Shown: in pieces, positions 1 through 63,457 of the stretch
Numbering within the stretch: position 1 is the first letter of the stretch
Layout: each line of letters starts with the position of its first letter
Source of the DNA: a virus
Reading direction: 5' to 3' (one strand)
Length of the DNA stretch: 63,457 nt
Virus record (IMG/VR): IMGVR_UViG_3300001460_000024
Span: 4,403-67,859 of that record
Made by a program: the position numbers and the translations under genes
Notes under the pieces: model-generated
Database searches by the model: none
Told to the model about the DNA's origin: nothing
What the model saw: only the letters and a program-made list of their open reading frames with translations

Positions 1-1940
1 ATAATAATGTATTATTAAAAACAACCGACAAGGCTGAATATGACGCAGCAAAACTACAAGCGCAACAAAATAAGTATCTGGGTGGAGTCTGGAGAAAAGT
101 TGATAATGAGCTTTTTCAAAAAGCCGTACATTATGAGACTACTCGTATCGGGTCATATTCTGACTTTGAAAGTATGGAATTTTATCCAGAGATTTCTGCT
201 GCTTTAGATATATTTATGGAAGAATCAACAACTATAAACTCAAAAGGTAGATTATTAAATATCTATTCAGATTCCAAAAGGGTAAAATCAATTTTAGAAG
301 ATTTATTCTTTAATAGATTAGATATACATACATCTTTACCTATGTGGACTAGAAACACCTGTAAATATGGTGATAATTTTGTTTTCCTAAATATAGATGA
401 TAAAGCTGGTGTAACTGGATGTAGGCAGTTACCAAACTTTGAAATTGAAAGAAAAGAAGGAGATATACTTGGTAGGTCATACAATACTAATAGTTTTAGT
501 AGTGCAGCTGAAGATGAAAAAGAACCAAAGGTAAAATTTTTATGGAGAGGTAAAGAAATGGAATTTAATTCATGGCAAATAGCGCATTTTAGGTTATTAG
601 GTGATGACAGAAGATTGCCATATGGGACTAGTGTTTTAGAAAAAGCTAGACGAATATGGAAACAATTAATATTATCTGAAGATGCAATGTTAATATATCG
701 TGTAACTAGAGCCCCAGAAAGAAGGGTATATAAAATATATGTTGGTAACATAGATGATGAAGATGTACCATCTTATGTTGATGAAATTGCTAATAGGTTT
801 AAAAGAACCCCAATTACTGACCCTCAAACGGGGCAGGTTGACCTTCAGTATAACCAAATGGCTAATGACCAGGATTTTTTCATTCCAGTTAGAAGTGAAG
901 ATGCTCCTAATCCAATTGATACTTTACCAGGTGCTAGTAACTTAGATGCTATTGCAGATATTGAATATTTACAAAGAAAACTTTTTACAGCTTTAAGAGT
1001 TCCAAAATCATTTTTAGGTTATGAAGAAGCAAATGGTGAAGGTAAAAATTTGGCTATGCAAGATGTTAGATTTGCTAGAACTATTAATAGAATTCAACAG
1101 GCAATGCTTATGGAATTAAATAAGATTGCTATATTGCACTTATATTTATTAGGTTTTGAAGATGAATTGGATAATTTCGTATTAACATTAAACAATCCAT
1201 CTACACAAGCTGAAATGCTTAAGCTTGAACAAGAGCAACAAAAAATTAACTTGTACAGAGATGCTGTTAGTGATGCTGGAAACGGGTTTAGCGTTATGTC
1301 TATGACCAAAGCTAGAAGAGATATACTTGGTTGGTCAAATGATGAAATTAAACAAGATTTACTAGAGCAAAGATTAGAAAAAGCAGCTGCTGGTGAAATG
1401 GAGAATACTAATGAAGTTATAAAACATACTGGCACATTTGATGATGTTGATAGAATATATGGTGACATAAACATAGCTAAAGGTAAAGGTGGTGAAGATG
1501 CAGAAGGTTCTTACGATTCTGGCGGTTCTAGTGGAGGCGGTGGTTTCGGTGGAGGCGGTGATATGGACTTCGGTGGTGATGAAGGTGGTGATGATTTAGA
1601 TTTAGGTGGTGATATAGACTTAGGTGGTGGTGATGAAGGTGGTGATGATTTAGATTTAGGTGGTGGCGATGAAGGTGGTGGCGATATAGAGTTAGGTGGT
1701 GGTGATGAAGGTGGGCCAGAACCAGCTGAAGAATCAACAAATAAAAAAGAAAACTTATTACTTGAAAATAAAACTAGAAACTTAAAAAGTGTAAAAAAAG
1801 ATAATTTTAAAGAATTATTTAAAGTTATTTCACCAGATAAAAAAAATATTTTAACTAGAATTAAAATAACCGATAAAAGTTTAAAAATTAATGAAGATAT
1901 CAATAACATGATTAATGATATTGATAAAATGATTGATTAA
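1..1940 (+). CDS. 20: Portal protein, gp20-like (5' end outside window)
   Basis: Portal vertex protein of a T4-like head: a dodecameric ring through which DNA is packaged and to which the neck attaches. The reading frame is already open at base 3 and has no start codon before the first internal ATG at 174, so the gene begins upstream of the window; at least 645 codons are present. The stretch around GSYSDFESMEFYPEIS and the downstream core (KAVHYETTRIG, LRVPKSFLGYEE, NRIQQAMLMELNKIA) has the character of gp20 portals. After about codon 490 an acidic Gly/Asp-rich repeat and a Lys-rich helical tail extend the protein beyond the usual size (T4 gp20 is 524 aa). It is first in the conserved order portal, protease, scaffold, capsid. 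Confidence 0.88.
   Translation, partial: NNVLLKTTDKAEYDAAKLQAQQNKYLGGVWRKVDNELFQKAVHYETTRIGSYSDFESMEFYPEISAALDIFMEESTTINSKGRLLNIYSDSKRVKSILEDLFFNRLDIHTSLPMWTRNTCKYGDNFVFLNIDDKAGVTGCRQLPNFEIERKEGDILGRSYNTNSFSSAAEDEKEPKVKFLWRGKEMEFNSWQIAHFRLLGDDRRLPYGTSVLEKARRIWKQLILSEDAMLIYRVTRAPERRVYKIYVGNIDDEDVPSYVDEIANRFKRTPITDPQTGQVDLQYNQMANDQDFFIPVRSEDAPNPIDTLPGASNLDAIADIEYLQRKLFTALRVPKSFLGYEEANGEGKNLAMQDVRFARTINRIQQAMLMELNKIAILHLYLLGFEDELDNFVLTLNNPSTQAEMLKLEQEQQKINLYRDAVSDAGNGFSVMSMTKARRDILGWSNDEIKQDLLEQRLEKAAAGEMENTNEVIKHTGTFDDVDRIYGDINIAKGKGGEDAEGSYDSGGSSGGGGFGGGGDMDFGGDEGGDDLDLGGDIDLGGGDEGGDDLDLGGGDEGGGDIELGGGDEGGPEPAEESTNKKENLLLENKTRNLKSVKKDNFKELFKVISPDKKNILTRIKITDKSLKINEDINNMINDIDKMID
1572..1715 (+). 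repeat. In-frame Gly/Asp minisatellite in the portal gene
   Basis: Imperfect tandem copies of units encoding GGDEGG, DDLDLGG and DIDLGGG occupy this part of the portal gene. They give a flexible, strongly acidic linker before the C-terminal tail. The unit is mostly ggtggt plus gat/gaa codons, so copy number could change by slippage. Confidence 0.85.
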
Positions 1941-1962
1941 TAATATTTAATGATAAAACAAT

Positions 1963-1970
1963 ATATTTAT
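1963..1970 (+). promoter_or_regulatory. Candidate late promoter motif ATATTTAT
   Basis: The octamer ATATTTAT, followed by TAATAAAAA, lies 16 nt before the ATG at 1987. It is one of thirteen such sites found just upstream of genes, mostly structural ones. A role as the element read by the gp55-like sigma factor is inferred. Confidence 0.45.
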
Positions 1971-1986
1971 TAATAAAAATAAAACT

Positions 1987-2769
1987 ATGAAAAATTTTGG
2001 ATTTATAAAGTCAGTATATAATGAATTATTATCAGAATCAATATCTGAAAAGAATTCTAAAAATAAAGATGTATTCAAGAAGTATGTCAAGTGTATAAAA
2101 GAAAATGAAGTACTTAAAACACAGTTTTTAATCTATAAAAATATAGAAGATAAAATTGAGGAAAATGAAACTAAAGCTATTGAATACATAAAAGAAAACA
2201 TAGCTTTAATGAATAAGTATTCTAAGAAAGAAATATTAGAATCAAATAAAAAATTAAGTAAGTTTATCTCTAGTAAGTTTGATGAGGTAAAAAACTTATA
2301 TGATACTAATAAAATGAAACCTTTACATGAAAGTATCACTACTTTAATTTTTACAGAAAAAAATGCTGCTACAATAGATAAAATAATTGAAAGTGTTGGA
2401 GTGGTTTCTGACTATATAAAATCAAACACACTTAAAAAAATAAATGAATCACTCGGTGTGTCTAATGAGGTACTAACATCAGTTGTTATTGATAAATATA
2501 ACAAAACTTATAATGAATTAAGTGAATCAGCTAAAAAATTAATCGCTGTTGTGGTTGAATCTACTGAAGATAATAAAATAGAGTTTTATAAAAAATCATT
2601 AAAAGAATGTTTAGATTTAGTGAACAATAAAATTAAAGAATCTAATGGAAATCTTAAAGAGAGTTTATTGTCGCTTAAAGAAAATTTATTAGATAAAAAT
2701 TTCAATATTAAAACATTTGAGCAAGATATTTTAAAAATATTTACACTAAAAAATGATTTAAATACATAG
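1987..2769 (+). CDS. Hypothetical helical protein between portal and protease
   Basis: 260 residues, not recognised. The sequence is Lys/Glu/Asn-rich and predicted almost entirely helical (KYVKCIKENEVLK, NKIKESNGNLKESLLSL), with no membrane segment or cysteine cluster. In T4 the corresponding place between genes 20 and 21 holds small prohead core proteins (gp67, gp68), so a prohead core or internal head role is plausible from position only. It is preceded by its own ATATTTAT motif 16 nt before the ATG, and followed at 46 nt by another unknown gene. Confidence 0.6.
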   Translation: MKNFGFIKSVYNELLSESISEKNSKNKDVFKKYVKCIKENEVLKTQFLIYKNIEDKIEENETKAIEYIKENIALMNKYSKKEILESNKKLSKFISSKFDEVKNLYDTNKMKPLHESITTLIFTEKNAATIDKIIESVGVVSDYIKSNTLKKINESLGVSNEVLTSVVIDKYNKTYNELSESAKKLIAVVVESTEDNKIEFYKKSLKECLDLVNNKIKESNGNLKESLLSLKENLLDKNFNIKTFEQDILKIFTLKNDLNT

Positions 2770-2814
2770 GTTTGACTTTTTTATTTTTTTTATTATAATA
2801 TATAAAAAAATATT

Positions 2815-3258
2815 ATGATTAGAAAAAAAGGTAAAAAAATCCTAATTGATGTGCATTCAAATTATAAAACAGTTTCTGGTACAGTTGATAATACAACCCC
2901 TAAATCTGTTTATGTTTCAATTTCATCTTGGGCAAACCCAAAAATAGAAGAAAGTGATATTAACTATGACAAAATTTTATCTAAAATAAATAATAAAATT
3001 AGAAAATCTGTTAATTCTAATTTAAGTAACAATTTATTTAATAAAAAAAAATACATAGTTGATTTTGATATGAAATCATCTGGTATAAGATATGGTAAGA
3101 AAAGTTTCATGAATTGTGAAATAACCTTATATCAAAAACTAAAATTAAAATTAAATGAAACTCCTTTACAAACGGAACTAAAAAATATAATACTTAACGT
3201 AATTGATGAAGTATTTAAAGATAATATATATTTTTCATTTGAAAAAACAAAAGCCTAG
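2815..3258 (+). CDS. Hypothetical protein upstream of prohead protease
   Basis: 147 residues, basic, not recognised. The N-terminus MIRKKGKKILIDVHSN is followed by a mixed beta/helix segment (SVYVSISSWANP, then IVDFDMKSSGIRYGKKSF) and a C-terminal helix. It sits in the head gene block between the portal and the protease, which suggests a head assembly role but does not identify it. Its TAG stop lies inside the stem of a terminator hairpin, so the transcript probably ends right at this gene. Confidence 0.6.
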   Translation: MIRKKGKKILIDVHSNYKTVSGTVDNTTPKSVYVSISSWANPKIEESDINYDKILSKINNKIRKSVNSNLSNNLFNKKKYIVDFDMKSSGIRYGKKSFMNCEITLYQKLKLKLNETPLQTELKNIILNVIDEVFKDNIYFSFEKTKA

Positions 3259-3278
3259 AATTTATTCTGGGCTTTTTT
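3251..3278 (+). terminator. Rho-independent terminator overlapping gene end
   Basis: Arms AAGCCTAGAAT and ATTCTGGGCTT pair over 11 positions with one G-U pair, around a 2-nt centre (3262-3263), and run into six T. The stop codon of the upstream gene is part of the stem. It separates the preceding genes from the protease, which has its own upstream motif. Confidence 0.8.
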
Positions 3279-3289
3279 ATTTATATGTG

Positions 3290-3297
3290 ATATTTAT
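3290..3297 (+). promoter_or_regulatory. Candidate late promoter motif ATATTTAT before protease
   Basis: ATATTTAT followed by TTAATAAAG lies 35 nt before the protease ATG and directly after the terminator at 3251-3278, so a new transcript start is expected here. A T4-style TATAAATA also occurs at 3313-3320; which one is used cannot be decided by eye. Confidence 0.45.
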
Positions 3298-3332
3298 TTA
3301 ATAAAGATAACATATAAATAAAATTATATAAG

Positions 3333-4031
3333 ATGAGTAAAGACTTAAGACTTTTAAAACCTGGTCAAAGTGGATTTGGGTTAATGGTTGAACAAGATGC
3401 AGGGTTTATTTCTCCGACAGACACAAGAAATAAACCAATAATACAAGAAGTAAATGAATTTGGTGAAGATTCAAAAATAATTAGTAAGCTATTAGAATTG
3501 TATGTTGTTTTACAAAAGTGGGGAGTTAAAAATAGAAATGGTAGAATTTATCCAAAACATATATTAGAAAGAGAGAATGAACGTTACCAACAATTAATTA
3601 AGGAGAAGAGGGCTATTGGTGAATTGGACCATCCAGATTCATCTTTAATAGCTGGTGATAGAATATCTCACAATATAACTGAAACTTGGTGGGATGGAAA
3701 AACTTTGATGGGTAAAATGCAAATAATAATGACACCTGGTTTTATGAAATATGGTATCGTATCTACTAGAGGTGATGAAGTTGCAAACTTAGTTAGAAAT
3801 GGTATTATGGTTGGTGTATCATCTAGGGGTGTTGGTTCGCTACAAGAAATAAATGGTAATAATATTGTTCAGGATGATTTTGAATTAATATGTTGGGATA
3901 TTGTTACGGCACCTAGTACCCCAGGTTCTTGGATGTTTAAAAATCAAGAACAGGCTAAACCATTCATGGAATCAATAGATGAAAAGAAAAGTAAATTAAT
4001 TAAAAACATAGATAAATTTCTTTTAGATTAA
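3333..4031 (+). CDS. 21: Prohead core protease, gp21-like
   Basis: Serine protease that matures the prohead by cleaving scaffold and capsid proteins. 232 residues, close to T4 gp21 (212). The family signature is clear: NRNGRIYP near residue 68, GELDHP with the putative catalytic His100, GVSSRGVGS with the putative nucleophile Ser163/164, and the closing DIVTAPSTPGS. It lies directly before the scaffold and capsid genes as in T4. The capsid protein has an L-T-E motif at residues 58-60 that fits the T4 protease rule (L/I-x-E, cut after E). Confidence 0.93.
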   Translation: MSKDLRLLKPGQSGFGLMVEQDAGFISPTDTRNKPIIQEVNEFGEDSKIISKLLELYVVLQKWGVKNRNGRIYPKHILERENERYQQLIKEKRAIGELDHPDSSLIAGDRISHNITETWWDGKTLMGKMQIIMTPGFMKYGIVSTRGDEVANLVRNGIMVGVSSRGVGSLQEINGNNIVQDDFELICWDIVTAPSTPGSWMFKNQEQAKPFMESIDEKKSKLIKNIDKFLLD

Positions 4032-4070
4032 AAAAAAATATTAAAAACTGTTCTTTTAACCTAAAGGTAC

Positions 4071-4078
4071 ATATTTAT
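4071..4078 (+). promoter_or_regulatory. Candidate late promoter motif before scaffold gene
   Basis: ATATTTAT followed by TTACAG, 56 nt upstream of the scaffold ATG. A perfect 15-nt palindrome (4086-4100) lies between motif and gene. Confidence 0.4.
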
Positions 4079-4085
4079 TTACAGT

Positions 4086-4100
4086 GGGTATAATATACCC
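4086..4100. repeat. Perfect palindrome GGGTATAATATACCC
   Basis: Seven-base arms around one central A, in the 103-nt gap between protease and scaffold genes. No T-run follows, so it is not a terminator. It could be a protein-binding site or a hairpin in the 5' leader of the scaffold/capsid transcript; the function is unknown. Confidence 0.6.
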
Positions 4101-4134
4101 AACAATAAACATATTATAAAAATAATAATTTAAA

Positions 4135-5418
4135 ATGTCAAATAAGAAAAAATCAATTTTAGAAGAAGCAATCTTGGATGCTAAAAGAATTCAAGAAGCT
4201 TTAGAGTCTAACTCAAAAGAAATACTTCGTTCCTTAGCGAAAGAAGAAATTGACAATTTAGTGAAAGAATCTTTAGAAGAAGATTACATGGAGGAAGATT
4301 ACATGGAAGAAGATGTTGATGTTGAAACTGGAAACCCGATGGAAGAGCCTATGGCTGATATTGGAATGGGCATGGATATGTCTGACGAGGTTGAGGTTGA
4401 TATGACTGGCGCATCTGATGAAGAAGTAATTTCTGTCTATAAAAAGTTAACTGACAATGATGAAATTGAAGTTGTTGTTGATGATGAGGAAATACACCTT
4501 TCTGTTGATGAACCAGGTGAATTTTTAATTAAAATGGATTCTGAAGATAAAATGGATATGGACTTAGATATGGGTATGGAAGAACCTGCAATGGTTGAAC
4601 CTGTAGATATGGAAATGGATATTGAAACTGATGATGACGTTGAACTTGATGACCTTGAAGATGTTGAAATAGAAATGGATTCTGAAGATGTTGAAATGGA
4701 AATGGATTCTGAAGATGAAATGGAAATGGATTCTGAAGATGATGAGGAAATCGAAGAAATGGTTTATGAAATTGAAATGGATGAAGAACATATGGAAGAA
4801 ATTCATAAAATGAAAGAAGGTGACCACATGGAAGAAATGGTTGACGAAATGGATGAAGTTGAAATGGAAGAAGGTATGGAAGAATTGGATGAATATATTT
4901 CAACAAATGCTGTTAAACAAAGAGGTGCTGGTGGCGACTTAACAGATATTAAAGGTCCTGGTGCTAAACAAGCAGCTAAATTCTATAAAAATGAATCTAA
5001 ACTTAAGTCTGAATACAAAAATCTTCTTAAAGAAACTAAGGAATTAAAAACTAAAAATGTTGAATACAAAGGAGCTCTAAAGAAATTTAGAACTATGTTG
5101 GCTGAAACAGTTGTTTTCAATTCTAATCTTACTTATGTTACTAAACTTTTCATGGAACATTCAACAACTAAAAAAGAGAAAGAAAACATATTCAAAAGAT
5201 TTGACGAAGAAGTTTCTACTCTTAAAGAATCGAAAAGACTTTACAAAACGATTCAAAATGAATTAGGTTCTAGAAAACCAATCAATGAATCAATTGATAA
5301 TAAAATTAATAAAGAAGTTAAAACTGGAATTTCTAAGCAATTAAACGAAAGTACTGCTTACATTGACAGAGAAACTTCAAGAATTATCGGCTTAATGAAA
5401 AGAGTTGATAAAAGATAA
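4135..5418 (+). CDS. 22: Prohead scaffold (core) protein, gp22-like
   Basis: Scaffold around which the capsid assembles, later degraded by the protease. 427 residues, larger than T4 gp22 (269). Residues about 45-260 are an extremely acidic, Met/Asp/Glu-rich low-complexity region built from repeats such as EMEMDSED. The C-terminal third is basic and helical (KSEYKNLLKETKELKTKN, TTKKEKENIFKRFDEE), like the coiled-coil part of gp22. Identification rests on composition and on its place between protease and major capsid gene. It is followed 26 nt later by the capsid gene and probably co-transcribed with it. Confidence 0.8.
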   Translation: MSNKKKSILEEAILDAKRIQEALESNSKEILRSLAKEEIDNLVKESLEEDYMEEDYMEEDVDVETGNPMEEPMADIGMGMDMSDEVEVDMTGASDEEVISVYKKLTDNDEIEVVVDDEEIHLSVDEPGEFLIKMDSEDKMDMDLDMGMEEPAMVEPVDMEMDIETDDDVELDDLEDVEIEMDSEDVEMEMDSEDEMEMDSEDDEEIEEMVYEIEMDEEHMEEIHKMKEGDHMEEMVDEMDEVEMEEGMEELDEYISTNAVKQRGAGGDLTDIKGPGAKQAAKFYKNESKLKSEYKNLLKETKELKTKNVEYKGALKKFRTMLAETVVFNSNLTYVTKLFMEHSTTKKEKENIFKRFDEEVSTLKESKRLYKTIQNELGSRKPINESIDNKINKEVKTGISKQLNESTAYIDRETSRIIGLMKRVDKR

Positions 5419-5444
5419 TAAAAAAAAATTAAAACAATTAAACT

Positions 5445-7253
5445 ATGTCACATTTATTAAATTCTGGGCAAGTTGGTAATATCGGACTAAACCACATGAA
5501 AGCGGTCCGTAATCAAACTCAGACAAAATGGGATTCATTAGGATTCCTGGAAGGGCTTAAAGGTCACGTAAAAGAGAATGTTGCTCAATTATTTGAAAAC
5601 CAAGCATCATCTCTATTAACTGAAGCTACTGACGCTACATCTTCTGGTTCATTTGAAACAGTAGTATTCCCTATCGTTAGAAGAGTATTCTCTAAGCTTC
5701 TTGCAAATGATATCGTATCTGTACAGGCTATGAACATGCCTATCGGTAAATTATTCTTCTTTGTACCACAAACTTCTTCAAGAATTGATGGTCAAGGCGT
5801 AGCTGGTGATAACTATGCTACTACACCATATGGTACTACTTTCTCTGCACACACTGCAATGTCTGAAAGTTTACCAGATTGTGTTGGTTTTGGTAGCTGT
5901 ACTGTTACACCATTCAAAGCTAAAAATCTTTATGATTTATTTTATAATGATGGGTTGTTTGATAACTCTAAAGGTAAGTTAACTATTAATGTTACTACTG
6001 GAGTACTTCAAACTTTAGGTACTGATGGTACTTTTTCACCAGTAGCTACATTGGCTAGTGTTCCTTTGGCTACGGATGGTTCAATTAGAAGTGCAATTCT
6101 AAAAATTTCTGGATTTAGTTCAACTAGTGTAGGTAGATTGAGTGGACCAGATGGTAATGAAATGGATACTGAATCATTCTTAGCTTCATTAAAAGTAACT
6201 AATGGTTTTGGTTCTGCCTCATTAGATGACCCAGACGGAAATGCAGTTATTGCAACTGGTGCTGAAATTCCATTTAGACTAGTTACACAAAAATACGGTA
6301 AAGGTATTGTAGAATATGGTGATGTTTGTGATGCTAACGGGTCAGTTTTTGTTGAACTTGACTTTACACATCCAGTTGCTGCTACTGGTACTAAAACTTT
6401 TGACGGTTATGTTGGTCTTAGTGCTGGTACAACTAGTTATAAAAGTGTTGCAAGTGGTGACTTTGACGTTGCTTGGGCACAATACGCTGATTTAGAGCTT
6501 GAAACTGAACTTGGTGAAGTTTCTTTCAAACTTGATGAAGTTGTTGTTGCGGTAACTGAAAGAAAATTAAGAGCTACTTGGTCTCCAGAATTGGCGCAAG
6601 ATGTTAGTGCATTCCACAACATTGATGCTGAAGCAGAATTAACTGCTATGCTTTCTGAGCAAGTTGCTGCTGAAATCGATAGAGAAATCTTGAGAGACCT
6701 AAGAAAAGCTGGTGCTGCTCAATTGAGATGGGATTACAACGGATGGAGAAAATCTTCTAATGTTGCTACTGCTTACACTCAAAAAGATTGGAACCAAACT
6801 TTAATTACTAAGGTTAACCAAATTTCTGCACAAATCCACAAATCTACTCTAAGAGGTGGTGCTAACTTCGTAGTAGTTTCTTCTGAAGTCTCTGCTATCT
6901 TTGATGATTTAGAATACTTCCACGTAAGTGATGCTTCTCCAGAGCAAGACCAATATAACATGGGTATTGAGAGAATAGGTTCACTATCTGGTCGTTACCA
7001 AGTATATCGTGACCCATATGCTCCAGCTAACTCTATGATTATTGGACATAAAGGTAAATCATTGTTAGACACTGGTTACATCTACGCACCTTACGTGCCA
7101 ATGCAACTTACTCCTACAATGTACAATCCGTTCAACTTTGCACCTGTAAAAGGTATCATGACTCGTTATGCTAAGAAAGTTGTTAACAACAGATTCTACG
7201 GAGTTATTACCTGCGATGGTGTGCCAACATTCAATGTTGCTGAATTAAGATAA
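5445..7253 (+). CDS. 23: Major capsid protein, gp23-like
   Basis: Main shell protein, HK97 fold family. 602 residues against 521 in T4. The N-terminal part carries the gp23 signature: NVAQLFENQASSLL (46-58), then FPIVRRVFSKLLANDIVSVQ and GKLFFFVPQTS. L58-T59-E60 followed by Ala fits the prohead protease cut (T4 cuts after E65), so residues 1-60 are likely removed. The C-terminal half (ATWSPELAQDVSAFHNIDAEAEL, given here in parts: EIDREILRDL, IGHKGKSLLDTGYIYAPY, GIMTRYAKKVVNNRFYG) is also typical. The middle, about residues 165-370, is Thr/Ser/Gly-rich and more divergent, probably a surface insertion domain. A strong bidirectional terminator follows. Confidence 0.96.
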   Translation: MSHLLNSGQVGNIGLNHMKAVRNQTQTKWDSLGFLEGLKGHVKENVAQLFENQASSLLTEATDATSSGSFETVVFPIVRRVFSKLLANDIVSVQAMNMPIGKLFFFVPQTSSRIDGQGVAGDNYATTPYGTTFSAHTAMSESLPDCVGFGSCTVTPFKAKNLYDLFYNDGLFDNSKGKLTINVTTGVLQTLGTDGTFSPVATLASVPLATDGSIRSAILKISGFSSTSVGRLSGPDGNEMDTESFLASLKVTNGFGSASLDDPDGNAVIATGAEIPFRLVTQKYGKGIVEYGDVCDANGSVFVELDFTHPVAATGTKTFDGYVGLSAGTTSYKSVASGDFDVAWAQYADLELETELGEVSFKLDEVVVAVTERKLRATWSPELAQDVSAFHNIDAEAELTAMLSEQVAAEIDREILRDLRKAGAAQLRWDYNGWRKSSNVATAYTQKDWNQTLITKVNQISAQIHKSTLRGGANFVVVSSEVSAIFDDLEYFHVSDASPEQDQYNMGIERIGSLSGRYQVYRDPYAPANSMIIGHKGKSLLDTGYIYAPYVPMQLTPTMYNPFNFAPVKGIMTRYAKKVVNNRFYGVITCDGVPTFNVAELR

Positions 7254-7274
7254 TTAATAATTAATCTTATATAT

Positions 7275-7306
7275 AAAAAGGTCAGATTTATTTCTGACCT
7301 TTTTTT
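7275..7306. terminator. Bidirectional rho-independent terminator
   Basis: Perfect 12-bp stem (AAAAAGGTCAGA 7275-7286 with TCTGACCTTTTT 7293-7304) and a 6-nt loop, with T-runs on both strands. It lies between the converging capsid and galE genes and can stop transcription from both sides. The rest of the gap to 7381 shows no gene. Confidence 0.92.
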
Positions 7307-7381
7307 GTTTGTATTAACTACTTATTTTAGCGTTTAAACGACTTTAGTGCATTAATAGTATGATTACACCAGAATAAAAAT

Positions 7382-8374
7382 TTAAGCCGTTATATGGCGT
7401 TTTTTTAGGATTGATTTAACTGAATCTGAAATGGTTCTTTTGGGTTCCCATCTCATAACATTTTTTGCTTTGTCAATATTAGCATATATCTTTTCAATAT
7501 CCCCTTGTCTTCTAGGATAAATTTTGTAAGGGACCATTACACCTTCGTTTTCAAATGTTTTAATTATTTCCATAACACTATATCCGTTTCCAGTTCCAAC
7601 GTTTATAACATTATACTCTTCTTCATCAACTATGTCTAATGCTTTTACATGTGCTTCGGCTAAGTCATTAACATCGATGTAGTCTCTTATGGCTGTTCCA
7701 TCTGGCGTATCGTAATCATTTCCAAAAACCCTTAGATGGTCATATTCACCTTCAATTACACCAGTTATATATGGGATAAGATTTTCTGGTATACCATTTG
7801 GATTTTCATATATTAGACCAGATTCATGATTGCCAATTGGATTAAAATATCTAAGGGCTACTGTATTTATTTCAGTAGTGTCTTTAAGTATTTTCTCACA
7901 CATGAATTTTGTCATGCCATACGGTGTCTTTGGTGACTGAGTTGGTGTTGCTTCACTTATAGCTTCATAAACCTTTGGTTCTCCATAAACGGTACATGAG
8001 GATGAGAATATCATATTTTTAACGTTCCATCTTTTCATTTCAGTTAATAATGATATAGTACCGTTTATATTATTATCATAATATTCTAATGGTTTGTTTA
8101 GAGAATCAGATACTGATTTTAGTGCAGCAAAATGTATGACATCAGTTATTTTAAAATCTAAAAATATTGGGGTTAAATTAAATTTATTTCTGATATCACC
8201 TCTTATGTAAACTGGTTTTACTCCAGTTATATTTTTAATATTATCTAAAACACTAAAAATTGAATTTGATAAATTATCAATAATGATTGGGTTATACCCA
8301 TTTTCAATTAATTTAACTACGGTATGGCTACCAATGTAACCAAGACCGCCAGTTACTAAAACGTTTCTTTTCAT
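7382..8374 (-). CDS. galE: UDP-glucose 4-epimerase (GalE)
   Basis: Interconverts UDP-glucose and UDP-galactose in the cytoplasm using bound NAD. 330 residues, normal for the family (about 338). The Rossmann motif GGLGYIGSH is at 9-17, the catalytic set is Ser124-126 with Tyr152-xxx-Lys156 (PYGMTK), and the substrate-side motif RYFNPIGNH is present. It is the last gene of a three-gene minus-strand unit behind a virion protein and a tiny Cys-rich peptide gene, only 5 nt after the latter. It probably feeds the glycosyltransferases encoded at 15-37 kb although it is physically separate from them. Confidence 0.93.
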   Translation of the reverse strand: MKRNVLVTGGLGYIGSHTVVKLIENGYNPIIIDNLSNSIFSVLDNIKNITGVKPVYIRGDIRNKFNLTPIFLDFKITDVIHFAALKSVSDSLNKPLEYYDNNINGTISLLTEMKRWNVKNMIFSSSCTVYGEPKVYEAISEATPTQSPKTPYGMTKFMCEKILKDTTEINTVALRYFNPIGNHESGLIYENPNGIPENLIPYITGVIEGEYDHLRVFGNDYDTPDGTAIRDYIDVNDLAEAHVKALDIVDEEEYNVINVGTGNGYSVMEIIKTFENEGVMVPYKIYPRRQGDIEKIYANIDKAKNVMRWEPKRTISDSVKSILKKRHITA

Positions 8375-8379
8375 TTAAA

Positions 8380-8460
8380 TCATTTTTTGCAGCAATCGCA
8401 AGTGCAAGTATCTAAACAAACACCACCGCAATCACAATCTTTACAATCACAAGTTGACAT
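8380..8460 (-). CDS. Cys-rich 26-residue peptide, metallothionein-like
   Basis: An ATG at 8460 opens a 26-codon frame closed by TGA at 8380-8382. Nine of 26 residues are cysteine (positions 4, 6, 9, 11, 15, 19, 21, 23, 24), arranged as CxC pairs plus one CC, with Asp, Lys and Thr between them and a KK end. This is the spacing style of metallothioneins and other metal-thiolate peptides. It starts 12 nt after the stop of the upstream gene and ends 5 nt before galE, exactly filling the gap, which supports a real gene. Metal binding, sulfur storage or redox buffering are possible roles; none is shown. It is not homologous to any protein I can name. Confidence 0.7.
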   Translation of the reverse strand: MSTCDCKDCDCGGVCLDTCTCDCCKK

Positions 8461-8472
8461 ATTTTTTGGTTT

Positions 8473-9879
8473 TTAATAGCTGTTATTTCTTATTTCACTT
8501 CGACTAATTATTCTAAAACTAGTCACTTCTTTTGTTGTTTTTATTTCCAAGTTAGACTCAACTTTAATATCTATGTAATAGATACCTGGAATTAAACTTT
8601 GTGTATCTAATAAGAAATAATTATAATTATTAGCCATTTCAACATCTTGGAAATCTATTACAGTATATTCACTTTTACCTTCTTTAACATATAATCTATA
8701 TTTTAGAGAATCTATTAATTGTTTTTGTTCAACGGTGTAAGGTATTCTAGTTGACACAATAACTTTTCTAACATCACCTCTACATATATCTTCATCACTT
8801 TTAATACCACTTATACCAACACCAACTTTTTTAGGTAACATATCATTAAAGCCTATATTATAATAGTCTGAACTATCTTTTAATATAAAATCTAATTCAA
8901 TATTTGGTCTTGTTATACCATTTATTGTTATTCCAGACCATGTGTCAGTAAATGTCATACAATCGGTATTTGCTGATGTTGTTGGAACCTTTATATCTAT
9001 TGAATAAACTCCTTTTGTAACATGTGTAACATCACTTGATGTGTATGATGAAAATACGTTATCATTTGTATCTCTTACTGTAACACCTGGTATTGAATCC
9101 AAATTAGTAGGTTCTCCACCTAAATTTACATACAAATATAGTTTATTATTTTTATCTAAGTAAAAATTGTTTCTATCATCTTTAATGTGATTTGAATAAA
9201 TAGTGTCCACGTAAGGTTCAAAATATGTTTGAGTGTGTCTAGTAAAAAACCCAACATATTGATATTCACTAGTTTCTGTTTCTTCTAATGTTCTTGTAAA
9301 TGCTAAACCTAAACCATAATTGGTATTACCTGTCATATATCCATTTACAATACTTGTTATATCCATTTCAACATTTTCATCACCTTGTTCAAAGTGCTGT
9401 GTTAATAATACGGTTGGTGAACCACTATATACACCACTACCTCCCGACCAGCTTGTATTGGTTTGTGGGTTGAACCAGTTTGAAGGTTCGAAAGATTGTG
9501 ACCCTTGACCAATATATGTGCAATTATCATAATCATATCCACATCCTTCGTCCCAATTTTGTGTAACGGGGAATAAAATTAAATCAAATGAACATGTTCT
9601 TTTCTTTCCATAACATGTTTGTTGACCTAATAATTGTGCATCAAATGCACCTGTATTTGTTAATCTAAGTGTGTGTTTTAATTTAGTTAAATCAGTGAAT
9701 GTTCCACCAGTATATAATTGTTTTAATCTAGCTTCATCAAACTGAAATATAAATCTAGTAAATAGTTTTTCACCACCTATACCACCATAGAATAATTCTG
9801 TGATAGGATTTCTACCAACATTAACTTTGCTATTGTATATAAGCGTGTTATTTCTATCAAAATATGTACGTATTACCAT
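8473..9879 (-). CDS. Putative virion structural protein, beta-rich
   Basis: 468 residues, not firmly recognised. The N-terminal ~230 residues look like a beta-sandwich with an aspartate/asparagine-rich, aromatic pattern (FIFQFDEARLKQLY, VEMDITSIVNGYMTG, YGLGLAFTRTLEE) reminiscent of DNRLRE/carbohydrate-binding-like domains. The C-terminal half contains two further beta domains (VYSIDIKVPTT, IYYIDIKVESN). No signal peptide or catalytic motif was seen. A candidate late promoter motif lies 15 nt upstream of the ATG, which fits a virion gene. It may be a tail or baseplate decoration, but this is inference from composition and context. Confidence 0.6.
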   Translation of the reverse strand: MVIRTYFDRNNTLIYNSKVNVGRNPITELFYGGIGGEKLFTRFIFQFDEARLKQLYTGGTFTDLTKLKHTLRLTNTGAFDAQLLGQQTCYGKKRTCSFDLILFPVTQNWDEGCGYDYDNCTYIGQGSQSFEPSNWFNPQTNTSWSGGSGVYSGSPTVLLTQHFEQGDENVEMDITSIVNGYMTGNTNYGLGLAFTRTLEETETSEYQYVGFFTRHTQTYFEPYVDTIYSNHIKDDRNNFYLDKNNKLYLYVNLGGEPTNLDSIPGVTVRDTNDNVFSSYTSSDVTHVTKGVYSIDIKVPTTSANTDCMTFTDTWSGITINGITRPNIELDFILKDSSDYYNIGFNDMLPKKVGVGISGIKSDEDICRGDVRKVIVSTRIPYTVEQKQLIDSLKYRLYVKEGKSEYTVIDFQDVEMANNYNYFLLDTQSLIPGIYYIDIKVESNLEIKTTKEVTSFRIISRSEIRNNSY

Positions 9880-9894
9880 TTTTTTCTTTTATTA

Positions 9895-9902
9895 ATAAAT
9901 AT
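9895..9902 (-). promoter_or_regulatory. Candidate late promoter motif ATATTTAT
   Basis: On the minus strand ATATTTATTAATAAAAG lies 15 nt before the ATG of the virion protein gene at 9879, nearly identical in sequence and spacing to the site at 1963. Confidence 0.5.
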
Positions 9903-9922
9903 CTAATAAAAACAAAAAAAAA

Positions 9923-9953
9923 TTGTTATTTAAATTAATAAATTTTATCTTTG
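9923..9953 (+). promoter_or_regulatory. Bacteroidota-type promoter for the HNH gene
   Basis: TTG (9923-9925), 20 nt, then TATCTTTG (9946-9953). This is the -33/-7 pair (TTG and TAnnTTTG) used by the primary sigma factor of Bacteroides and Flavobacterium. Transcription would start about 30 nt before the HNH gene ATG at 9989. The site indicates host-type expression of this mobile gene and supports a Bacteroidota host. Confidence 0.7.
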
Positions 9954-9988
9954 ATATAACCTAAAATAACACCTAAATATCAAACATT

Positions 9989-10606
9989 ATGGGAAAGAAA
10001 TATAAAACAGAAGAAGAAAGAAAAGAAGCCAGAAGGGTTTATATGAAAAAGTATAGACAAGAAAATAAAGAAAAGATTAGTCAACAAAAAAAGGAATATA
10101 GAGAAGGAAATAAAGAAAAGTTAAAAGAATACAAAAAAAAGTATAGACAAGAAAATAAAGAAAAGATAAAAGAATGGGAAGAAAAAAACAAAGAAAAAAG
10201 AAAAGAATACAAAAAAAAGTATAGACAAGAAAATAAAGAAAAGTTAAAAGAATACCAAAAAAAGTATAAAACGGAAACTGACAAATTGTATAGGGTTAAA
10301 TATAAGATACGTTCATTGGTGTCAAAGGGTATAAAAAAAGTTAACACTAACGGAAATACTGATGGTGAAAAAATATTAGGTTGCTCGTTTAAAGAATTAA
10401 GAGAGTATATTGAATCACAATGGGAAGATTGGATGACTTGGGATAATTATGGATTATATAACGGTTGTGGTGGTTATGGTTGGGATATTGACCATATTAA
10501 ACCATTGTCACTATGTGAAAGTGAAGAAGATGTATATAAGTTAAATCATTATACCAATTTACAACCACTGTGTAGTTACATAAATAGAAATGTAAAAGAT
10601 AGATAA
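9989..10606 (+). CDS. HNH endonuclease, homing type
   Basis: 205 residues. The C-terminus holds an HNH nuclease signature: WDIDHIKPLSL (metal and catalytic His), HYTNLQPLC and a final NRNVKDR. The first ~95 residues are a basic Lys/Glu/Tyr helix made of repeats of the type KKYRQENKEKLKEY, probably a DNA-binding arm. It lies on the opposite strand from both neighbours, has its own host-type promoter, and its stop codon abuts the stop of the baseplate gene with no spacing. This is typical of a free-standing homing endonuclease inserted between phage genes. Confidence 0.88.
   Translation: MGKKYKTEEERKEARRVYMKKYRQENKEKISQQKKEYREGNKEKLKEYKKKYRQENKEKIKEWEEKNKEKRKEYKKKYRQENKEKLKEYQKKYKTETDKLYRVKYKIRSLVSKGIKKVNTNGNTDGEKILGCSFKELREYIESQWEDWMTWDNYGLYNGCGGYGWDIDHIKPLSLCESEEDVYKLNHYTNLQPLCSYINRNVKDR
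10051..10243 (+). repeat. Three copies of a 25-nt coding repeat in the HNH gene
   Basis: The unit beginning gtatagacaagaaaata occurs at 10051-10075, 10141-10165 and 10219-10243. It encodes YRQENKEK in the coiled N-terminal arm of the endonuclease. The near identity at DNA level suggests recent duplication. Confidence 0.85.
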
Positions 10607-11620
10607 TTAATTAATTCGTATATTTTTGGATAACATATCTTTTTCCAACTGCTCTGCTTGGTCTAAAAACTCTTTTAAAGGTAAAGTTCCAGTATCAGTT
10701 CTATCTGTTGGTTTATTGCCGTTACCATTGTGTACATGATTAACCAAAGCTGCTTTAAATAATTGTAGATAAGATACTAGTGTATCACCAAAGACTAAAG
10801 GGTGAGCTTCATTTAATATGTTTTGTAGCTCTTCATTATCTATATACGTTGGATTTCTATCAACAACTTTAGTTAAGTTATTAAACGCTGGTGCACCATC
10901 CTTATATGTTAATAGGTTGATTTTATCTGATACTATATTTGTTACACTTACATTATTTCTAACTCTACCATTGTCATCTTCATATGACATGTCAGAATTT
11001 ATTTGAATAAATGATGGATTTTCTTTATTAAAAACCAATGGGTTATTTATTACAAATTTACCAGACCTAATAAGTATTTCATTATCTCTTTGTATTATAT
11101 CAGTATTGTTTCTACCTTCAATAATTAAATTTTGTGGATTATCGTATATACCATCAGCTTCTGGTAGTCTATCTAAATTAACTGCTGGTGAAGTTAACCC
11201 TACTGCTAAATTTGACATTGCTGTTCCATCAGTACTATCAAAATTTAGTTTATCTAGTGATGATATGATAGGTCCAATATAAAATCGGTCAGAATGTTTT
11301 TCATCTTCACCAAAAGTAATAACCAAAACAACTTCTTTTTCTTTTGGTACAATATTCAAATGTTTTGGTAATATCGGAAAACAATTTGGTAATTCATCGG
11401 TTGTTAAATTATTATCATACTGTGAACCAAGAACTCTACAGCGTATTGCATGTTCATCAGCGTTAAACCTTAAATCTCTATTTTGATTGGCTTTACTATT
11501 TGTTGAAACGGCAACTTTTCCAGTTTTCAATACAACACCTAATTGTATATTTTTAAATGGTGTTGGTTTATTAAAAAAGTTACTTATTCGTCCACTGTAT
11601 TTTGAATTAAAATCAACCAT
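10607..11620 (-). CDS. Baseplate hub/spike protein with gp5-like OB domain
   Basis: 337 residues. The N-terminal ~150 residues resemble the OB-fold part of T4 gp5 (IRCRVLGSQYD, LPNCFPILPKHLNIVPKEKE, VLVITFGEDEKHSDRFYIGPI), which forms the tail needle base. The C-terminal part includes VNHVHNGNG, a His-rich motif of the kind that binds metal in tail spikes. There is no lysozyme domain, unlike T4 gp5. It overlaps the upstream small gene by 8 nt and belongs to the minus-strand structural unit running from 14083. The hub assignment is from pattern and context. Confidence 0.6.
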   Translation of the reverse strand: MVDFNSKYSGRISNFFNKPTPFKNIQLGVVLKTGKVAVSTNSKANQNRDLRFNADEHAIRCRVLGSQYDNNLTTDELPNCFPILPKHLNIVPKEKEVVLVITFGEDEKHSDRFYIGPIISSLDKLNFDSTDGTAMSNLAVGLTSPAVNLDRLPEADGIYDNPQNLIIEGRNNTDIIQRDNEILIRSGKFVINNPLVFNKENPSFIQINSDMSYEDDNGRVRNNVSVTNIVSDKINLLTYKDGAPAFNNLTKVVDRNPTYIDNEELQNILNEAHPLVFGDTLVSYLQLFKAALVNHVHNGNGNKPTDRTDTGTLPLKEFLDQAEQLEKDMLSKNIRIN

Positions 11621-11795
11621 TAATATTTCCGTTTACCCTTGTATTCATTATCTTTGATACCTTTTTAAATTCTTCTTCTATTTTCATTAACAGGTCATAA
11701 TCTTTAAGTATTTTTGACTTAAGTGTTGCCCAGTCATTATACATTTCTTTTATTAATTCAGTCAATTCGTTATTTGTTTTTTCTTCGTATTTCAT
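11613..11795 (-). CDS. Small helical protein
   Basis: 60 residues, charged and helical (ELTELIKEMYNDWATLKSK, IEEEFKKVSKIM), not recognised. It overlaps the start of the hub gene by 8 nt and begins 4 nt after the upstream gene's stop. This tight packing is the main support for it being real. It could be a small chaperone or a baseplate component. Confidence 0.55.
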   Translation of the reverse strand: MKYEEKTNNELTELIKEMYNDWATLKSKILKDYDLLMKIEEEFKKVSKIMNTRVNGNING

Positions 11796-11799
11796 GTTT

Positions 11800-12243
11800 T
11801 TAAGTTATACCGCCTCCAGCAGTTGTTATACTTACATTTGCGCCTTGGCCAACAACTGGAAAGGGACCAGCTGTTCCAGCAACTGTAACTAAAATTGCTC
11901 CAGGGTCAATAGCAACATCAACTTTAGCTTGTGTTTGAATCATGTTAACCATTTCTTTTGCATCGCTTAATATACCTTGAGCAACTTTGTTTACTCCATC
12001 AGCAAAAACATTACCCATTTGTTCACCATTTTCTTCTCTTTTTGATATTTGAGATGCTGCTAGATTTCTTGCGCTCATGCCTGGTCTCAAATTTTTACCA
12101 ATAAGTAATAATGGTGGTGGGATTGCATTAGCTGGTTTTTGAAAAGTTTTAAATAACCCTAATATAGCGTTTATTATACTACTTAATGATGTTAAATCTT
12201 TTGAGTTTCCAAAAGATTTTTCTGTTGGTCTGCAATCTGACAT
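11800..12243 (-). CDS. Hypothetical structural-region protein
   Basis: 147 residues, not recognised. A helical N-terminal half (LSSIINAILGLFKTFQ, NVFADGVNKVAQGIL) is followed by a glycine/valine-rich beta tail ending VSITTAGGGIT. The tail resembles surfaces of small tail-tip proteins, but the PAAR motif is absent. It lies 2 nt after the upstream 481-residue gene and 4 nt before the next gene, inside the baseplate-like unit. Confidence 0.55.
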   Translation of the reverse strand: MSDCRPTEKSFGNSKDLTSLSSIINAILGLFKTFQKPANAIPPPLLLIGKNLRPGMSARNLAASQISKREENGEQMGNVFADGVNKVAQGILSDAKEMVNMIQTQAKVDVAIDPGAILVTVAGTAGPFPVVGQGANVSITTAGGGIT

Positions 12244-12245
12244 AA

Positions 12246-13691
12246 TTATATACCTCTTACTATAGCTATTATTTCTTGTGGGATACCTAAATAACTAAGT
12301 ACTATTGATACGTAGTTTTTAGCTTTTTCTATTTCGTCTCCAGCGAATTTTTCAGCTAATTTTTTAGCTAAAATTTTTAAAACTAACTTTAAAAGTAATT
12401 CCAGAATAATATCTCTTATTATTTTAGTTACGTTTTTTACTAATTTTTTGTTCTTTTTAAGAAAGTCTATTGGTCCATCATATGAACTATTTTGTCCGTA
12501 TATTATTTGATGATTAATAGCAAATAAAACCATTAATTTTGGTGATATAATAAGTGATGCTATGATTCTTGTTAATTTCTTTATTATTTCAATAAAGAAA
12601 TCAGTTTTAAATGTCAATTTATCGGTTTCATTATCAGAAAAAGATGCTTGAGTTTCTGCGGCATCGTCTAATGCTGATGTGATAGCTTGAAGTTCTTCTA
12701 TTTTTGTTGTTGCAGAATCAATTGAATTTTGATACCCACTTATATCATCTACAGAAATAGATACTGGTATATTTCCACAAGAATCTAAGTATTTAATACC
12801 ATTTTTTTTATTATCTACTATTAATTCTATTTTTGAAATAGTTTCATTATCAAAACTAAAAAAATTATCACTTATTACATCATCTTCTGAATTTATTATA
12901 CATTCTAAACATTCATTTATTTCAGCTTCTTTTTTTAGTTGTTTTTTACTCTTATTTACGCTTGAGGATGAACTTATAGAACCAAAAATTTCATCAAATA
13001 TTAAGTTTATAAGTTTAGTAACATCATTACTATTTAAAGAGCCAAATATTGATACACTATCAATAAAAGAATTGTTGAATTCTGTTAACGTCTTATTATC
13101 ATAATCGGTTGTAGTAGTGAATTTAAAAATGTTATTTGCCGTTGGTGTACTAGATAAAAATGTTGTTTCTAGTATGTCTGTACCTAAAACTGAAGAACCC
13201 CAATTTTCTGGAGTACCGTTTTCTTGTATAGTGTAATATAGATAAGTATTTAGGTCGGTACTGTTTAGCTGTGGTTGTATGTCCCTATATATAAGATTAC
13301 CTTCTAATGAATCTGGATTGACTTTCATTATATCAAAAAAGTCAATATCTTTTACTTTCATTTCAACGCCAGGTTGTCCATTTTTAAACCATGAAGGTAT
13401 TGATGGGTTTATACCACAAGATACACTAGACTTTAACTCATCTTTCAAACCATCTTTTATGGCTGATTCGATTTCTGGTAATTTATATGTTATAGTATCA
13501 ATTACAAAATCTCTAATAGCTTTAAATCCAACTAATGAATTTAATAAATCTATTAGAAATTGGCCACTATCAGTCGTATTATTTATAGATGATAACGAAT
13601 TAAAATCTGGTAATTCTGGAAATGAATCAGTTAATACATTTAATGAGCTTATTTTACCAAATATATCTTTTTTTTGGTCTATAATGGCCAT
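12246..13691 (-). CDS. Hypothetical large protein of the baseplate-like unit
   Basis: 481 residues, not recognised. It is Ser/Asn/Asp-rich with a central coiled region (IDSATTKIEELQAITSALD) and a strongly hydrophobic, amphipathic C-terminal ~130 residues (IIKKLTRIIASLIISPKLM, DIILELLLKLVLKILAKKL). The two CxxC-like positions in NECLECI may or may not be meaningful. The hydrophobic C-terminus could pack against another tail protein or insert in a membrane. It lies between a small basic gene and a gene of similar context, so a tail/baseplate role is inferred. Confidence 0.55.
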   Translation of the reverse strand: MAIIDQKKDIFGKISSLNVLTDSFPELPDFNSLSSINNTTDSGQFLIDLLNSLVGFKAIRDFVIDTITYKLPEIESAIKDGLKDELKSSVSCGINPSIPSWFKNGQPGVEMKVKDIDFFDIMKVNPDSLEGNLIYRDIQPQLNSTDLNTYLYYTIQENGTPENWGSSVLGTDILETTFLSSTPTANNIFKFTTTTDYDNKTLTEFNNSFIDSVSIFGSLNSNDVTKLINLIFDEIFGSISSSSSVNKSKKQLKKEAEINECLECIINSEDDVISDNFFSFDNETISKIELIVDNKKNGIKYLDSCGNIPVSISVDDISGYQNSIDSATTKIEELQAITSALDDAAETQASFSDNETDKLTFKTDFFIEIIKKLTRIIASLIISPKLMVLFAINHQIIYGQNSSYDGPIDFLKKNKKLVKNVTKIIRDIILELLLKLVLKILAKKLAEKFAGDEIEKAKNYVSIVLSYLGIPQEIIAIVRGI

Positions 13692-13702
13692 AATAAATGC
13701 GT

Positions 13703-14083
13703 TTAAGTGTCCTCGTTATTTTTAGATGTATCTTCAATCATTTTCCTAATAGCCTTAAAATCATTAAGAGATACTTTTCCGCTACTTCTTTCTTCTATGG
13801 CTTTATTCATATCACCACTATGTTTCAAAATGTCATTTTGTAATTTAGCGATTTCTAATTTTATTTTAATAGAAGAATCTTTTATTTTAAGTGCGTTTGT
13901 TTTCTCTTTTGCTATTTTAGTTAAATCATCAACATCTTCTGGTTCGGCAGAATTAACCATTTCATTAATAGTTCTTTGGGCATCGATTATATTAACACAT
14001 GCATCGTTGTAAGTCTCCTGTAAAAGACTTTCAAGACTTTCATTACTATTAGTTTTAATTTTTTGTCTTTTCTTTCTAGGCAA
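13703..14083 (-). CDS. Small basic coiled-coil protein (TTG start)
   Basis: 126 residues with a basic N-terminus PRKKRQKIK followed by continuous charged helix (KTNALKIKDSSIKIKLEI). There is no ATG at the 5' end; the frame starts at a TTG at 14083, 33 nt after a candidate late motif. Size, basic start and helical character would allow a small terminase or a core protein, but I see no diagnostic motif and treat it as unknown. It is the first gene of the minus-strand structural unit 14083-10607. Confidence 0.5.
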   Translation of the reverse strand: MPRKKRQKIKTNSNESLESLLQETYNDACVNIIDAQRTINEMVNSAEPEDVDDLTKIAKEKTNALKIKDSSIKIKLEIAKLQNDILKHSGDMNKAIEERSSGKVSLNDFKAIRKMIEDTSKNNEDT

Positions 14084-14116
14084 AATTGATAAGTTTTTAT
14101 TGTAGTATTATTTATT

Positions 14117-14124
14117 ATAAATAT
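14117..14124 (-). promoter_or_regulatory. Candidate late promoter motif ATATTTAT
   Basis: On the minus strand ATATTTATAATAAATAATAC lies 33 nt before the TTG start at 14083, in the only gap between the sigma factor gene and the structural unit. Confidence 0.4.
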
Positions 14125-14142
14125 AATAAATCTCGTTTTTAA

Positions 14143-14883
14143 TTAAAACCCATCTTCAATACCTTTTAGTTTAATAAGACTGTAAAGTGTTTTATATCTT
14201 TTCATTGAAATTCTAATGTCTTTGGTGTTTAAATTAGTATAATTGCGCATACTTTCTAATACAGTATTTTTATTAAATTTATTACCACCACTCATTAGGT
14301 CTAAGGTTGTGTCCCAATTTTGTAATATTTCAATTAAAGCTAATCCAACTTTATATTCATTTTCTGAAATTTTCTTCTTACCTACTTGTGTTTTTCCAGA
14401 CATTTCATCTTTAATTTCATTAACTAATTTATTAATAAATCCATTTACTGAAAAATCTGGTTCTTTTAATTCATATTGAAACTCTTGTTTATTCTCAAGT
14501 TCCGAAATAAAATCATCGTAAGAGTATAATCTTTTCAAAACTTTTTCATCACCTATTAATAATCCTAATAAATAATTTTTACATATCGTACCATAATAAG
14601 AATAAGCTTTTTTACCTTTTGAAGGTTCAAATTTGTGAGCTTTTGTGATTAGAAATGAAAGGGTGTCACTGTGTAAATCTTCAAAAGTTTCACCCTTTCT
14701 ATATAATTTGTATTTTCTAATTATTGATTCAATCATTTTATTTAATGGCTCTCTAAGCCATTTATTATAGATTGCATTCCTTTCTCTTGTATCCTCAGAT
14801 GTTAAAAATTTAACAACGGCTTCTTCTTGGTCTGGTCCAAAATATAAATCATTTTTGCGTTTTCGACCTCGTTTTTTTGCCAT
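14143..14883 (-). CDS. 55: Late sigma factor, gp55-like
   Basis: RNA polymerase sigma-family protein that would direct host polymerase to phage late promoters. 246 residues (T4 gp55 is 185). The region-2-like core is visible: RNAIYNKWLREPLNKMIE, then GETFEDLHSDTLSFLI, and the aromatic YSYYGTICKNYLLG expected to contact the -10 element. The N-terminus is basic (KKRGRKRKND). Spacing to the upstream glycosyltransferase gene is 4 nt. It is a good candidate reader of the ATATTTAT motif seen upstream of structural genes here. Confidence 0.82.
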   Translation of the reverse strand: MAKKRGRKRKNDLYFGPDQEEAVVKFLTSEDTRERNAIYNKWLREPLNKMIESIIRKYKLYRKGETFEDLHSDTLSFLITKAHKFEPSKGKKAYSYYGTICKNYLLGLLIGDEKVLKRLYSYDDFISELENKQEFQYELKEPDFSVNGFINKLVNEIKDEMSGKTQVGKKKISENEYKVGLALIEILQNWDTTLDLMSGGNKFNKNTVLESMRNYTNLNTKDIRISMKRYKTLYSLIKLKGIEDGF

Positions 14884-14887
14884 TGAT

Positions 14888-15682
14888 TTAACTTTCTGTA
14901 TATGTTATTTCTCTTTCTTTTTTAAAATAATATTCTTTTTTTGCTTGAGATAACCACCACTTTGCTTCTACTGGATTCATTTCGGATTGGTAGGACTTAA
15001 ATAAAGACCCTTCACGTTGATTTACGTGTTTGTAACCAAATCTTGGTATAACCATAACTTTTGAGTCGTTGAATGTAACTCTAAGTAAGAATTCATAAAT
15101 GAATGTTAATTTTAGTTTTGATTTCAATCCACCATAATCTTCAAAAACATTTTTGTTGCATGCAAATCCATCAATATTAAAGTTTTCATAATTTAATAAT
15201 GAACTATTATCTAACACCCCCAATTCTTCTGAAAATGAATTTGCCCACACAGCTTCATTTGTTAATCCCATAAAACTACCGTCTTCAGCAACATCTACAA
15301 CAATTGGTAAAAATATTTCAACATCTTCATGGGCTGTTTTATATAAAACAACATTTTCAATCCATTTATTAGACAGTTCATCATCCATTTCAAGAAATAC
15401 AAACCAATCGGTTTCAAGTTGTGTTACACCATAGTTTAATTGAGTTTGAAAATCTGTTTTACCAGGATTTAAAACAATACTAGTTTTATTTTTTAACTCA
15501 CCAAAATCATAATCTTTTAATGTTTTTTCTGTGTCGCAACCTTCTGGTACTACAATCATTAAAAAATCAGGTTGTATGGTTTGTGTTTCAACGCTTTTTA
15601 AAGCATTATTAAAGTATTCTATAGTATCATCGCCAGATAAATCATGTACTGGGATAATAACAGTTACATCAGTTTTATTCAT
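14888..15682 (-). CDS. Family 2-type glycosyltransferase
   Basis: 264 residues, GT-A fold. It begins DVTVIIPVHDLSGDD, the nucleotide-binding start of GT2 enzymes, and has an acidic EMDDE motif near residue 98 that corresponds to the metal-binding DxD. Acceptor and sugar cannot be told. The start lies 2 nt after the stop of the GT-B gene upstream, and the gp55-like gene follows 4 nt later. It is the promoter-distal end of the sugar cassette. Confidence 0.8.
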   Translation of the reverse strand: MNKTDVTVIIPVHDLSGDDTIEYFNNALKSVETQTIQPDFLMIVVPEGCDTEKTLKDYDFGELKNKTSIVLNPGKTDFQTQLNYGVTQLETDWFVFLEMDDELSNKWIENVVLYKTAHEDVEIFLPIVVDVAEDGSFMGLTNEAVWANSFSEELGVLDNSSLLNYENFNIDGFACNKNVFEDYGGLKSKLKLTFIYEFLLRVTFNDSKVMVIPRFGYKHVNQREGSLFKSYQSEMNPVEAKWWLSQAKKEYYFKKEREITYTES

Positions 15683-15684
15683 TT

Positions 15685-16803
15685 TTAAGCTTTTTCAGTT
15701 TCTAATTTTGTTATTTTTTCCATAGTAGATTTAAACTCGTTAACTCTATCTTCTACTATTGAACCATATACTTCTTTTATTTTTTCTTTTTGAATTTCAT
15801 TTGTGTATTGGTTTTTAGATGTCTTCATGCTTTCAAGTAATTCTGAAGGTACTGAATCTTCTAACCAAAGTTTAAGGTATTTTGAGATTAGTTCGGGTAT
15901 ATTTAGAGTTGTATTAGTCCAAATACCGTTATTTTTAATCACAAGATTACCTTCTTTATCTTTTTCCTCCATCCATTCTGGAATCATATTTGGCATCTTA
16001 CCAATAATTGGTGTGTCCGTTTCCATGCACTCTAATGGAAACGTACCAAAACCAGCTAAATCATCAACCCAAACTGCCAAGCAAGTTTTACTTAATTCTT
16101 TAGCGAAAGTATGTCTAGGTATTCCTCTTAATTCTTTAAAAGTAATCCATTTATACATTGGAAATTGCAAGTAGAATTTTTTAGCTATTTTAGCTGCTGC
16201 GCCAGGTTCTCTAGTCACTATTGAAACCACAGGTATTTTTGGTTTATCTGGTGATTTAAAATAGTTTGGAATTGAAACTGGTACTACATGAGTTTTAATC
16301 GATGGAAAATATGTTTTTAATTCATGTGCTTGTTTTTCTGTAGTAGTAATTACATCATTAAAACCATAATCAGTCCATCTTCTTCCAATAGGAAGAAGTT
16401 CAAGTGAGTATTCGTAACTTTGTGATAAAACAATCCTTTTACATGGAAAATTTTTAACTTGGTCCATGATATTAGCAAAAACTTCTGGAATAATAATAAA
16501 GTCTTTCGGGCCAACATTTAATTCTTGTGATTCAATTGATACGTGTGGCAATTCAGCATATTCTTCACCTAACCAATCTGAAATACCCATACCTTCTTGA
16601 TTGCCTCTTAAACGATAATCATTTTTTTCGTGTAGTATGTATGATTTGTACCCTAATTCATTTAATGTTTTAACATGTTCGTATATGTTAGCCACACCAG
16701 CTGTGGGGTTTCCTTTGGTGTCTAACACAAAAAAGTAAAATCCAAAATTTTTATTCTCAATGTTAGATAATACTTCTTCTAATTGTTTTCTTTGTTCGTT
16801 CAT
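15685..16803 (-). CDS. GT-B glycosyltransferase (GT4-like)
   Basis: 372 residues. The N-terminal Rossmann-like half contains AGVANIYEHVKTLNELGY, the usual start of GT4 enzymes. The C-terminal donor-binding half has VSIVTREPGAAAK and GFGTFPLECMETDTPIIG, matching the E-x7-E type nucleotide-sugar site of the family. The tail after about 330 is a charged helix. It is packed between small unknown genes and a GT2 gene. Confidence 0.8.
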   Translation of the reverse strand: MNEQRKQLEEVLSNIENKNFGFYFFVLDTKGNPTAGVANIYEHVKTLNELGYKSYILHEKNDYRLRGNQEGMGISDWLGEEYAELPHVSIESQELNVGPKDFIIIPEVFANIMDQVKNFPCKRIVLSQSYEYSLELLPIGRRWTDYGFNDVITTTEKQAHELKTYFPSIKTHVVPVSIPNYFKSPDKPKIPVVSIVTREPGAAAKIAKKFYLQFPMYKWITFKELRGIPRHTFAKELSKTCLAVWVDDLAGFGTFPLECMETDTPIIGKMPNMIPEWMEEKDKEGNLVIKNNGIWTNTTLNIPELISKYLKLWLEDSVPSELLESMKTSKNQYTNEIQKEKIKEVYGSIVEDRVNEFKSTMEKITKLETEKA

Positions 16804-16816
16804 TTTATTTGTTTAA

Positions 16817-17173
16817 TTAATCCAATTCTTTTATTATACCCATATCTAATAGGGTGTTAAAACTTATTTTAAAACCTATACTGGTATTGGATAACGCTCT
16901 ATCCAACCCTAATGTATCATCAAATTCTTCATTGTTACTAAAAATCATTTCAATTAAGAATCTAATAACCTCATATTTTGTTCCATCGATTTCTTTACCT
17001 TTTATATATCTTTTTGTTAATATTTCTTTACCTACAAATTTATTTTCAGAATCATAAACTTCTTTAGTTTCGGTTTCTTCTACTTCTTTACTCAAAGTAG
17101 TTTCTTGTAATGTTAATATTTTATCTAAAACATCAAAATCTATTGAATAGCTAATACCAGCAATTGTTAACAT
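16817..17173 (-). CDS. Hypothetical small acidic protein
   Basis: 118 residues, not recognised. It is acidic with a helical middle (LTLQETTLSKEVEETETKE) and has no motif. It starts 1 nt after the stop of the preceding gene and 13 nt precede the next, so it is clearly part of the operon. Confidence 0.6.
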   Translation of the reverse strand: MLTIAGISYSIDFDVLDKILTLQETTLSKEVEETETKEVYDSENKFVGKEILTKRYIKGKEIDGTKYEVIRFLIEMIFSNNEEFDDTLGLDRALSNTSIGFKISFNTLLDMGIIKELD

Positions 17174-17174
17174 A

Positions 17175-17774
17175 TTATTTTTCGTTTAAATGTACATTAT
17201 TAAAAATTTGAATATGCGTATCTTCATCTTTTAACATAGTCCTGAAAGTCTCAAATGTAAAGTCACTTTCAGAATTTTTATTGTATGAAGTTTCTATTTT
17301 TACAGATGTCTTATCTTTTGGTTTTTCATCTAACGCTACTGGGTTGGCGGTTATTAAAATGTCTACTCCATCCCAATAATGTTCGTATTTTTTTACAAAC
17401 CTAACGTTTTTGATTTTGCACACTAATTTTGATAAGAAAAAATAAGTAGCTGGGACACTTTTATCAAATTCTTTTGAAACTAATTCTAACTCATGTTCTT
17501 CATCATCTTCAATATCCATGATAAATTGATTAAAATCGTTCATTATATTATCCTCTATTTGGTCAGCATGTCCAAATATTTCTAAAGATGCTTCTTGATA
17601 TAAAAATTTATTAAATTGATGTTTATCTTTAAATTTAAAGTAATCCATCAAATCTAAACTTTTAACTTCATCTTCTTGTAGGTCTATAGGTCCGATATAC
17701 TTTTCGTATGTATATTCTAGTTGTCCTAAAAAATCTCTTAAAACTTCGTTGATTGTAATAGCAATTCTAGCCAA
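17175..17774 (-). CDS. Hypothetical protein with TTG start inside a hairpin
   Basis: 199 residues. The segment FVKKYEHYWDGVDILITANP followed by LDEKP is faintly like HAD-type nucleotidase sequences, but the N-terminal DxD nucleophile motif is missing, so no function is assigned. No ATG exists near the 5' end; the frame starts at TTG 17774, preceded in frame by a stop. The first four codons form one arm of a 10-bp inverted repeat with the leader. It follows phoH at 73 nt. Confidence 0.55.
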   Translation of the reverse strand: MARIAITINEVLRDFLGQLEYTYEKYIGPIDLQEDEVKSLDLMDYFKFKDKHQFNKFLYQEASLEIFGHADQIEDNIMNDFNQFIMDIEDDEEHELELVSKEFDKSVPATYFFLSKLVCKIKNVRFVKKYEHYWDGVDILITANPVALDEKPKDKTSVKIETSYNKNSESDFTFETFRTMLKDEDTHIQIFNNVHLNEK

Positions 17775-17811
17775 AATAAATATAATTTATATAAATGTTA
17801 TGGCTAGAATT
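17763..17811 (-). repeat. 10-bp inverted repeat spanning a translation start
   Basis: Arms 17763-17772 and 17802-17811 are perfectly complementary (AATTCTAGCC / GGCTAGAATT), separated by 29 nt of AT. On the minus-strand transcript the 3' arm covers the last base of the TTG start codon plus codons 2-4 of the downstream gene, so the hairpin could hide the start or be a processing site after phoH. Confidence 0.7.
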
Positions 17812-17847
17812 TAAGTAAAAAATGTATAATGTAAAGTTTAAAATGAA

Positions 17848-18585
17848 TTATATTATATCATTACTAACGGTTTCGTAATTTTTTAGTATTTTACTAATGA
17901 TTGGGTTTCTAACAATATCGTGGTTATCAAATAAAAAGAACCCAATTTCATCGATATTCTTATGTCTTTGCATTGCATCATAAAGACCACTTTGTTTTAC
18001 ATTTCTAAATTTATCTGATTGGTCCAAGTCTCCAGATATGATAAATTTTGTGTTTTCACCTATTCTGGTTAATAATGTTTTAACTTGTCCAGGAGACATG
18101 TTTTGAGTTTCCTCCATTATAAGTATTGCATCATCAATAGTTTTACCTCTTATAAAAGCTAATGGTTCTATTTGAATTACACCTAGTTGTTGTAATTTAT
18201 CTCTATTTATTCTACCAATTATTTTATCTATTATATCTACTGAAGATGCTACGTATGGTTCCATTTTTTCTTTTGCATCTCCTGGTAAAAACCCATGTTT
18301 TTCACCAGCTTCTACGGCTGGTTTTGATATAATTATTTTATTGTAAGGATTTGTTTTGTTTTGTAATAGTTCAATTGCTCTTGCAATTGAAACATAACTT
18401 TTACCTGTTCCAGATGGTCCAGCCGCAATTACAATTTCTTTTTCTGATATTAAATTTGCGAATTCTTTTTGTGTTTTGTTTTTGAATTTTAATCGAAATC
18501 TTGTTTGTAGTATTTCGTTAACAATGTCATTTGGGGATTTTTCTGATTTTGTTGTTTTGTTGGTTCTTTTAGAAGTTCTTGCCAT
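17848..18585 (-). CDS. phoH: PhoH-like ATPase
   Basis: 245 residues, the usual length of phage PhoH proteins. The Walker A motif GPSGTGKS is at 56-63, the Walker B region reads DAILIMEETQN, and the conserved KPAVEAGEKHGFLPGD and SGDLDQSDK are present. PhoH is a P-loop NTPase of the RNA-helicase-like superfamily, widespread in phages; its role in infection is unsettled. It starts 3 nt after the preceding gene's stop. Confidence 0.93.
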   Translation of the reverse strand: MARTSKRTNKTTKSEKSPNDIVNEILQTRFRLKFKNKTQKEFANLISEKEIVIAAGPSGTGKSYVSIARAIELLQNKTNPYNKIIISKPAVEAGEKHGFLPGDAKEKMEPYVASSVDIIDKIIGRINRDKLQQLGVIQIEPLAFIRGKTIDDAILIMEETQNMSPGQVKTLLTRIGENTKFIISGDLDQSDKFRNVKQSGLYDAMQRHKNIDEIGFFLFDNHDIVRNPIISKILKNYETVSNDII

Positions 18586-18588
18586 AAA

Positions 18589-19560
18589 TTAAGTTTTCCT
18601 TTGTTTATTTTTATATTTTTCATCTAAATAATTAAGACGAAACTTTTCTAATAAATATTCGCCATCTACCATAACTTCACTTTTAAACTTAATAATATAA
18701 TATCCATTGAATTCTACTATCTTATCAAATTCATTTATTTTATACTGATATTGATAAAAATCTTTACTGCCTATGGTTTTGTACGTTGTAAACCCAATTG
18801 CATCTATTTCAAGAATGCTTGATAATCTAGGGTTTTTAATTGCTCTTTTTAATTCAGATAAAAAAAGTGATGTTTTTGTGTTGTATTTATCAGCATATTT
18901 AGTAACATAAAATTCTAAAAGTCTTTCTTTTTCGTTTATCTTTCTAATGTTTAATTTTTTTGTATATTTTTCCAGTTCAAATTTTGGTCTAAGATTTCTA
19001 ATAACCTTTATGGGTCTTTCGCCTTTAATTGATGATGTGTAATCCCCAGAAGATATTTCACCCAGTGTGGCGGTTTTTACACCATCTTCATCTTCTTGTA
19101 TTGATTCTCTAATTTCATTTTCTTCATATTCTTTTATATTTTCATTGTTAATTATATCAAAACTACTAAGAGTTATTTCTGAATTATCAACAACTAATTC
19201 TAGTTCGTAATCATCGAAATTATCTAATTTTATTTTTTTAAGGAGTGATTTTTGTCTCTTTGGTGAAAGTTTTTCTACTTTTATTTCTTGTTCCCCATTA
19301 TCTGACATGATTTGCTTCACCATTAGCTTGTCAGATGCGTTTAGAACCTTGAAAAGTCTCCATCTTAACTCTTTTACCTCTTGAGTTATTTCGCCTCTAT
19401 TTAGGGCATCTAGAAGCGTTCCTTGAAGATGTCTTTGAAACTTATCAGTATCAGATGATAGTTCTATTTTTTCTTGACCAAGGGTATTCTTTTCAACATT
19501 TGAAAATGCGAAAAATAAACCTGCCATTTGTTTCTTAATCCAAGTGCTTATTTTTTTCAT
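18589..19560 (-). CDS. Hypothetical protein upstream of phoH
   Basis: 323 residues, not recognised. The first ~40 residues (STWIKKQMAGLFFAFSNVEK) are followed by a charged region and two mixed alpha/beta segments. VFNAS-type helices and KLSPKRQKSLLKKI suggest protein or nucleic-acid contact, without a diagnostic motif. Its ATG overlaps the TGA of a degenerate epimerase fragment (ATGA), a sign that an intact epimerase gene once preceded it. Confidence 0.6.
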   Translation of the reverse strand: MKKISTWIKKQMAGLFFAFSNVEKNTLGQEKIELSSDTDKFQRHLQGTLLDALNRGEITQEVKELRWRLFKVLNASDKLMVKQIMSDNGEQEIKVEKLSPKRQKSLLKKIKLDNFDDYELELVVDNSEITLSSFDIINNENIKEYEENEIRESIQEDEDGVKTATLGEISSGDYTSSIKGERPIKVIRNLRPKFELEKYTKKLNIRKINEKERLLEFYVTKYADKYNTKTSLFLSELKRAIKNPRLSSILEIDAIGFTTYKTIGSKDFYQYQYKINEFDKIVEFNGYYIIKFKSEVMVDGEYLLEKFRLNYLDEKYKNKQRKT

Positions 19561-19685
19561 TGTTTTCTAATATTAGGGTAATAGTATTCAAACCGCTTAA
19601 CGGTTTCTATTATACCATCTTCTATGGGTGTAAATTGGGGACCTACTAACCTATGTTCGCCCGTAACTAATACTTTTTTATTATA
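19557..19685 (-). pseudogene. Remnant of an NAD-dependent sugar epimerase gene
   Basis: An open frame of 42 codons without start codon fills the gap between the GDP-mannose dehydratase gene and the next gene. It reads KKVLVTG then LVG, like the Rossmann start of extended SDR epimerases but with the middle glycine lost. It continues at once into FTPIEDGIIETVKRFEYYYP, like the C-terminal end of such enzymes. About 250-300 residues between these ends would be missing, which points to an internal deletion. Its TGA overlaps the ATG of the next gene. Confidence 0.65.
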
Positions 19686-20676
19686 CTAATTGTTTTTCTT
19701 TTGTGTAATATTCTAACCAATATTCAACCATCTCATCAAGCATTGTTTCAAATGTATATTTAGGTTTCCAACCTAATCTATCTCTAAGTTTAGTTGAGTC
19801 TCCTTTTAGGTCGTGTAGTTCTTCTGGTCTCAATAAATTATCATCCATCTTAACAAAATCCTTATAATCTAAATCTAATGCTTCGAATGTATATTCGCAT
19901 AACTCTCTAACTGAATGTGAAACACCAGTGGCACAAACATAATCATTTGGATTATCGGTTTGTAGCATCATCCACATCGCTTTTACATAATCTCTAGCAT
20001 GGCCCCAATCTCTAGTTGCATCTAGGTTTCCAAGTGTTAAAGTGTCTTGAAGACCCAATTTAATTCTAACAGCAGCCTTAACTACCTTATTAGTTACAAA
20101 GTTTGTTCCTCTTCTAGGTGATTCATGATTGAATAGTATTCCATTCCAAATTTTCATACTATAAGAGTTTCTATAATTCCTACAAATATTATATGAAAAT
20201 ACTTTTGCGCAACCATAAGGTGATACTGGGTTCATTGCAGTGGTTTCTCTTTGGTAGCCGTCAATATCAATATTATTACCAAACATCTCAGAAGAACTAG
20301 CTTGATATATCTTAGCTTCTGGACACACTAATTTAGCGGATTCAAGTAGTATAAGGGTACCAACACCAGTAACATTTGCAGTATATATAGGTTGTTTGAA
20401 ACTTACTCTAACGTGTGATTGTGCAGCTAAGTTATAAATTTCATCTGGGTTAGTTTTAGCCAAGATATTAACTAAAGAAGCCATGTCGGTTAAATCACCA
20501 TATTCTAAACTTATTAAATTATTTGAACGTAAGTGTTCAATTCTAGTGGTTTGTGTTTCTGATACAGAGTTACGTTTAACAATACCACAAACTTTATAAC
20601 CCTTTTCTAATAAAAATTCTGCAAGATATGAACCGTCTTGTCCATTTATACCAGTAATTAATGCAACTTTATTCAT
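19681..20676 (-). CDS. gmd: GDP-mannose 4,6-dehydratase
   Basis: Converts GDP-D-mannose to GDP-4-keto-6-deoxy-D-mannose, the precursor of GDP-fucose, GDP-rhamnose and GDP-perosamine. 331 residues. GINGQDGSYLAE (9-20), SSSEMFG (127-133), the catalytic pair Tyr154 and Lys158, and FNHESPRRG are all canonical. No GDP-fucose synthase is present in the window; the epimerase remnant just downstream may be what is left of a partner. A TATTTAT motif lies 21 nt upstream of the ATG (20698-20704). Confidence 0.95.
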   Translation of the reverse strand: MNKVALITGINGQDGSYLAEFLLEKGYKVCGIVKRNSVSETQTTRIEHLRSNNLISLEYGDLTDMASLVNILAKTNPDEIYNLAAQSHVRVSFKQPIYTANVTGVGTLILLESAKLVCPEAKIYQASSSEMFGNNIDIDGYQRETTAMNPVSPYGCAKVFSYNICRNYRNSYSMKIWNGILFNHESPRRGTNFVTNKVVKAAVRIKLGLQDTLTLGNLDATRDWGHARDYVKAMWMMLQTDNPNDYVCATGVSHSVRELCEYTFEALDLDYKDFVKMDDNLLRPEELHDLKGDSTKLRDRLGWKPKYTFETMLDEMVEYWLEYYTKEKQLV

Positions 20677-20725
20677 ATAAAAAATTTTGTATTAAAAATA
20701 AATAAAAAAAGTCTTAAAGTAAAGT

Positions 20726-20821
20726 TTAAATCATGTTATATTTATCTTTTAATATGATAATATCATCTTCACCAAAATATTCACCAGGTTTAACTATTAG
20801 ACGTTTAACTTTGCGGTATTC
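20726..20821 (-). pseudogene. Start-less open fragment in the gap before gmd
   Basis: The 191-nt gap 20677-20867 is mostly filled by a 31-codon open stretch ending TAA at 20726 with a protein-like composition (KRLIVKPGEYFGEDDIIIL) but no ATG, GTG or TTG and an in-frame stop immediately before it. It may be the tail of a deleted gene. No family could be assigned. Confidence 0.3.
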
Positions 20822-20867
20822 TTAATAAATTAATATCTCGTATGAACCTCAAGTTTTTTTAGTTATA

Positions 20868-21878
20868 TTATTTCCCATCCCTTTCTTTTACTTTTTTATT
20901 AATCCACTTAAATGTTTTCTCCATTCCGTTTCTAAGTGGTTCAGAAACCTCCCAACCAACTTTCTCTTTGTAAAGTGTGTTGTCTGACCTTCTGCCTCTA
21001 ACACCAACTGGACACTTATGACCGTATTTAGCTTCGAATGCATCACCCTCTAGGTTGTTTATGTTGATATCTTTACCAGCAATATCAATTGCCATTTGTG
21101 CGAAATTATTAATTGAAATCATCTCTTCCGAACCAATATTTACTGGACCTAAGAAATCTATTTCCATAAACTTTTCAACAGCTTTAAGGCATTCATCAAT
21201 ATAAAGGAAAGAACGAGTTTGTAACCCATCGCCCCATACTTCAATTTCTCCACCAGTTTCAGTTTCAGCTGATTTGCGACACATTGCTGCTGGTGCTTTT
21301 TCTTTACCGTTATTCCAAGAACCTTGTGGCCCAAAAATATTGTGGAACCTTGCAACTCTTACGTCTAAACCATAGTTTCTATTGAATGCTAGGTATAGTC
21401 TCTCACTAAATAACTTCTCCCATCCATATTCCGAATCTGGATTAGCTGGGTAAGCTGAAGACTCAGCACAGTTTGGGTTGTCTGGGTCTAATTGATTATG
21501 TTCTGGATACATACATGCGGAGGATGAGTAAAATACTTTTTTAACACCTTTTAAAACACATTCGTTTACAACGTTAATATTAATAAGTGCTGAACCATGC
21601 ATTACGTTAGCATCATTCTCTCCCGTAAAAATATACCCAGCACCACCCATATCTGCTGCTAATTGATAAATCTCATCAACATTATCATCAATAACCAATG
21701 ATACTACTTTTGGGTCTCTTAAATCACCTACTATGAATTCGTCACAAATTTCATCATGGTTAAAATATTCATGTTTCTTAATGTCACAAATCCTAACGTG
21801 ACATCCTTCATTTTTTAATTTTCTACCTAAGTGACCACCTATGAAACCACCTCCACCTAAAACAATTACTTTTTTCAT
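20868..21878 (-). CDS. gme: GDP-mannose 3,5-epimerase
   Basis: Double epimerase converting GDP-D-mannose to GDP-L-galactose (and GDP-L-gulose), best known from plant ascorbate synthesis. 336 residues. GGGGFIGG at 8-15; LAADMGGAGYIF at 74-85; SSSACMYPE at 119-127 with the putative catalytic Cys123; Tyr152-xxx-Lys156; RFHNIFGPQGSW followed by EKAPAA; and GDGLQTRSFLYIDEC. These match plant and bacterial GME closely. It overlaps the preceding glycosyltransferase gene by 4 nt (ATGA). Confidence 0.9.
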   Translation of the reverse strand: MKKVIVLGGGGFIGGHLGRKLKNEGCHVRICDIKKHEYFNHDEICDEFIVGDLRDPKVVSLVIDDNVDEIYQLAADMGGAGYIFTGENDANVMHGSALININVVNECVLKGVKKVFYSSSACMYPEHNQLDPDNPNCAESSAYPANPDSEYGWEKLFSERLYLAFNRNYGLDVRVARFHNIFGPQGSWNNGKEKAPAAMCRKSAETETGGEIEVWGDGLQTRSFLYIDECLKAVEKFMEIDFLGPVNIGSEEMISINNFAQMAIDIAGKDININNLEGDAFEAKYGHKCPVGVRGRRSDNTLYKEKVGWEVSEPLRNGMEKTFKWINKKVKERDGK

Positions 21879-22684
21879 AATTCTATATTTTTCTTAAATT
21901 TATTATATTTTTCTTTATAGTCAATATTATTATAATAGTTTAACAAGTCATCCTTACTAAACTTAGATAATAACTTATACAAGTTATTATTTTTCACAAA
22001 GAATTCATTCGAGTTATCACTTGTTGGTGTTCTTGTATGTTCAAAATGTAGGACAAAATCACCAACTCGCCCAACTCTATACTCAATCTTATGGAATCTA
22101 TCATACCTTTCAGAATCTTCTGGACCATATGCTATGAAATGTTCATTCTCACCACCACAACTAATATATTTTTCAGTATTCAAAAACATACAATGTCCTT
22201 GTCTAGCATTCCAATAATCAAAATCATTATCATTGAGTAACCCTAAATCAAAACTTTTATTAAATACCTCCCTGTTGAAGCTTTGGAATATTCGCTTTTG
22301 GAACCTACCTTCTTGGTATGGGTATACGATATCTAGTTTATCATTTAATATTGTATTCTGAGCATTTACGTATGAATCCACTGGTAATAAGACATCTATA
22401 TCATAATTAACTACAACTGGTGTTTCAGTTATAACTAACATCTCGTTTAACTGTCTAGTTCTGTGGTAACACCCGTTAAACTTCTCAGTAATATGTTTTA
22501 TTTTAATGTTAGTTAGTGTGTCTAGAAAATCTAGTTTAGATTCCTCATTAATCATTTCATGTATTATCACATTGGTTTCAAAGTGGTGGTTTAAAAATCC
22601 TAAAACACTACTTGCGTTGTTATATCTATCTTGAGATTCAACCATCACTGGAATAATAAAAGTTGTATTCTTTAACCCTATCAT
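21875..22684 (-). CDS. Galactosyltransferase-type GT-A glycosyltransferase
   Basis: 269 residues. NYDIDVLLP near residue 93 supplies the DxD. The later GGENEHFIAYGPEDSERYD motif followed by RVGDFVLHFEHTRT resembles the C-terminal domain of beta-4-galactosyl/chondroitin synthase-type transferases (Glyco_transf_7C). The donor may be UDP-galactose or UDP-GalNAc, fitting the GalE gene. It overlaps the epimerase gene by 4 nt. Confidence 0.75.
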   Translation of the reverse strand: MIGLKNTTFIIPVMVESQDRYNNASSVLGFLNHHFETNVIIHEMINEESKLDFLDTLTNIKIKHITEKFNGCYHRTRQLNEMLVITETPVVVNYDIDVLLPVDSYVNAQNTILNDKLDIVYPYQEGRFQKRIFQSFNREVFNKSFDLGLLNDNDFDYWNARQGHCMFLNTEKYISCGGENEHFIAYGPEDSERYDRFHKIEYRVGRVGDFVLHFEHTRTPTSDNSNEFFVKNNNLYKLLSKFSKDDLLNYYNNIDYKEKYNKFKKNIEL

Positions 22685-22695
22685 AAATTAAAACT

Positions 22696-23535
22696 TTATA
22701 ACCTATATACTGCACCATGTTGATAAGTAAAACCTTTTACTGGTATAATTTTACCTGGTTTACAAAAAAGTGTCACTCCCATGTATTTAATTGGTGCGTC
22801 ACCCCACCTTCTAATATAAATGTAACCACTTTCATCTATGGCGTTATAAAAATCCCAGTATTGGGATTCTAAGAACCAACTAACCTTTCCTAACTCAAAA
22901 TTTGTGTAAAACATCTTACCCTCTGATATTGAATCTACATCGGTATATATTATTGGTTTATTTTTATTTAAATATTCTTTTGTGAAGTTATTAAAACCAG
23001 AAATAACTTTCTCAGTGTCAATTTGAACGGCTGGAGCACAATAACCATAATTTAAGTCATTATTTCTAGCAAACTCAAATATGTCATAATTTAAAGGTGT
23101 TAAAATATATGAATCAGTGTCCAACCTAAGATAGTATTTGTAATTTTGTAAAACTTCTTGCTTGTGGAATTCTCCAGAGAAAAATCTACACATATTTCTA
23201 TAACCGATTGTAAATCCTGGATGTCCCCAAGCAATTGGTCCATTACCATGTGTTGGGTGTGGGAAGAATTCTGGTATTTGCGATACAATGTCTTCAGTAT
23301 ATTCTGGTGGCCCCATGACTATTTCATGGAACTGTAAATCAATATTAGTTTGAATGTCATTCCTCAACTCACCTAAATCAGATTCGTGAAATATTATTAC
23401 ATCGCAATTATTAGTAAATCTTAATAAATTATTCTCTAATAAATTTAAAGACTTATTAAGCATTTCGATATCGTCTTGACTAGACCTTAATAAATAAACT
23501 ACACAATCTTTACCCATAATTATACTTTTATCCAT
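22696..23535 (-). CDS. GT15-like alpha-1,2-mannosyltransferase
   Basis: 279 residues. The central and C-terminal motifs match the fungal KRE2/MNT1 family (GT15): IGYRNMCRFFSGEF, YKYYLRLDTDSYI (a real DxD where fungi have EPD), MFYTNFELGKVSWFL, and YIRRWGDAPIKYMG. Those enzymes move mannose from GDP-mannose to form alpha-1,2 links on N- and O-glycans. No membrane anchor is present, unlike the Golgi enzymes. It overlaps the next upstream gene by 16 nt. Confidence 0.82.
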   Translation of the reverse strand: MDKSIIMGKDCVVYLLRSSQDDIEMLNKSLNLLENNLLRFTNNCDVIIFHESDLGELRNDIQTNIDLQFHEIVMGPPEYTEDIVSQIPEFFPHPTHGNGPIAWGHPGFTIGYRNMCRFFSGEFHKQEVLQNYKYYLRLDTDSYILTPLNYDIFEFARNNDLNYGYCAPAVQIDTEKVISGFNNFTKEYLNKNKPIIYTDVDSISEGKMFYTNFELGKVSWFLESQYWDFYNAIDESGYIYIRRWGDAPIKYMGVTLFCKPGKIIPVKGFTYQHGAVYRL

Positions 23536-24851
23536 TCATCATAACAAAGCATATTTGGTGGGTGACCAAAATTACTAGGTACAACTGTTTTATTATTTGG
23601 TTGTCTCTTATTTAAATATGCGCCCCAAAAACTGAATGTTGAGATATTCACAATGTTACTCTCACACATTGCTATCATAAAAAGTGATGCAAATTGGTCT
23701 TCATCTATTAAATGAAATTTTTTATCTGGGTATTGAGACATTAGACTAACTAATGTTCCCTTACAATGTTTAATACTATCAGTAAATACCAATATATTTT
23801 TGTTCTCTATTTCCGCTAAGGCTTTAACATAATAATCTCCTTTCAATGGCATATCATGTACATCACCTTTTGAATTCCAAGTTCTAATATGAAGTGAACA
23901 TGAATCCTTAAGTAAGTGTCCATGTTTTTCAGTTATATAAGATACCATTTGTTCTGATGGTTCAAATTTATCAATAATTATATCCCTGTACTTATGAAGT
24001 ATTTGAAAATCGAACATATCATTAATTACAAACTTTGTATCAAAATCAGCAGTTTCTATTTCTGTGAAAGTTACATTTTTAAATGCGTTGTTGAAATCTT
24101 CCCACGACCCACCATGACCACCAAGAATTATGTCTGAATTGTTACATACTGGTAATAATGAACAATCCCAGGTTTTAAATTCTGGTTCACTTAATCCATT
24201 AACTTCTGAAAATACTAGTGGTTCAATTAGTTGAAATAGGTTATTCCCTAAACCACCATGAAGACTTGTTGTTATCGCCCCACCATCCTTAACACTATAT
24301 TTAGGTTCAATAATCGAGCCATTCACATTAATAAAAGTATTAGCATCTCTTTGTGCTTCTTCATTATTAAAATAATCCTTACTATTCACAATCTTTATTA
24401 TATTAGGAAATAACTTCTGTAATCTTTCTACTTCCGAATAATATTCATCATAATATTTTCCAATAGATTCCCTATTATCCATACCGCTATAATCATCAAA
24501 GAAATTTAAGTTGTATCTTGAATATTTCGACCTATCTTTGATAAGTGGGTTTCTAAATCCCCAGTGAATCATAAGTGATTCTACTGTCTTTTCTTTGTCT
24601 CCTTTTAAACAAAGCACTCTAACATTTGATTTATTTGTTATGATATCTTCTAAAATTTTTAAATAAAACGAACCAATAAGTATTCCATTGGGGTTATTTA
24701 ATTTTTCACCAATAAATTTACCGTAATCAATCTCAAATGAGTTCTGCATCTTTCTCGGTACAATCTTAAATGATGTTCCCTGTCCTAATGTATTTAATAA
24801 GCTGTTTATTCTTTGAAATCCACAACCACCAGTACCTATTATTATTCTCAT
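23520..24851 (-). CDS. Fusion: sulfotransferase-like domain + GT11 fucosyltransferase
   Basis: 443 residues in two parts. Residues 1 to about 190 look like a sulfotransferase: GTGGCGFQRINSLL at the N-terminus in the place of the PAPS-binding P-loop, and VLCLKGDKEKTVESL in the place of the 3'-phosphate-binding strand. Residues about 193-443 are a GT11 alpha-1,2-fucosyltransferase-type domain: SLHGGLGNNLFQ, CSLHIRTWNSKGD, VFTDS, ISTFSFWGAYLN. A single chain that adds and sulfates a sugar would be unusual. The sulfotransferase half is less certain than the GT11 half. Confidence 0.75.
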   Translation of the reverse strand: MRIIIGTGGCGFQRINSLLNTLGQGTSFKIVPRKMQNSFEIDYGKFIGEKLNNPNGILIGSFYLKILEDIITNKSNVRVLCLKGDKEKTVESLMIHWGFRNPLIKDRSKYSRYNLNFFDDYSGMDNRESIGKYYDEYYSEVERLQKLFPNIIKIVNSKDYFNNEEAQRDANTFINVNGSIIEPKYSVKDGGAITTSLHGGLGNNLFQLIEPLVFSEVNGLSEPEFKTWDCSLLPVCNNSDIILGGHGGSWEDFNNAFKNVTFTEIETADFDTKFVINDMFDFQILHKYRDIIIDKFEPSEQMVSYITEKHGHLLKDSCSLHIRTWNSKGDVHDMPLKGDYYVKALAEIENKNILVFTDSIKHCKGTLVSLMSQYPDKKFHLIDEDQFASLFMIAMCESNIVNISTFSFWGAYLNKRQPNNKTVVPSNFGHPPNMLCYDEWIKV

Positions 24852-25666
24852 AGTGTATAATTTATTCCTCTTATTTCATATTCCCAATGTGTGGTCATAT
24901 CAAAAATTGGTTTATTGTTAGCATCAATTCTTTGACCAACGAAAATACCATAATCTATACTGTCATGTTTTGGGAAATCTCTATTATCTTTATTTACATA
25001 TAAATTGTCATGTCTTTGGTTTCGTACACTAACAACATAGTTGACTAAACCGCACCCATAGGCTTCGTTAGGTTGAACCGTATCACCTTCTAAAAACTTA
25101 GGTTCCCCATTTGGCGTGTTGTGTGCCCAATAGTCATGACACAGATGGTCATGTTTTATTAATGGCCATAATACCCTTGTTAATACTGTTTGGTCATCCT
25201 CTCTACTATTAGGATTGCTTGGTGTTAGGTTTGGTACCTCGTATTTAGTTTTGAATATATTATTATTAATCCCAAACATGCCAGCCATAATTTCATATAC
25301 ATGGTTATGAGCATCCCTTATTAAATGTACTGGTTTACCGCTAACAATCCATTCATCCACGCATACCTTATCTCTCTGCGTAACTCTAGAATCACAATCC
25401 CTACTTATCCATATAGATACATCGTCTTCGTTGAGTGGTTTAAAACGCCAAAATAACCCATCATATGTGTTATTCCTATCACACTTGATTGTGATGGCAC
25501 CGTGTACTAATAGTTCATCTATTATTTCAGTTGGTACATCATCACTGTAATAAACTCTACATTCCCACCCTTCGTAAATCTCAGAACATAACTTTGCGTT
25601 CTCAATTGCACCCTTGCAATATAAGTCAGCATTACCAAATAAACTAAAACTTACTACCCTTTTCAT
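24848..25666 (-). CDS. Putative GT-A glycosyltransferase
   Basis: 272 residues. It begins VVSFSLFGNADLYCKGA and carries WISRDCDSR near residue 90 as a DxD site, followed by IRDAHNHVYEIMAGMFG. This pattern is found in a family of putative glycosyltransferases in phages, giant viruses and environmental bacteria. It overlaps both neighbours or abuts them (4 nt on one side, 1 nt on the other). Confidence 0.7.
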   Translation of the reverse strand: MKRVVSFSLFGNADLYCKGAIENAKLCSEIYEGWECRVYYSDDVPTEIIDELLVHGAITIKCDRNNTYDGLFWRFKPLNEDDVSIWISRDCDSRVTQRDKVCVDEWIVSGKPVHLIRDAHNHVYEIMAGMFGINNNIFKTKYEVPNLTPSNPNSREDDQTVLTRVLWPLIKHDHLCHDYWAHNTPNGEPKFLEGDTVQPNEAYGCGLVNYVVSVRNQRHDNLYVNKDNRDFPKHDSIDYGIFVGQRIDANNKPIFDMTTHWEYEIRGINYTL

Positions 25667-26253
25667 TATTCACAGTTATATACTCCGTACACACATTTAG
25701 CACCATGGAAGCCAGGTTCACCAATCGATGTGTACGTTTTAACACAATCACCAAAATAACGTCTAAAGTCAGATTCAGAGAACGTAAATGGATGTTCCTT
25801 ATTAATAGGTAAATCAATCGGTTCAAAGAACCTAATAACCTTAGCAAAATTCTTAGCCTTATCAATTAGAACTTCTGGGTCTTTAACATGTTGCATTAAA
25901 TTCATTATCCATACTTCATCTACCATAGGTGAGTCACAGTCCTCATATAGCTCACGGATGAACTCAAGGTTCTTACCTTCATAATAAGGGTCTAACCCAT
26001 CATATAAGGTTGGTTCAACAATATATGATAGTCCATAATTTTCACAGTATAAAAGTCCTGCAAATTTGGCTGGTCCTATCTCAATTATAGTCTTCCCGTC
26101 TAAATTAGTGTCAATAGCTAAATATTTGAAGTAATACTTGTAACTATTCTTATAATTTTCGTAAGAACTCTCTAGAGGTTCCATATCGTGGAACTGTTTC
26201 TCACCTATTTGAGCGTATTCCCACCTTTCTTGACTAATTGCTTGTTTTTTCAT
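25666..26253 (-). CDS. SAM-dependent methyltransferase, class I
   Basis: 195 residues. TIIEIGPAKFAGLLYCE is the glycine-containing SAM-binding motif I, and WIMNLMQHVKDPEVLI corresponds to the motif IV/post-I region of small FkbM/UbiE-like methyltransferases. Lying within the sugar cassette, it may O-methylate a glycan. It shares one base with the next gene. Confidence 0.75.
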   Translation of the reverse strand: MKKQAISQERWEYAQIGEKQFHDMEPLESSYENYKNSYKYYFKYLAIDTNLDGKTIIEIGPAKFAGLLYCENYGLSYIVEPTLYDGLDPYYEGKNLEFIRELYEDCDSPMVDEVWIMNLMQHVKDPEVLIDKAKNFAKVIRFFEPIDLPINKEHPFTFSESDFRRYFGDCVKTYTSIGEPGFHGAKCVYGVYNCE

Positions 26254-26291
26254 ATCTATTTTTTCTTAATATAAGTCTTTTTAGTTATAAA

Positions 26292-26363
26292 TTAAAGTGT
26301 TAAATTTGATTTTAATAATACAGCATCTAAAATCTTTGCACCAGTTGGTATAATAATATTCAT
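26292..26363 (-). CDS. 23-residue open frame, possible gene remnant
   Basis: The 113-nt gap holds an ATG (26363) directly after the upstream stop and 23 codons to TAA at 26292 (MNIIIPTGAKILDAVLLKSN). The start resembles sugar nucleotidyltransferase or epimerase N-termini in general character, but it is too short to assign. It may be a truncated gene or a real micro-peptide. Confidence 0.3.
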   Translation of the reverse strand: MNIIIPTGAKILDAVLLKSNLTL

Positions 26364-26366
26364 AAT

Positions 26367-27185
26367 TTAACAATTTCTACTTTCCATTATTTTATTTATG
26401 ATTTTATCTTTATGCCTTGCAACAACGGTTCTGGTGTTTCTTTGGTTAGCAGCTAATACCCAATTAGCTGGTTTACCATTAACTCTGGTTCCACCCCACC
26501 TTGGGTCGCACAAATAATCAATCCAATAACAACCAACCACTTTACCAATTTCTTCTTGCATTCTAAAACATAAATCGTGGTCATCCATATCTTGCGGTGC
26601 GAAGCTCTCATCAAAGAAATTCAATTTAACCATGTCAGTATAATCTAACGCTAATGGACCTCTATTAACACATTGCCTAATTGCAAATGTGTTTCTATCA
26701 ATAGTTTTCTTATTGGCATGCTCAACGTGATTAAGAATATCACTCCACTCATAGTCATTATCCACATTAGTGTGGATATGTTTTGATTTGAGGTTGAATT
26801 CCCAGTTATGGGCGCATTGAGCTGTTACACCAAATACATCATCAAACTTTCTGAATGGTTTAGTTAACCTTTCATTCCACCCATTCTCAGTCATAACCAT
26901 ATCATCTTGTATGATAATCGCTATATCGTTCTCAACGAGTCTTAAACCAGTATTATTCGCCTTTGTTTCAAATATATCTGGTGTCTCATTGATTTTAATT
27001 TTGATATTAGGATTTTCATCCCTAAACTTATAAACTAATTCTGGTGTCTTATCGTTACACCCATCTAAGATAATTATTAACTCATATGAGTTAACTGTAT
27101 TCTCTTTGATTCCATTTAAAACACTATCAATAAGGAATTCCTTATCGTGAACTGTTAATACTAAAGATTGACTTTTATTTGACAT
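26367..27185 (-). CDS. Family 2 glycosyltransferase
   Basis: 272 residues, GT-A fold. LVLTVHDKEFLIDSVLNGI is the standard GT2 start, IIIQDDMVM around residue 92 is the acidic metal site, and FFDESFAPQDMDDHDLCFR is the ED(x)D-like acceptor/catalytic segment. It overlaps the next upstream gene by 11 nt. Confidence 0.85.
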   Translation of the reverse strand: MSNKSQSLVLTVHDKEFLIDSVLNGIKENTVNSYELIIILDGCNDKTPELVYKFRDENPNIKIKINETPDIFETKANNTGLRLVENDIAIIIQDDMVMTENGWNERLTKPFRKFDDVFGVTAQCAHNWEFNLKSKHIHTNVDNDYEWSDILNHVEHANKKTIDRNTFAIRQCVNRGPLALDYTDMVKLNFFDESFAPQDMDDHDLCFRMQEEIGKVVGCYWIDYLCDPRWGGTRVNGKPANWVLAANQRNTRTVVARHKDKIINKIMESRNC

Positions 27186-27834
27186 TGCACTTAATATAAC
27201 TTCTTAATAATCTATTGACGTTTAGGTTGTGTTTAACAGCTAAATTAGTAATAATACTTTGGTCATGTCTATGGTCAACAAAACATGGATAATTATCACT
27301 TAATATGTTTGGGATATCCGTGATTACATTTTCATCTTTAGCATAAGATAACCATTCTTCAATAATGTTTGTTATTTCTTCGGTTTTTTTAAAACCTATA
27401 ATTCCAGCTTCAAGTTGAATGAAATTGTGATATTTGGGTTCATCACAACCCATCTTAATGAAGCAATCTCGTTTTGTATAATCCTTTTGAGGGTAACCAC
27501 CTACTGTTAGTAGTGATGAATTATCTTGGAAGTAATGAACTAGGAACTCTCTTACGTTATTGAAGAAAATATCGCCACAATCAATATAAAGGATTACGTC
27601 ACCAGTATTAATTTTTTTAAACGTTTCAAGAATGATAAACGGTTTCCATAGCCAATACCCACCACCTCTTTTCTCGTCTAAGATTTTCTTATTTTCTTTA
27701 TAGAAATCAGTCTCTATCAACCATTTTCTATTATATGAATGAACTTTATCAAATTCATCTTCAGCATTTGCGTCTAACGCAGCTTGCCTATCCTTATAAA
27801 GTTCATCCGAATATGTGATAAAATGTACCTTCAT
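27175..27834 (-). CDS. Putative glycosyltransferase, GT-A type
   Basis: 219 residues. RGGGYWLWKPFIILE and VILYIDCGDIFF form a pattern seen in small putative galactosyl/hexosyltransferases; YIDCGD takes the DxD place. Late in the chain, DHRHDQSIITNLA resembles their closing motif. It is tightly packed between a GT2 gene and a fucosyltransferase gene. Confidence 0.68.
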   Translation of the reverse strand: MKVHFITYSDELYKDRQAALDANAEDEFDKVHSYNRKWLIETDFYKENKKILDEKRGGGYWLWKPFIILETFKKINTGDVILYIDCGDIFFNNVREFLVHYFQDNSSLLTVGGYPQKDYTKRDCFIKMGCDEPKYHNFIQLEAGIIGFKKTEEITNIIEEWLSYAKDENVITDIPNILSDNYPCFVDHRHDQSIITNLAVKHNLNVNRLLRSYIKCNVK

Positions 27835-28643
27835 TATAACCTTTTCATTTCTTCTCTATAAATGTCATTTGTATTGTAACCAGCATACCTTGGTCCAAAC
27901 CAGGTGCTAGGTGCGATAACCCTTTTGTCTTCACTTTCACTCAAGTATGAACTCCACCAACTAAATGAACTATTGGATATGATGTGGTCATCACACATTG
28001 ATAGGATACAGAAGTCTATAAAGTGGGATGGTGATTTAACTACAGTACAATTATCGACTTCACCCCACTGACCATTACACCAGTCATAATCATCAGAACA
28101 TATCATAAAATGTACATCATCGAATTCGGCCATTGCTCTTTGTAAGTAATAAAGGCCAACAAACGGATGAACATCTGGTATAGTTAAATAATCTTTTCTT
28201 CTTACGTGGACCGAAACTAATCTATTATCAACTTCTGGTAGATAACTCATAGCAACCTCACGTATATGTTCTTTGAATTTTAACAATCCTAATATCTTTT
28301 CCTTACAATGTAAAAAATATTTTTCAGTTTGTAAGTAACCGTCAATATTAGTGTCATCACCAACACTCATAAGTGTTTCATCAAAATGGAAATGTCTTTC
28401 AACCCTTCTATTATTAACCCAAACACCATCTTTGAAGTATTTAGGGTTAATATCAAAACAATTAACAATATCAACTCTAGCAATAAAATTATTACCATCA
28501 CTTAATGACTGTCTTTGTCCGTTTCTATTGGTTGGGAATGTTACATCAAAACCATTCTTCTCAGCGATACCAATTGTCCCAGAAAATTGGAATAATTGAT
28601 TTCCAAACCTACCATTAAGACCTAATCTATTGTATGTTATCAT
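27834..28643 (-). CDS. Alpha-1,2-fucosyltransferase, GT11
   Basis: 269 residues, standard GT11 size. GRFGNQLFQF is at 11-20 and the donor-phosphate motif HVRRKDY at 146-152. SDDYDWC and ISNSSFSWWSSYL are the other GT11 blocks. It transfers L-fucose (or a related sugar such as L-galactose) from a GDP donor. As the window encodes a GDP-L-galactose enzyme but no GDP-fucose synthase, an L-galactose donor deserves consideration; fucose from the host is the alternative. Confidence 0.9.
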   Translation of the reverse strand: MITYNRLGLNGRFGNQLFQFSGTIGIAEKNGFDVTFPTNRNGQRQSLSDGNNFIARVDIVNCFDINPKYFKDGVWVNNRRVERHFHFDETLMSVGDDTNIDGYLQTEKYFLHCKEKILGLLKFKEHIREVAMSYLPEVDNRLVSVHVRRKDYLTIPDVHPFVGLYYLQRAMAEFDDVHFMICSDDYDWCNGQWGEVDNCTVVKSPSHFIDFCILSMCDDHIISNSSFSWWSSYLSESEDKRVIAPSTWFGPRYAGYNTNDIYREEMKRL

Positions 28644-29800
28644 AAATTTACAATTATACCAACTGGTAATTCATTATTTGTTGAGAAAGTGACCTTATTA
28701 CCATATCTCTTAGATAAATCATTTTTAATTAAACTAATAATTCTAATATCATCATCTATATGTACATTATAACCAATATTCAGTAACGAAATAGCTAATT
28801 TCAGTTGTTGAGATTCCTCAATTATATCAATTCCTTTCTTATATGAAACTGATGTGAAAATGTAAGTATCGTCACCACTATTCCTAGAACTAAACTCATT
28901 GGTTAAGAATTTATTATGTTCTTCGTTGAATTTATCAACTTCATATGGTAAATTAATAGTAAGACCTATTTTTTTCATGTGTTTACCCAGTGCTCTGTTA
29001 TCTCTTGGTAAGCATGGCCCACCAAACCCAAACCCATAGTTTAAGTATTTTGTACCTACTCTTGTATCACCACCAATCGCACTTAATACCTTATTAATTT
29101 CATCACCAATACCACTTTCAACACAAATCTCACCCATCATATTAGCAAATGATATTTTAGTTGTTAAGAAGCAGTTAATTGAAATCTTAGTAATCTCGGC
29201 TGCTGTGTTACTCATGAATTTAAAATTAGGTTCAATTGACATTAAGGTATTATAGAAATTCCTAAGCATATCCGAAGCATCGTCAGAACTACTACCAATG
29301 AGTACAATATCAGAATATTCTAACCCATTAATTATATCGCCTTGAGCAATGAACTCTGGGTTGTAGCAAACATCCATACCATATTTAGATAAACGTTTGT
29401 AAACAGTATCTACGTATCCTGGCATAGTTGTACAACCCACAACGAATACTTTACCATTCAAATTGTGACCCATCTTATGTAAGGAATGAAAATCATCTAT
29501 GATTTTTTCAACGTAGTCATGAATATAACCACCGTTATCCCCATCAGAAGGAGTTTGAACAAACGTAAAGATGAGGTCGTTTTCACGAATCACAGCTAAA
29601 TTGTCAGTAGTCATTCTAAAATTCTTACTAGTACTTAAATAATTCTCTATATTTGGTTCTAAACTCTTAAGTGTTTTGTTATTGATTAAATCTACGTACT
29701 GTTCACTTACGTCTGAACCTAATATTTCGATTCCTTTTTTCTCAGCTAGTAACGCAAATGATAACCCCAGTTTACCAGCACCAATCATACCTACATTCAT
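28640..29800 (-). CDS. ugd: UDP-glucose/GDP-mannose-type 6-dehydrogenase
   Basis: NAD-dependent four-electron oxidation of a nucleotide sugar to its uronate. 386 residues. GAGKLGLS at 7-14 binds NAD, CYNPEFIAQGDII is at 145-157, and GFGFGGPCLPRD places the catalytic Cys at 263. Whether UDP-glucose, UDP-N-acetylhexosamine or GDP-mannose is the substrate cannot be settled by eye. It overlaps the GT11 gene by 4 nt and follows the NAD synthetase gene by 4 nt. Confidence 0.9.
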   Translation of the reverse strand: MNVGMIGAGKLGLSFALLAEKKGIEILGSDVSEQYVDLINNKTLKSLEPNIENYLSTSKNFRMTTDNLAVIRENDLIFTFVQTPSDGDNGGYIHDYVEKIIDDFHSLHKMGHNLNGKVFVVGCTTMPGYVDTVYKRLSKYGMDVCYNPEFIAQGDIINGLEYSDIVLIGSSSDDASDMLRNFYNTLMSIEPNFKFMSNTAAEITKISINCFLTTKISFANMMGEICVESGIGDEINKVLSAIGGDTRVGTKYLNYGFGFGGPCLPRDNRALGKHMKKIGLTINLPYEVDKFNEEHNKFLTNEFSSRNSGDDTYIFTSVSYKKGIDIIEESQQLKLAISLLNIGYNVHIDDDIRIISLIKNDLSKRYGNKVTFSTNNELPVGIIVNL

Positions 29801-29804
29801 ATTC

Positions 29805-30599
29805 TTAAATTTTAAAAATCGGTATATCTACCATCTTATGTTTATTTCTTTTGTTAAATGATAGATAGATTTTTAAAACTTCTCTTTCACGGTCAGTTAA
29901 ATTTAGAGTTACTAAATCATGTGGTGTTGTATCTAAGTACTCCATGACCCACTCTAATTCGTCATATGTAGCTCCGATTTGAGTTTCGTCATCCCTATCA
30001 TTATCCCAAAGCCCATCAGTTGGTCTAGCTGTTTGTATTTCTTCAATTACGTTTAATTCTTTTGCCATAGCATATACTTCTGATTTATATAAATCAGCAA
30101 TAGGAGCGATATCAACACCACCGTCTCCATACTTGGTAAAGAATCCAATACCTAAATCTTCAACCTTATTACCAGTACCAACTACAATCCCCCCTTTAGC
30201 TTGAGCAATTTGGTATAGGGTTGTCATTCTCAATCTAGAACGGGTATTAACTAACGCTAATTCATTTAACGTGTTACTAGGAATTGCGTATTTAAAAGTG
30301 TCAAAGGTTTCAGATAAATCAACCTTAATCATTTCCATGTTATAACTTTTTTTCATTAACCACTCAATGTGTTTTTCACCTCTTTCAGTTTGTTCTGGTT
30401 TTTGGTGTAAGGGTAAAACAATACAATATGTTTTAATTCCAGACATAACACAAAGTGTTGATACTAATGCTGAATCAATACCTCCAGAAACACCAACAAC
30501 TAACGACTTTATTTTATTAGTATCAGCGTATTCTTTTAACCAAAGCGCAATATCAATAATTACGGACTTTACTTGTAGTTTTCTTTCGACTTTAAACAT
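29805..30599 (-). CDS. nadE: NAD synthetase, NH3-dependent
   Basis: Last step of NAD synthesis: amidation of deamido-NAD with ATP. 264 residues from the ATG at 30599; a TTG two codons earlier (30605) is a less likely start. SGGIDS (38-43) is the ATP pyrophosphatase loop; GTGNKVEDLGIGFFTKYGDG and IAPIADLYKSEV are NadE signatures, as is RPTDGLWDND. The glutaminase domain is absent. It lies directly before the NAD-dependent sugar dehydrogenase. A host-type promoter-like sequence lies just upstream, but very close to the start. Confidence 0.93.
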   Translation of the reverse strand: MFKVERKLQVKSVIIDIALWLKEYADTNKIKSLVVGVSGGIDSALVSTLCVMSGIKTYCIVLPLHQKPEQTERGEKHIEWLMKKSYNMEMIKVDLSETFDTFKYAIPSNTLNELALVNTRSRLRMTTLYQIAQAKGGIVVGTGNKVEDLGIGFFTKYGDGGVDIAPIADLYKSEVYAMAKELNVIEEIQTARPTDGLWDNDRDDETQIGATYDELEWVMEYLDTTPHDLVTLNLTDREREVLKIYLSFNKRNKHKMVDIPIFKI

Positions 30600-30602
30600 A
30601 TA

Positions 30603-30633
30603 CAAATATATGTTTTTTTAGTCATAAAGTCAA
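30603..30633 (-). promoter_or_regulatory. Possible Bacteroidota-type promoter before nadE
   Basis: On the minus strand TTG (30633-30631), 20 nt, TATATTTG (30610-30603). The match is good, but the expected start site would lie at the nadE ATG itself, giving an almost leaderless mRNA, so this may be fortuitous. Confidence 0.3.
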
Positions 30634-31355
30634 TACTTAATTTGGATTTTTTCATAAGGTATCATATATCTAATTTTAAGAGCTATTTCGTTAACTAGTG
30701 TAATATCAACCTTGTGGTCATTAAGTGGGTTTTGTTCATTGTAAACATAGTTTACATCTGTCATGAATTTATAATGTTCTTGCCCAGCCATTTCAAGCAT
30801 TGGGTACATGAACGCTAAATCACCAGTTACTTTCCAAAAGATTCCATTATCATCCTTTAAGTCATCTTGTTCAATCGCTCTCCATAAGAAAGCCCTCCAC
30901 GTTCTAATATGCGAAGCTGTGAACCTGGAACTTCTAAGGTTATCCGTTATGGTTTGCTCTGAAGCAAATCCAGGTTGACCATTAGAATATCTAAAACTAC
31001 CATTGGCAATCCAAATATCCTTATCAGAATAAACTTCAGCAATCCTAGAAAGTGTTTTAGAATCTGGCAACCAATCATCACCATCAACTTCAACAATAAC
31101 TTCATTGTCGCTTATGTCTTTATTATCTCTTATAATTTGGTCGTAATTACCTGGTTGATAAAATTTTTCTTTATTTTCAATTAAAATAAATCTGTCATCT
31201 CCATTTATTATGTTTTTAACTTTTTCAACAGATTTATCTGTGCTAATATCATCGGTTATATAACACTTAAAATCTATATATCTTTGCCCCATCAAAGACC
31301 CTATACAACGCTCTATATAGTCTTCTGAGTTATAAAGTGTAGTTACTATAATCAT
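30630..31355 (-). CDS. Family 2 glycosyltransferase
   Basis: 241 residues from the ATG at 31355, which overlaps the upstream TGA (ATGA); a further in-frame ATG at 31376 would give 248 residues. IIVTTLYNSEDYIERCI is the GT2 start and VEVDGDDWLPD carries the DxD. The C-terminal half has the FWRAFLWRAIE-like helix seen in phage GT2 proteins (AFLWRAIEQDD). Placed between a GT4-like gene and nadE. Confidence 0.85.
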   Translation of the reverse strand: MIIVTTLYNSEDYIERCIGSLMGQRYIDFKCYITDDISTDKSVEKVKNIINGDDRFILIENKEKFYQPGNYDQIIRDNKDISDNEVIVEVDGDDWLPDSKTLSRIAEVYSDKDIWIANGSFRYSNGQPGFASEQTITDNLRSSRFTASHIRTWRAFLWRAIEQDDLKDDNGIFWKVTGDLAFMYPMLEMAGQEHYKFMTDVNYVYNEQNPLNDHKVDITLVNEIALKIRYMIPYEKIQIKY

Positions 31356-32143
31356 AATTCTAATAATTTTACCCATTCTTCTATTATTCCTTTGTTTGTT
31401 AATTGTTTAACATCGTGGTCAGTTGCTTTATTGCCATAGAATTTAGTTCCAGTAGTTTCACATTCGTCTTTAACTAATGAAGCAACCTCTCTCTTTGATG
31501 ATAGAAAAGCTGCACCAATCATGTCATACATCTTTTGTTTGTCAGAAATAAAGCCATACTCAATAACGTTATCATGTTCATCTATTATAGGTTTAACAAC
31601 ACTGTTGTAATAATAAACATCACTTACATTACCAAATAATAATACTTTTTCATAACCCTCATTTAATGCTCTCATTATGGACATTTCAGTTCTTTTATTT
31701 GGGTCAATAGAACCTATTATACCAGCAACTTTTTCTACACCTTTTTCTTTTGTGTTTTTATTTAAAGGTTCTCTAAGATTTGGTATTATATCATATTTTC
31801 CATAATACTTAGAATGATAATTTTTCTGTTTTTCATTTAAAAACACAACTGTATCCCAAAATGGTTTTACATTTGACACTTCAAACACATTTGTTTCATG
31901 ACAATTTAGGATAACCTTTTTGCAGTTTGGCCTTTCCTTTAATTGTAAGAAATGAACAATTAATAAATCATCTTTTTCAGATTTAAAATCTTTTAATAAA
32001 CCAGATTTGCATTTATCTAAATGCCATTCATGTGGTCCATACAAAATTGTTTCGTAACCAGCTTCATTTAAAACATTGGTTAGGTTTATAAAAGCAAAGG
32101 TTGACCCACCTTTATCGCTCCATCCTGTTGCTATCTTAATCAT
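31352..32143 (-). CDS. Short GT-B glycosyltransferase (GT4-like)
   Basis: 263 residues, shorter than most GT4 enzymes. The start GWSDKGGSTFAFINLTNVL binds the acceptor side; VAGIIGSIDPNKRTEMSI and the following LLFGNVSD are donor-domain elements; SKREVASLVKDECETTGT contains the acidic motif. It overlaps neighbours by 4 nt on each side. Confidence 0.75.
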   Translation of the reverse strand: MIKIATGWSDKGGSTFAFINLTNVLNEAGYETILYGPHEWHLDKCKSGLLKDFKSEKDDLLIVHFLQLKERPNCKKVILNCHETNVFEVSNVKPFWDTVVFLNEKQKNYHSKYYGKYDIIPNLREPLNKNTKEKGVEKVAGIIGSIDPNKRTEMSIMRALNEGYEKVLLFGNVSDVYYYNSVVKPIIDEHDNVIEYGFISDKQKMYDMIGAAFLSSKREVASLVKDECETTGTKFYGNKATDHDVKQLTNKGIIEEWVKLLEL

Positions 32144-33228
32144 GCTAAAGATTTTTGATATTCACTTATTATTTCATCTATTGATTCAGTTAACATTTTA
32201 TTTTTGACTATAGGTAATTCTGGGTAAAACCTAGTTATATGGTCAACTAACATTTGATTGTTTTTAACATGAATTAAATCAAAGTTAACTTCGTGTATCC
32301 TATATAATTTATTTGGTTCAGATAATACATCACCATTTGGAGATTTAATACCCCATTTACCATCACCCATTTTATAACCAGGAGGCTCCCCTAAATGACA
32401 AAACTTTATACCCATTCTATCTAGTGTTTTTAAACCATTGGTATTTGGTTCTGAACATACCGCTATGGTATATTTTTTACCTTTTAAGTGTCTAGCTATT
32501 TGTACTACGTCTCGTATTTTTGGTGAGCACAATAAAACGTTAAATCTTTCTTTTCCGTTAAATTTTCTATCTATTTTTACTGGTAGGTTATCTTTATATT
32601 TTTCAGAAAATAGTTTTCTGTTTTCTTCCCATTCTTCATTTGTCATACCAATAGACATGTGGTTTATTCTTACATTAGTGTGTACACCCAATTTAACACC
32701 ACTTAAGTAATTCCTAAAACAAAAGTCAATTTCATAGAAATGAAACCCTTTTATATCTAAATCAAAGGTTTCTTTTATTCTATCTTTATGAACTGAAAAA
32801 AATACACCATCTAGTACAACAACTTCTTCTAAGTTATTACCTATATCTGAACTATATGATGATAACCAAGTTTTGCCGTTATTGGTGTGTTTGACTTTTC
32901 CATACATCTTTTTTTTATCTTTCCACCACATACCAGATTCATGCATGTATTTTGTACCTGCCACACCGATTACTCCGTATTCTTTATTTTTGTCAAATAA
33001 TTTTTTTATTTTATTTGCAAAATTTTTAGTTTCTACTAAAATATCATCATGACAAAACACAACAATCTCATGTTTTGTTTCCTCTAACCCTCTTTGATAA
33101 AATTTAGTTAAACCTTCGCCCTTGTTTATATATTCAATAACTTCAACATTTGAGTTTCCAGCCATTTTTTTTAAATGGTCAATATGTCCTTGGTTGTGTT
33201 CTTTTGTACAATATACAATACTAATCAT
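32140..33228 (-). CDS. Two-domain glycosyltransferase (Glyco_tranf_2_5-like)
   Basis: 362 residues. The first ~220 match the GT-A family with SIVYCTKEHNQGH, VVFCHDDILVE (acidic site), GVAGTKYMHESGMWW, and FHFYEIDFCFRNYLSG. The last ~140 (FNVLLCSPKIRDVVQIARHL onward) look like a second Rossmann-like domain, perhaps a GT-B N-terminal half, of unknown role. It overlaps the sulfotransferase gene by 8 nt. Confidence 0.78.
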   Translation of the reverse strand: MISIVYCTKEHNQGHIDHLKKMAGNSNVEVIEYINKGEGLTKFYQRGLEETKHEIVVFCHDDILVETKNFANKIKKLFDKNKEYGVIGVAGTKYMHESGMWWKDKKKMYGKVKHTNNGKTWLSSYSSDIGNNLEEVVVLDGVFFSVHKDRIKETFDLDIKGFHFYEIDFCFRNYLSGVKLGVHTNVRINHMSIGMTNEEWEENRKLFSEKYKDNLPVKIDRKFNGKERFNVLLCSPKIRDVVQIARHLKGKKYTIAVCSEPNTNGLKTLDRMGIKFCHLGEPPGYKMGDGKWGIKSPNGDVLSEPNKLYRIHEVNFDLIHVKNNQMLVDHITRFYPELPIVKNKMLTESIDEIISEYQKSLA

Positions 33229-33925
33229 TTAATTCTTTTTTATGTTTTTCGTTATAAATTTCAACAGACTTATTGTAAAACTCTATTTCTTCTGATAGTA
33301 ATTCACCGAGTTTAATTTTTTCTTCGTCTGTAACAGTATTTTTTGATTTAGTTACGTTTACCTTTTTGTATTGAGGAGCCCAATTATTTGTTAAACAACA
33401 TAAATCAATAAAATCGTTATATTTTTCGGTTAAACCAAATAAAAAGTTATCATTCTTTAAGTTCTTTAATGCTTTTTGTAGTTTAACCTCAAAAGGAGCG
33501 TCAATTGGTACACCAGAACAATAATTTAGTTGATAATGCTTTTTATCTTCATTTTCTGACTTGTGAAACCAATCTATTATGTTAGTTTCGTGTGTAAACC
33601 ATCCTCTATCTATTGAATATCTATATGCTGATATTGTTCTTGATATTGGTTCTCTTAGAACTGCTATGTATTGATAGTCTTTAGTTTTTAAAAATCTATG
33701 AAGACCAAACGGTGCATGTTCAGAAAACAAATCAAAATGTTCAAAAACTTCATAACCATTTGGTTCTGCAACTAAAAAATTACCAGGATTTCTTATATCT
33801 AAATTTTCATGTGTTAAAAAATATGTTTTACCATACCCCCAGTAAGGTTTTGAAACGTTAGATTCTAAGAAAGTCCTAAAACTTGTACCTGCGGTCTTTC
33901 CTATATGTATAAAAATATATTTCAT
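33221..33925 (-). CDS. Sulfotransferase
   Basis: 234 residues. YIFIHIGKTAGTSFR at the N-terminus is the PAPS 5'-phosphosulfate loop and AVLREPISRTISAYRYS the 3'-phosphate site; this is the sulfotransferase family 2 (PF03567) pattern of carbohydrate sulfotransferases. No membrane anchor is present. It would use host PAPS, since no PAPS synthesis gene is in the window. The first base is shared with the upstream small gene. Confidence 0.88.
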   Translation of the reverse strand: MKYIFIHIGKTAGTSFRTFLESNVSKPYWGYGKTYFLTHENLDIRNPGNFLVAEPNGYEVFEHFDLFSEHAPFGLHRFLKTKDYQYIAVLREPISRTISAYRYSIDRGWFTHETNIIDWFHKSENEDKKHYQLNYCSGVPIDAPFEVKLQKALKNLKNDNFLFGLTEKYNDFIDLCCLTNNWAPQYKKVNVTKSKNTVTDEEKIKLGELLSEEIEFYNKSVEIYNEKHKKELND

Positions 33926-34167
33926 TAGTTATCATTGATATTTTTCAATAGATTATTTAACTCTTTTTTAAAAGCCTTTAGTGAATACCCGTCATAGTAA
34001 TGTTCATGAACCAATTGAACCATAAGCCATTGAATTCTATTTTTTATTTTTTTAAAAGAATCTTCTTCTTTTTGGTTGTTTACTATTTGTCTAATAGCAC
34101 CACCTAAATCATAGTCATTTGGAAAATCTTTGACTAGCTTTTTTAATAATTCTATATTAACTTCCAT
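33925..34167 (-). CDS. Small hypothetical protein
   Basis: 80 residues, helical and charged (ELLKKLVKDFPNDYDLGGAI, RIQWLMVQLVHEHYYDGYS), not recognised. It joins the sulfotransferase gene by one shared base and follows the GMP reductase-like gene by 7 nt, so it is in the same transcript. Confidence 0.6.
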   Translation of the reverse strand: MEVNIELLKKLVKDFPNDYDLGGAIRQIVNNQKEEDSFKKIKNRIQWLMVQLVHEHYYDGYSLKAFKKELNNLLKNINDN

Positions 34168-34174
34168 ATTTAAT

Positions 34175-35215
34175 TTATTTGTTAAACCTTTTTAAAGAGT
34201 TTTCAGATATTTTTATAAAATTAGCTTTATTTACAAATTCTTCTAAATCGAAAGAGTCTGAATAACTCATTGCCGACCTTAAATAAGATTTAAAATTATC
34301 AATCCATCCTTCAAGAGTATATTCAACTTCTCTTATTCTTACAACACCTTCAGATGTCTTTAATTTTAAACTACCCCACTTCTTCTGAACTTCTTTGGTG
34401 CTCATGCCTCTAAACTTTTTAAACACCTTAAAACCTAATTTATGAAGTCTTTTAGCAAATGAACTTGGTATTGGTATAATTTCAAATATATAATTTTTAC
34501 CACAAGATTCAATTGACTTATTAAATATGCTCCCAAGCATCACATAATCAGCACCAAGTGCCAATGCTTTTATAACATCTGAATAAGATTTCATACCACC
34601 ATCTGCTACGATTTTTGCTGGATTTTCTAATGAACAAGAAGCTATATAACATTCTCTTATTAAAGATGCCATTGGATATCCTACACCCAATTGTTGGGTT
34701 GTTAAACATCCATTTCCGTTTCCGATACCACACCTTATTAAATCTGCACCAGCATCTGAAAGTATTTCATAAGTTTTACTATTAGCAACATTACCAACCA
34801 TTAAAACTAATTGTTTACCCCATTTTTTCTTGGCAATTCTTATACAATAAATCATGTCTTTAATATGACCATTTGCAGTGTCTATTAATACATATTTTTT
34901 CTTTCCATTAATAGATGGTAATTCTTTTTTGATTATAATTTCTTTAAAATCATTCAAAGAATATGAAACAAAAGAATCATCTTCACTTTCAAGACCTCTT
35001 GGTAAGCACACATTAACCCCTAAGTCTTTAAACAATTGTTCATTTTCACTATCTACAACAGTATCCATAGGTGCGGTAAATAATGGTAATTTACCGTTTA
35101 AATCAAAAATATGAACTTCTTTTCTACTTTGAATTCTAGTAGTTTGTTTTGGTTCAATTAATAAATCATTAAAATCTAATTTAGTTACTTTTACTTGTAT
35201 ATCTGATAAAGCCAT
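34175..35215 (-). CDS. guaC: GMP reductase / IMP dehydrogenase family enzyme
   Basis: TIM-barrel purine enzyme: GMP to IMP (reductase) or IMP to XMP (dehydrogenase). 346 residues from the ATG at 35215 (MALSDIQVKVTKLDF), which is GMP reductase length and lacks CBS domains; an ATG at 35257 inside dut is less likely. DFNDLLIEP, APMDTVVDS, LIDTANGH, DAGADLIRCGIGNGNGC, GVGYP and IVADGGMKSYSD are present, and GVGYP favours reductase. The catalytic loop reads C-L-T-T where the family has C-T-T-R, so activity is uncertain. Confidence 0.75.
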   Translation of the reverse strand: MALSDIQVKVTKLDFNDLLIEPKQTTRIQSRKEVHIFDLNGKLPLFTAPMDTVVDSENEQLFKDLGVNVCLPRGLESEDDSFVSYSLNDFKEIIIKKELPSINGKKKYVLIDTANGHIKDMIYCIRIAKKKWGKQLVLMVGNVANSKTYEILSDAGADLIRCGIGNGNGCLTTQQLGVGYPMASLIRECYIASCSLENPAKIVADGGMKSYSDVIKALALGADYVMLGSIFNKSIESCGKNYIFEIIPIPSSFAKRLHKLGFKVFKKFRGMSTKEVQKKWGSLKLKTSEGVVRIREVEYTLEGWIDNFKSYLRSAMSYSDSFDLEEFVNKANFIKISENSLKRFNK

Positions 35216-35225
35216 ATTACTTTTT

Positions 35226-35816
35226 TTATTTAATACCTGTACTTCCAAATCCTCCATTTTCTCTTTCAGTTTTATTTAATTCTTTTACCTTTTCAAGGTC
35301 TATTAGTTCTCTGGTCATAACAGAATTTATAACACCTTGCGCAATTCTATCACCTGGATTTATAGTAAAACTCTTAGATGAATGGTTTATTAATATTATT
35401 TTAACTTCCCCACGATAATCACAATCAACAGTTCCAGGACTATTTAAAACTGTTATACCATGTTTAGCTGCTAACCCACTTCTTGGTCTAACTTGTAATT
35501 CCATGTTTTTTGGAAGTTCAAAATATAAACCAGTTGGAACCATAGCAATGTTATTGTCGCTGTTTTTGCCAGGGATTTCAATTGGTGTTTCAATATCTGC
35601 TCTAAAATCGAACCCAGCAGCACCATCACTGTGGTACTCTGGGTCAATATTACTAGATTTATTAAGAAACTTAATTTGTAATTTATAATCTGAAGATGAT
35701 GTTAATGTATGATTAACATTTTGGTATTCATTATTAAAATCTTCGATGGTGTACTTATTTGAAGGGGTTAATGCCTCAAAAAACTTTTCCCTAATTTCAT
35801 TCAAGTTATATTTCAT
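35226..35816 (-). CDS. dut: dUTPase with N-terminal extension
   Basis: Hydrolyses dUTP to dUMP, keeping uracil out of DNA. 196 residues; the core begins near residue 45. The five motifs are visible: DGAAGFDFRA, RPRSGLAAKHG, TVDCDYRGEVKI, GDRIAQGVI and a C-terminal GGFGSTG arm. The ~45 extra residues at the N-terminus are helical and of unknown role. It lies 5 nt after the HD-like gene. Confidence 0.95.
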   Translation of the reverse strand: MKYNLNEIREKFFEALTPSNKYTIEDFNNEYQNVNHTLTSSSDYKLQIKFLNKSSNIDPEYHSDGAAGFDFRADIETPIEIPGKNSDNNIAMVPTGLYFELPKNMELQVRPRSGLAAKHGITVLNSPGTVDCDYRGEVKIILINHSSKSFTINPGDRIAQGVINSVMTRELIDLEKVKELNKTERENGGFGSTGIK

Positions 35817-35821
35817 ATTGA

Positions 35822-36379
35822 TTATTTTTCTTCCATTATAGCGGTTAAATTTGATATTTTTAAAAGTGCCGCTAAATTCTCACCTTCACTTGTCATACTT
35901 CTGTGTGCGAAATCACTATTATAATTATAAATCGCAAAAACCTCATCTTCTGTTAAATCTATACCAGATTTAAGAGCGTAGTAGATAGAGCGTTCAGAAA
36001 CTGACATAGTTAAAACTTCATCGTTAAATGTATACATCTCACCTTTGTTTTTTCTATGCCATTCAGATTTTTGCTCAATAAACATATTTGTCTTACCTAT
36101 TTGATGAATTAAACAAACTCTAATTAATGATTTAATATTAACTTGTTTTGATTCTGGTAACAAATTATTAATTGAAACTGCATATTTTGTAGTAGTTAAA
36201 ATATGTTGGATTAACCCTCCATCATATGCGTTGTAAAAATTTTTTGACGTAGTGCAAGGTGCTTCTATAAATGATTGACCTAATAAATCTTCCAAAGAAT
36301 CATTCATTACTGCGTACTTATAAGCTGTTTCAAAGAATTTTTTAGTGTTTTTGGTTATTTTTTCTACTGTTAATTCCAT
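35822..36379 (-). CDS. HD-domain-like protein with altered metal site
   Basis: 185 residues. YDGGLIQHILTTTKYA (His59) and CLIHQIGK (His92-Gln93) follow the pattern of small phage HD phosphohydrolases, where the second motif should be HD. Gln replaces the metal-binding Asp, so it may be inactive or bind differently. It is the first gene of a nucleotide unit with dut and guaC, with a TATATTTG promoter element upstream. Confidence 0.68.
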   Translation of the reverse strand: MELTVEKITKNTKKFFETAYKYAVMNDSLEDLLGQSFIEAPCTTSKNFYNAYDGGLIQHILTTTKYAVSINNLLPESKQVNIKSLIRVCLIHQIGKTNMFIEQKSEWHRKNKGEMYTFNDEVLTMSVSERSIYYALKSGIDLTEDEVFAIYNYNSDFAHRSMTSEGENLAALLKISNLTAIMEEK

Positions 36380-36415
36380 TGTGTATATTTTTTTAGTTTA
36401 AGATTATATCAAAAG

Positions 36416-36423
36416 CAAATATA
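36416..36423 (-). promoter_or_regulatory. TATATTTG, host-type -7 element
   Basis: On the minus strand TATATTTG fits the Bacteroidota -7 consensus TAnnTTTG, 36 nt before the ATG of the HD-like gene. No clean TTG is found 19-21 nt upstream, so the -33 part is weak. It may drive the long minus-strand run from 36379 into the sugar cassette. Confidence 0.45.
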
Positions 36424-36435
36424 CACTATTTTTAA

Positions 36436-37710
36436 TTAACTAACCACTTTAACTTGTCCTTTTTCCGTTTTTTCTTTAACTAACTTTATGTATAAGTTTC
36501 TTCTTTCTGTAGCAACAGCATCCGTACTATACGTGTCTTTTACAGTATTATATAGTTTTTCACCCATTTCGGTAATTAGCTCTGGATTGTTTATTAAACG
36601 TTTAACATTTTTATACCAATCTGAATGATTTCGTTTTGTTTTAACTAAAAATGCGTTACCGTTTTCGTTTATAGATACCCCAGAACCTTTCTTTGGTTTA
36701 TTGTAATAAGGTTCTAAATCTATCTGATATGGGCCAAAATCTTGCGCAATCAAAGCTTTTTTATGGAATCCAGCTTCAATAACTTTTAGTTGTGATTTAA
36801 CTTCATTAAAAATATTTTCTTCTAATGGTGCTAATGATACGTCAAATAAATTATAATTAGATGCGTAGCTACTAATAGGTTTAGTCCAAACTCGTCTGTA
36901 TGCCTCATTTGATATGTTGTGATATTCTGTTTTATCAAATTTTAAAAGATGATTTTTGTAATCTTCACTTATAAGACTATAGTCATTAGTAAAGATTCTT
37001 TCGTATTGATACCAAACGCTCTCCATTGGTTTTATTGGTCTTTGGGTTTGTTCACCAGTTTCTTGATTTATTGTGGTTATACTTCCTCTTGTATCAAAAC
37101 CACATAAAACAAATTGTACTTTATCAAGTAAATTATCTGATTTTATCTTTCTGAATATACCAGACAATAATTTTAAATCTTCGAAATGTGAGGAACCTCC
37201 TAACCATCCAATTCTTATTCTGTCTGATTTTTCTGGTTTAGGTTTATATTGTTTTTCATTTGGGTCTATTGCGTTTGGTAAAATATGAATATTTTTACAA
37301 TATTTTTTAAGTTCTTTTGCGAATATCGTAGTAGTAGTAGTTAAGTTTCTGGCTGTTCTTACGTTTTGAAGTATTTTTTTATCCATACCAGATTGTTTTA
37401 TTAACAAATATGCTGGATGGTGTTTACCTGGTGACCAATAATCGTCCAAATCCATTATTGTGACAATACCTAATTTATCTGTTAGTTTTAAAATTTCTTC
37501 TGTTTTTTCAAATGAACCTAAACTTCTGTGGTAGTGGATAATATCATATTGTTTTAAAAATTTTTCATCAAATAAATTTGGTTGATAATCAATATCTATA
37601 TGAAATTCATTTGGATAATTTTCTTCTAATGATATATGTGGTTTTGTTGAACGGAAATAACCAACTCCAGTTCTGTCGGATGGTACTACTAATACTTTTA
37701 TTTTTTTCAT
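36436..37710 (-). CDS. GT-B glycosyltransferase (GT4-like), large
   Basis: 424 residues. VPSDRTGVGYFRSTKPH opens the N-terminal domain. IDPNEKQYKPKPEKSDRIRI (given as the linker) leads into IGWLGGSSHFEDL and the donor site FDVSLAPLEENIFNEVKS with the E-x7-E acidic pair. The C-terminal helix is typical. It is separated from the rest of the sugar cassette by the nucleotide genes and lies behind a terminator, so it may be transcribed separately. Confidence 0.82.
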   Translation of the reverse strand: MKKIKVLVVPSDRTGVGYFRSTKPHISLEENYPNEFHIDIDYQPNLFDEKFLKQYDIIHYHRSLGSFEKTEEILKLTDKLGIVTIMDLDDYWSPGKHHPAYLLIKQSGMDKKILQNVRTARNLTTTTTIFAKELKKYCKNIHILPNAIDPNEKQYKPKPEKSDRIRIGWLGGSSHFEDLKLLSGIFRKIKSDNLLDKVQFVLCGFDTRGSITTINQETGEQTQRPIKPMESVWYQYERIFTNDYSLISEDYKNHLLKFDKTEYHNISNEAYRRVWTKPISSYASNYNLFDVSLAPLEENIFNEVKSQLKVIEAGFHKKALIAQDFGPYQIDLEPYYNKPKKGSGVSINENGNAFLVKTKRNHSDWYKNVKRLINNPELITEMGEKLYNTVKDTYSTDAVATERRNLYIKLVKEKTEKGQVKVVS

Positions 37711-37773
37711 TTTTGTTCGATTATTTTATTAATATTATGTGTATATAATAATCAAACAATTAGTATTGTAAAT

Positions 37774-37804
37774 AAAAAAAGCTCAGAATATTCTGAGCTT
37801 TTTA
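37774..37804 (-). terminator. Strong rho-independent terminator
   Basis: A nearly perfect palindrome: GCTCAGAATATTCTGAGC at 37781-37798 flanked by seven A and five T. It ends the minus-strand unit 40201-37809 and is symmetric, so it could also act on plus-strand transcripts. Confidence 0.88.
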
Positions 37805-37808
37805 TTTT

Positions 37809-38339
37809 TTATTTCTTTGTTTTTATCTTTCCTTCTTTTAAGAGGGTGTTAATGGTTTTTTTTATTGCGTTTTCGGTTAATTTTTTATTGTAATCTTCAG
37901 TTAGATATTCTAATAATACATCTTTTACTATCTCTCTTATTTTAGCTTCACTAATATTATCATTGTTATGTACAATATTTTCCTTTACCTGTTTTTGAGG
38001 TTCTATCAAATCAGCTACATCCTCCAAATTAAAACTATGTATTAAACTATTTGATTGTTGTATTGGGTTTTCCAGCATGGCTTTTTTAATAGCATCTGGT
38101 AATTTAGAGTTACGTATACTTTCTTTAGTTATTTTTCTTTGTGGTTGTTGTTGAACTGCGTTTGCATTATTAAATTGCTCTTCGCTTATATAATTTGTCG
38201 TGTTTGTCGTTGTTGCGTTATTACTAGGTAATGATTTCCCGTTAGAACTATTTTCATTAACCTTATTCATAACAGCTTTAGCGTTACTTAGTATACCTTT
38301 TAATTTACTTAAGTCTGCTGATTGTGGTACTTGATTCAT
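37809..38339 (-). CDS. Hypothetical virion-region protein
   Basis: 176 residues, not recognised. A disordered Asn/Ser/Thr/Gln-rich middle lies between helices. The C-terminal helix (KIREIVKDVLLEYL, then KKTINTLLKEGKIK) resembles tails of many small phage head/core proteins, but this is general character only. Its ATG overlaps the upstream stop by 4 nt, and a terminator follows 5 nt after its stop. Confidence 0.58.
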   Translation of the reverse strand: MNQVPQSADLSKLKGILSNAKAVMNKVNENSSNGKSLPSNNATTTNTTNYISEEQFNNANAVQQQPQRKITKESIRNSKLPDAIKKAMLENPIQQSNSLIHSFNLEDVADLIEPQKQVKENIVHNNDNISEAKIREIVKDVLLEYLTEDYNKKLTENAIKKTINTLLKEGKIKTKK

Positions 38340-38812
38340 ATTTTAACACTTTTTCCATCTTGGTATTTTCCACCTTGGAATAATTTATCATTTGGTGGGT
38401 TTATTTTATTTTTTGCGTAACTCTGAAATTCAGAATTATTATATTGTCTTACCTTTAATACTTTTATCTTTCTTATCTTATGAACTAATAAAGTTTTATG
38501 TGTTCTTTCTTTCTTTGTTCCTCCGTAACCAGGGTCCCATATCCTAATAGAGTCGTGATTGCTACCACCTTTTAATTTTCCTCTACCTAATATATATACA
38601 AACATTTTTCTCTCTGGACCTTTTTTTTCTTTTTGATACCATATGTTTACCCAAATAGCAAATGGTCTACCATCTTTTTTTGTGTTACCGCCCTCTATAG
38701 CAAAATCTATTGCTGCGGAAATATCACTAACAGTTCCATATGTTTCACCATATGTTATGTTTTTTGATTTTTCTTCTAATATAATATCTTTATATAAATT
38801 GTAAAGTTTCAT
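38336..38812 (-). CDS. WYL-like domain phage protein
   Basis: 158 residues. The N-terminus MKLYNLYKDIILEE is followed by a beta-rich core (SAAIDFAIEGG, IWVNIWYQKEK, VYILGRGKLKGGSNHDSIRI) and KTLLVHKIRKI. The order matches the WYL-like small beta-barrel domain found in structural-region proteins of T4-like phages (A-ID...-I-Y...-G...-R-W...-L-DKI). The DNA-binding part of regulatory WYL proteins is absent. A ligand- or protein-binding role is inferred. Confidence 0.5.
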   Translation of the reverse strand: MKLYNLYKDIILEEKSKNITYGETYGTVSDISAAIDFAIEGGNTKKDGRPFAIWVNIWYQKEKKGPERKMFVYILGRGKLKGGSNHDSIRIWDPGYGGTKKERTHKTLLVHKIRKIKVLKVRQYNNSEFQSYAKNKINPPNDKLFQGGKYQDGKSVKI

Positions 38813-38815
38813 TTA

Positions 38816-39148
38816 TTAAAAACTGAATTGACCCACATTACCAGTAGTATCTGGTTTTTTATAATAATTATCTGGTGTATAACCCCATGTTGACCCATTA
38901 TTTGCATAAGCTGCAATTCTACCACTACCACCAACATTAGGATTTCCGTTTATATCAAAGTCTCCACCACCATTGTATGTATCTAGAAATATTCCAGTTC
39001 CTTTACCAGCTATTGGGGTTAAATCGTCAGACAATGCTCTTGTGTGTGTGGCACTGTAATTATTTGAGTCTGCCACATCGTTGTAAGAGTTATTTGCTAT
39101 TAACACATTTCTTTGTGCTATTGCTGCTTGTTCTAATTTATTACTCAT
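38816..39148 (-). CDS. Hypothetical small virion-region protein
   Basis: 110 residues, rich in Asn, Gly, Tyr and Thr (NSYNDVADSNNYSATHT, NGGGDFDINGNPNVGGSG), likely disordered or extended. Not recognised. It starts 2 nt after the stop of the upstream gene and ends 3 nt before the next, in the five-gene unit 40201-37809. Confidence 0.55.
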   Translation of the reverse strand: MSNKLEQAAIAQRNVLIANNSYNDVADSNNYSATHTRALSDDLTPIAGKGTGIFLDTYNGGGDFDINGNPNVGGSGRIAAYANNGSTWGYTPDNYYKKPDTTGNVGQFSF

Positions 39149-39150
39149 GA

Positions 39151-39603
39151 TTATAGTATTTTATTATTATTATTATTATCCATGTATTCTATTAAATATA
39201 ACATGTTTTTAAGTTCTTTATCAAAAGATTCATAATATTGAACCCTATTATTATAAATTTGGTCAGATGCTTTTGTGTGTTTTCCACTACTTGTTAGTTT
39301 TGCCATCCCACCAATTTTGGTTACATTTTTATTTTTTCTATCTTTTGTGTGTGTTTCTTTAAATGCATTTTCTCTACCTAAATTCATTTGAATTCTTTTT
39401 TTATTATCAATAGAATCGGCAATATTTTCATATTCTTTTTCTAGGTATTCTAATAATTCTTCTTCCTCTTTTGATTTGTTTTCTTTTTTTCTAAGTCTAG
39501 ATATTTTAGTGGTCATATTATTCCCACTAATTTTATCCCCAATAAGTTTTCTAAACTTTTTAGGTACTTGATATTTTTTGTCGTTCATATCTAGATTTGG
39601 CAT
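39151..39603 (-). CDS. Hypothetical charged protein
   Basis: 150 residues, Lys/Glu-rich with a long helix (RLRKKENKSKEEEELLEYL) and a C-terminal run of five Asn encoded by repeated att/aat triplets. No motif recognised. Position suggests a virion-associated or head-assembly factor. Confidence 0.55.
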   Translation of the reverse strand: MPNLDMNDKKYQVPKKFRKLIGDKISGNNMTTKISRLRKKENKSKEEEELLEYLEKEYENIADSIDNKKRIQMNLGRENAFKETHTKDRKNKNVTKIGGMAKLTSSGKHTKASDQIYNNRVQYYESFDKELKNMLYLIEYMDNNNNNKIL

Positions 39604-39607
39604 ATTT

Positions 39608-40201
39608 TTAAATTTTACTTTTTAATATATTTTTTAATTTACTATCAAAATTAGCGATTTTAATGTTGTCTAATAAATGATTCATGACTATAAATAGTTC
39701 TAATTCATTTGAATCGCTTATTTTATTTAAAAATGTTTTTATTGCTTCTATTTTTTTAAGGTCTTCTATTTCTGAAACGTCTGGAATATTGTTTTTATTT
39801 AAATCAGAATAATTATCAACACTTATTAATCCATTTTTACCATCACTAGTGTCAACAAGGTCTTCCATAACTTTCTGCACTCGTTGTTTAATTAATTCAC
39901 TTAATTTGTCTTTTGACTCATGTACACTATAGTATCCATATGGTACACCCATGTTAAAACCTTGAAAAGGGTATTGTTGCTTATTATTTTTAGCATTTGC
40001 TGAATATTGATTTGTTGTTAGCGGTATACCCATTTCTCTATCTGATGAATAATCTGATGGTAAAACAGGTGTATCGGTGAAAACACTTGATGTATTCATA
40101 ATTGGAATACCACCAGACAAATCACCGCTAGTAGGGTCATATAGTTCATCAATCTCATTTGGTTTGTATGATTCTTCAAATTCTTTTTTAGTAAATTTCA
40201 T
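39608..40201 (-). CDS. Hypothetical protein, first gene of a five-gene unit
   Basis: 197 residues. The N-terminal half is Pro/Gly/Tyr-rich and extended (GGIPIMNTSSVF, YPFQGFNMGVPYGYYSVHES); the C-terminal half is helical (LIKQRVQKVMEDLVDTSDG, LDNIKIANFDSKLKNILKS). Not recognised. A candidate late motif lies 16 nt before the ATG, facing the equivalent motif of the fibre gene in the divergent gap. Confidence 0.58.
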   Translation of the reverse strand: MKFTKKEFEESYKPNEIDELYDPTSGDLSGGIPIMNTSSVFTDTPVLPSDYSSDREMGIPLTTNQYSANAKNNKQQYPFQGFNMGVPYGYYSVHESKDKLSELIKQRVQKVMEDLVDTSDGKNGLISVDNYSDLNKNNIPDVSEIEDLKKIEAIKTFLNKISDSNELELFIVMNHLLDNIKIANFDSKLKNILKSKI

Positions 40202-40217
40202 AAATATACTTTTTAAT

Positions 40218-40225
40218 ATAAATAT
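40218..40225 (-). promoter_or_regulatory. Candidate late promoter motif, minus side of divergent pair
   Basis: On the minus strand ATATTTATATTAAAAAG, 16 nt before the ATG at 40201. The plus-strand partner at 40240 has the same flanks, making a symmetric divergent pair. Confidence 0.5.
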
Positions 40226-40239
40226 AAAGAAATATGATA

Positions 40240-40247
40240 ATATTTAT
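40240..40247 (+). promoter_or_regulatory. Candidate late promoter motif, plus side of divergent pair
   Basis: ATATTTATATTAAAAG, 16 nt before the fibre gene ATG at 40264. Confidence 0.5.
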
Positions 40248-40263
40248 ATTAAAAGATAATTTT

Positions 40264-42384
40264 ATGACTTTTAGAACAAAATTAGATTATTCTGATAATA
40301 GGCAAATAAAACAAAGAACAAGAACTAACACTACGTTATCTGGAACTACCGTGTTTGGAGTTCCATTTAGTGGTTTAACAACTGGGGCTAGTACCACAGA
40401 TTCTGGTGCTACACAAACGTTTACTTCTGTAATTAGTACGTTCTCTGGTAATTCGGGAACGACAGTATTTACATGGTACGATAATACTATGTCATTGGGT
40501 GAATCTCAAATAAGTGCTTTGACACCTTCAAATAGCGGTGTAACGCAAAATATTTTTATTTTTACCCCAAGTAGTACAACCACTATAGATGGTAACACTG
40601 TAAATTTGGCTTACACTGGCGTTAGTTTTGATTTAACAGTCACAAATATGATTGGTTCTGGGCCTTCTTATAGTGGAACTGTAAAGCATCAACAAGTTAG
40701 TATTCTATCTGCAAATACTTTAGATTACACTGGTAGAACTATTTGGGTTGATAATAAAGAAATAACAAGAACTAAAAAAATTATTGTAACTCAAAATCCT
40801 CAAGTTGGTTATGTCCTAAAATGTGTTGATTCTGAAGGTAAAGCTGAGTGGGGTCCAGTTTCTGGGGTAACAACTTTTAGTGGTAACACATCAGCTACAT
40901 GTATAAATGAATTATACATATCAAATTTATATGGTTGTTCACCAATAACAATTCATGATAACTTACGACATACTGGTTCTACCGCATCTGGTTTACTATC
41001 TGTGGCTTTTGGAAACACAAATTTAGTTTCTGGTAATTATTCTTTTGGTCATGGCACATCGGTGTCGGCAACATCGACTAATTGTCATGCTGAGGGTGAT
41101 AGAACAATTGCTAGTACGGATGCATCTCACGCAGAAGGTAAATTAACAATTGCAAGTGGGGCTGCATCTCATGCACAAAATAGAGATACCACTGCGAGTG
41201 GTGCTGATTCTCATGCCGAGGGTAATGGTACAATCGCCAGTGGTGGAGCCTCTCATGCTGGTGGAAGTGGTGCCGTGGCAAGTGGTTTTGGTTCGTTTGC
41301 ACATTTTAATAGTAACGGTACTTTGGGTGCTTATGGTGATAATTCCGTAGTTTTAGGTGGTGCTAATAACAGTATTTTAAGTTATGCTAAATCTTCTGGA
41401 ATTTTTTGTGGAACAGCAAATACTATTAACATTTATGCATGTGAATCAACTATTTTAGGTGGTTGTGATAATGATTTAAAAGAATATGTCTATTCTTCTG
41501 GAATTTTTTGTGGAACAGCAAATACTATAAATGCAAATGTAGAAAGGTCTGTAGTTATTGGGGGTAAAAATATTACTGGTGCCACTAATGATACTGTTTA
41601 TGTACCAGATTTAGTTATTGATGGATTAATAAATGTAACTGATTTACAAACAAATGGTGAAGGGTTATTAATAGATGGTGCATCAGATGTTAAATTAAAA
41701 AAGAATATATCAAAAATTGAAAATTCTTTAGAAAAGATAATTAAATTGAATCCAGTTTCTTTCGAGTGGAAAAAAGAAATGAAATTAAGAACGGGTAGGG
41801 TATATGGTTTAATCGCACAAGAAGTTGATAGTGTTATACCAGATGTTGTAAGAAAAAGAGCAAAAGGTAATGGAACACTTACGATTGAATATAAAGAGTT
41901 AATTCCATGGATAATTTCAGCGATTAAAGAATTAGATTCAAAACAAAACGTATCAACTAGTAAAGACGCTACGATAAAAACAAAGATTATACCTTCTGAA
42001 GGTGTTAATACAAAAACAAATAAAACATCATCAAGTGATAAAGTTTTAAATAAAAAAGAAGTTATACTTGAGACGCAGACTATAGCATCTGAGGATAATA
42101 ATATAGAATTAAATTTTAATGGAACTAAAGATTCTTCAGTTGACGGTGGTATTATAGTTATTAAAGGTGTGTCTAAAATTGAAGACGCAAAATTTACGAT
42201 TAATTCTGATGGAGATTGGACTACGAATAATTATATTATACCGAAAGGTATTATTATTCCAGAATATACACCAAAATCAACTAGCGATTCATTTGGTAAA
42301 ATTGGTTCAATGACTAAAGATGATGATTATTTATATATAAAAGGAAATAACGGCTGGGGTAGGTGTCTTCTTGAAACATTTTAA
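40264..42384 (+). CDS. Tail fibre with YadA-like head repeats and S74 chaperone
   Basis: 706 residues from the ATG at 40264 (an in-frame ATG at 40234 would add ten hydrophobic residues upstream of the motif spacing and is rejected). The middle carries SHAEG/SHAxx repeats of about 14 residues (ASHAEGKLTIASG, DSHAEGNGTIASG), the left-handed beta-roll of trimeric adhesins. Ser474-Asp475 starts a peptidase S74 domain (SDVKLKKNIS, PVSFEWKKE, GLIAQEVDSVIP), which trimerises the fibre and cuts itself off at S|D. About 130 further residues follow S74, which is unusual. Confidence 0.88.
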   Translation: MTFRTKLDYSDNRQIKQRTRTNTTLSGTTVFGVPFSGLTTGASTTDSGATQTFTSVISTFSGNSGTTVFTWYDNTMSLGESQISALTPSNSGVTQNIFIFTPSSTTTIDGNTVNLAYTGVSFDLTVTNMIGSGPSYSGTVKHQQVSILSANTLDYTGRTIWVDNKEITRTKKIIVTQNPQVGYVLKCVDSEGKAEWGPVSGVTTFSGNTSATCINELYISNLYGCSPITIHDNLRHTGSTASGLLSVAFGNTNLVSGNYSFGHGTSVSATSTNCHAEGDRTIASTDASHAEGKLTIASGAASHAQNRDTTASGADSHAEGNGTIASGGASHAGGSGAVASGFGSFAHFNSNGTLGAYGDNSVVLGGANNSILSYAKSSGIFCGTANTINIYACESTILGGCDNDLKEYVYSSGIFCGTANTINANVERSVVIGGKNITGATNDTVYVPDLVIDGLINVTDLQTNGEGLLIDGASDVKLKKNISKIENSLEKIIKLNPVSFEWKKEMKLRTGRVYGLIAQEVDSVIPDVVRKRAKGNGTLTIEYKELIPWIISAIKELDSKQNVSTSKDATIKTKIIPSEGVNTKTNKTSSSDKVLNKKEVILETQTIASEDNNIELNFNGTKDSSVDGGIIVIKGVSKIEDAKFTINSDGDWTTNNYIIPKGIIIPEYTPKSTSDSFGKIGSMTKDDDYLYIKGNNGWGRCLLETF

Positions 42385-42386
42385 TA

Positions 42387-44105
42387 ATGGGTAATTTAAA
42401 AAATTTTAATTTTAATAAAATAGATGCTTTTCTGAGTAACAGTGAATATTACGATTTTTACTTAGCTCAAGATGAGTATATCGATTGTTGTATGTATGAT
42501 GATACGATAATATCTGGAAACTGTTTTGTTGTTCACTATGATTTCAATAAATCTGGTATATATTCAAGTGGAACAACATCTGCTGATACGATATATAGTT
42601 TAGTGACTTGGACTGGTGCAACAAATACAGGTTATTCGCTTAATACGTTTGGGTTAACAGGTATTGATAATGGATATGTAACATTCGATAAAACTAGTGG
42701 TGGCGCATCTAATAGTACATTATTATCAGCTTTAACAGGTACTACAATTGTTATACCCTCTGGTGACACAAGATTAGTTATGACAAGAGTTACGGGTGCT
42801 ACAGACCAATATGATTATCCAATAGATATTATTAGTGGGAACACAATAATAGGTGATTATAGTAGACTTTGTGGTGGCTTTTATCAAGGTTATTTTAAAT
42901 TGGATGGTTATTCTTATGAAGTTCTACCAACAAGAGTACCTAAAGCTTGGACAGCTGAATTTTGGTTAAATAAATCTGAAGATAATTGTACATTTAGTAC
43001 ACCAAGATTAAATGATGATTACCCTAATAATAAAGGTTTTTTCTTTTACATGGGTACTAGAGCAGAAAATAAATATTGGAATATATTTGAAGGATTAAAC
43101 ACTGGTTGCACAAGTGGTTGCACATCTACTAGCGCATGTACTGGAACAGTTACAACATTTTGTACAATACCAAAAGAAACGCAAATATCAATCAGTGGTG
43201 ATAGTGGTTATGCAATTCCGTTAAGTCCACCGCCATTAGAAATTAATGAAATAACAAATAATTTTCTTATTTATGGTAGAGCAGGTGGAAACAAATGTGG
43301 GAATTGTGGTCATGGATTAAGTGGTTATGGCGCAAAGACTGTATGTGATTTTACTGGTGGTAGTATAACGATTACTGGTTTTACACAACAAACAACTAAC
43401 ACTCAAAATCCATTTCTTATTTATGGTAGAGCAGGTGGGAACAAATGTGGGAATTGTGGTCATGTAGATAGTGGTTTTGGAAATAAAACTGTATGTGATT
43501 TTAGTGGTGTTACTTCTGACTTATTAGAGTTGGATAAAGATGCTGATATTTATGATAATGCAATTGGTTTTAGAATAAAAGATGATGGTAGTATTGGTTA
43601 TAGGGCATTAAAATTTACTGGATATTGTTCTGGAGAAACATATGTAACTGGTGTAACTGTTGAAGAGCAATATTCTTTGAGTGGTGTTGTAACTGATAAT
43701 ACTTGGGAACATATAGCGATAAGGTTTGTATTCCCAGAATATGATGAATGTCAACTTAAATATGGTAAAAAAAGAAAGGGTAGACTTATGTTTTATGTCA
43801 ATTCTAAGTTGAAATTTGTTGCTGAAGAGGTTGATGAATTTGTGGCTAGAAGACTCAACGAATATAAAGATAAGCAACTTGGTGTTCCGTTTAATTACAG
43901 TCTTGGTGGAGGTTCGCAAGGACTATTAGAGTCAATGACATTTGATGGACAAGACCCAGAAGATTTAGGGTTAATAATAGAACAAAATTTCGCTGGAACA
44001 TTTTATGGTGATATATCACAATTTAGATTTTATATATGTGATTTAAGTTGGTGTGATATTATAAATAACTATGACGTAGAAAAAACAAGGTACGGTAAAA
44101 TATAA
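42387..44105 (+). CDS. Receptor-binding-type protein with Cys-rich tandem repeat
   Basis: 572 residues. The fold looks like a concanavalin/LamG-type lectin (AWTAEFWLNKSEDN, then NTWEHIAIRFVFPE and FYGDISQFRFYICD), interrupted by a Cys/Thr-rich insert. That insert holds two copies of a ~31-residue block, FLIYGRAGGNKCGNCGH followed by KTVCDF, at about residues 293 and 343, each with CxxC plus H and a further C that could bind zinc. It starts 2 nt after the fibre gene stop, so it is translated with it and probably sits on the tail. Confidence 0.65.
   Translation: MGNLKNFNFNKIDAFLSNSEYYDFYLAQDEYIDCCMYDDTIISGNCFVVHYDFNKSGIYSSGTTSADTIYSLVTWTGATNTGYSLNTFGLTGIDNGYVTFDKTSGGASNSTLLSALTGTTIVIPSGDTRLVMTRVTGATDQYDYPIDIISGNTIIGDYSRLCGGFYQGYFKLDGYSYEVLPTRVPKAWTAEFWLNKSEDNCTFSTPRLNDDYPNNKGFFFYMGTRAENKYWNIFEGLNTGCTSGCTSTSACTGTVTTFCTIPKETQISISGDSGYAIPLSPPPLEINEITNNFLIYGRAGGNKCGNCGHGLSGYGAKTVCDFTGGSITITGFTQQTTNTQNPFLIYGRAGGNKCGNCGHVDSGFGNKTVCDFSGVTSDLLELDKDADIYDNAIGFRIKDDGSIGYRALKFTGYCSGETYVTGVTVEEQYSLSGVVTDNTWEHIAIRFVFPEYDECQLKYGKKRKGRLMFYVNSKLKFVAEEVDEFVARRLNEYKDKQLGVPFNYSLGGGSQGLLESMTFDGQDPEDLGLIIEQNFAGTFYGDISQFRFYICDLSWCDIINNYDVEKTRYGKI
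43262..43510 (+). repeat. Direct repeat encoding GNKCGNCGH blocks
   Basis: Two near-identical DNA copies of about 95 nt, beginning tttcttatttatggtagagc, run from about 43263 and 43413 with a 55-nt spacer. The near identity at silent positions indicates a recent duplication or gene conversion. Confidence 0.85.
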
Positions 44106-44116
44106 AAAATATAATC

Positions 44117-44491
44117 ATGAATTTTCATATTAATAAAAACGCAACATTACCAATATTAAAAATGGAATTAATAAAAGATGGTAGATATTCTTTTAGAGAA
44201 TTCCATGACAAATTACAAAACAGTAATATATATTTCTCAATGGCTGATATAGTTACTGGTATTAAGAAAATTGGTAAAAAACCAGCCAAATGTATTTTGA
44301 AATCAGAATATAATGGATGTGAAGATGAAGAATATTATATTTCATATCAATTTACAACCAAAGATACTTCAAAACCTGGGACTTATATTGGTAAGTTTAC
44401 TATAGAATTCTTAGATGGTTCTGGAACTCTTATTGTACCAATTAGAGAAGAACTAATTATAAATGTACTTGGTGGTGGTATAAAGAAGTAA
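44117..44491 (+). CDS. Small tail/baseplate-type protein, BppU-N-like
   Basis: 124 residues, all-beta. NATLPILKMELIKDGRYSF, FSMADIVTGIKKI and EYYISYQFTTKDTSKPGTY resemble the N-terminal domain of baseplate upper proteins that hook receptor-binding proteins to the tail. It lies 11 nt after the lectin-like gene, which supports that role. Identification is by pattern only. Confidence 0.5.
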   Translation: MNFHINKNATLPILKMELIKDGRYSFREFHDKLQNSNIYFSMADIVTGIKKIGKKPAKCILKSEYNGCEDEEYYISYQFTTKDTSKPGTYIGKFTIEFLDGSGTLIVPIREELIINVLGGGIKK

Positions 44492-44499
44492 CTTTGTTG

Positions 44500-44530
44500 T
44501 TGTTTTTTTACTTAATTTTTAGTTTATTTG
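44500..44530 (+). promoter_or_regulatory. Possible host-type promoter for DNA polymerase
   Basis: TTG (44500-44502), 20 nt, TTTATTTG (44523-44530), one mismatch from TAnnTTTG, 24 nt before the polymerase ATG. Confidence 0.4.
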
Positions 44531-44554
44531 TCTTTATAACTAAATTAATTTTAT

Positions 44555-47464
44555 ATGAAGAACACTGAATTAAATTTTGAAATAATTGAGAATTTTCTGC
44601 AAGGTAATAACCCTAAAAAATATGTTGTAGCTATTGAAAGTTCTTATCGTGATGGTTTCGTCTCTCTTATTGTTAATAACCCAAAAACAGGAAAAAAAAT
44701 TGAAAAACATAAATATAAACCATTTCTATGGATGAAACGTGAGGTGGCTGATATTATTTATGGTGGCAATAGATATAAAACCAAATCAGCCGCTAGAGAG
44801 TGTAAAATAAAGATAAAAGAAGTAGAAACCGCTAATTCAGAAGGAATAGTCCCAAAAAGACTAGAAAATGGCTATAAATACTTAGTTACTTGTGGTGGTT
44901 CATTTAGTAAAATGCTTAACTTTTTTAGGTTAGGTGGTATTGATATTTACGATGATGAGTATCGAAATTTATTTGTTGTTTTTACACCTGTAGAACAATT
45001 TATGATGCAATCGGGTATAAGACTGTTTAAGGGTTTTGAAGATTACACAGAATTACATAAATTGCAATTTGACCTTGAAACTGAAGGTTTAGAACCTAAA
45101 ACCAATGCTATATTCCAAATAGGAATTAAGGATAATCGTGGATTTGAAATTGTTTTAGAAACAAAAGGTGATTCACCCCTTGAAAGGCGAAAATCAGAAA
45201 GACAAAATATTAAAGATTTCTTTTCTGTGATAGCAGCTTTGACACCAGATGTTATAACTGAATATAATGGAGCAAACTTTGATTGGCCTTTTATAAAAAA
45301 ACGATGTGAAATATTAGATATAGATATAAGAAGAATAGCTAAAACATTGGATGATGAAAAAAATATTAGGTGGAGAGAAATGACACTTAAATTGGGTGGT
45401 GAACAACAAGAGTATGAACAAACAATTATGTGGGGATATAATATTTTAGATATTTCTCATTCAGTTAGAAAGGCTCAAGCTATAAATTCTAATATTAAAA
45501 AATGGTCTTTAAAATACATAACACAGTTTTCGGGAGTTGCTAAAAAGAATAGAGTTTATGTTCCAGGTGATATACTTAATAAAACATGGTTAGATTCATC
45601 AGATTACGCATTTAATGATACAGATGGTGATTGGTATAAGATAACTGAAGAAAAGCCCTTAAAAGAAGAATATGAGGTTGTTAAAGGTGATTATATTGTT
45701 CAAAGATACTTAATTGATGACCTTTGGGAAACAGAACAAGTTGATAATATATATAATCAAGCAGCTTATTTGGTAGCTAAATTGTTACCCACGACTTTTA
45801 TGCGAAGCTCTACTATGGGTACGGCAGGTCAATGGAAATTACTTATGGCAGCTTGGTCGTATGAAAATGGCTTGGCAATACCAAGTTTAGCACCTAAGAA
45901 AAAATTTACAGGTGGTTTGTCAAGGCTTTTGGAAGTTGGTTATGCAGTAAATGTTATTAAACTTGATTTTGCAGCACTATACCCAAAAACACAATTAACA
46001 CATAAAATATTCCCATCACTTGATATATCTGGTGTTATGGAATATCTTTTAACTTATATCGTAGATAAAAGAGATGAATTTAAGTTCTTAACTGGTACAC
46101 ATAAAAAAGAAGCAAAAAAACTTCTTGATATGTTAGAAAAGTACATGGATAGACTTGATGAAGAAAGGATAGAAAATGGTAATAAGATGATTTCTAAAGA
46201 AAAAAAGTTATCATCCGATTTTGATAAAAAGCAATTACCATTAAAAATATTTGCTAACTCGTTTTTCGGTGCATATGGTGCTCCTTATATATTCAATTGG
46301 GGTGATACTGATTGTGCAGAAGAAACAACGTGTAGAGGTAGGCAATACTTAAGGTTAATGGTTAGGCATTTTACAGAAAAATATGGGTTTAGAGCGTTAG
46401 TTATGGATACCGATGGTGCTAACTTTGCTATTCCAGAAAACATTGATTCTGTTAAATACACTTGTAAATCTACTCATTGGAAAACTAAAAAATATGAAGA
46501 GGGTCAAGTGTTAACAGGTCTTGATGCTGTATTAGCTGAATTCAATGAAGAGTATATGATTGGTAGAATGGGATTAGATATTGATGATATATGTGAATCA
46601 ACTATAAATTTCGCTAGAAAAAATTATGCTAACTTAATCGATGGAAAAGTTAAATTAGTTGGTAATACTGTTAAATCAAAAGCAATGCCTGTGTATATTG
46701 AAGAATTTTTAAATACAGCCGTTAGATATTTATTAGATGGTAAAGGGTATGAATTTATTAAATACTATTATGAATATGTAGATAAGATTTATAATTATAA
46801 GATACCTGTTGCAAAAATAGGTTCTAAATCAAAAGTTAAAATGTTACCAATTTATTATACTAATGTATATTGTAAACAAAAAAATAAAGCTGGTAATTAT
46901 AAATCAAGACAAGCGCACATGGAGTTAATATTAAAACTTGGTTTAAATGTTAATTTAGGTGATGTGATTTATTATGTAAATACTGGTACTGCTAAATCAC
47001 ATAGTGACATCAAAGCTATAAAAGATGAAAGTGGTGAAGTTTGTGAGATAAAATTTAACTGCAAGTTGATACCACAATCACAATTAGAAACAAATCCAGA
47101 CTTAATAAATACAGAATATAATGTCGCTAAGTATTTAGATGCGTTTAATAAAAGAATCAAACCATTATTAGTTTGTTTTGACCCAGATATTAGAGGTAGT
47201 ATTATTACAAACGTATATAAGGATAAAAAGACTAAGGTGCTTAAGCTAGAGGATAGAAGTGTATTTTCAAGGTCTCAATGTGAACTTACAGCAGGTAAGC
47301 CATTTGAAGAAACAGACCAAGATACTTATGAAGCTCTTATGATGTTTGAACATAAGGAAATAAGATTTTGGGATTCAGTTAATAAGATTCCAAATAATAT
47401 TGAAGAAGCTGAATGGGAAGAAATAAGAAGTGATTGGAAAGAAAAAGAAACTACTAGCATTTAA
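44555..47464 (+). CDS. 43: DNA polymerase, family B, gp43-like
   Basis: Replicative polymerase with proofreading, 969 residues (T4 gp43 is 898). Exonuclease motifs: FDLETEGL (Exo I), EYNGANFDWPF (Exo II), RYLIDDLWE (Exo III, Y-x3-D). Polymerase motifs: KLDFAALYPKTQ (motif A), KIFANSFFGAYGAP (motif B) and MDTDGANF (motif C, DTDG where most enzymes have DTDS). The start MKNTELNFEIIENF follows a possible host-type promoter. A terminator follows 11 nt after the stop. Confidence 0.95.
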   Translation: MKNTELNFEIIENFLQGNNPKKYVVAIESSYRDGFVSLIVNNPKTGKKIEKHKYKPFLWMKREVADIIYGGNRYKTKSAARECKIKIKEVETANSEGIVPKRLENGYKYLVTCGGSFSKMLNFFRLGGIDIYDDEYRNLFVVFTPVEQFMMQSGIRLFKGFEDYTELHKLQFDLETEGLEPKTNAIFQIGIKDNRGFEIVLETKGDSPLERRKSERQNIKDFFSVIAALTPDVITEYNGANFDWPFIKKRCEILDIDIRRIAKTLDDEKNIRWREMTLKLGGEQQEYEQTIMWGYNILDISHSVRKAQAINSNIKKWSLKYITQFSGVAKKNRVYVPGDILNKTWLDSSDYAFNDTDGDWYKITEEKPLKEEYEVVKGDYIVQRYLIDDLWETEQVDNIYNQAAYLVAKLLPTTFMRSSTMGTAGQWKLLMAAWSYENGLAIPSLAPKKKFTGGLSRLLEVGYAVNVIKLDFAALYPKTQLTHKIFPSLDISGVMEYLLTYIVDKRDEFKFLTGTHKKEAKKLLDMLEKYMDRLDEERIENGNKMISKEKKLSSDFDKKQLPLKIFANSFFGAYGAPYIFNWGDTDCAEETTCRGRQYLRLMVRHFTEKYGFRALVMDTDGANFAIPENIDSVKYTCKSTHWKTKKYEEGQVLTGLDAVLAEFNEEYMIGRMGLDIDDICESTINFARKNYANLIDGKVKLVGNTVKSKAMPVYIEEFLNTAVRYLLDGKGYEFIKYYYEYVDKIYNYKIPVAKIGSKSKVKMLPIYYTNVYCKQKNKAGNYKSRQAHMELILKLGLNVNLGDVIYYVNTGTAKSHSDIKAIKDESGEVCEIKFNCKLIPQSQLETNPDLINTEYNVAKYLDAFNKRIKPLLVCFDPDIRGSIITNVYKDKKTKVLKLEDRSVFSRSQCELTAGKPFEETDQDTYEALMMFEHKEIRFWDSVNKIPNNIEEAEWEEIRSDWKEKETTSI

Positions 47465-47475
47465 AATATTTAGTT

Positions 47476-47502
47476 AAAATGGGGGGGGGTATCCCCCATT
47501 TT
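47476..47502. terminator. Bidirectional terminator with a G9 run
   Basis: AAAATGGGGG (47476-47485) pairs with CCCCCATTTT (47493-47502) around a 7-nt loop, with T-rich sequence on both sides. It lies between the converging polymerase and neck-like genes. Nine consecutive G in such an AT-rich genome are notable and may vary in length. Confidence 0.85.
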
Positions 47503-48654
47503 TTATTTTATAAAGAATCCTAATGGACGAAAACGAAGACTCTTATTTAAGAATTCAGCCTCAGTTGCCCCTCTTTCTAATTGTTTAGTTGAGGATAGTC
47601 TTTCAAGTCTAGTGTCAAGTCTTTCAAGTATTATTTTTCTTTCATCGTTTCCCTCTGATAATAATGAGTCATAATCCATCGTTCTTTCAGCTTCTGGGGG
47701 ACCTACGATACCACCAAATTTACCTCTGGTTCTACCTAATGCTCTCTTTGCTTCGGCAACAAACAATTGTCTTACTAAGGCTTTTGTTGGTTCGTTAAAT
47801 GTTGAAAAATCTAACTTTGCTAATGGAACTTCATTTGGTAATTTTATAATATCTGGATTGTCTTTTCTACAATCATCAACGTTACCTGGATTAGTGTCAT
47901 AATAGTGATACCATACTTGACATCCAGTCATATTTACTGAACTGCCTGCACCACCTATCCCATGACCAAAAGAAAGTTTAGAACCTGGGGTGCTTATAAG
48001 ATGTAGTAATCTTGTTCCGTTTGGACCAGCTGTTAATTTGTATACTAATTCGCTTCGTAGAATTCTATTTTTTAAATTTAAATCAGAAGCTGTTAATAAT
48101 ATATCATAAGCTGGTGAAATATAATAACCTCCACCACCACCAAATCCATATCCACCACCACCAGCACCACCAGAACTACCTAGTTGACCAAATCCACCAC
48201 CAAATCCATAATCTATACCGCCATAATTAGCAAAAAGAGCCATTTGTGTAGTAGGTGGTGTAATCCAAAGAACTTCATTTACTTCTCTACCTGCTGGTAT
48301 TTCATAAACTTGTCTTCCAGATTCTAAAGTAAGATAATCTTTTTTTAGTTCCCATGGACCTCTCGCCTGTAAACCAACTTGTTTAGAATAAGCATATGTG
48401 TATTGTGTCATGAAATCAAAATCTCTAACACTCAAAGCAAATGCAAAATCAGTTGTATTTATATTTTTACCTAATAATGATTGCCATTGATGTTCTATGA
48501 GCCATTCTTGTACATATTGCGCATAATCTTCTATTGATATATCTAATAGTACACATAACATATCATCTGTCAATTCGACTTGTCTCAGTGGAGCACCCAT
48601 TGAGACTCTAAATTGTTCAAATATTCTTTGTTTGTCTTCGTTACTTACTGGCAT
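47503..48654 (-). CDS. Putative neck protein, gp13-like
   Basis: 383 residues. The N-terminus (VELTDDMLCVLLDISIEDYA, then VQEWLIEHQWQ) resembles the helical start of T4-like neck/head completion proteins. A central Gly/Tyr-rich loop (GGAGGGGYGFGGGGGYY, about 165-181) is followed by VWYHYYDTNP and a conserved-looking C-terminal region (LVRQLFVAEAKRALGRTRGK). The assignment to gp13 is tentative, helped by gp14- and gp15-like genes starting at 50940. A late motif is found 16 nt upstream. Confidence 0.5.
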   Translation of the reverse strand: MPVSNEDKQRIFEQFRVSMGAPLRQVELTDDMLCVLLDISIEDYAQYVQEWLIEHQWQSLLGKNINTTDFAFALSVRDFDFMTQYTYAYSKQVGLQARGPWELKKDYLTLESGRQVYEIPAGREVNEVLWITPPTTQMALFANYGGIDYGFGGGFGQLGSSGGAGGGGYGFGGGGGYYISPAYDILLTASDLNLKNRILRSELVYKLTAGPNGTRLLHLISTPGSKLSFGHGIGGAGSSVNMTGCQVWYHYYDTNPGNVDDCRKDNPDIIKLPNEVPLAKLDFSTFNEPTKALVRQLFVAEAKRALGRTRGKFGGIVGPPEAERTMDYDSLLSEGNDERKIILERLDTRLERLSSTKQLERGATEAEFLNKSLRFRPLGFFIK

Positions 48655-48670
48655 AATATTAAGTTTATTT

Positions 48671-48678
48671 ATAAATAT
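48671..48678 (-). promoter_or_regulatory. Candidate late promoter motif ATATTTAT
   Basis: On the minus strand ATATTTATAAATAAAC, 16 nt before the ATG of the neck-like gene at 48654. Confidence 0.48.
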
Positions 48679-48701
48679 CTAATTTTATATAAAACTTATT
48701 A

Positions 48702-48968
48702 TTATTTCAAAAATTTTAGTGTAGTTTGGTAAGCTTCTTTTATTGATTTAAAACTATTTTCTGGGGATAATAGTGTATTATTGACTAAAATAATGGGTAC
48801 ACTATCAGTTTGACCTATTTCCATGATTTTTTCAGTTTCTTCAGCGTTTTCATCTAAATCAACATCTATGTAATAATATTCTATATTATGTTTATCGTAC
48901 ATTTCCATAAGTTCTTTACAATATGGGCACCCTTCAAAACCATAAACCCTAATTCTATTCATAATCAT
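48702..48968 (-). CDS. Glutaredoxin
   Basis: 88 residues from the ATG at 48968; ATG 48962 is an equally good start. VYGFEGCPYCKELMEMY carries the CPYC redox site, and DSVPII is the cis-proline loop that holds glutathione. It would reduce ribonucleotide reductase or other thiol enzymes. The gene start overlaps the end of the helicase gene, so it is translated from the same early-type transcript. Confidence 0.9.
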   Translation of the reverse strand: MIMNRIRVYGFEGCPYCKELMEMYDKHNIEYYYIDVDLDENAEETEKIMEIGQTDSVPIILVNNTLLSPENSFKSIKEAYQTTLKFLK

Positions 48969-50823
48969 CAATTATTTCATTAAGCATTATTTCCGTAGCG
49001 GTATCCTTATTTATACCCTTTTCCCCCATTATGGTTTTTATTATTTGTTTTTTCTTTTGTACGGTATTCCACATTATAGTAGCAATGTTATTAAATTTAT
49101 TACTGTATAATTGATAATAAACAGTTACATTGTTTTGTTGTCCTATTCTATAGCTTCTATCTTCACATTGTTCATTATCACCTGGAACCCAAGAAAAAGA
49201 ATTAAACACAACGTAATTTGCTTCAGTAAGTGTTATTCCTACACCAGCTGATTTTACATTACCAACAAAAACTTTTATTTTGTCATCGTTTTGAAAAGAA
49301 TCTACTGATTTTTGTTTATTTTTATCATTCATCCCTCCATAGTGAATCACAGATTTTTTACCAAAATGAGAATCTAAAGCCATTAATTCATCTGTAAAAT
49401 TTGTAAATATAATAACTTTATTACCTTGTTCTAGTATATTTTCAACTAGTGCTATGGTGTTTGGAATAGTCTCCATAGCAACAAATTTTCTTAAAAGACC
49501 TAATTCAACCATATCTCTTGGTGGCGAACCTTTTTTCTTTAATATTTTTCTTTCTTCTAAATAGTTTTCCCAAAGGGTTTCATAATCTCTTAGTTGTCTA
49601 TTATTAAATTTATTGTATATAGGAACTATAGTTTTTTCTGGCATATCAGAAATTTCAGTTTTTAATCTTCTTTTAAAAACGTTTTTTGTTTTCATTGCCA
49701 GTTCTTCTAGATTTGATGCACCATTGGTTAACCATATCTTTTTTCTATAGCCATTTTTTAAAGTTTTGGTTATTTGTTTAGCTTCGCAATATCTTGTTAC
49801 ATAATACTTCCAGTTATCAGTTATTGGTGATTTAATCAATTTTAATAAATTATAATAATCCATTGGTCTATTAGCTACAGGTGTACCTGTTAATAACCAA
49901 ACTCTATCAGTATTATAGTTGGTGCATAAATCTTTCATTATTGAACCTCTTATACTATTCCTGTTTTTTAGAAAATGAGCTTCATCCATAATTATTAAGT
50001 CAAAATTAGCCTTAACTATGTGTTGATTATCCCAACATATATCTTCTTCTTTTATATTTTTTCCAGGTATCTCATGAAAGTTTTTAAGTATATCGTAATT
50101 AATGATTGTGAATTTTGCTTCACTCCATCTCTTACCTTCTACAATAGCTGTATCTTTATATTGAAAATAGTGAATTTCTCTTTCCCAGTTTATCTTAAGT
50201 GAAGATGGACAAACAATAAGTATTTTTTTTGCTCCAGATTCTAATGCTGCAATTATGGATTGATATGTCTTGCCCAACCCCATATCATCAGCTAGAATAC
50301 AACCTTTTTTAGATAGTAAAAATTTTATACCTTCTTTTTGGTGTTCATAAGGTGTTCTGCCGATTGTACCATCTTTTAGTTTAAATGTATCTAACTTTTG
50401 ATATTTTTCAAAGTCTACTTTAATATCTATTTCTTCATTATATGGGTCATCTAATACTTGTGTTTTAGGTATGAAGTACATACCAGATTTTTCTTGGTTT
50501 CTTTTTAACTTTCCATATACATGGTAAGTTTTTTCGGTTTCACCTAATATATATTCAAATAATATTCTTTCTGGAACGAAAGATAAATTTTCTTGGGTTT
50601 TTAGTTGGCCACCTAAATAATCACTTATGTGTATAACTTTATTTACAAACACAGGTTCTTTATCATGATTTATCATGATGTACTTTGTTTGGTTATCTGT
50701 TAGTGAAAAAGATTTATTTTTTAAAAAATTACTTTTTAGTTTTTTTAAATATGGGTTTTTACCTTCATATTTTTCTAATAAATCTAATGCACCTCTACCT
50801 TGTATATTTTCCAAATTTAACAA
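48955..50823 (-). CDS. SNF2-type DNA helicase / translocase
   Basis: 622 residues with a TTG start (no ATG until residue 50). DDMGLGKT at 179-186 is motif I, IIMDEAHFLKN motif II (DEAH), LTGTPVANRP motif III and QCEDRSYRIGQQNNV motif VI, all of the SNF2 type, near SMARCAL1-like enzymes. The N-terminal ~150 residues are unassigned. Such proteins remodel forks or recombination intermediates, like T4 UvsW. A clear host-type promoter lies 35 nt upstream. Confidence 0.9.
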   Translation of the reverse strand: MLNLENIQGRGALDLLEKYEGKNPYLKKLKSNFLKNKSFSLTDNQTKYIMINHDKEPVFVNKVIHISDYLGGQLKTQENLSFVPERILFEYILGETEKTYHVYGKLKRNQEKSGMYFIPKTQVLDDPYNEEIDIKVDFEKYQKLDTFKLKDGTIGRTPYEHQKEGIKFLLSKKGCILADDMGLGKTYQSIIAALESGAKKILIVCPSSLKINWEREIHYFQYKDTAIVEGKRWSEAKFTIINYDILKNFHEIPGKNIKEEDICWDNQHIVKANFDLIIMDEAHFLKNRNSIRGSIMKDLCTNYNTDRVWLLTGTPVANRPMDYYNLLKLIKSPITDNWKYYVTRYCEAKQITKTLKNGYRKKIWLTNGASNLEELAMKTKNVFKRRLKTEISDMPEKTIVPIYNKFNNRQLRDYETLWENYLEERKILKKKGSPPRDMVELGLLRKFVAMETIPNTIALVENILEQGNKVIIFTNFTDELMALDSHFGKKSVIHYGGMNDKNKQKSVDSFQNDDKIKVFVGNVKSAGVGITLTEANYVVFNSFSWVPGDNEQCEDRSYRIGQQNNVTVYYQLYSNKFNNIATIMWNTVQKKKQIIKTIMGEKGINKDTATEIMLNEIIDDYE

Positions 50824-50857
50824 ATTAAAAAAGTTAAAAAATAGTATTATATATATA

Positions 50858-50887
50858 CAAATATAGGTAATAATTGATAAAAATCAA
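50858..50887 (-). promoter_or_regulatory. Bacteroidota-type promoter for the helicase gene
   Basis: On the minus strand TTG (50887-50885), 19 nt, TATATTTG (50865-50858): both elements match the Bacteroidota primary sigma consensus. It serves helicase and glutaredoxin. Confidence 0.7.
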
Positions 50888-50916
50888 CACTTAACGACTA
50901 ATTTATATTATTGTAA

Positions 50917-50924
50917 ATATTTAT
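50917..50924 (+). promoter_or_regulatory. Candidate late promoter motif ATATTTAT
   Basis: ATATTTATTAAAAAAC lies 15 nt before the ATG at 50940, back to back with the host-type helicase promoter, so this short gap would hold one promoter of each class. Confidence 0.5.
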
Positions 50925-50939
50925 TAAAAAACAAGTATT

Positions 50940-51461
50940 ATGCCTAATAAACGTATACCAATAAATAGGGTTAACAAATTTTTTTCAGAAGAAGACTTTA
51001 TATTAGAACAACAAATGGGTCGTGAGGCTATTGAGGGTGATGGAAACTTTGTTGTAGTTTTATATAGGGTTGATAGAAATATGACATCATCAGACGATAT
51101 TTATGGTGAAGCAAGAAAAGATGAAATAAGATTTTTTCCCCCAGTTGAATTAAGAGTCATACCCATACTTGGTGAACCCGAAAATAAAGCATATAACAGT
51201 GGTGCTGGTTCTGTTAGATATTTACAAGATGGGCAATTGACGTTTGGTATATACGATGCTCAATTAAATGACTTAGACACTGCACTTAGTTATGGTGATT
51301 ATATTGCTTATGCTGTTACAGAACAAGAAGTTAGGTATTTTACAGTTGTTAATGATGGTGTTAAAAATTACGATAACAAACATACAATAATGGGGTATAA
51401 AGGTGCTTTTAGGACTGTTACTTGTGCGCCTGTTGATGAAAATGAATTTAGAGGATTTTAA
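50940..51461 (+). CDS. Putative head-tail connector/neck protein, gp14-like
   Basis: 173 residues. VVVLYRVDRNMTSSDDIYGE, RFFPPVELRVIP and YGDYIAYAVTEQEVRYFTV follow a pattern I associate with neck proteins of T4-like phages, followed by HTIMGYKGAFRTVTCAPVDE. It is shorter than T4 gp14 (256). The order neck-like, tail completion, sheath supports the call. Confidence 0.45.
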   Translation: MPNKRIPINRVNKFFSEEDFILEQQMGREAIEGDGNFVVVLYRVDRNMTSSDDIYGEARKDEIRFFPPVELRVIPILGEPENKAYNSGAGSVRYLQDGQLTFGIYDAQLNDLDTALSYGDYIAYAVTEQEVRYFTVVNDGVKNYDNKHTIMGYKGAFRTVTCAPVDENEFRGF

Positions 51462-51473
51462 AAAATAAAAATT

Positions 51474-52526
51474 ATGGCAGTCCCAAAAGGATTTAGAAAA
51501 GACATAAAAATAATAAAAGATACTTTCGGACTTGAAAGAAGGCAAGAGATATTAGGTGATATTAGCTCTAAAGGTACTTATTTACCTAGAGGTGTTATGT
51601 ATGAAGATATGGATAAATCTTTTATTGAGTTTGTTGAAAATGATTTAAGTTTAAGTCTTGATGGTGAAAAAGTACCAGTTGTGTTTTTAACACTTCAAAG
51701 ATGGTCTGAATTTAGTAAAACATGGCAAAATTCAGATAAATTTAAAGATATTAAAATGCCATTCATTACGATAGTTAGACAACCAAATCCTCAAGTGGGG
51801 CAAAATCAAGCAGGGTTGTTTAATATTCCAGGTAGAAGAACATATACATACTTAAAGGTACCAACATATGAAGGAGGAAGAAGGGGCGTTGATTTATATA
51901 AAATACCACAACCTACTTCAGTTGATATTAACTATGAAATTAGGTTGTTCTGTAATAGAATGAGAGATTTAAATAAATTTAATGTAATCGTTCAACAAGC
52001 GTTTAATGCTATTGAATATTATATAAAAGTTAATGGTCATCCAATGCCTTTATTTTTAGAGTCTATTGGGGATGAAAGTAATATAGATGATTTTGAGAAT
52101 AGAAGGTTTTATGTCCAACCTTTTGAAATTAATTTAAGAGGTTATGTATTAGATGAAGATAAGTTTGAAGTAATACCAGCTATTAATAGAGCTTTAGTAT
52201 TTACGGAAATAGAAGATTTAGAAATTAACCCAATACTTAGGGTTTCAACTGACAAACCAGAAGCTAAAGCATTTTATAATTTTATATTTAAACCAAGGGC
52301 CGTTAATAAATTAACATTTACATGTGAATACGATTTAAAGTATACTGAAGTTGTTAATTTAAAAGGTATATCTAATATTAAATTAAGTGTTAATGGTGTT
52401 GAAAAACTAAATGGAACTGTTATAGGGCAAGAAATAATAATAAATGCAAATGATACTATAACTATAGAGGTAACTAAAGGTCTATATAGTGAAGGTAAAT
52501 TTACATTAATAGGTATAATAATTTAA
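51474..52526 (+). CDS. 15: Tail sheath stabiliser/completion protein, gp15-like
   Basis: 350 residues (T4 gp15 is 272). PTSVDINYEIRLFCNRMRDL, FNAIEYYIKVNGHPMPLFLE and the alternation around FEINLRGYVLDED fit the tail-terminator family that caps the sheath and tube. The C-terminal ~85 residues (from FKPRAVNKLTF) look like an added beta domain. It lies 12 nt after the connector-like gene. Confidence 0.55.
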   Translation: MAVPKGFRKDIKIIKDTFGLERRQEILGDISSKGTYLPRGVMYEDMDKSFIEFVENDLSLSLDGEKVPVVFLTLQRWSEFSKTWQNSDKFKDIKMPFITIVRQPNPQVGQNQAGLFNIPGRRTYTYLKVPTYEGGRRGVDLYKIPQPTSVDINYEIRLFCNRMRDLNKFNVIVQQAFNAIEYYIKVNGHPMPLFLESIGDESNIDDFENRRFYVQPFEINLRGYVLDEDKFEVIPAINRALVFTEIEDLEINPILRVSTDKPEAKAFYNFIFKPRAVNKLTFTCEYDLKYTEVVNLKGISNIKLSVNGVEKLNGTVIGQEIIINANDTITIEVTKGLYSEGKFTLIGIII

Positions 52527-52527
52527 T

Positions 52528-54813
52528 ATGAGTTGTAATAGTACAAACCCAAATGTTAATAAAACATTTATAATTGAACCTCTTCAATTAACATCTGATA
52601 CGTCAGTTTTTAGTGCTTGTACTACTTTGTTTACAAATAAAGTAGAAAGTTGTAGTGGAGGTACTACGGCAATAGCTATGAGAACTGGTGTGGTAGGGTT
52701 TAATAGTAATGTTGATGGTATTTTATCATTAACAGCAAATACTGTTAACGCTAATACATTTCTTTCTGGTGGAACTAATATATTAGATATAGTAAACACA
52801 AACGATACTTTTTTAACTGGACAAACTTTTAATAATAGTACTTATATTTTAACATCAGAAAGAAATGATGGTGTTGCATTTAATACAGATTTATCCGTAT
52901 TGGCAAGTGATATTTTTGTTCTTAGCGGTGTTTATAACCCATCTACAGGTATTGTCACATATACTAATTCTACTGGTGGTACATTTCAAGTATCTGGGTT
53001 TACTACAGGTATGACAGATTCTTTTACTACTAACGCATATTTGAGTGGTAATCAGTTAAGGTTTGATAATAATATACAAGGTAGTAATTTTTATAATGTA
53101 GATTTATCACCAATAGCGTTTTCTGGTGGTAGCGGAAGTTGTATATCTAATTTATATATATCTAATTTATATGGTTGTTCACCAATAACCATTCATGATA
53201 GTTTACAACACACAGGTTCTAATGCTTCTGGTGCGTTATCTACTGCATTTGGTTTTAATACAACCGCAAGTGGTAATCATTCACATGCTGGTGGTTTTAC
53301 TAGTTTTGAGAATAAATTAGTGGCAAATGGTACAACCTCTTTTGTTCATTCTACAGTAACTGGTTCAACTAAAACATATGGTGCATACGGTAATTATTCA
53401 TCAATACTAGGTGGTTTACAAAATATAATAGAAAGTGGTAGTACTAATTCTTCTATATTAGGTGGTAAAGAAAATGTTATAAATCCAAATGTTGAACGTT
53501 CTACTATATTGGGTGGACAAAATATTACTGCCACAACAACTGATACTGTTTATGTACCTAACATTAACATAAATAGTACACCAACAAATAATAACTCATT
53601 AACACAAATATTAGGTAGAAATTCAACCACAGGACAATTAGAATATAGAGATGCATCAACTTTAGGTAGTGGTGATACATTTGTAACTGGGGGTACATTT
53701 AGTGCAACTACATTGACATTAGATAGAAACGATGGTAATAGTATTACAGTTACTGGATTCACAAGTACTAGTGGAATATCTTTAACCGATTTATCGGTAG
53801 GTTCAGAAGGTTCTCCAGCATCTGGAAATGGTTCATTATCTTATAACAATTCTAGTGGTGTTTTTACGTATACACCACCTATACTTAATGGACTAACCGC
53901 AACAGGAACAACTAATTTTGGGTCGAATAAAATTACATATTCAAATAATTACGCAACTTTAGGTGATTTACCTAGTGCGACTACATACCATGGTATGTTT
54001 GCTCATGTCCATGCAGAGGGGGCAGCTTATTATGCACATGCAGGTAATTGGGTAAAACTTGCTGACCATTCACAACTTACATTTGTAACTGGTGGTACAT
54101 TTAGTTCTACTACATTAACACTTAACAGAAATGATGGTAATAGTGTTACAGTTACTGGATTCACAAGTGGTGATACGTTTGTGACAGGTGGTACTTTTAG
54201 TACTAACGCATTAACACTTAACAGAAATGATGGTAATAGTATTACGGTTACTGGCTTCACAAGTGGAGGTGGAGGAACTGGTGATACATTTGTAACTGGT
54301 TTTACATATAATGATGCAAATAAATTTACACTTAAGAGGAATCAAGGTCAGTCAGATTTAACTTCTACTATAAATGCTGTAACGGGATTAACAATTAACG
54401 GTGGTTTAACAGGTAAATTATTTGCTGTTAATGATATATCTGGATTACCAATATTTGAGGTATATTCTGATGATAGAATATTAATGGGGTCAAGTTTAGC
54501 TTTATCTCTAAATGCAACTGCTAAGAAAACTGTTACTGCTGGATTAACAACTATGTATTCAATAACTAAAACCGACTATACAGGAGCATTTTTTGATTAC
54601 ACTATTGTTGGTAATGGTGGTGCTAGGTCGGGTAATATTATGTCAATATGGAGTGGTTCAACGGCAGAATTTAATGAAGTTACAACAAATGACATTGGTA
54701 GTAGTACTAGTGGTGTTACATTTAGTGTTTCTGCTGGTACTACTAACGTAAGTTTAATGGTTTCGGCAGTAACTGGAAGTTATGATATAAAAACAATAAT
54801 AAGAGGTATATAA
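52528..54813 (+). CDS. Tail fibre/adhesin with FVTGGTF repeats
   Basis: 761 residues. The first part includes a YISNLYGCSPITIHD module shared with the fibre at 40264, a short SHAGGF roll and a LTQILGRNSTTGQ module shared with the gene at 56006. Four to five units of FVTGGTFS-x-TLTLNRNDGNS-x-TVTGFTSG follow, then a C-terminal beta domain ending SYDIKTIIRGI. No S74 chaperone is seen. It starts 1 nt after the gp15-like gene and is probably part of the host-recognition apparatus. Confidence 0.72.
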   Translation: MSCNSTNPNVNKTFIIEPLQLTSDTSVFSACTTLFTNKVESCSGGTTAIAMRTGVVGFNSNVDGILSLTANTVNANTFLSGGTNILDIVNTNDTFLTGQTFNNSTYILTSERNDGVAFNTDLSVLASDIFVLSGVYNPSTGIVTYTNSTGGTFQVSGFTTGMTDSFTTNAYLSGNQLRFDNNIQGSNFYNVDLSPIAFSGGSGSCISNLYISNLYGCSPITIHDSLQHTGSNASGALSTAFGFNTTASGNHSHAGGFTSFENKLVANGTTSFVHSTVTGSTKTYGAYGNYSSILGGLQNIIESGSTNSSILGGKENVINPNVERSTILGGQNITATTTDTVYVPNININSTPTNNNSLTQILGRNSTTGQLEYRDASTLGSGDTFVTGGTFSATTLTLDRNDGNSITVTGFTSTSGISLTDLSVGSEGSPASGNGSLSYNNSSGVFTYTPPILNGLTATGTTNFGSNKITYSNNYATLGDLPSATTYHGMFAHVHAEGAAYYAHAGNWVKLADHSQLTFVTGGTFSSTTLTLNRNDGNSVTVTGFTSGDTFVTGGTFSTNALTLNRNDGNSITVTGFTSGGGGTGDTFVTGFTYNDANKFTLKRNQGQSDLTSTINAVTGLTINGGLTGKLFAVNDISGLPIFEVYSDDRILMGSSLALSLNATAKKTVTAGLTTMYSITKTDYTGAFFDYTIVGNGGARSGNIMSIWSGSTAEFNEVTTNDIGSSTSGVTFSVSAGTTNVSLMVSAVTGSYDIKTIIRGI
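54079..54266 (+). repeat. Tandem 93-96 nt fibre repeat
   Basis: Units at 54079-54174 and 54175-54266 each encode FVTGGTFS...LNRNDGNS..VTGFTSG. Related copies start at 53677 and 54286 in the same gene and at about 57670 in another fibre gene. Long identical runs could support recombination between fibre genes. Confidence 0.85.
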
Positions 54814-54815
54814 AT

Positions 54816-54947
54816 ATGGCTTTAAACTTTTCACCAGCAAAAATAGTTACTGATGGTTCTATAGCAAATATAAAATATTATAATAAAGTACTATCAACTG
54901 ATGAAATACTAGAAAATTACAATATATTAAGAGAAAGATATTATTAA
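54816..54947 (+). CDS. 43-residue LamG/lectin gene remnant
   Basis: An ATG 2 nt after the fibre gene stop opens a 43-codon frame. Its second half, IANIKYYNKVLSTDEILENY, matches the closing strand and helix of concanavalin/LamG domains, as in the gene at 55237 (VAIYNRVLTDSEVLTNYN). The N-terminus MALNFSPAKIVTDGS lacks the rest of the domain, so this looks like a lectin gene with its middle deleted, or a small retained tip peptide. Confidence 0.5.
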   Translation: MALNFSPAKIVTDGSIANIKYYNKVLSTDEILENYNILRERYY

Positions 54948-54949
54948 TA

Positions 54950-54957
54950 ATATTTAT
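54950..54957 (+). promoter_or_regulatory. Candidate late promoter motif ATATTTAT
   Basis: ATATTTATAAATAAAAAA, 12 nt before the ATG at 54970. Confidence 0.42.
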
Positions 54958-54969
54958 AAATAAAAAATT

Positions 54970-55233
54970 ATGTCAGACATTTATGAAAGTAGACAATTCA
55001 TGATATTTAATGTATCAGAATTAGACAAAATAAATTTTAATGAAGTAATAGAAACTTCATTAAATACCGTTAGAAAATCAAATGTTTTAACAAAAACATT
55101 TGTTAAGTGGGATGGTAATACAATACCATCTTCGATTTTATCACTTACGACAAGTGAAGGACCTTATAACTATACTTATATACTTGCCTTAATGTCAACA
55201 CCAGAATGGCAAACAGAAATATTATCAATTTAA
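54970..55233 (+). CDS. Small hypothetical tail-region protein
   Basis: 87 residues, not recognised. MSDIYESRQFMIFNVSELDK is followed by TFVKWDGNTIPSSILSL and YTYILALMSTPEWQTEIL. It lies 3 nt before the lectin-like gene and is likely co-translated with it. It could be an attachment or assembly factor for the adhesins. Confidence 0.55.
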   Translation: MSDIYESRQFMIFNVSELDKINFNEVIETSLNTVRKSNVLTKTFVKWDGNTIPSSILSLTTSEGPYNYTYILALMSTPEWQTEILSI

Positions 55234-55236
55234 ATT

Positions 55237-55926
55237 ATGGCAGTAGTAGGACCAAGAACCCAAATGTTATCAGTATTAACTAGTGGTTTAATATATTATG
55301 TTGATGCAGGTAACCCTAATTCAATAAAACAAGGTGAGTCAACATGGAAAGATTTAAGTCAAAGTAATAATGGTACATTATCAAATGGTGCAACATGGTA
55401 TAACACTAACAAAGGTACTGTATCACTTGATGGTGTAGATGATTTTGTTGATGTCCCTGGATTTAGTATAACATCTGAGATAGGAAGTGGTAGTGATTTT
55501 ACAATCTATACTTGGTTTAAAGCAGATAATACAAGTCAAGGAATGTTAGTGGCCTGTCCTGGAAATCCAAGATTTTATATTGAACAAATTTTTACAGGAG
55601 GTCAACATAGGGCACACTGGGGGATTGGTGCGACTGCAAATTCTAATACAAGTTTAGCATTAATAAATGCTAGTGATATTTTTAATTACGTTGTAACATA
55701 TGACGGTACTAACGTTAGAGGTTACTTAAATGGAGTTTTAAAAGATACAACAAATATAGGTTCTCAAACGTATAATACCGCAACTTTAAAAATTGGTAAG
55801 TATTTAAATTATGCCCCTTTATATTTTAATGGTAATATACATCAAGTTGCAATATATAATAGAGTGTTAACAGATTCAGAGGTTTTAACAAATTATAATA
55901 CCTTTAAAACAAGATTTGGTTATTAA
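55237..55926 (+). CDS. LamG/concanavalin-like lectin protein
   Basis: 229 residues, one domain. STWKDLSQSNNGTLSNGA, VSLDGVDDFVDVPG, FTIYTWFKADN, YVVTYDGTNVRGYLNGV and FNGNIHQVAIYNRVLTDSE are the successive strands of a LamG-type jelly roll. Such domains bind glycans, so it may be a receptor-binding tip protein. The truncated relative at 54816 shows that copies come and go here. Confidence 0.8.
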   Translation: MAVVGPRTQMLSVLTSGLIYYVDAGNPNSIKQGESTWKDLSQSNNGTLSNGATWYNTNKGTVSLDGVDDFVDVPGFSITSEIGSGSDFTIYTWFKADNTSQGMLVACPGNPRFYIEQIFTGGQHRAHWGIGATANSNTSLALINASDIFNYVVTYDGTNVRGYLNGVLKDTTNIGSQTYNTATLKIGKYLNYAPLYFNGNIHQVAIYNRVLTDSEVLTNYNTFKTRFGY

Positions 55927-55951
55927 TTTTGGGTTGATTTTTTGGTAAACT

Positions 55952-55959
55952 ATATTTAT
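55952..55959 (+). promoter_or_regulatory. Candidate late promoter motif ATATTTAT
   Basis: ATATTTATAATAAAATTAA lies 15 nt before a 12-codon leader frame (ATG 55975) and 46 nt before the gene at 56006. Confidence 0.42.
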
Positions 55960-55974
55960 AATAAAATTAATAAA

Positions 55975-56013
55975 ATGAATTATTATAAAATAAAAAGATT
56001 TAATTATGGGTAA
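55975..56013 (+). CDS. Possible 12-residue leader peptide
   Basis: MNYYKIKRFNYG then TAA, overlapping the first codons of the gene at 56006. The 15-nt spacing to the ATATTTAT motif equals that of genuine genes. It might couple translation or may be chance. Confidence 0.22.
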   Translation: MNYYKIKRFNYG

Positions 56014-56506
56014 CGATTTTAAAATAAAAAAGGGGTTCATTTCAGAAGATGACTCTATGGTTGATGGTACTTTATCAGTTAAGACTATTAATATTAATAC
56101 AGTTCCTGTAAATGATAATACTTTAACACAAATCTTAGGTAGAGATTCAACTACAGGTGAAATACGGTATAGGGACGCATCAAGTATTATATTTGTACCC
56201 CTAGTAACTATAACAACCGCAAATCTTGTGGTTGATACTAACACGCAGAATTTTGTAGCAATAACCGCACAAGCCCAAGCCCTAATAATTGCAGCCCCAA
56301 CGGGAACGCCAACTGAAGGGCAGAAGCTGATTATAAGAATAAAAGATGATGGCACAGCTAGAGCTATTACGTATAATGCAGTATTTAGAGCAATAGGTTT
56401 AACACTACCAACAACAACTGTTGCAAGTAAAACTTTATATTTAGGATTTGCTTATAATACCACTGATACAAAGTGGGATGCCATAGCACTAAAACAAGAA
56501 GCATGA
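56006..56506 (+). CDS. Short tail-fibre-like protein
   Basis: 166 residues. FKIKKGFISEDDSMVDGTLSV and LTQILGRDSTTGEIRYRDAS match the module of the adhesin at 52528 (LTQILGRNSTTGQLEYRDAS). The C-terminal part (ITAQAQALIIAAPTGTPTEG, LIIRIKDDGTARAITYNA) is a beta tip domain common in phage fibres. It overlaps the next gene by 4 nt. Confidence 0.65.
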   Translation: MGNDFKIKKGFISEDDSMVDGTLSVKTININTVPVNDNTLTQILGRDSTTGEIRYRDASSIIFVPLVTITTANLVVDTNTQNFVAITAQAQALIIAAPTGTPTEGQKLIIRIKDDGTARAITYNAVFRAIGLTLPTTTVASKTLYLGFAYNTTDTKWDAIALKQEA

Positions 56507-56781
56507 TAATTATAAGCAAAATAGAACTAGAGGGTTTAAATAACCTAAAATATACAGATGTTGGATACACTGAAGATGAAAGTATAGCCAATGAAATTAA
56601 TGAAAGTTATGATATTACTTTGGGTGCTTTTTTAGCGGAAAATAGAACCAAGCTAAATATAGATGAAGTGAGTATTGGGACATTTTTTATTAACACTAAA
56701 TATGTATATGAGGCTAGACTTGAAGTTGATACTGTGGATGGTTTAGATATTATAGAAATAACAAATATAAACCAAATTTAA
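56503..56781 (+). CDS. Small hypothetical fibre-region protein
   Basis: 92 residues from the ATG at 56503, which overlaps the upstream TGA (ATGA); the in-frame ATG at 56473 is less likely. MIIISKIELEGLNNLKYTDV is followed by an acidic central part and VYEARLEVDTVDGLDIIEI. Not recognised. It shares one base with the next gene, so it is a firm member of the operon. Confidence 0.55.
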   Translation: MIIISKIELEGLNNLKYTDVGYTEDESIANEINESYDITLGAFLAENRTKLNIDEVSIGTFFINTKYVYEARLEVDTVDGLDIIEITNINQI

Positions 56782-57449
56782 TGGCAGCACCAACTAAAGG
56801 TAATGTAACAAACGCAAACCCTACTCCAGGGGCTAATTTTTATCAATTTACACACAATCAAAACGTGGGTAGTAACAGATTTTTAATTGTACAGTTTACA
56901 ATGAGTAATAACCGTTCTTATTCTTCTTGTCGTTATGGTGGACAAGTTATGACCCAGTTATATCAAATAAATAGAGGAGGATTATCTCAAAGAATGGCCT
57001 TTTTTTATTTGCAAGACCCACCTACAGGAAACAATACATTAAGGGTGAATTTTAATAATTCAGTTTACAACCCTATTAGCATTCATGCTAGGAGTTTTAC
57101 AGACTGTGGGGGTATTGGTAATAGTGCAAGAACTGGGGGCCAAAGTACACCAAATACACAAAACTTGACAGTTAGTCAAGATGATTCATTAGTAATGATT
57201 ACATCTTGCTCAATCAATGCGATATTAACACAGCAAATACCAACAGGAACAAACAGAACCTTTATAACTCATAACACTAATAGGCAAGTTGCTACAGGTG
57301 CAATTTCTGCTAATGCAGGTGAGAGCGCAGGTGTAATTAGTTTAAGAAGTTCATCAACTTATGGTACTGTAACATTAGATAGAACAGAAATAAAAGGACT
57401 TAGTGTTGTTACAGAAAATAACGATGGTGATTTCTTTCAATTTATGTAA
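56781..57449 (+). CDS. Beta-rich virion surface protein
   Basis: 222 residues, rich in Asn, Thr and Ser with regular beta spacing (NRFLIVQFTMSNNRSYSS, MAFFYLQDPPTGNNTLRV, PISIHARSFTDCGG). It resembles single-domain proteins found beside fibre genes in aquatic phages, but I cannot name a family. Probably exposed on the tail. Confidence 0.55.
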   Translation: MAAPTKGNVTNANPTPGANFYQFTHNQNVGSNRFLIVQFTMSNNRSYSSCRYGGQVMTQLYQINRGGLSQRMAFFYLQDPPTGNNTLRVNFNNSVYNPISIHARSFTDCGGIGNSARTGGQSTPNTQNLTVSQDDSLVMITSCSINAILTQQIPTGTNRTFITHNTNRQVATGAISANAGESAGVISLRSSSTYGTVTLDRTEIKGLSVVTENNDGDFFQFM

Positions 57450-57483
57450 TACTATTATCATACAAGATATAAACTAAAATGAC

Positions 57484-59268
57484 ATGGCACTAAATATAAA
57501 AAGTATTAATATTAATGGTATATATAAACAACATGGTTATGGTGTACCCTCACATATATCAATTAAAGGTTCTGAATTTACTGATTTAATAGATTTTAAT
57601 ATTTACCTTAATACTGGTGGTAATACATGGAAAAAAACCGATTCTACTTCAACTGCCACAACTGAAAATACATTTGTAACTGGGGGTACGTTTAATTCAA
57701 GTACACTTACACTTAATAGAAATGATGGTGATGATATTCAAGTAACTGGATTTACAAGTGGAGGTGGTTCGTCTAACGCAACTAACATAGGTGACGGTCA
57801 ATCAGTATTTTCTGGAAAATCGGGTACTACACTCTTATTTAAAACAGTTAAAGAAAGTGAAGGTATATCAGTTTCGGCAACAAATGAAACTATAATTATA
57901 ACTTCTGTATCTAAATTTTTAAATGATACACAAATATATTTTAATAAAGATACAACTCAAACTACTATAACTTTAAGTCGTGACGGTAGTGCGTTAAATG
58001 GTCAGTTTAGTGTTAATACATTAATTGCTGTTGCTGAGGGGGTTAACAATATAAGGGTTTATTTACAAGGTAATGTAAGTATTATTATAAAAGAATTAAC
58101 ACTTTCTAATATCTATATAGGTGGTAGTCAAGTGACGCAAGTGCAAAGTACAGCGATAAACGAATTGAACGCTCTTTTTGGTAACTCTATTGGTCAGACT
58201 GCACCTACTATAACATCGCTTACAACTATTAACTTAACTACTGGTGGTAATTTAAATTATATCTTGACTGGTACTAATGCTGTTGCCTATAGTTATGAAA
58301 ACCTACCTAGTGGTGTTGTGCCCGTGAACGGTAATGAAAGGAATTTAATAGGTGGTAGCGGATTATCAGCAGGTGTATATACATTTACAGCGAGGATAAC
58401 AAACTATTTTGGTGAAACTAGTGCGACAATTACCTTAGTGGTATCTGCTGCGTTTGTTAATACATACTCAGTTTTTGGTCAATATTCAGTTTATTATATT
58501 AATAATGTTTCGGGTCAAGAAAATAATACCCCATTACATAGAGCTACAATGGCTGGTACTAGCGCAGATGCTTGGTCTGTGATGTGGTGGTCTAAAGTAA
58601 CTAGTTTACACCCTAGTCAAACTAGCCCAATTTTTCACTTTGGGCACCCTAGTAGTTCTACCGATGGTAAGATTTACGCAGAAATAATAAATAACGGGTC
58701 GGGTGTTGCGTTATGTAAATTACATTATGGGTCAAATAATAATAACCTACAATTGGTTTGGAATACTGGATTAAATTCAACAACTTCAACAAATTGGCAT
58801 TGTTTTATGCTTACTTATACTGGTGGTGATACTGGAACTAATTCTGGTAGTATAACTAATTATTATGACACTTTTAAACTTTACGTAGATGGTTCTTTTG
58901 TCGCTAGAGACGCTTCAACTACTAACGTAGGTAATGGATATTCTGGGTCAATAATAGGAACTACAAATACATTTTCACCTCTAGTTTTAATGAAAAAAGG
59001 TTATTATAACACATATGGTAGAAGATTATATCTTGACGAAATGGCATTTTGGGACAGCGACAGAGGTTCTGATGCGGCAGTTCTTTATAACGGAGGTAAT
59101 CCATTAAATCTACCTGCTTTATATAGCCCTTTATTTAAGGATTATTATAGGTTTGGTGACGGCCCAAGTGATATATCGGGTTACCCTACAATGTCTAATT
59201 TGGGTACTGGTCCCGATTTAACACAAACTAATGGTACTGTAGCTACATATAAAACCGATGTACCTTAA
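57484..59268 (+). CDS. Tail fibre with Ig-like and LamG-like domains
   Basis: 594 residues. It has one FVTGGTFNSSTLTLNRNDG repeat near residue 65, a linker, an Ig/cadherin-like domain (PTITSLTTINLTTGG, GLSAGVYTFTARITNYFG) around 245-325, and a LamG-like lectin domain (WSVMWWSKVTSLHP, HCFMLTYTGGD, LYVDGSFVARDAST, LDEMAFWDSDRGSD) to the end. The lectin domain is the likely receptor-binding part. The phospholipase gene follows 18 nt later. Confidence 0.75.
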   Translation: MALNIKSININGIYKQHGYGVPSHISIKGSEFTDLIDFNIYLNTGGNTWKKTDSTSTATTENTFVTGGTFNSSTLTLNRNDGDDIQVTGFTSGGGSSNATNIGDGQSVFSGKSGTTLLFKTVKESEGISVSATNETIIITSVSKFLNDTQIYFNKDTTQTTITLSRDGSALNGQFSVNTLIAVAEGVNNIRVYLQGNVSIIIKELTLSNIYIGGSQVTQVQSTAINELNALFGNSIGQTAPTITSLTTINLTTGGNLNYILTGTNAVAYSYENLPSGVVPVNGNERNLIGGSGLSAGVYTFTARITNYFGETSATITLVVSAAFVNTYSVFGQYSVYYINNVSGQENNTPLHRATMAGTSADAWSVMWWSKVTSLHPSQTSPIFHFGHPSSSTDGKIYAEIINNGSGVALCKLHYGSNNNNLQLVWNTGLNSTTSTNWHCFMLTYTGGDTGTNSGSITNYYDTFKLYVDGSFVARDASTTNVGNGYSGSIIGTTNTFSPLVLMKKGYYNTYGRRLYLDEMAFWDSDRGSDAAVLYNGGNPLNLPALYSPLFKDYYRFGDGPSDISGYPTMSNLGTGPDLTQTNGTVATYKTDVP

Positions 59269-59286
59269 AATATAATAAAATTAAAA

Positions 59287-60207
59287 ATGAAAAGAAAATT
59301 ACTTAATCTTTCTGGTGCTGGAACAAAAATATCTGGGTTATGTGGTGCGTGTGATTACATTTTTAATGTGTTAGGTTATAGACCTACAGATATAAGTGGG
59401 ATTAGTTCTGGAGGTATCTTATCGATACCTATGGCATTGAGAAAGTGGGATTTATTAAGAGAAGTTACGCAAGTATTTAATACTGATAATATATTTGATA
59501 ATAAACCTATAAATAAAAAAAATAGAGTAAAATTTAAATCAATATTTAGGGCAATATTTGGTAAATCATCTTTAGGTACTCAGAATAATTTAAAAAAAAC
59601 AATATCAGAAATTATTACTGAAGATGAATTTTATAGGTATCAAAACGGTGATTTTCCTAACTGTTGGATTGGTGCTGTTGATTTTAAAACTGCGAATAGA
59701 GTAATAGTAAATATTAAAGAAAAAAAATATACTTACGAAGATTATATCCAATTAACAAATGCTTCTGCTAGTATACCATTGGTTGTAGAAGGTGTTAAAT
59801 TTAAAATTGAAGATTACGAAAATATCTTATATGATGGTGGCGTTAGGAATCATATACTTTCATCTTGGATGTTAAAAAATATCCCAAACGTTTCACAAAG
59901 TATATCAGTTTTTTCTAGACCAGAAAAATATGTTGATATACTTGATAATGATTGGTCGGATAATAATATTATTAATGTGTTTATGAGACTTAATGATATA
60001 AATGCTATTGAAATAAGCAAGAAAGACGAAAGAGAAGAAAAGTATTTAATTGAATTAATGAATTATAAACTAATTGATAAGATAAAACATAAACAAGTTT
60101 TTATACCATATATAATAAAGGAAATGTATGATACTGACCCTACTAAATTAAGAAAACTATATAATTTTGGGTTTAAAATAGCTTTAAGTTCTTTTGAAGA
60201 TTGGTAA
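59287..60207 (+). CDS. Patatin-like phospholipase
   Basis: 306 residues. NLSGAGTKISGLCGA (7-21) is the glycine-rich oxyanion loop, GISSG at 38-42 places the nucleophile at Ser40, and YDGG with Asp183 completes the Ser-Asp dyad of patatin lipid acyl hydrolases. No signal peptide or membrane segment is seen. It lies between fibre genes and the tail sheath, so it may be virion-borne and act on the host envelope, or act late in lysis. Bacterial patatins also serve as defence effectors, which makes its presence in a phage notable. Confidence 0.85.
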   Translation: MKRKLLNLSGAGTKISGLCGACDYIFNVLGYRPTDISGISSGGILSIPMALRKWDLLREVTQVFNTDNIFDNKPINKKNRVKFKSIFRAIFGKSSLGTQNNLKKTISEIITEDEFYRYQNGDFPNCWIGAVDFKTANRVIVNIKEKKYTYEDYIQLTNASASIPLVVEGVKFKIEDYENILYDGGVRNHILSSWMLKNIPNVSQSISVFSRPEKYVDILDNDWSDNNIINVFMRLNDINAIEISKKDEREEKYLIELMNYKLIDKIKHKQVFIPYIIKEMYDTDPTKLRKLYNFGFKIALSSFEDW

Positions 60208-60357
60208 TTATTCACCATATAAATCTTTTGGTTTAATACACTTTTCTTTTATTATTTTTTCAACATATGCAAACATCTTTAAACCATTATCTTGACAATA
60301 CTTTTTTAATATAGCATGTGTTTTAGGGGTTATTTTTAAGTTCTTAGTCCTTTTCAT
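60208..60357 (-). CDS. Ribbon-helix-helix DNA-binding protein, 49 residues
   Basis: ATG at 60357, TAA at 60208-60210, immediately adjoining the phospholipase stop. The chain KRTKNLKITPKTHAILKKYC then DNGLKMFAYVEKIIKEKC has the RHH layout: a basic strand, helix A and helix B. Such proteins act as dimers on repeated short sites. The region upstream holds repeated AGTATG/CATACT half-sites over its own promoter, suggesting autoregulation. Confidence 0.72.
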   Translation of the reverse strand: MKRTKNLKITPKTHAILKKYCQDNGLKMFAYVEKIIKEKCIKPKDLYGE

Positions 60358-60365
60358 GAGTCTTT

Positions 60366-60427
60366 TATTTATAAGTATGATGAAAGTATGGTTTTTTTCA
60401 TACTATTTATGGTATTAAAAATACCAT
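60366..60427. promoter_or_regulatory. Operator-like repeats upstream of the RHH gene
   Basis: AGTATG at 60374-60379 and 60385-60390 (11 bp apart, one helical turn), the inverted CATACT at 60399-60404, and a 7-bp inverted repeat ATGGTAT/ATACCAT at 60409-60415 and 60421-60427. A T4-style TATAAATA on the minus strand (60373-60366) abuts the first site, so binding there could block the RHH gene. The rest of the gap to 60503 holds only the sheath motif. Confidence 0.55.
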
Positions 60428-60452
60428 TTAAAATCTTTTCCATTTTTACTGC

Positions 60453-60460
60453 ATATTTAT
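60453..60460 (+). promoter_or_regulatory. Candidate late promoter motif before tail sheath
   Basis: ATATTTATTAAGAG, 43 nt before the sheath ATG at 60504 and 25 nt beyond the palindrome at 60409-60427. Confidence 0.45.
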
Positions 60461-60503
60461 TAAGAGAACTATTAAAAATAATAATTAATTAAAATATTAA
60501 ATA

Positions 60504-63347
60504 ATGGCCGATAGAGTATTTGTAAGTCCAGGTGTGTATACATCAGAAAGAGACTTAACGTTTGTTACAAGACAAGTTGGAGTAACAACACTTGGTTTAG
60601 TTGGTGAAACAAAAAAAGGACCAGCTTTTCAACCTATTTTTATAGGAAATTACAATGAATTCCAATCATTTTTTGGAGGTTTAGATGCTGAAAAAGTAAA
60701 AACTACTGGAGCACCAAAATATGAATTACCTTATATTGCTAAGTCTTATCTAACTGAATCTAATCAGTTATTTGTAACTAGAGTTCTAGGATTTTCTGGT
60801 TTTGATGCTGGATTATCTTGGGGTATAACACTTGATGCTGCATTAGATAAGGCTACAACTGGTGTAACTTCTACAAATAGTTATAATCCTTTGTTTTTTA
60901 CATATTCAGCAACAACTGGTGGTACACTATTAAGTATTACTTCTACTGATGCTTTGATTCAATCACTTTATAACAATAATTTACTAGATACACAATTATC
61001 TTTTTTACCTACAGCTAAAACTGGTACTACATCATCTTCAAATGTTGTATACCAAAAAGATGGTAATACATTTAGTGGTGCATCGTTTAGTATTTTTGTT
61101 TCAGCAACTGGAACATCATCAACTAATATAACTGGACAAACTACAGGTACAACTGTACACTATTCTGGTACTGGGCATTCAGATGTTGAAAATAAATTAG
61201 TTGCTTTATTAAGAAGTAGAGGTACTTATGATGCTGATGAACAACTTAATTTTGAAGTAACTGGTTCAACAGACATAGGATTTAGTTCAGTAATTACGAC
61301 TGCTGAAACTAATGGTAAGGGTAATTTTGGAATCACAGGAACATCAACAGCTAGTGGGGCATTTAGTTATAACATTTCTTTAGACAAAACTAAGAAAAAC
61401 TTTATATCAAGAGTTCTTGGTAGAGCAGCACAAGATGGTAAAACTGCGTTATTCGTTGAAGAATTATTTGGTGATATGTTTGAAGATTTATTTGATGCAG
61501 GTAAAGTTAGAGGTATTAATATCGACTCTTTAATTGAATATTTAGATGATTTTGATAATTACAAACAACAGTACAAACCAGCTGTAACTCCTTGGGTTGT
61601 ATCAGAACTTAGAGGTAGTAATTTACTAAGATTGTTTAGGTTTTACACAATTTCTGATGGTGATGCCGCTAATAGTCAATTTAAAATTTCTATATCAAAT
61701 ATTAGACTAGATTTAAGAACTTTTGATATAAGTGTTAGAGCTTACAATGATAATGATGGTAAACCTATTATATTAGAAAGATTCGTTAATTGTAGTATGG
61801 ACCCTACGTCAAATAATTATGTTGCCAAAAGAGTTGGTACACTTAATGGTGATTTTGCATCAAGGTCTAATTATATACTTATTGAATTAGATGAAGAATC
61901 TGACACATCAGATGCTTTTCCAGCTGGGTTTATTGGTGTACCAATTAGAGATTACCAAACTAATTCAAACACTACTGTGCTTTCACCTACTATTCAATAT
62001 AAAAAGACATATGGTACGTTTGAAAATAAAAGAAAATTTTATTTAGGGTTATCAAATACTGTTGGTATAGACCAAGACTTCTTTGATTATAAAGGTGAAC
62101 CAGAAGGTGATTTAACTATGTATACTGGTTTAACTAAAGGATTTCACTTAGATAGTGGTGCTACTGGAGCAACAATTGATAATGTAAAAGTTGTAATAGA
62201 TAATAGCGGAAATACTTATAGTCCAGTTTATTTATTCGAAACTGGTAATGCTGAATTTAGAACTGAAGTTGGTGTTCAAAGTACTGACTATGAAAAGGTA
62301 TTCGCTAGAAAATTCACATTTGCACCTTATGGCGGTTTTGATGGTTGGGATGTTTATAGAACAAGTAGAACTAATTTAAATAAATATACTATTAATGGAA
62401 CAGGTGGTGTTGCAGGTGGACCTGCTGGTACTAATGTTTTTGCTAATAAAGCATTAACTACTGGTGACAATGGTATTACTTCTGATTATTACGCATACTT
62501 AGAGGCTATACTAACATTTAGTAATCCAGAAGCGGTTAATGTTAATGTTTTTGCCACGCCAGGTATAAATAGTTTTGATAATACTAGTTTAGTTGAACAG
62601 GCAATTGAAATGGTTGAACAAGATAGGGCAGACTCATTTTACATTGTTACAACGCCAGATACAGATGCATCTGGAGATACATTATTAGTTGATGATATTG
62701 TTGATGCACTTGATGGTCAATTTGATAGTAGTTATACGGCAACATACTGGCCATGGGTTCAAATAAATGACGAAGAAAATGGTGTATTTATTTATATTCC
62801 ACCTACTAGAGATGTTGTTAGAAATATAGCTTTAACTGATAATATTTCATTCCCTTGGTTTGCCGTTGCAGGTATACAAAGAGGTGATGTGAAAGCAATA
62901 AAAGCTAGAAAGAAATTAACATTGTCTGATAGAGATACGCTTTACGATGGTAGAGTTAATCCAATCGCTACTTTTACAACTGAAGGTATTAAAATATTTG
63001 GAAATAAAACACTACAAATAAAAGATACTGCACTTAATAGAATTAATGTTAGAAGACTTCTATTACAGGCTAGAAAACTTATTTCTGCTGTATCAGTAAG
63101 GTTGTTATTTGAACAAAACGATGATATTGTTAGAAACCAATTCTTAAGCTTAGTTAATCCAATATTGGATAATATTAGGTCTGAGAGAGGTTTGACAGAC
63201 TTTAGAGTTGTTTTAGATGACAGTCCAGAATCAATTGATAGAAGTGAGTTAGTTGGTAAAATATTCCTTAAACCTACAAGAGCATTAGAATTTATTCAGC
63301 TTGAGTTTGTTATAGTGAATACTGGGGCAAGTTTTGATGATATTTAA
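60504..63347 (+). CDS. 18: Tail sheath protein, gp18-like
   Basis: Contractile sheath subunit. 947 residues, much longer than T4 gp18 (659). The N-terminus VFVSPGVYTSERDLTFV with GVTTLGLVGETKKGP and the C-terminus (RINVRRLLLQARKLIS, VRNQFLSLVNPILDNIR, RALEFIQLEFVI) are canonical sheath sequences for inter-subunit locking. Residues about 110-290 are Thr/Ser/Gly-rich and look like an inserted outer domain. A terminator follows. Confidence 0.95.
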   Translation: MADRVFVSPGVYTSERDLTFVTRQVGVTTLGLVGETKKGPAFQPIFIGNYNEFQSFFGGLDAEKVKTTGAPKYELPYIAKSYLTESNQLFVTRVLGFSGFDAGLSWGITLDAALDKATTGVTSTNSYNPLFFTYSATTGGTLLSITSTDALIQSLYNNNLLDTQLSFLPTAKTGTTSSSNVVYQKDGNTFSGASFSIFVSATGTSSTNITGQTTGTTVHYSGTGHSDVENKLVALLRSRGTYDADEQLNFEVTGSTDIGFSSVITTAETNGKGNFGITGTSTASGAFSYNISLDKTKKNFISRVLGRAAQDGKTALFVEELFGDMFEDLFDAGKVRGINIDSLIEYLDDFDNYKQQYKPAVTPWVVSELRGSNLLRLFRFYTISDGDAANSQFKISISNIRLDLRTFDISVRAYNDNDGKPIILERFVNCSMDPTSNNYVAKRVGTLNGDFASRSNYILIELDEESDTSDAFPAGFIGVPIRDYQTNSNTTVLSPTIQYKKTYGTFENKRKFYLGLSNTVGIDQDFFDYKGEPEGDLTMYTGLTKGFHLDSGATGATIDNVKVVIDNSGNTYSPVYLFETGNAEFRTEVGVQSTDYEKVFARKFTFAPYGGFDGWDVYRTSRTNLNKYTINGTGGVAGGPAGTNVFANKALTTGDNGITSDYYAYLEAILTFSNPEAVNVNVFATPGINSFDNTSLVEQAIEMVEQDRADSFYIVTTPDTDASGDTLLVDDIVDALDGQFDSSYTATYWPWVQINDEENGVFIYIPPTRDVVRNIALTDNISFPWFAVAGIQRGDVKAIKARKKLTLSDRDTLYDGRVNPIATFTTEGIKIFGNKTLQIKDTALNRINVRRLLLQARKLISAVSVRLLFEQNDDIVRNQFLSLVNPILDNIRSERGLTDFRVVLDDSPESIDRSELVGKIFLKPTRALEFIQLEFVIVNTGASFDDI

Positions 63348-63365
63348 TCACAATAAACTATTTTT

Positions 63366-63394
63366 AAAAGCGGCATTTGTTTGCCGCTTTTTTT
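63366..63394 (+). terminator. Rho-independent terminator after tail sheath
   Basis: AAAAGCGGCA (63366-63375) pairs with TGCCGCTTTT (63382-63391) around a 6-nt loop and runs into further T. Confidence 0.9.
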
Positions 63395-63427
63395 ATTTAA
63401 TATATTTAAGTTTTTACAAATAACTTG

Positions 63428-63435
63428 ATATTTAT
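63428..63435 (+). promoter_or_regulatory. Candidate late promoter motif at window end
   Basis: ATATTTATATAATATAAAG lies 22 nt before the window ends and should serve the next gene (in T4 the tail tube gene 19 follows 18). Confidence 0.4.
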
Positions 63436-63457
63436 ATAATATAAAGATAAAAAAAAA

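Follow-up and report, generated by a model that had tools for sequence, protein, structure and literature searches.

The window analyzed here is a stretch of 63,457 nucleotides from a viral genome (positions 4,403 to 67,859 of IMG/VR record IMGVR_UViG_3300001460_000024). On its minus strand, positions 22696 to 23535 hold an open reading frame (ORF) of 279 amino acids that encodes a GT15-family glycosyltransferase. These coordinates were part of the original prediction and are right. Translation probably begins at Met7 (position 23517), to give 273 amino acids, because relatives begin at the equivalent position and the codon lies 2 bases past the stop of the upstream gene. The three blocks that had been read as KRE2/MNT1-like occur in the predicted order (YRNMCRF at residues 112 to 118, TNFELG at 211 to 216, and RRWGDAP at 242 to 248), and the DTD metal site is at residues 139 to 141. 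The protein was also said to lack a Golgi anchor, and we found no N-terminal hydrophobic segment (maximum 19-residue Kyte-Doolittle mean of 0.72). Fungal GT15 members of the Golgi have a type II membrane anchor, but it lies outside the PF01793 catalytic domain, and family membership does not depend on it.

The GT15 gene lies in a cassette of glycan genes on the same strand. Next downstream is a GT7C/GT2-like glycosyltransferase gene (21875 to 22684; PF02709) with matches in 36 related loci; this and the other locus counts in the cassette overstate independence, because several contigs are near-copies. Beyond it are genes for a plant-type GDP-mannose 3,5-epimerase (20868 to 21878; Arabidopsis GME, PDB 2c59, E = 2e-90; matches in 14 related loci) and a GDP-mannose 4,6-dehydratase (19681 to 20676; PF16363, E = 1.4e-121; 400 bits to TIGR01472 gmd, just below the cut-off of 415). 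GDP-fucose synthase was considered for 20868 to 21878 and dropped in view of the Arabidopsis match. This epimerase has homologues in 37 records of cyanophages and marine phages; among the matches listed, the annotation is UDP-glucose 4-epimerase or a generic epimerase/dehydratase.

Directly upstream, and overlapping the GT15 ORF, is a gene for a protein with a C-terminal GT11 (fucosyltransferase-like) domain (23520 to 24851; PF01531, residues 187 to 417; 36 loci). Its N-terminal part appears sulfotransferase/P-loop-like by eye. Two conserved cassette proteins follow, one without a family match (24848 to 25666; 21 loci) and one that matches phrog_3603 and is methyltransferase-like by eye (25666 to 26253; 29 loci). 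Then come a GT2 glycosyltransferase (26367 to 27185; PF00535; 38 loci) that is 52% identical to its counterpart in cyanophage P-TIM68, a conserved protein (27175 to 27834; 38 loci) that is fused to GT2 in P-TIM68, a GT11 fucosyltransferase-like protein (27834 to 28643; PF01531, E = 1.2e-22; 42 loci), a nucleotide-sugar (UDP-sugar) 6-dehydrogenase (28640 to 29800; TIGR03026 above cut-off; 18 loci), and an NAD+ synthase (29805 to 30605; PF02540; TIGR00552 above cut-off). Additional GT2 enzymes are encoded at 30630 to 33925, together with a sulfotransferase-like protein (PF00535, PF13712, and PF03567). The island also contains an IMP dehydrogenase/GMP reductase-like gene (34175 to 35257, minus strand). 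No GDP-mannose synthesis gene was identified in the examined parts of the window. Prochlorococcus phage P-TIM68 (KM359505, 155 to 166 kb) has a similar cassette, with homologues of the GDP-mannose epimerase, NAD synthase, UDP-sugar dehydrogenase, GT11-like, GT7C-like, and GT2 proteins, but unlike the window it has no GT15 gene.

A T4-type portal (phrog_213) and a contractile tail sheath (phrog_23) mark the source of the window as a T4-like myophage. Among isolated phages, the nearest are Mel-JY01, which infects Microcystis, and immuto, which infects Flavobacterium (identity of about 38 to 41%). GT15 genes are carried by 75 IMG/VR loci, some of them in certain cyanomyophages. A T4-type portal was found in 8 of 25 longer GT15 records tested, which argues against these 8 being giant-virus contigs. 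The portal of one record (L034) is 84% identical to that of Synechococcus phage SynMITS9220M01, and that of another (L050) is 47% identical to that of S-SSM4. A tblastn search of 50,697 isolated phages (INPHARED) with three divergent viral GT15 queries had no match. In BFVD there was one GT15-like match, a giant-virus protein (TM 0.74, 24% identity), and among the matches listed the phage entries had TM scores near 0.5 or below.

Several lines of evidence confirm that the ORF product is a genuine GT15 protein and a relative of Kre2/Mnt1. It matches PF01793 (Glyco_transf_15) at 103.4 bits (E = 2.1e-29; cut-off of 25), as do all 37 de-replicated viral relatives, in which the three blocks are invariant or nearly so. 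Therefore, chance resemblance is excluded. A profile built from these 37 relatives matched yeast Kre2 with an E-value of 1.4e-40 across profile positions 4 to 257 of 263, so the N-terminal half, missed by Pfam alone, is homologous too. PHROGs and NCBIfam searches with the ORF gave no match. A single-sequence search of the PDB returned three sequences only, all of them GT15 (Aspergillus Ktr4, E = 3.9e-20; yeast Kre2, E = 4.6e-19; and yeast Ktr4). The KRE2/MNT1 fold that had been anticipated was borne out by an AlphaFold (AF2) model (pLDDT 92.9, pTM 0.90), for which the top 11 PDB chains in Foldseek were all GT15 (TM 0.75 to 0.81). The next family was GT8, with the xyloside xylosyltransferase XXYLT1 at TM 0.50.

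The best structural match was Aspergillus fumigatus CmsA/Ktr4 (PDB 7boo and 7bop; E = 1.4e-19, TM 0.80 to 0.81). Both proteins have Asp as the acceptor-site acid, but they are 27% identical, and the E-P-K of CmsA/Ktr4 corresponds to D-T-D in the phage. Saccharomyces cerevisiae Kre2p/Mnt1p (PDB 1s4n, 1s4o, and 1s4p) shares the fold (TM 0.78 to 0.79), the PF01793 domain, Y220, R245, D361, and H388, and the NFE and RWGDAP blocks. However, identity is 23%, the fungal protein has E-P-D and a type II Golgi anchor where the phage protein has D-x-D and no anchor, and its stem and insertion are missing from the phage protein.

We assessed residue conservation in an alignment of 48 rows (37 viral, 3 archaeal, 4 chlamydial, 1 verrucomicrobial, and 3 fungal). 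Active-site roles were taken from a modelling study of Mnt1 (PMC11077754) and, for Kre2 E279, from PMC12493134; some Kre2 residue numbers were derived by applying an offset to the CaMnt1 numbering. All coordinates that follow are on the minus strand. The YRNMCRF block (23182 to 23202) contains Y112, equivalent to Kre2 Y220, and both Y112 and M115 are invariant across viral, archaeal, chlamydial, and fungal rows. TNFELG (22888 to 22905) contains E214 (Kre2 E329), and RRWGDAP (22792 to 22812) contains R243 (Kre2 R358) and D246 (Kre2 D361), with R-W-G-D invariant in 48/48 rows. The codon at 22717 to 22719 encodes H273, equivalent to the metal-binding H388 of Kre2 (PMC11077754). Further equivalences are R137 to R245, N212 to N327, and D173 to the acceptor residue E279, which is Asp in fungal Ktr4 as well. 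The set expected of a retaining GT-A enzyme (Tyr, Arg, the Asp that contacts sugar O6, and the metal His) is Y112, R137, D246, and H273, and it is invariant in all 48 rows.

Every mapped active-site residue is thus retained in the phage protein, with conservative changes at D139 and D173. The first is in the metal site, where D139-T-D141 (23113 to 23121) aligns with fungal E247-P-x. Each of the 45 non-fungal rows has D-x-D, extended to D-x-D-S whether the row is viral (37), archaeal (3), chlamydial (4), or verrucomicrobial (1), and each of the 3 fungal rows has E-P-x. D-x-D is expected to serve the same metal role as E-P-x. The missing E-P-x marks a variant and does not exclude the protein from GT15, because the family is defined by sequence similarity and not by a motif.

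The viral proteins fall into two clades that differ in their catalytic residues. R17 (codon at 23485 to 23487), which aligns with Kre2 R130, a guanine contact in the Mnt1 model (PMC11077754), is present in 16/21 representatives of the window's clade and absent from 16/16 of the other, which has D-C-D at the metal site and has also lost E214 in 10/16. The second clade may have a different donor or mechanism. PhoH is often encoded nearby, and the gene context differs from that of the window's clade, where most loci have GT11, GT7C, GT2, and two or three uncharacterized conserved genes beside GT15. Members of the D-C-D clade include L014, L015, L018 to L025, L060 to L071, and similar loci. One viral ORF of 470 amino acids (L024, 7116 to 8525) has GT15 behind what appears by eye to be an FkbM-like methyltransferase-type domain. 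The losses in the sister clade could be taken as a sign that the window's protein is itself a decayed or noncatalytic homologue. We consider this very improbable, because the ORF is intact and conserved and, R17 aside, the catalytic set is complete in 21/21 representatives of its own clade.

A 2017 survey found PF01793 in fungi only (PMC5225481). When genome contigs were scanned with viral-only motifs, no GT15 was found, and after fungal rows were added the scan gave five loci. Archaeal members are L077 (LFW-280), L078 (Methanoperedens), and L079 (archaeon Arabian11). L077 and L078 lie in closely similar archaeal gene clusters for surface glycans, and the L078 contig also encodes archaeal replication factor C. 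In Chlamydiota, 4 of 234 genomes have GT15 (L080 and L087 to L089), at least one of them with ordinary bacterial neighbours, and in Verrucomicrobiota there is one genome/MAG (L090), where the gene adjoins one that is kdsA-like by eye. Another candidate, from a Verrucomicrobiaceae MAG (L081, 203 to 346), was rejected as likely eukaryotic contamination; it is a 48-amino-acid exon-like fragment, and its contig also carries a PHD-finger-like ORF. GT15 is rare in cellular prokaryotes: the counts were 1 of 393 genomes sampled from the Methanoperedens phylum, 2 of 34 from the Methanoperedens family, 1 of 87 from a third phylum, and none of 14 control genomes. A plasmid search with archaeal GT15 had no match. 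The original description of a eukaryote-type GT15 in a phage holds for the phage GT15 but not for "eukaryote-type", because D-x-D members are found in archaea, Chlamydiota, Verrucomicrobiota, and dozens of phage contigs.

A maximum-likelihood tree of the 48 rows, unrooted and with eukaryotes represented by three fungal sequences only, has a single strong split (100/99), between the viruses plus the Verrucomicrobiota protein and the archaea, Chlamydiota, and fungi. The archaeal and chlamydial proteins share D-x-D-S and the same blocks with the phage protein, but they are 25 to 36% identical to it and lie on the opposite side of this deepest supported branch. Viral monophyly without the Verrucomicrobiota protein, a long branch with odd composition, was weakly rejected (AU test, p = 0.033). 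Fungi group with Chlamydiota at 94/79, and placing them next to the viruses was not rejected (AU test, p = 0.22), so we do not claim that fungi nest with Chlamydiota.

These results bear on the possibility that a fungus or other eukaryote was the source of the phage gene, with divergence afterwards. The description of GT15 from fungi (PMC5225481) would fit such an acquisition, as would the AU result that keeps fungi as possible neighbours of the viral branch. However, archaeal and chlamydial GT15s have the phage-like D-x-D and fungi do not, the viral rows are deep and diverse and are separated from the other groups by the 100/99 branch, and the phage protein is more similar to archaeal (32 to 36% identity) than to fungal (23 to 27%) members. 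Acquisition from a eukaryote is therefore improbable, and the tree, in which the phage genes do not fall within the fungal group, gives no support to a recent transfer from fungi to phages. The original prediction had offered an ancestral prokaryotic/viral form or a transfer; the ancestral form fits the tree split better than a recent transfer from fungi, within what an unrooted tree and the AU value of 0.22 allow. D-x-D is common to viruses, archaea, and bacteria, so the simplest reading of E-P-x is a change in fungi. On this unrooted tree, the family could plausibly have originated in prokaryotes or viruses. As a tentative extension, with somewhat less than an even chance of being right, GT15 might be an old prokaryotic and viral D-x-D family from which the fungal KRE2/MNT1/KTR proteins are a derived offshoot, taken from prokaryotes (or viruses), with D-x-D changed to E-P-x and a Golgi anchor gained.

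For the function of the phage protein, we favor, with moderate confidence, a cytosolic retaining GDP-mannose-dependent alpha-mannosyltransferase that extends a phage-assembled glycan. The soluble GT-A enzyme would bind a GDP-sugar together with a divalent metal, which D139 of D-x-D and H273 would coordinate. The donor is quite probably GDP-mannose, which would come from the host pool. The sugar would be transferred with retention; characterized GT15 enzymes are alpha-1,2-mannosyltransferases (PMC6372797 and PMC8778642), and alpha-(1,2)-mannose is the likeliest product here, at close to an even chance. D-x-D in place of E-P-x, together with the low identity to fungal enzymes, would be enough for a changed donor or linkage.

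The other GDP-sugars that the cassette could make, the products of its GMD and GME enzymes, count against GDP-mannose as the donor. Substrate switching is common within glycosyltransferase families, and the epimerase and dehydratase genes are close by, so a GT15-fold enzyme might use GDP-L-galactose, which the 3,5-epimerase would supply, or a GDP-6-deoxyhexose supplied by the dehydratase. We regard this as rather unlikely: the Asp that contacts mannose O6 (Mnt1 D350, phage D246) is invariant, and epimerase matches occur in 14 loci compared with 75 for GT15, although many loci are fragments.

The acceptor would be the glycan assembled by the cassette enzymes (GT2, GT7C-like, GT11, UDP-sugar dehydrogenase, and GDP-mannose dehydratase and epimerase). 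There is a reasonable likelihood that this glycan is attached to the virion, on its tail fibre or capsid, or to the surface polysaccharide of the infected cell. The virion is somewhat likelier, because tail-fibre-like genes adjoin the cassette in the window, L037, and L043. Mycobacteriophage virion glycosylation, as cited in PMC12619734, is a precedent for phage capsid and tail glycans. T4-like phages are also known in the literature for glycosylated DNA, and GT15 might instead act in base hypermodification, like their glucosyltransferases. This is highly doubtful, because the surroundings are a polysaccharide-type cassette (sugar dehydrogenase, sulfotransferase-like, GT2, and GT11 proteins), archaeal GT15 relatives sit in surface-glycan clusters, and no base-hydroxymethylating gene was found among the genes examined, which cover part of the window.

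What is new here is that the phage protein belongs to a large, previously unremarked viral/prokaryotic D-x-D branch of a supposedly fungal family and that its gene forms part of a glycan cassette conserved among related phages. The literature treats GT15 as a fungal cell-wall family and an antifungal target class. A populous phage branch, together with archaeal and bacterial members that have a canonical metal site, alters the view of where these mannosyltransferases arose. The phage GT15s also provide small, soluble, anchor-free versions for mechanistic study. Furthermore, cyanophage-like viruses carry a conserved multienzyme cassette to build a complex glycan from GDP-mannose.
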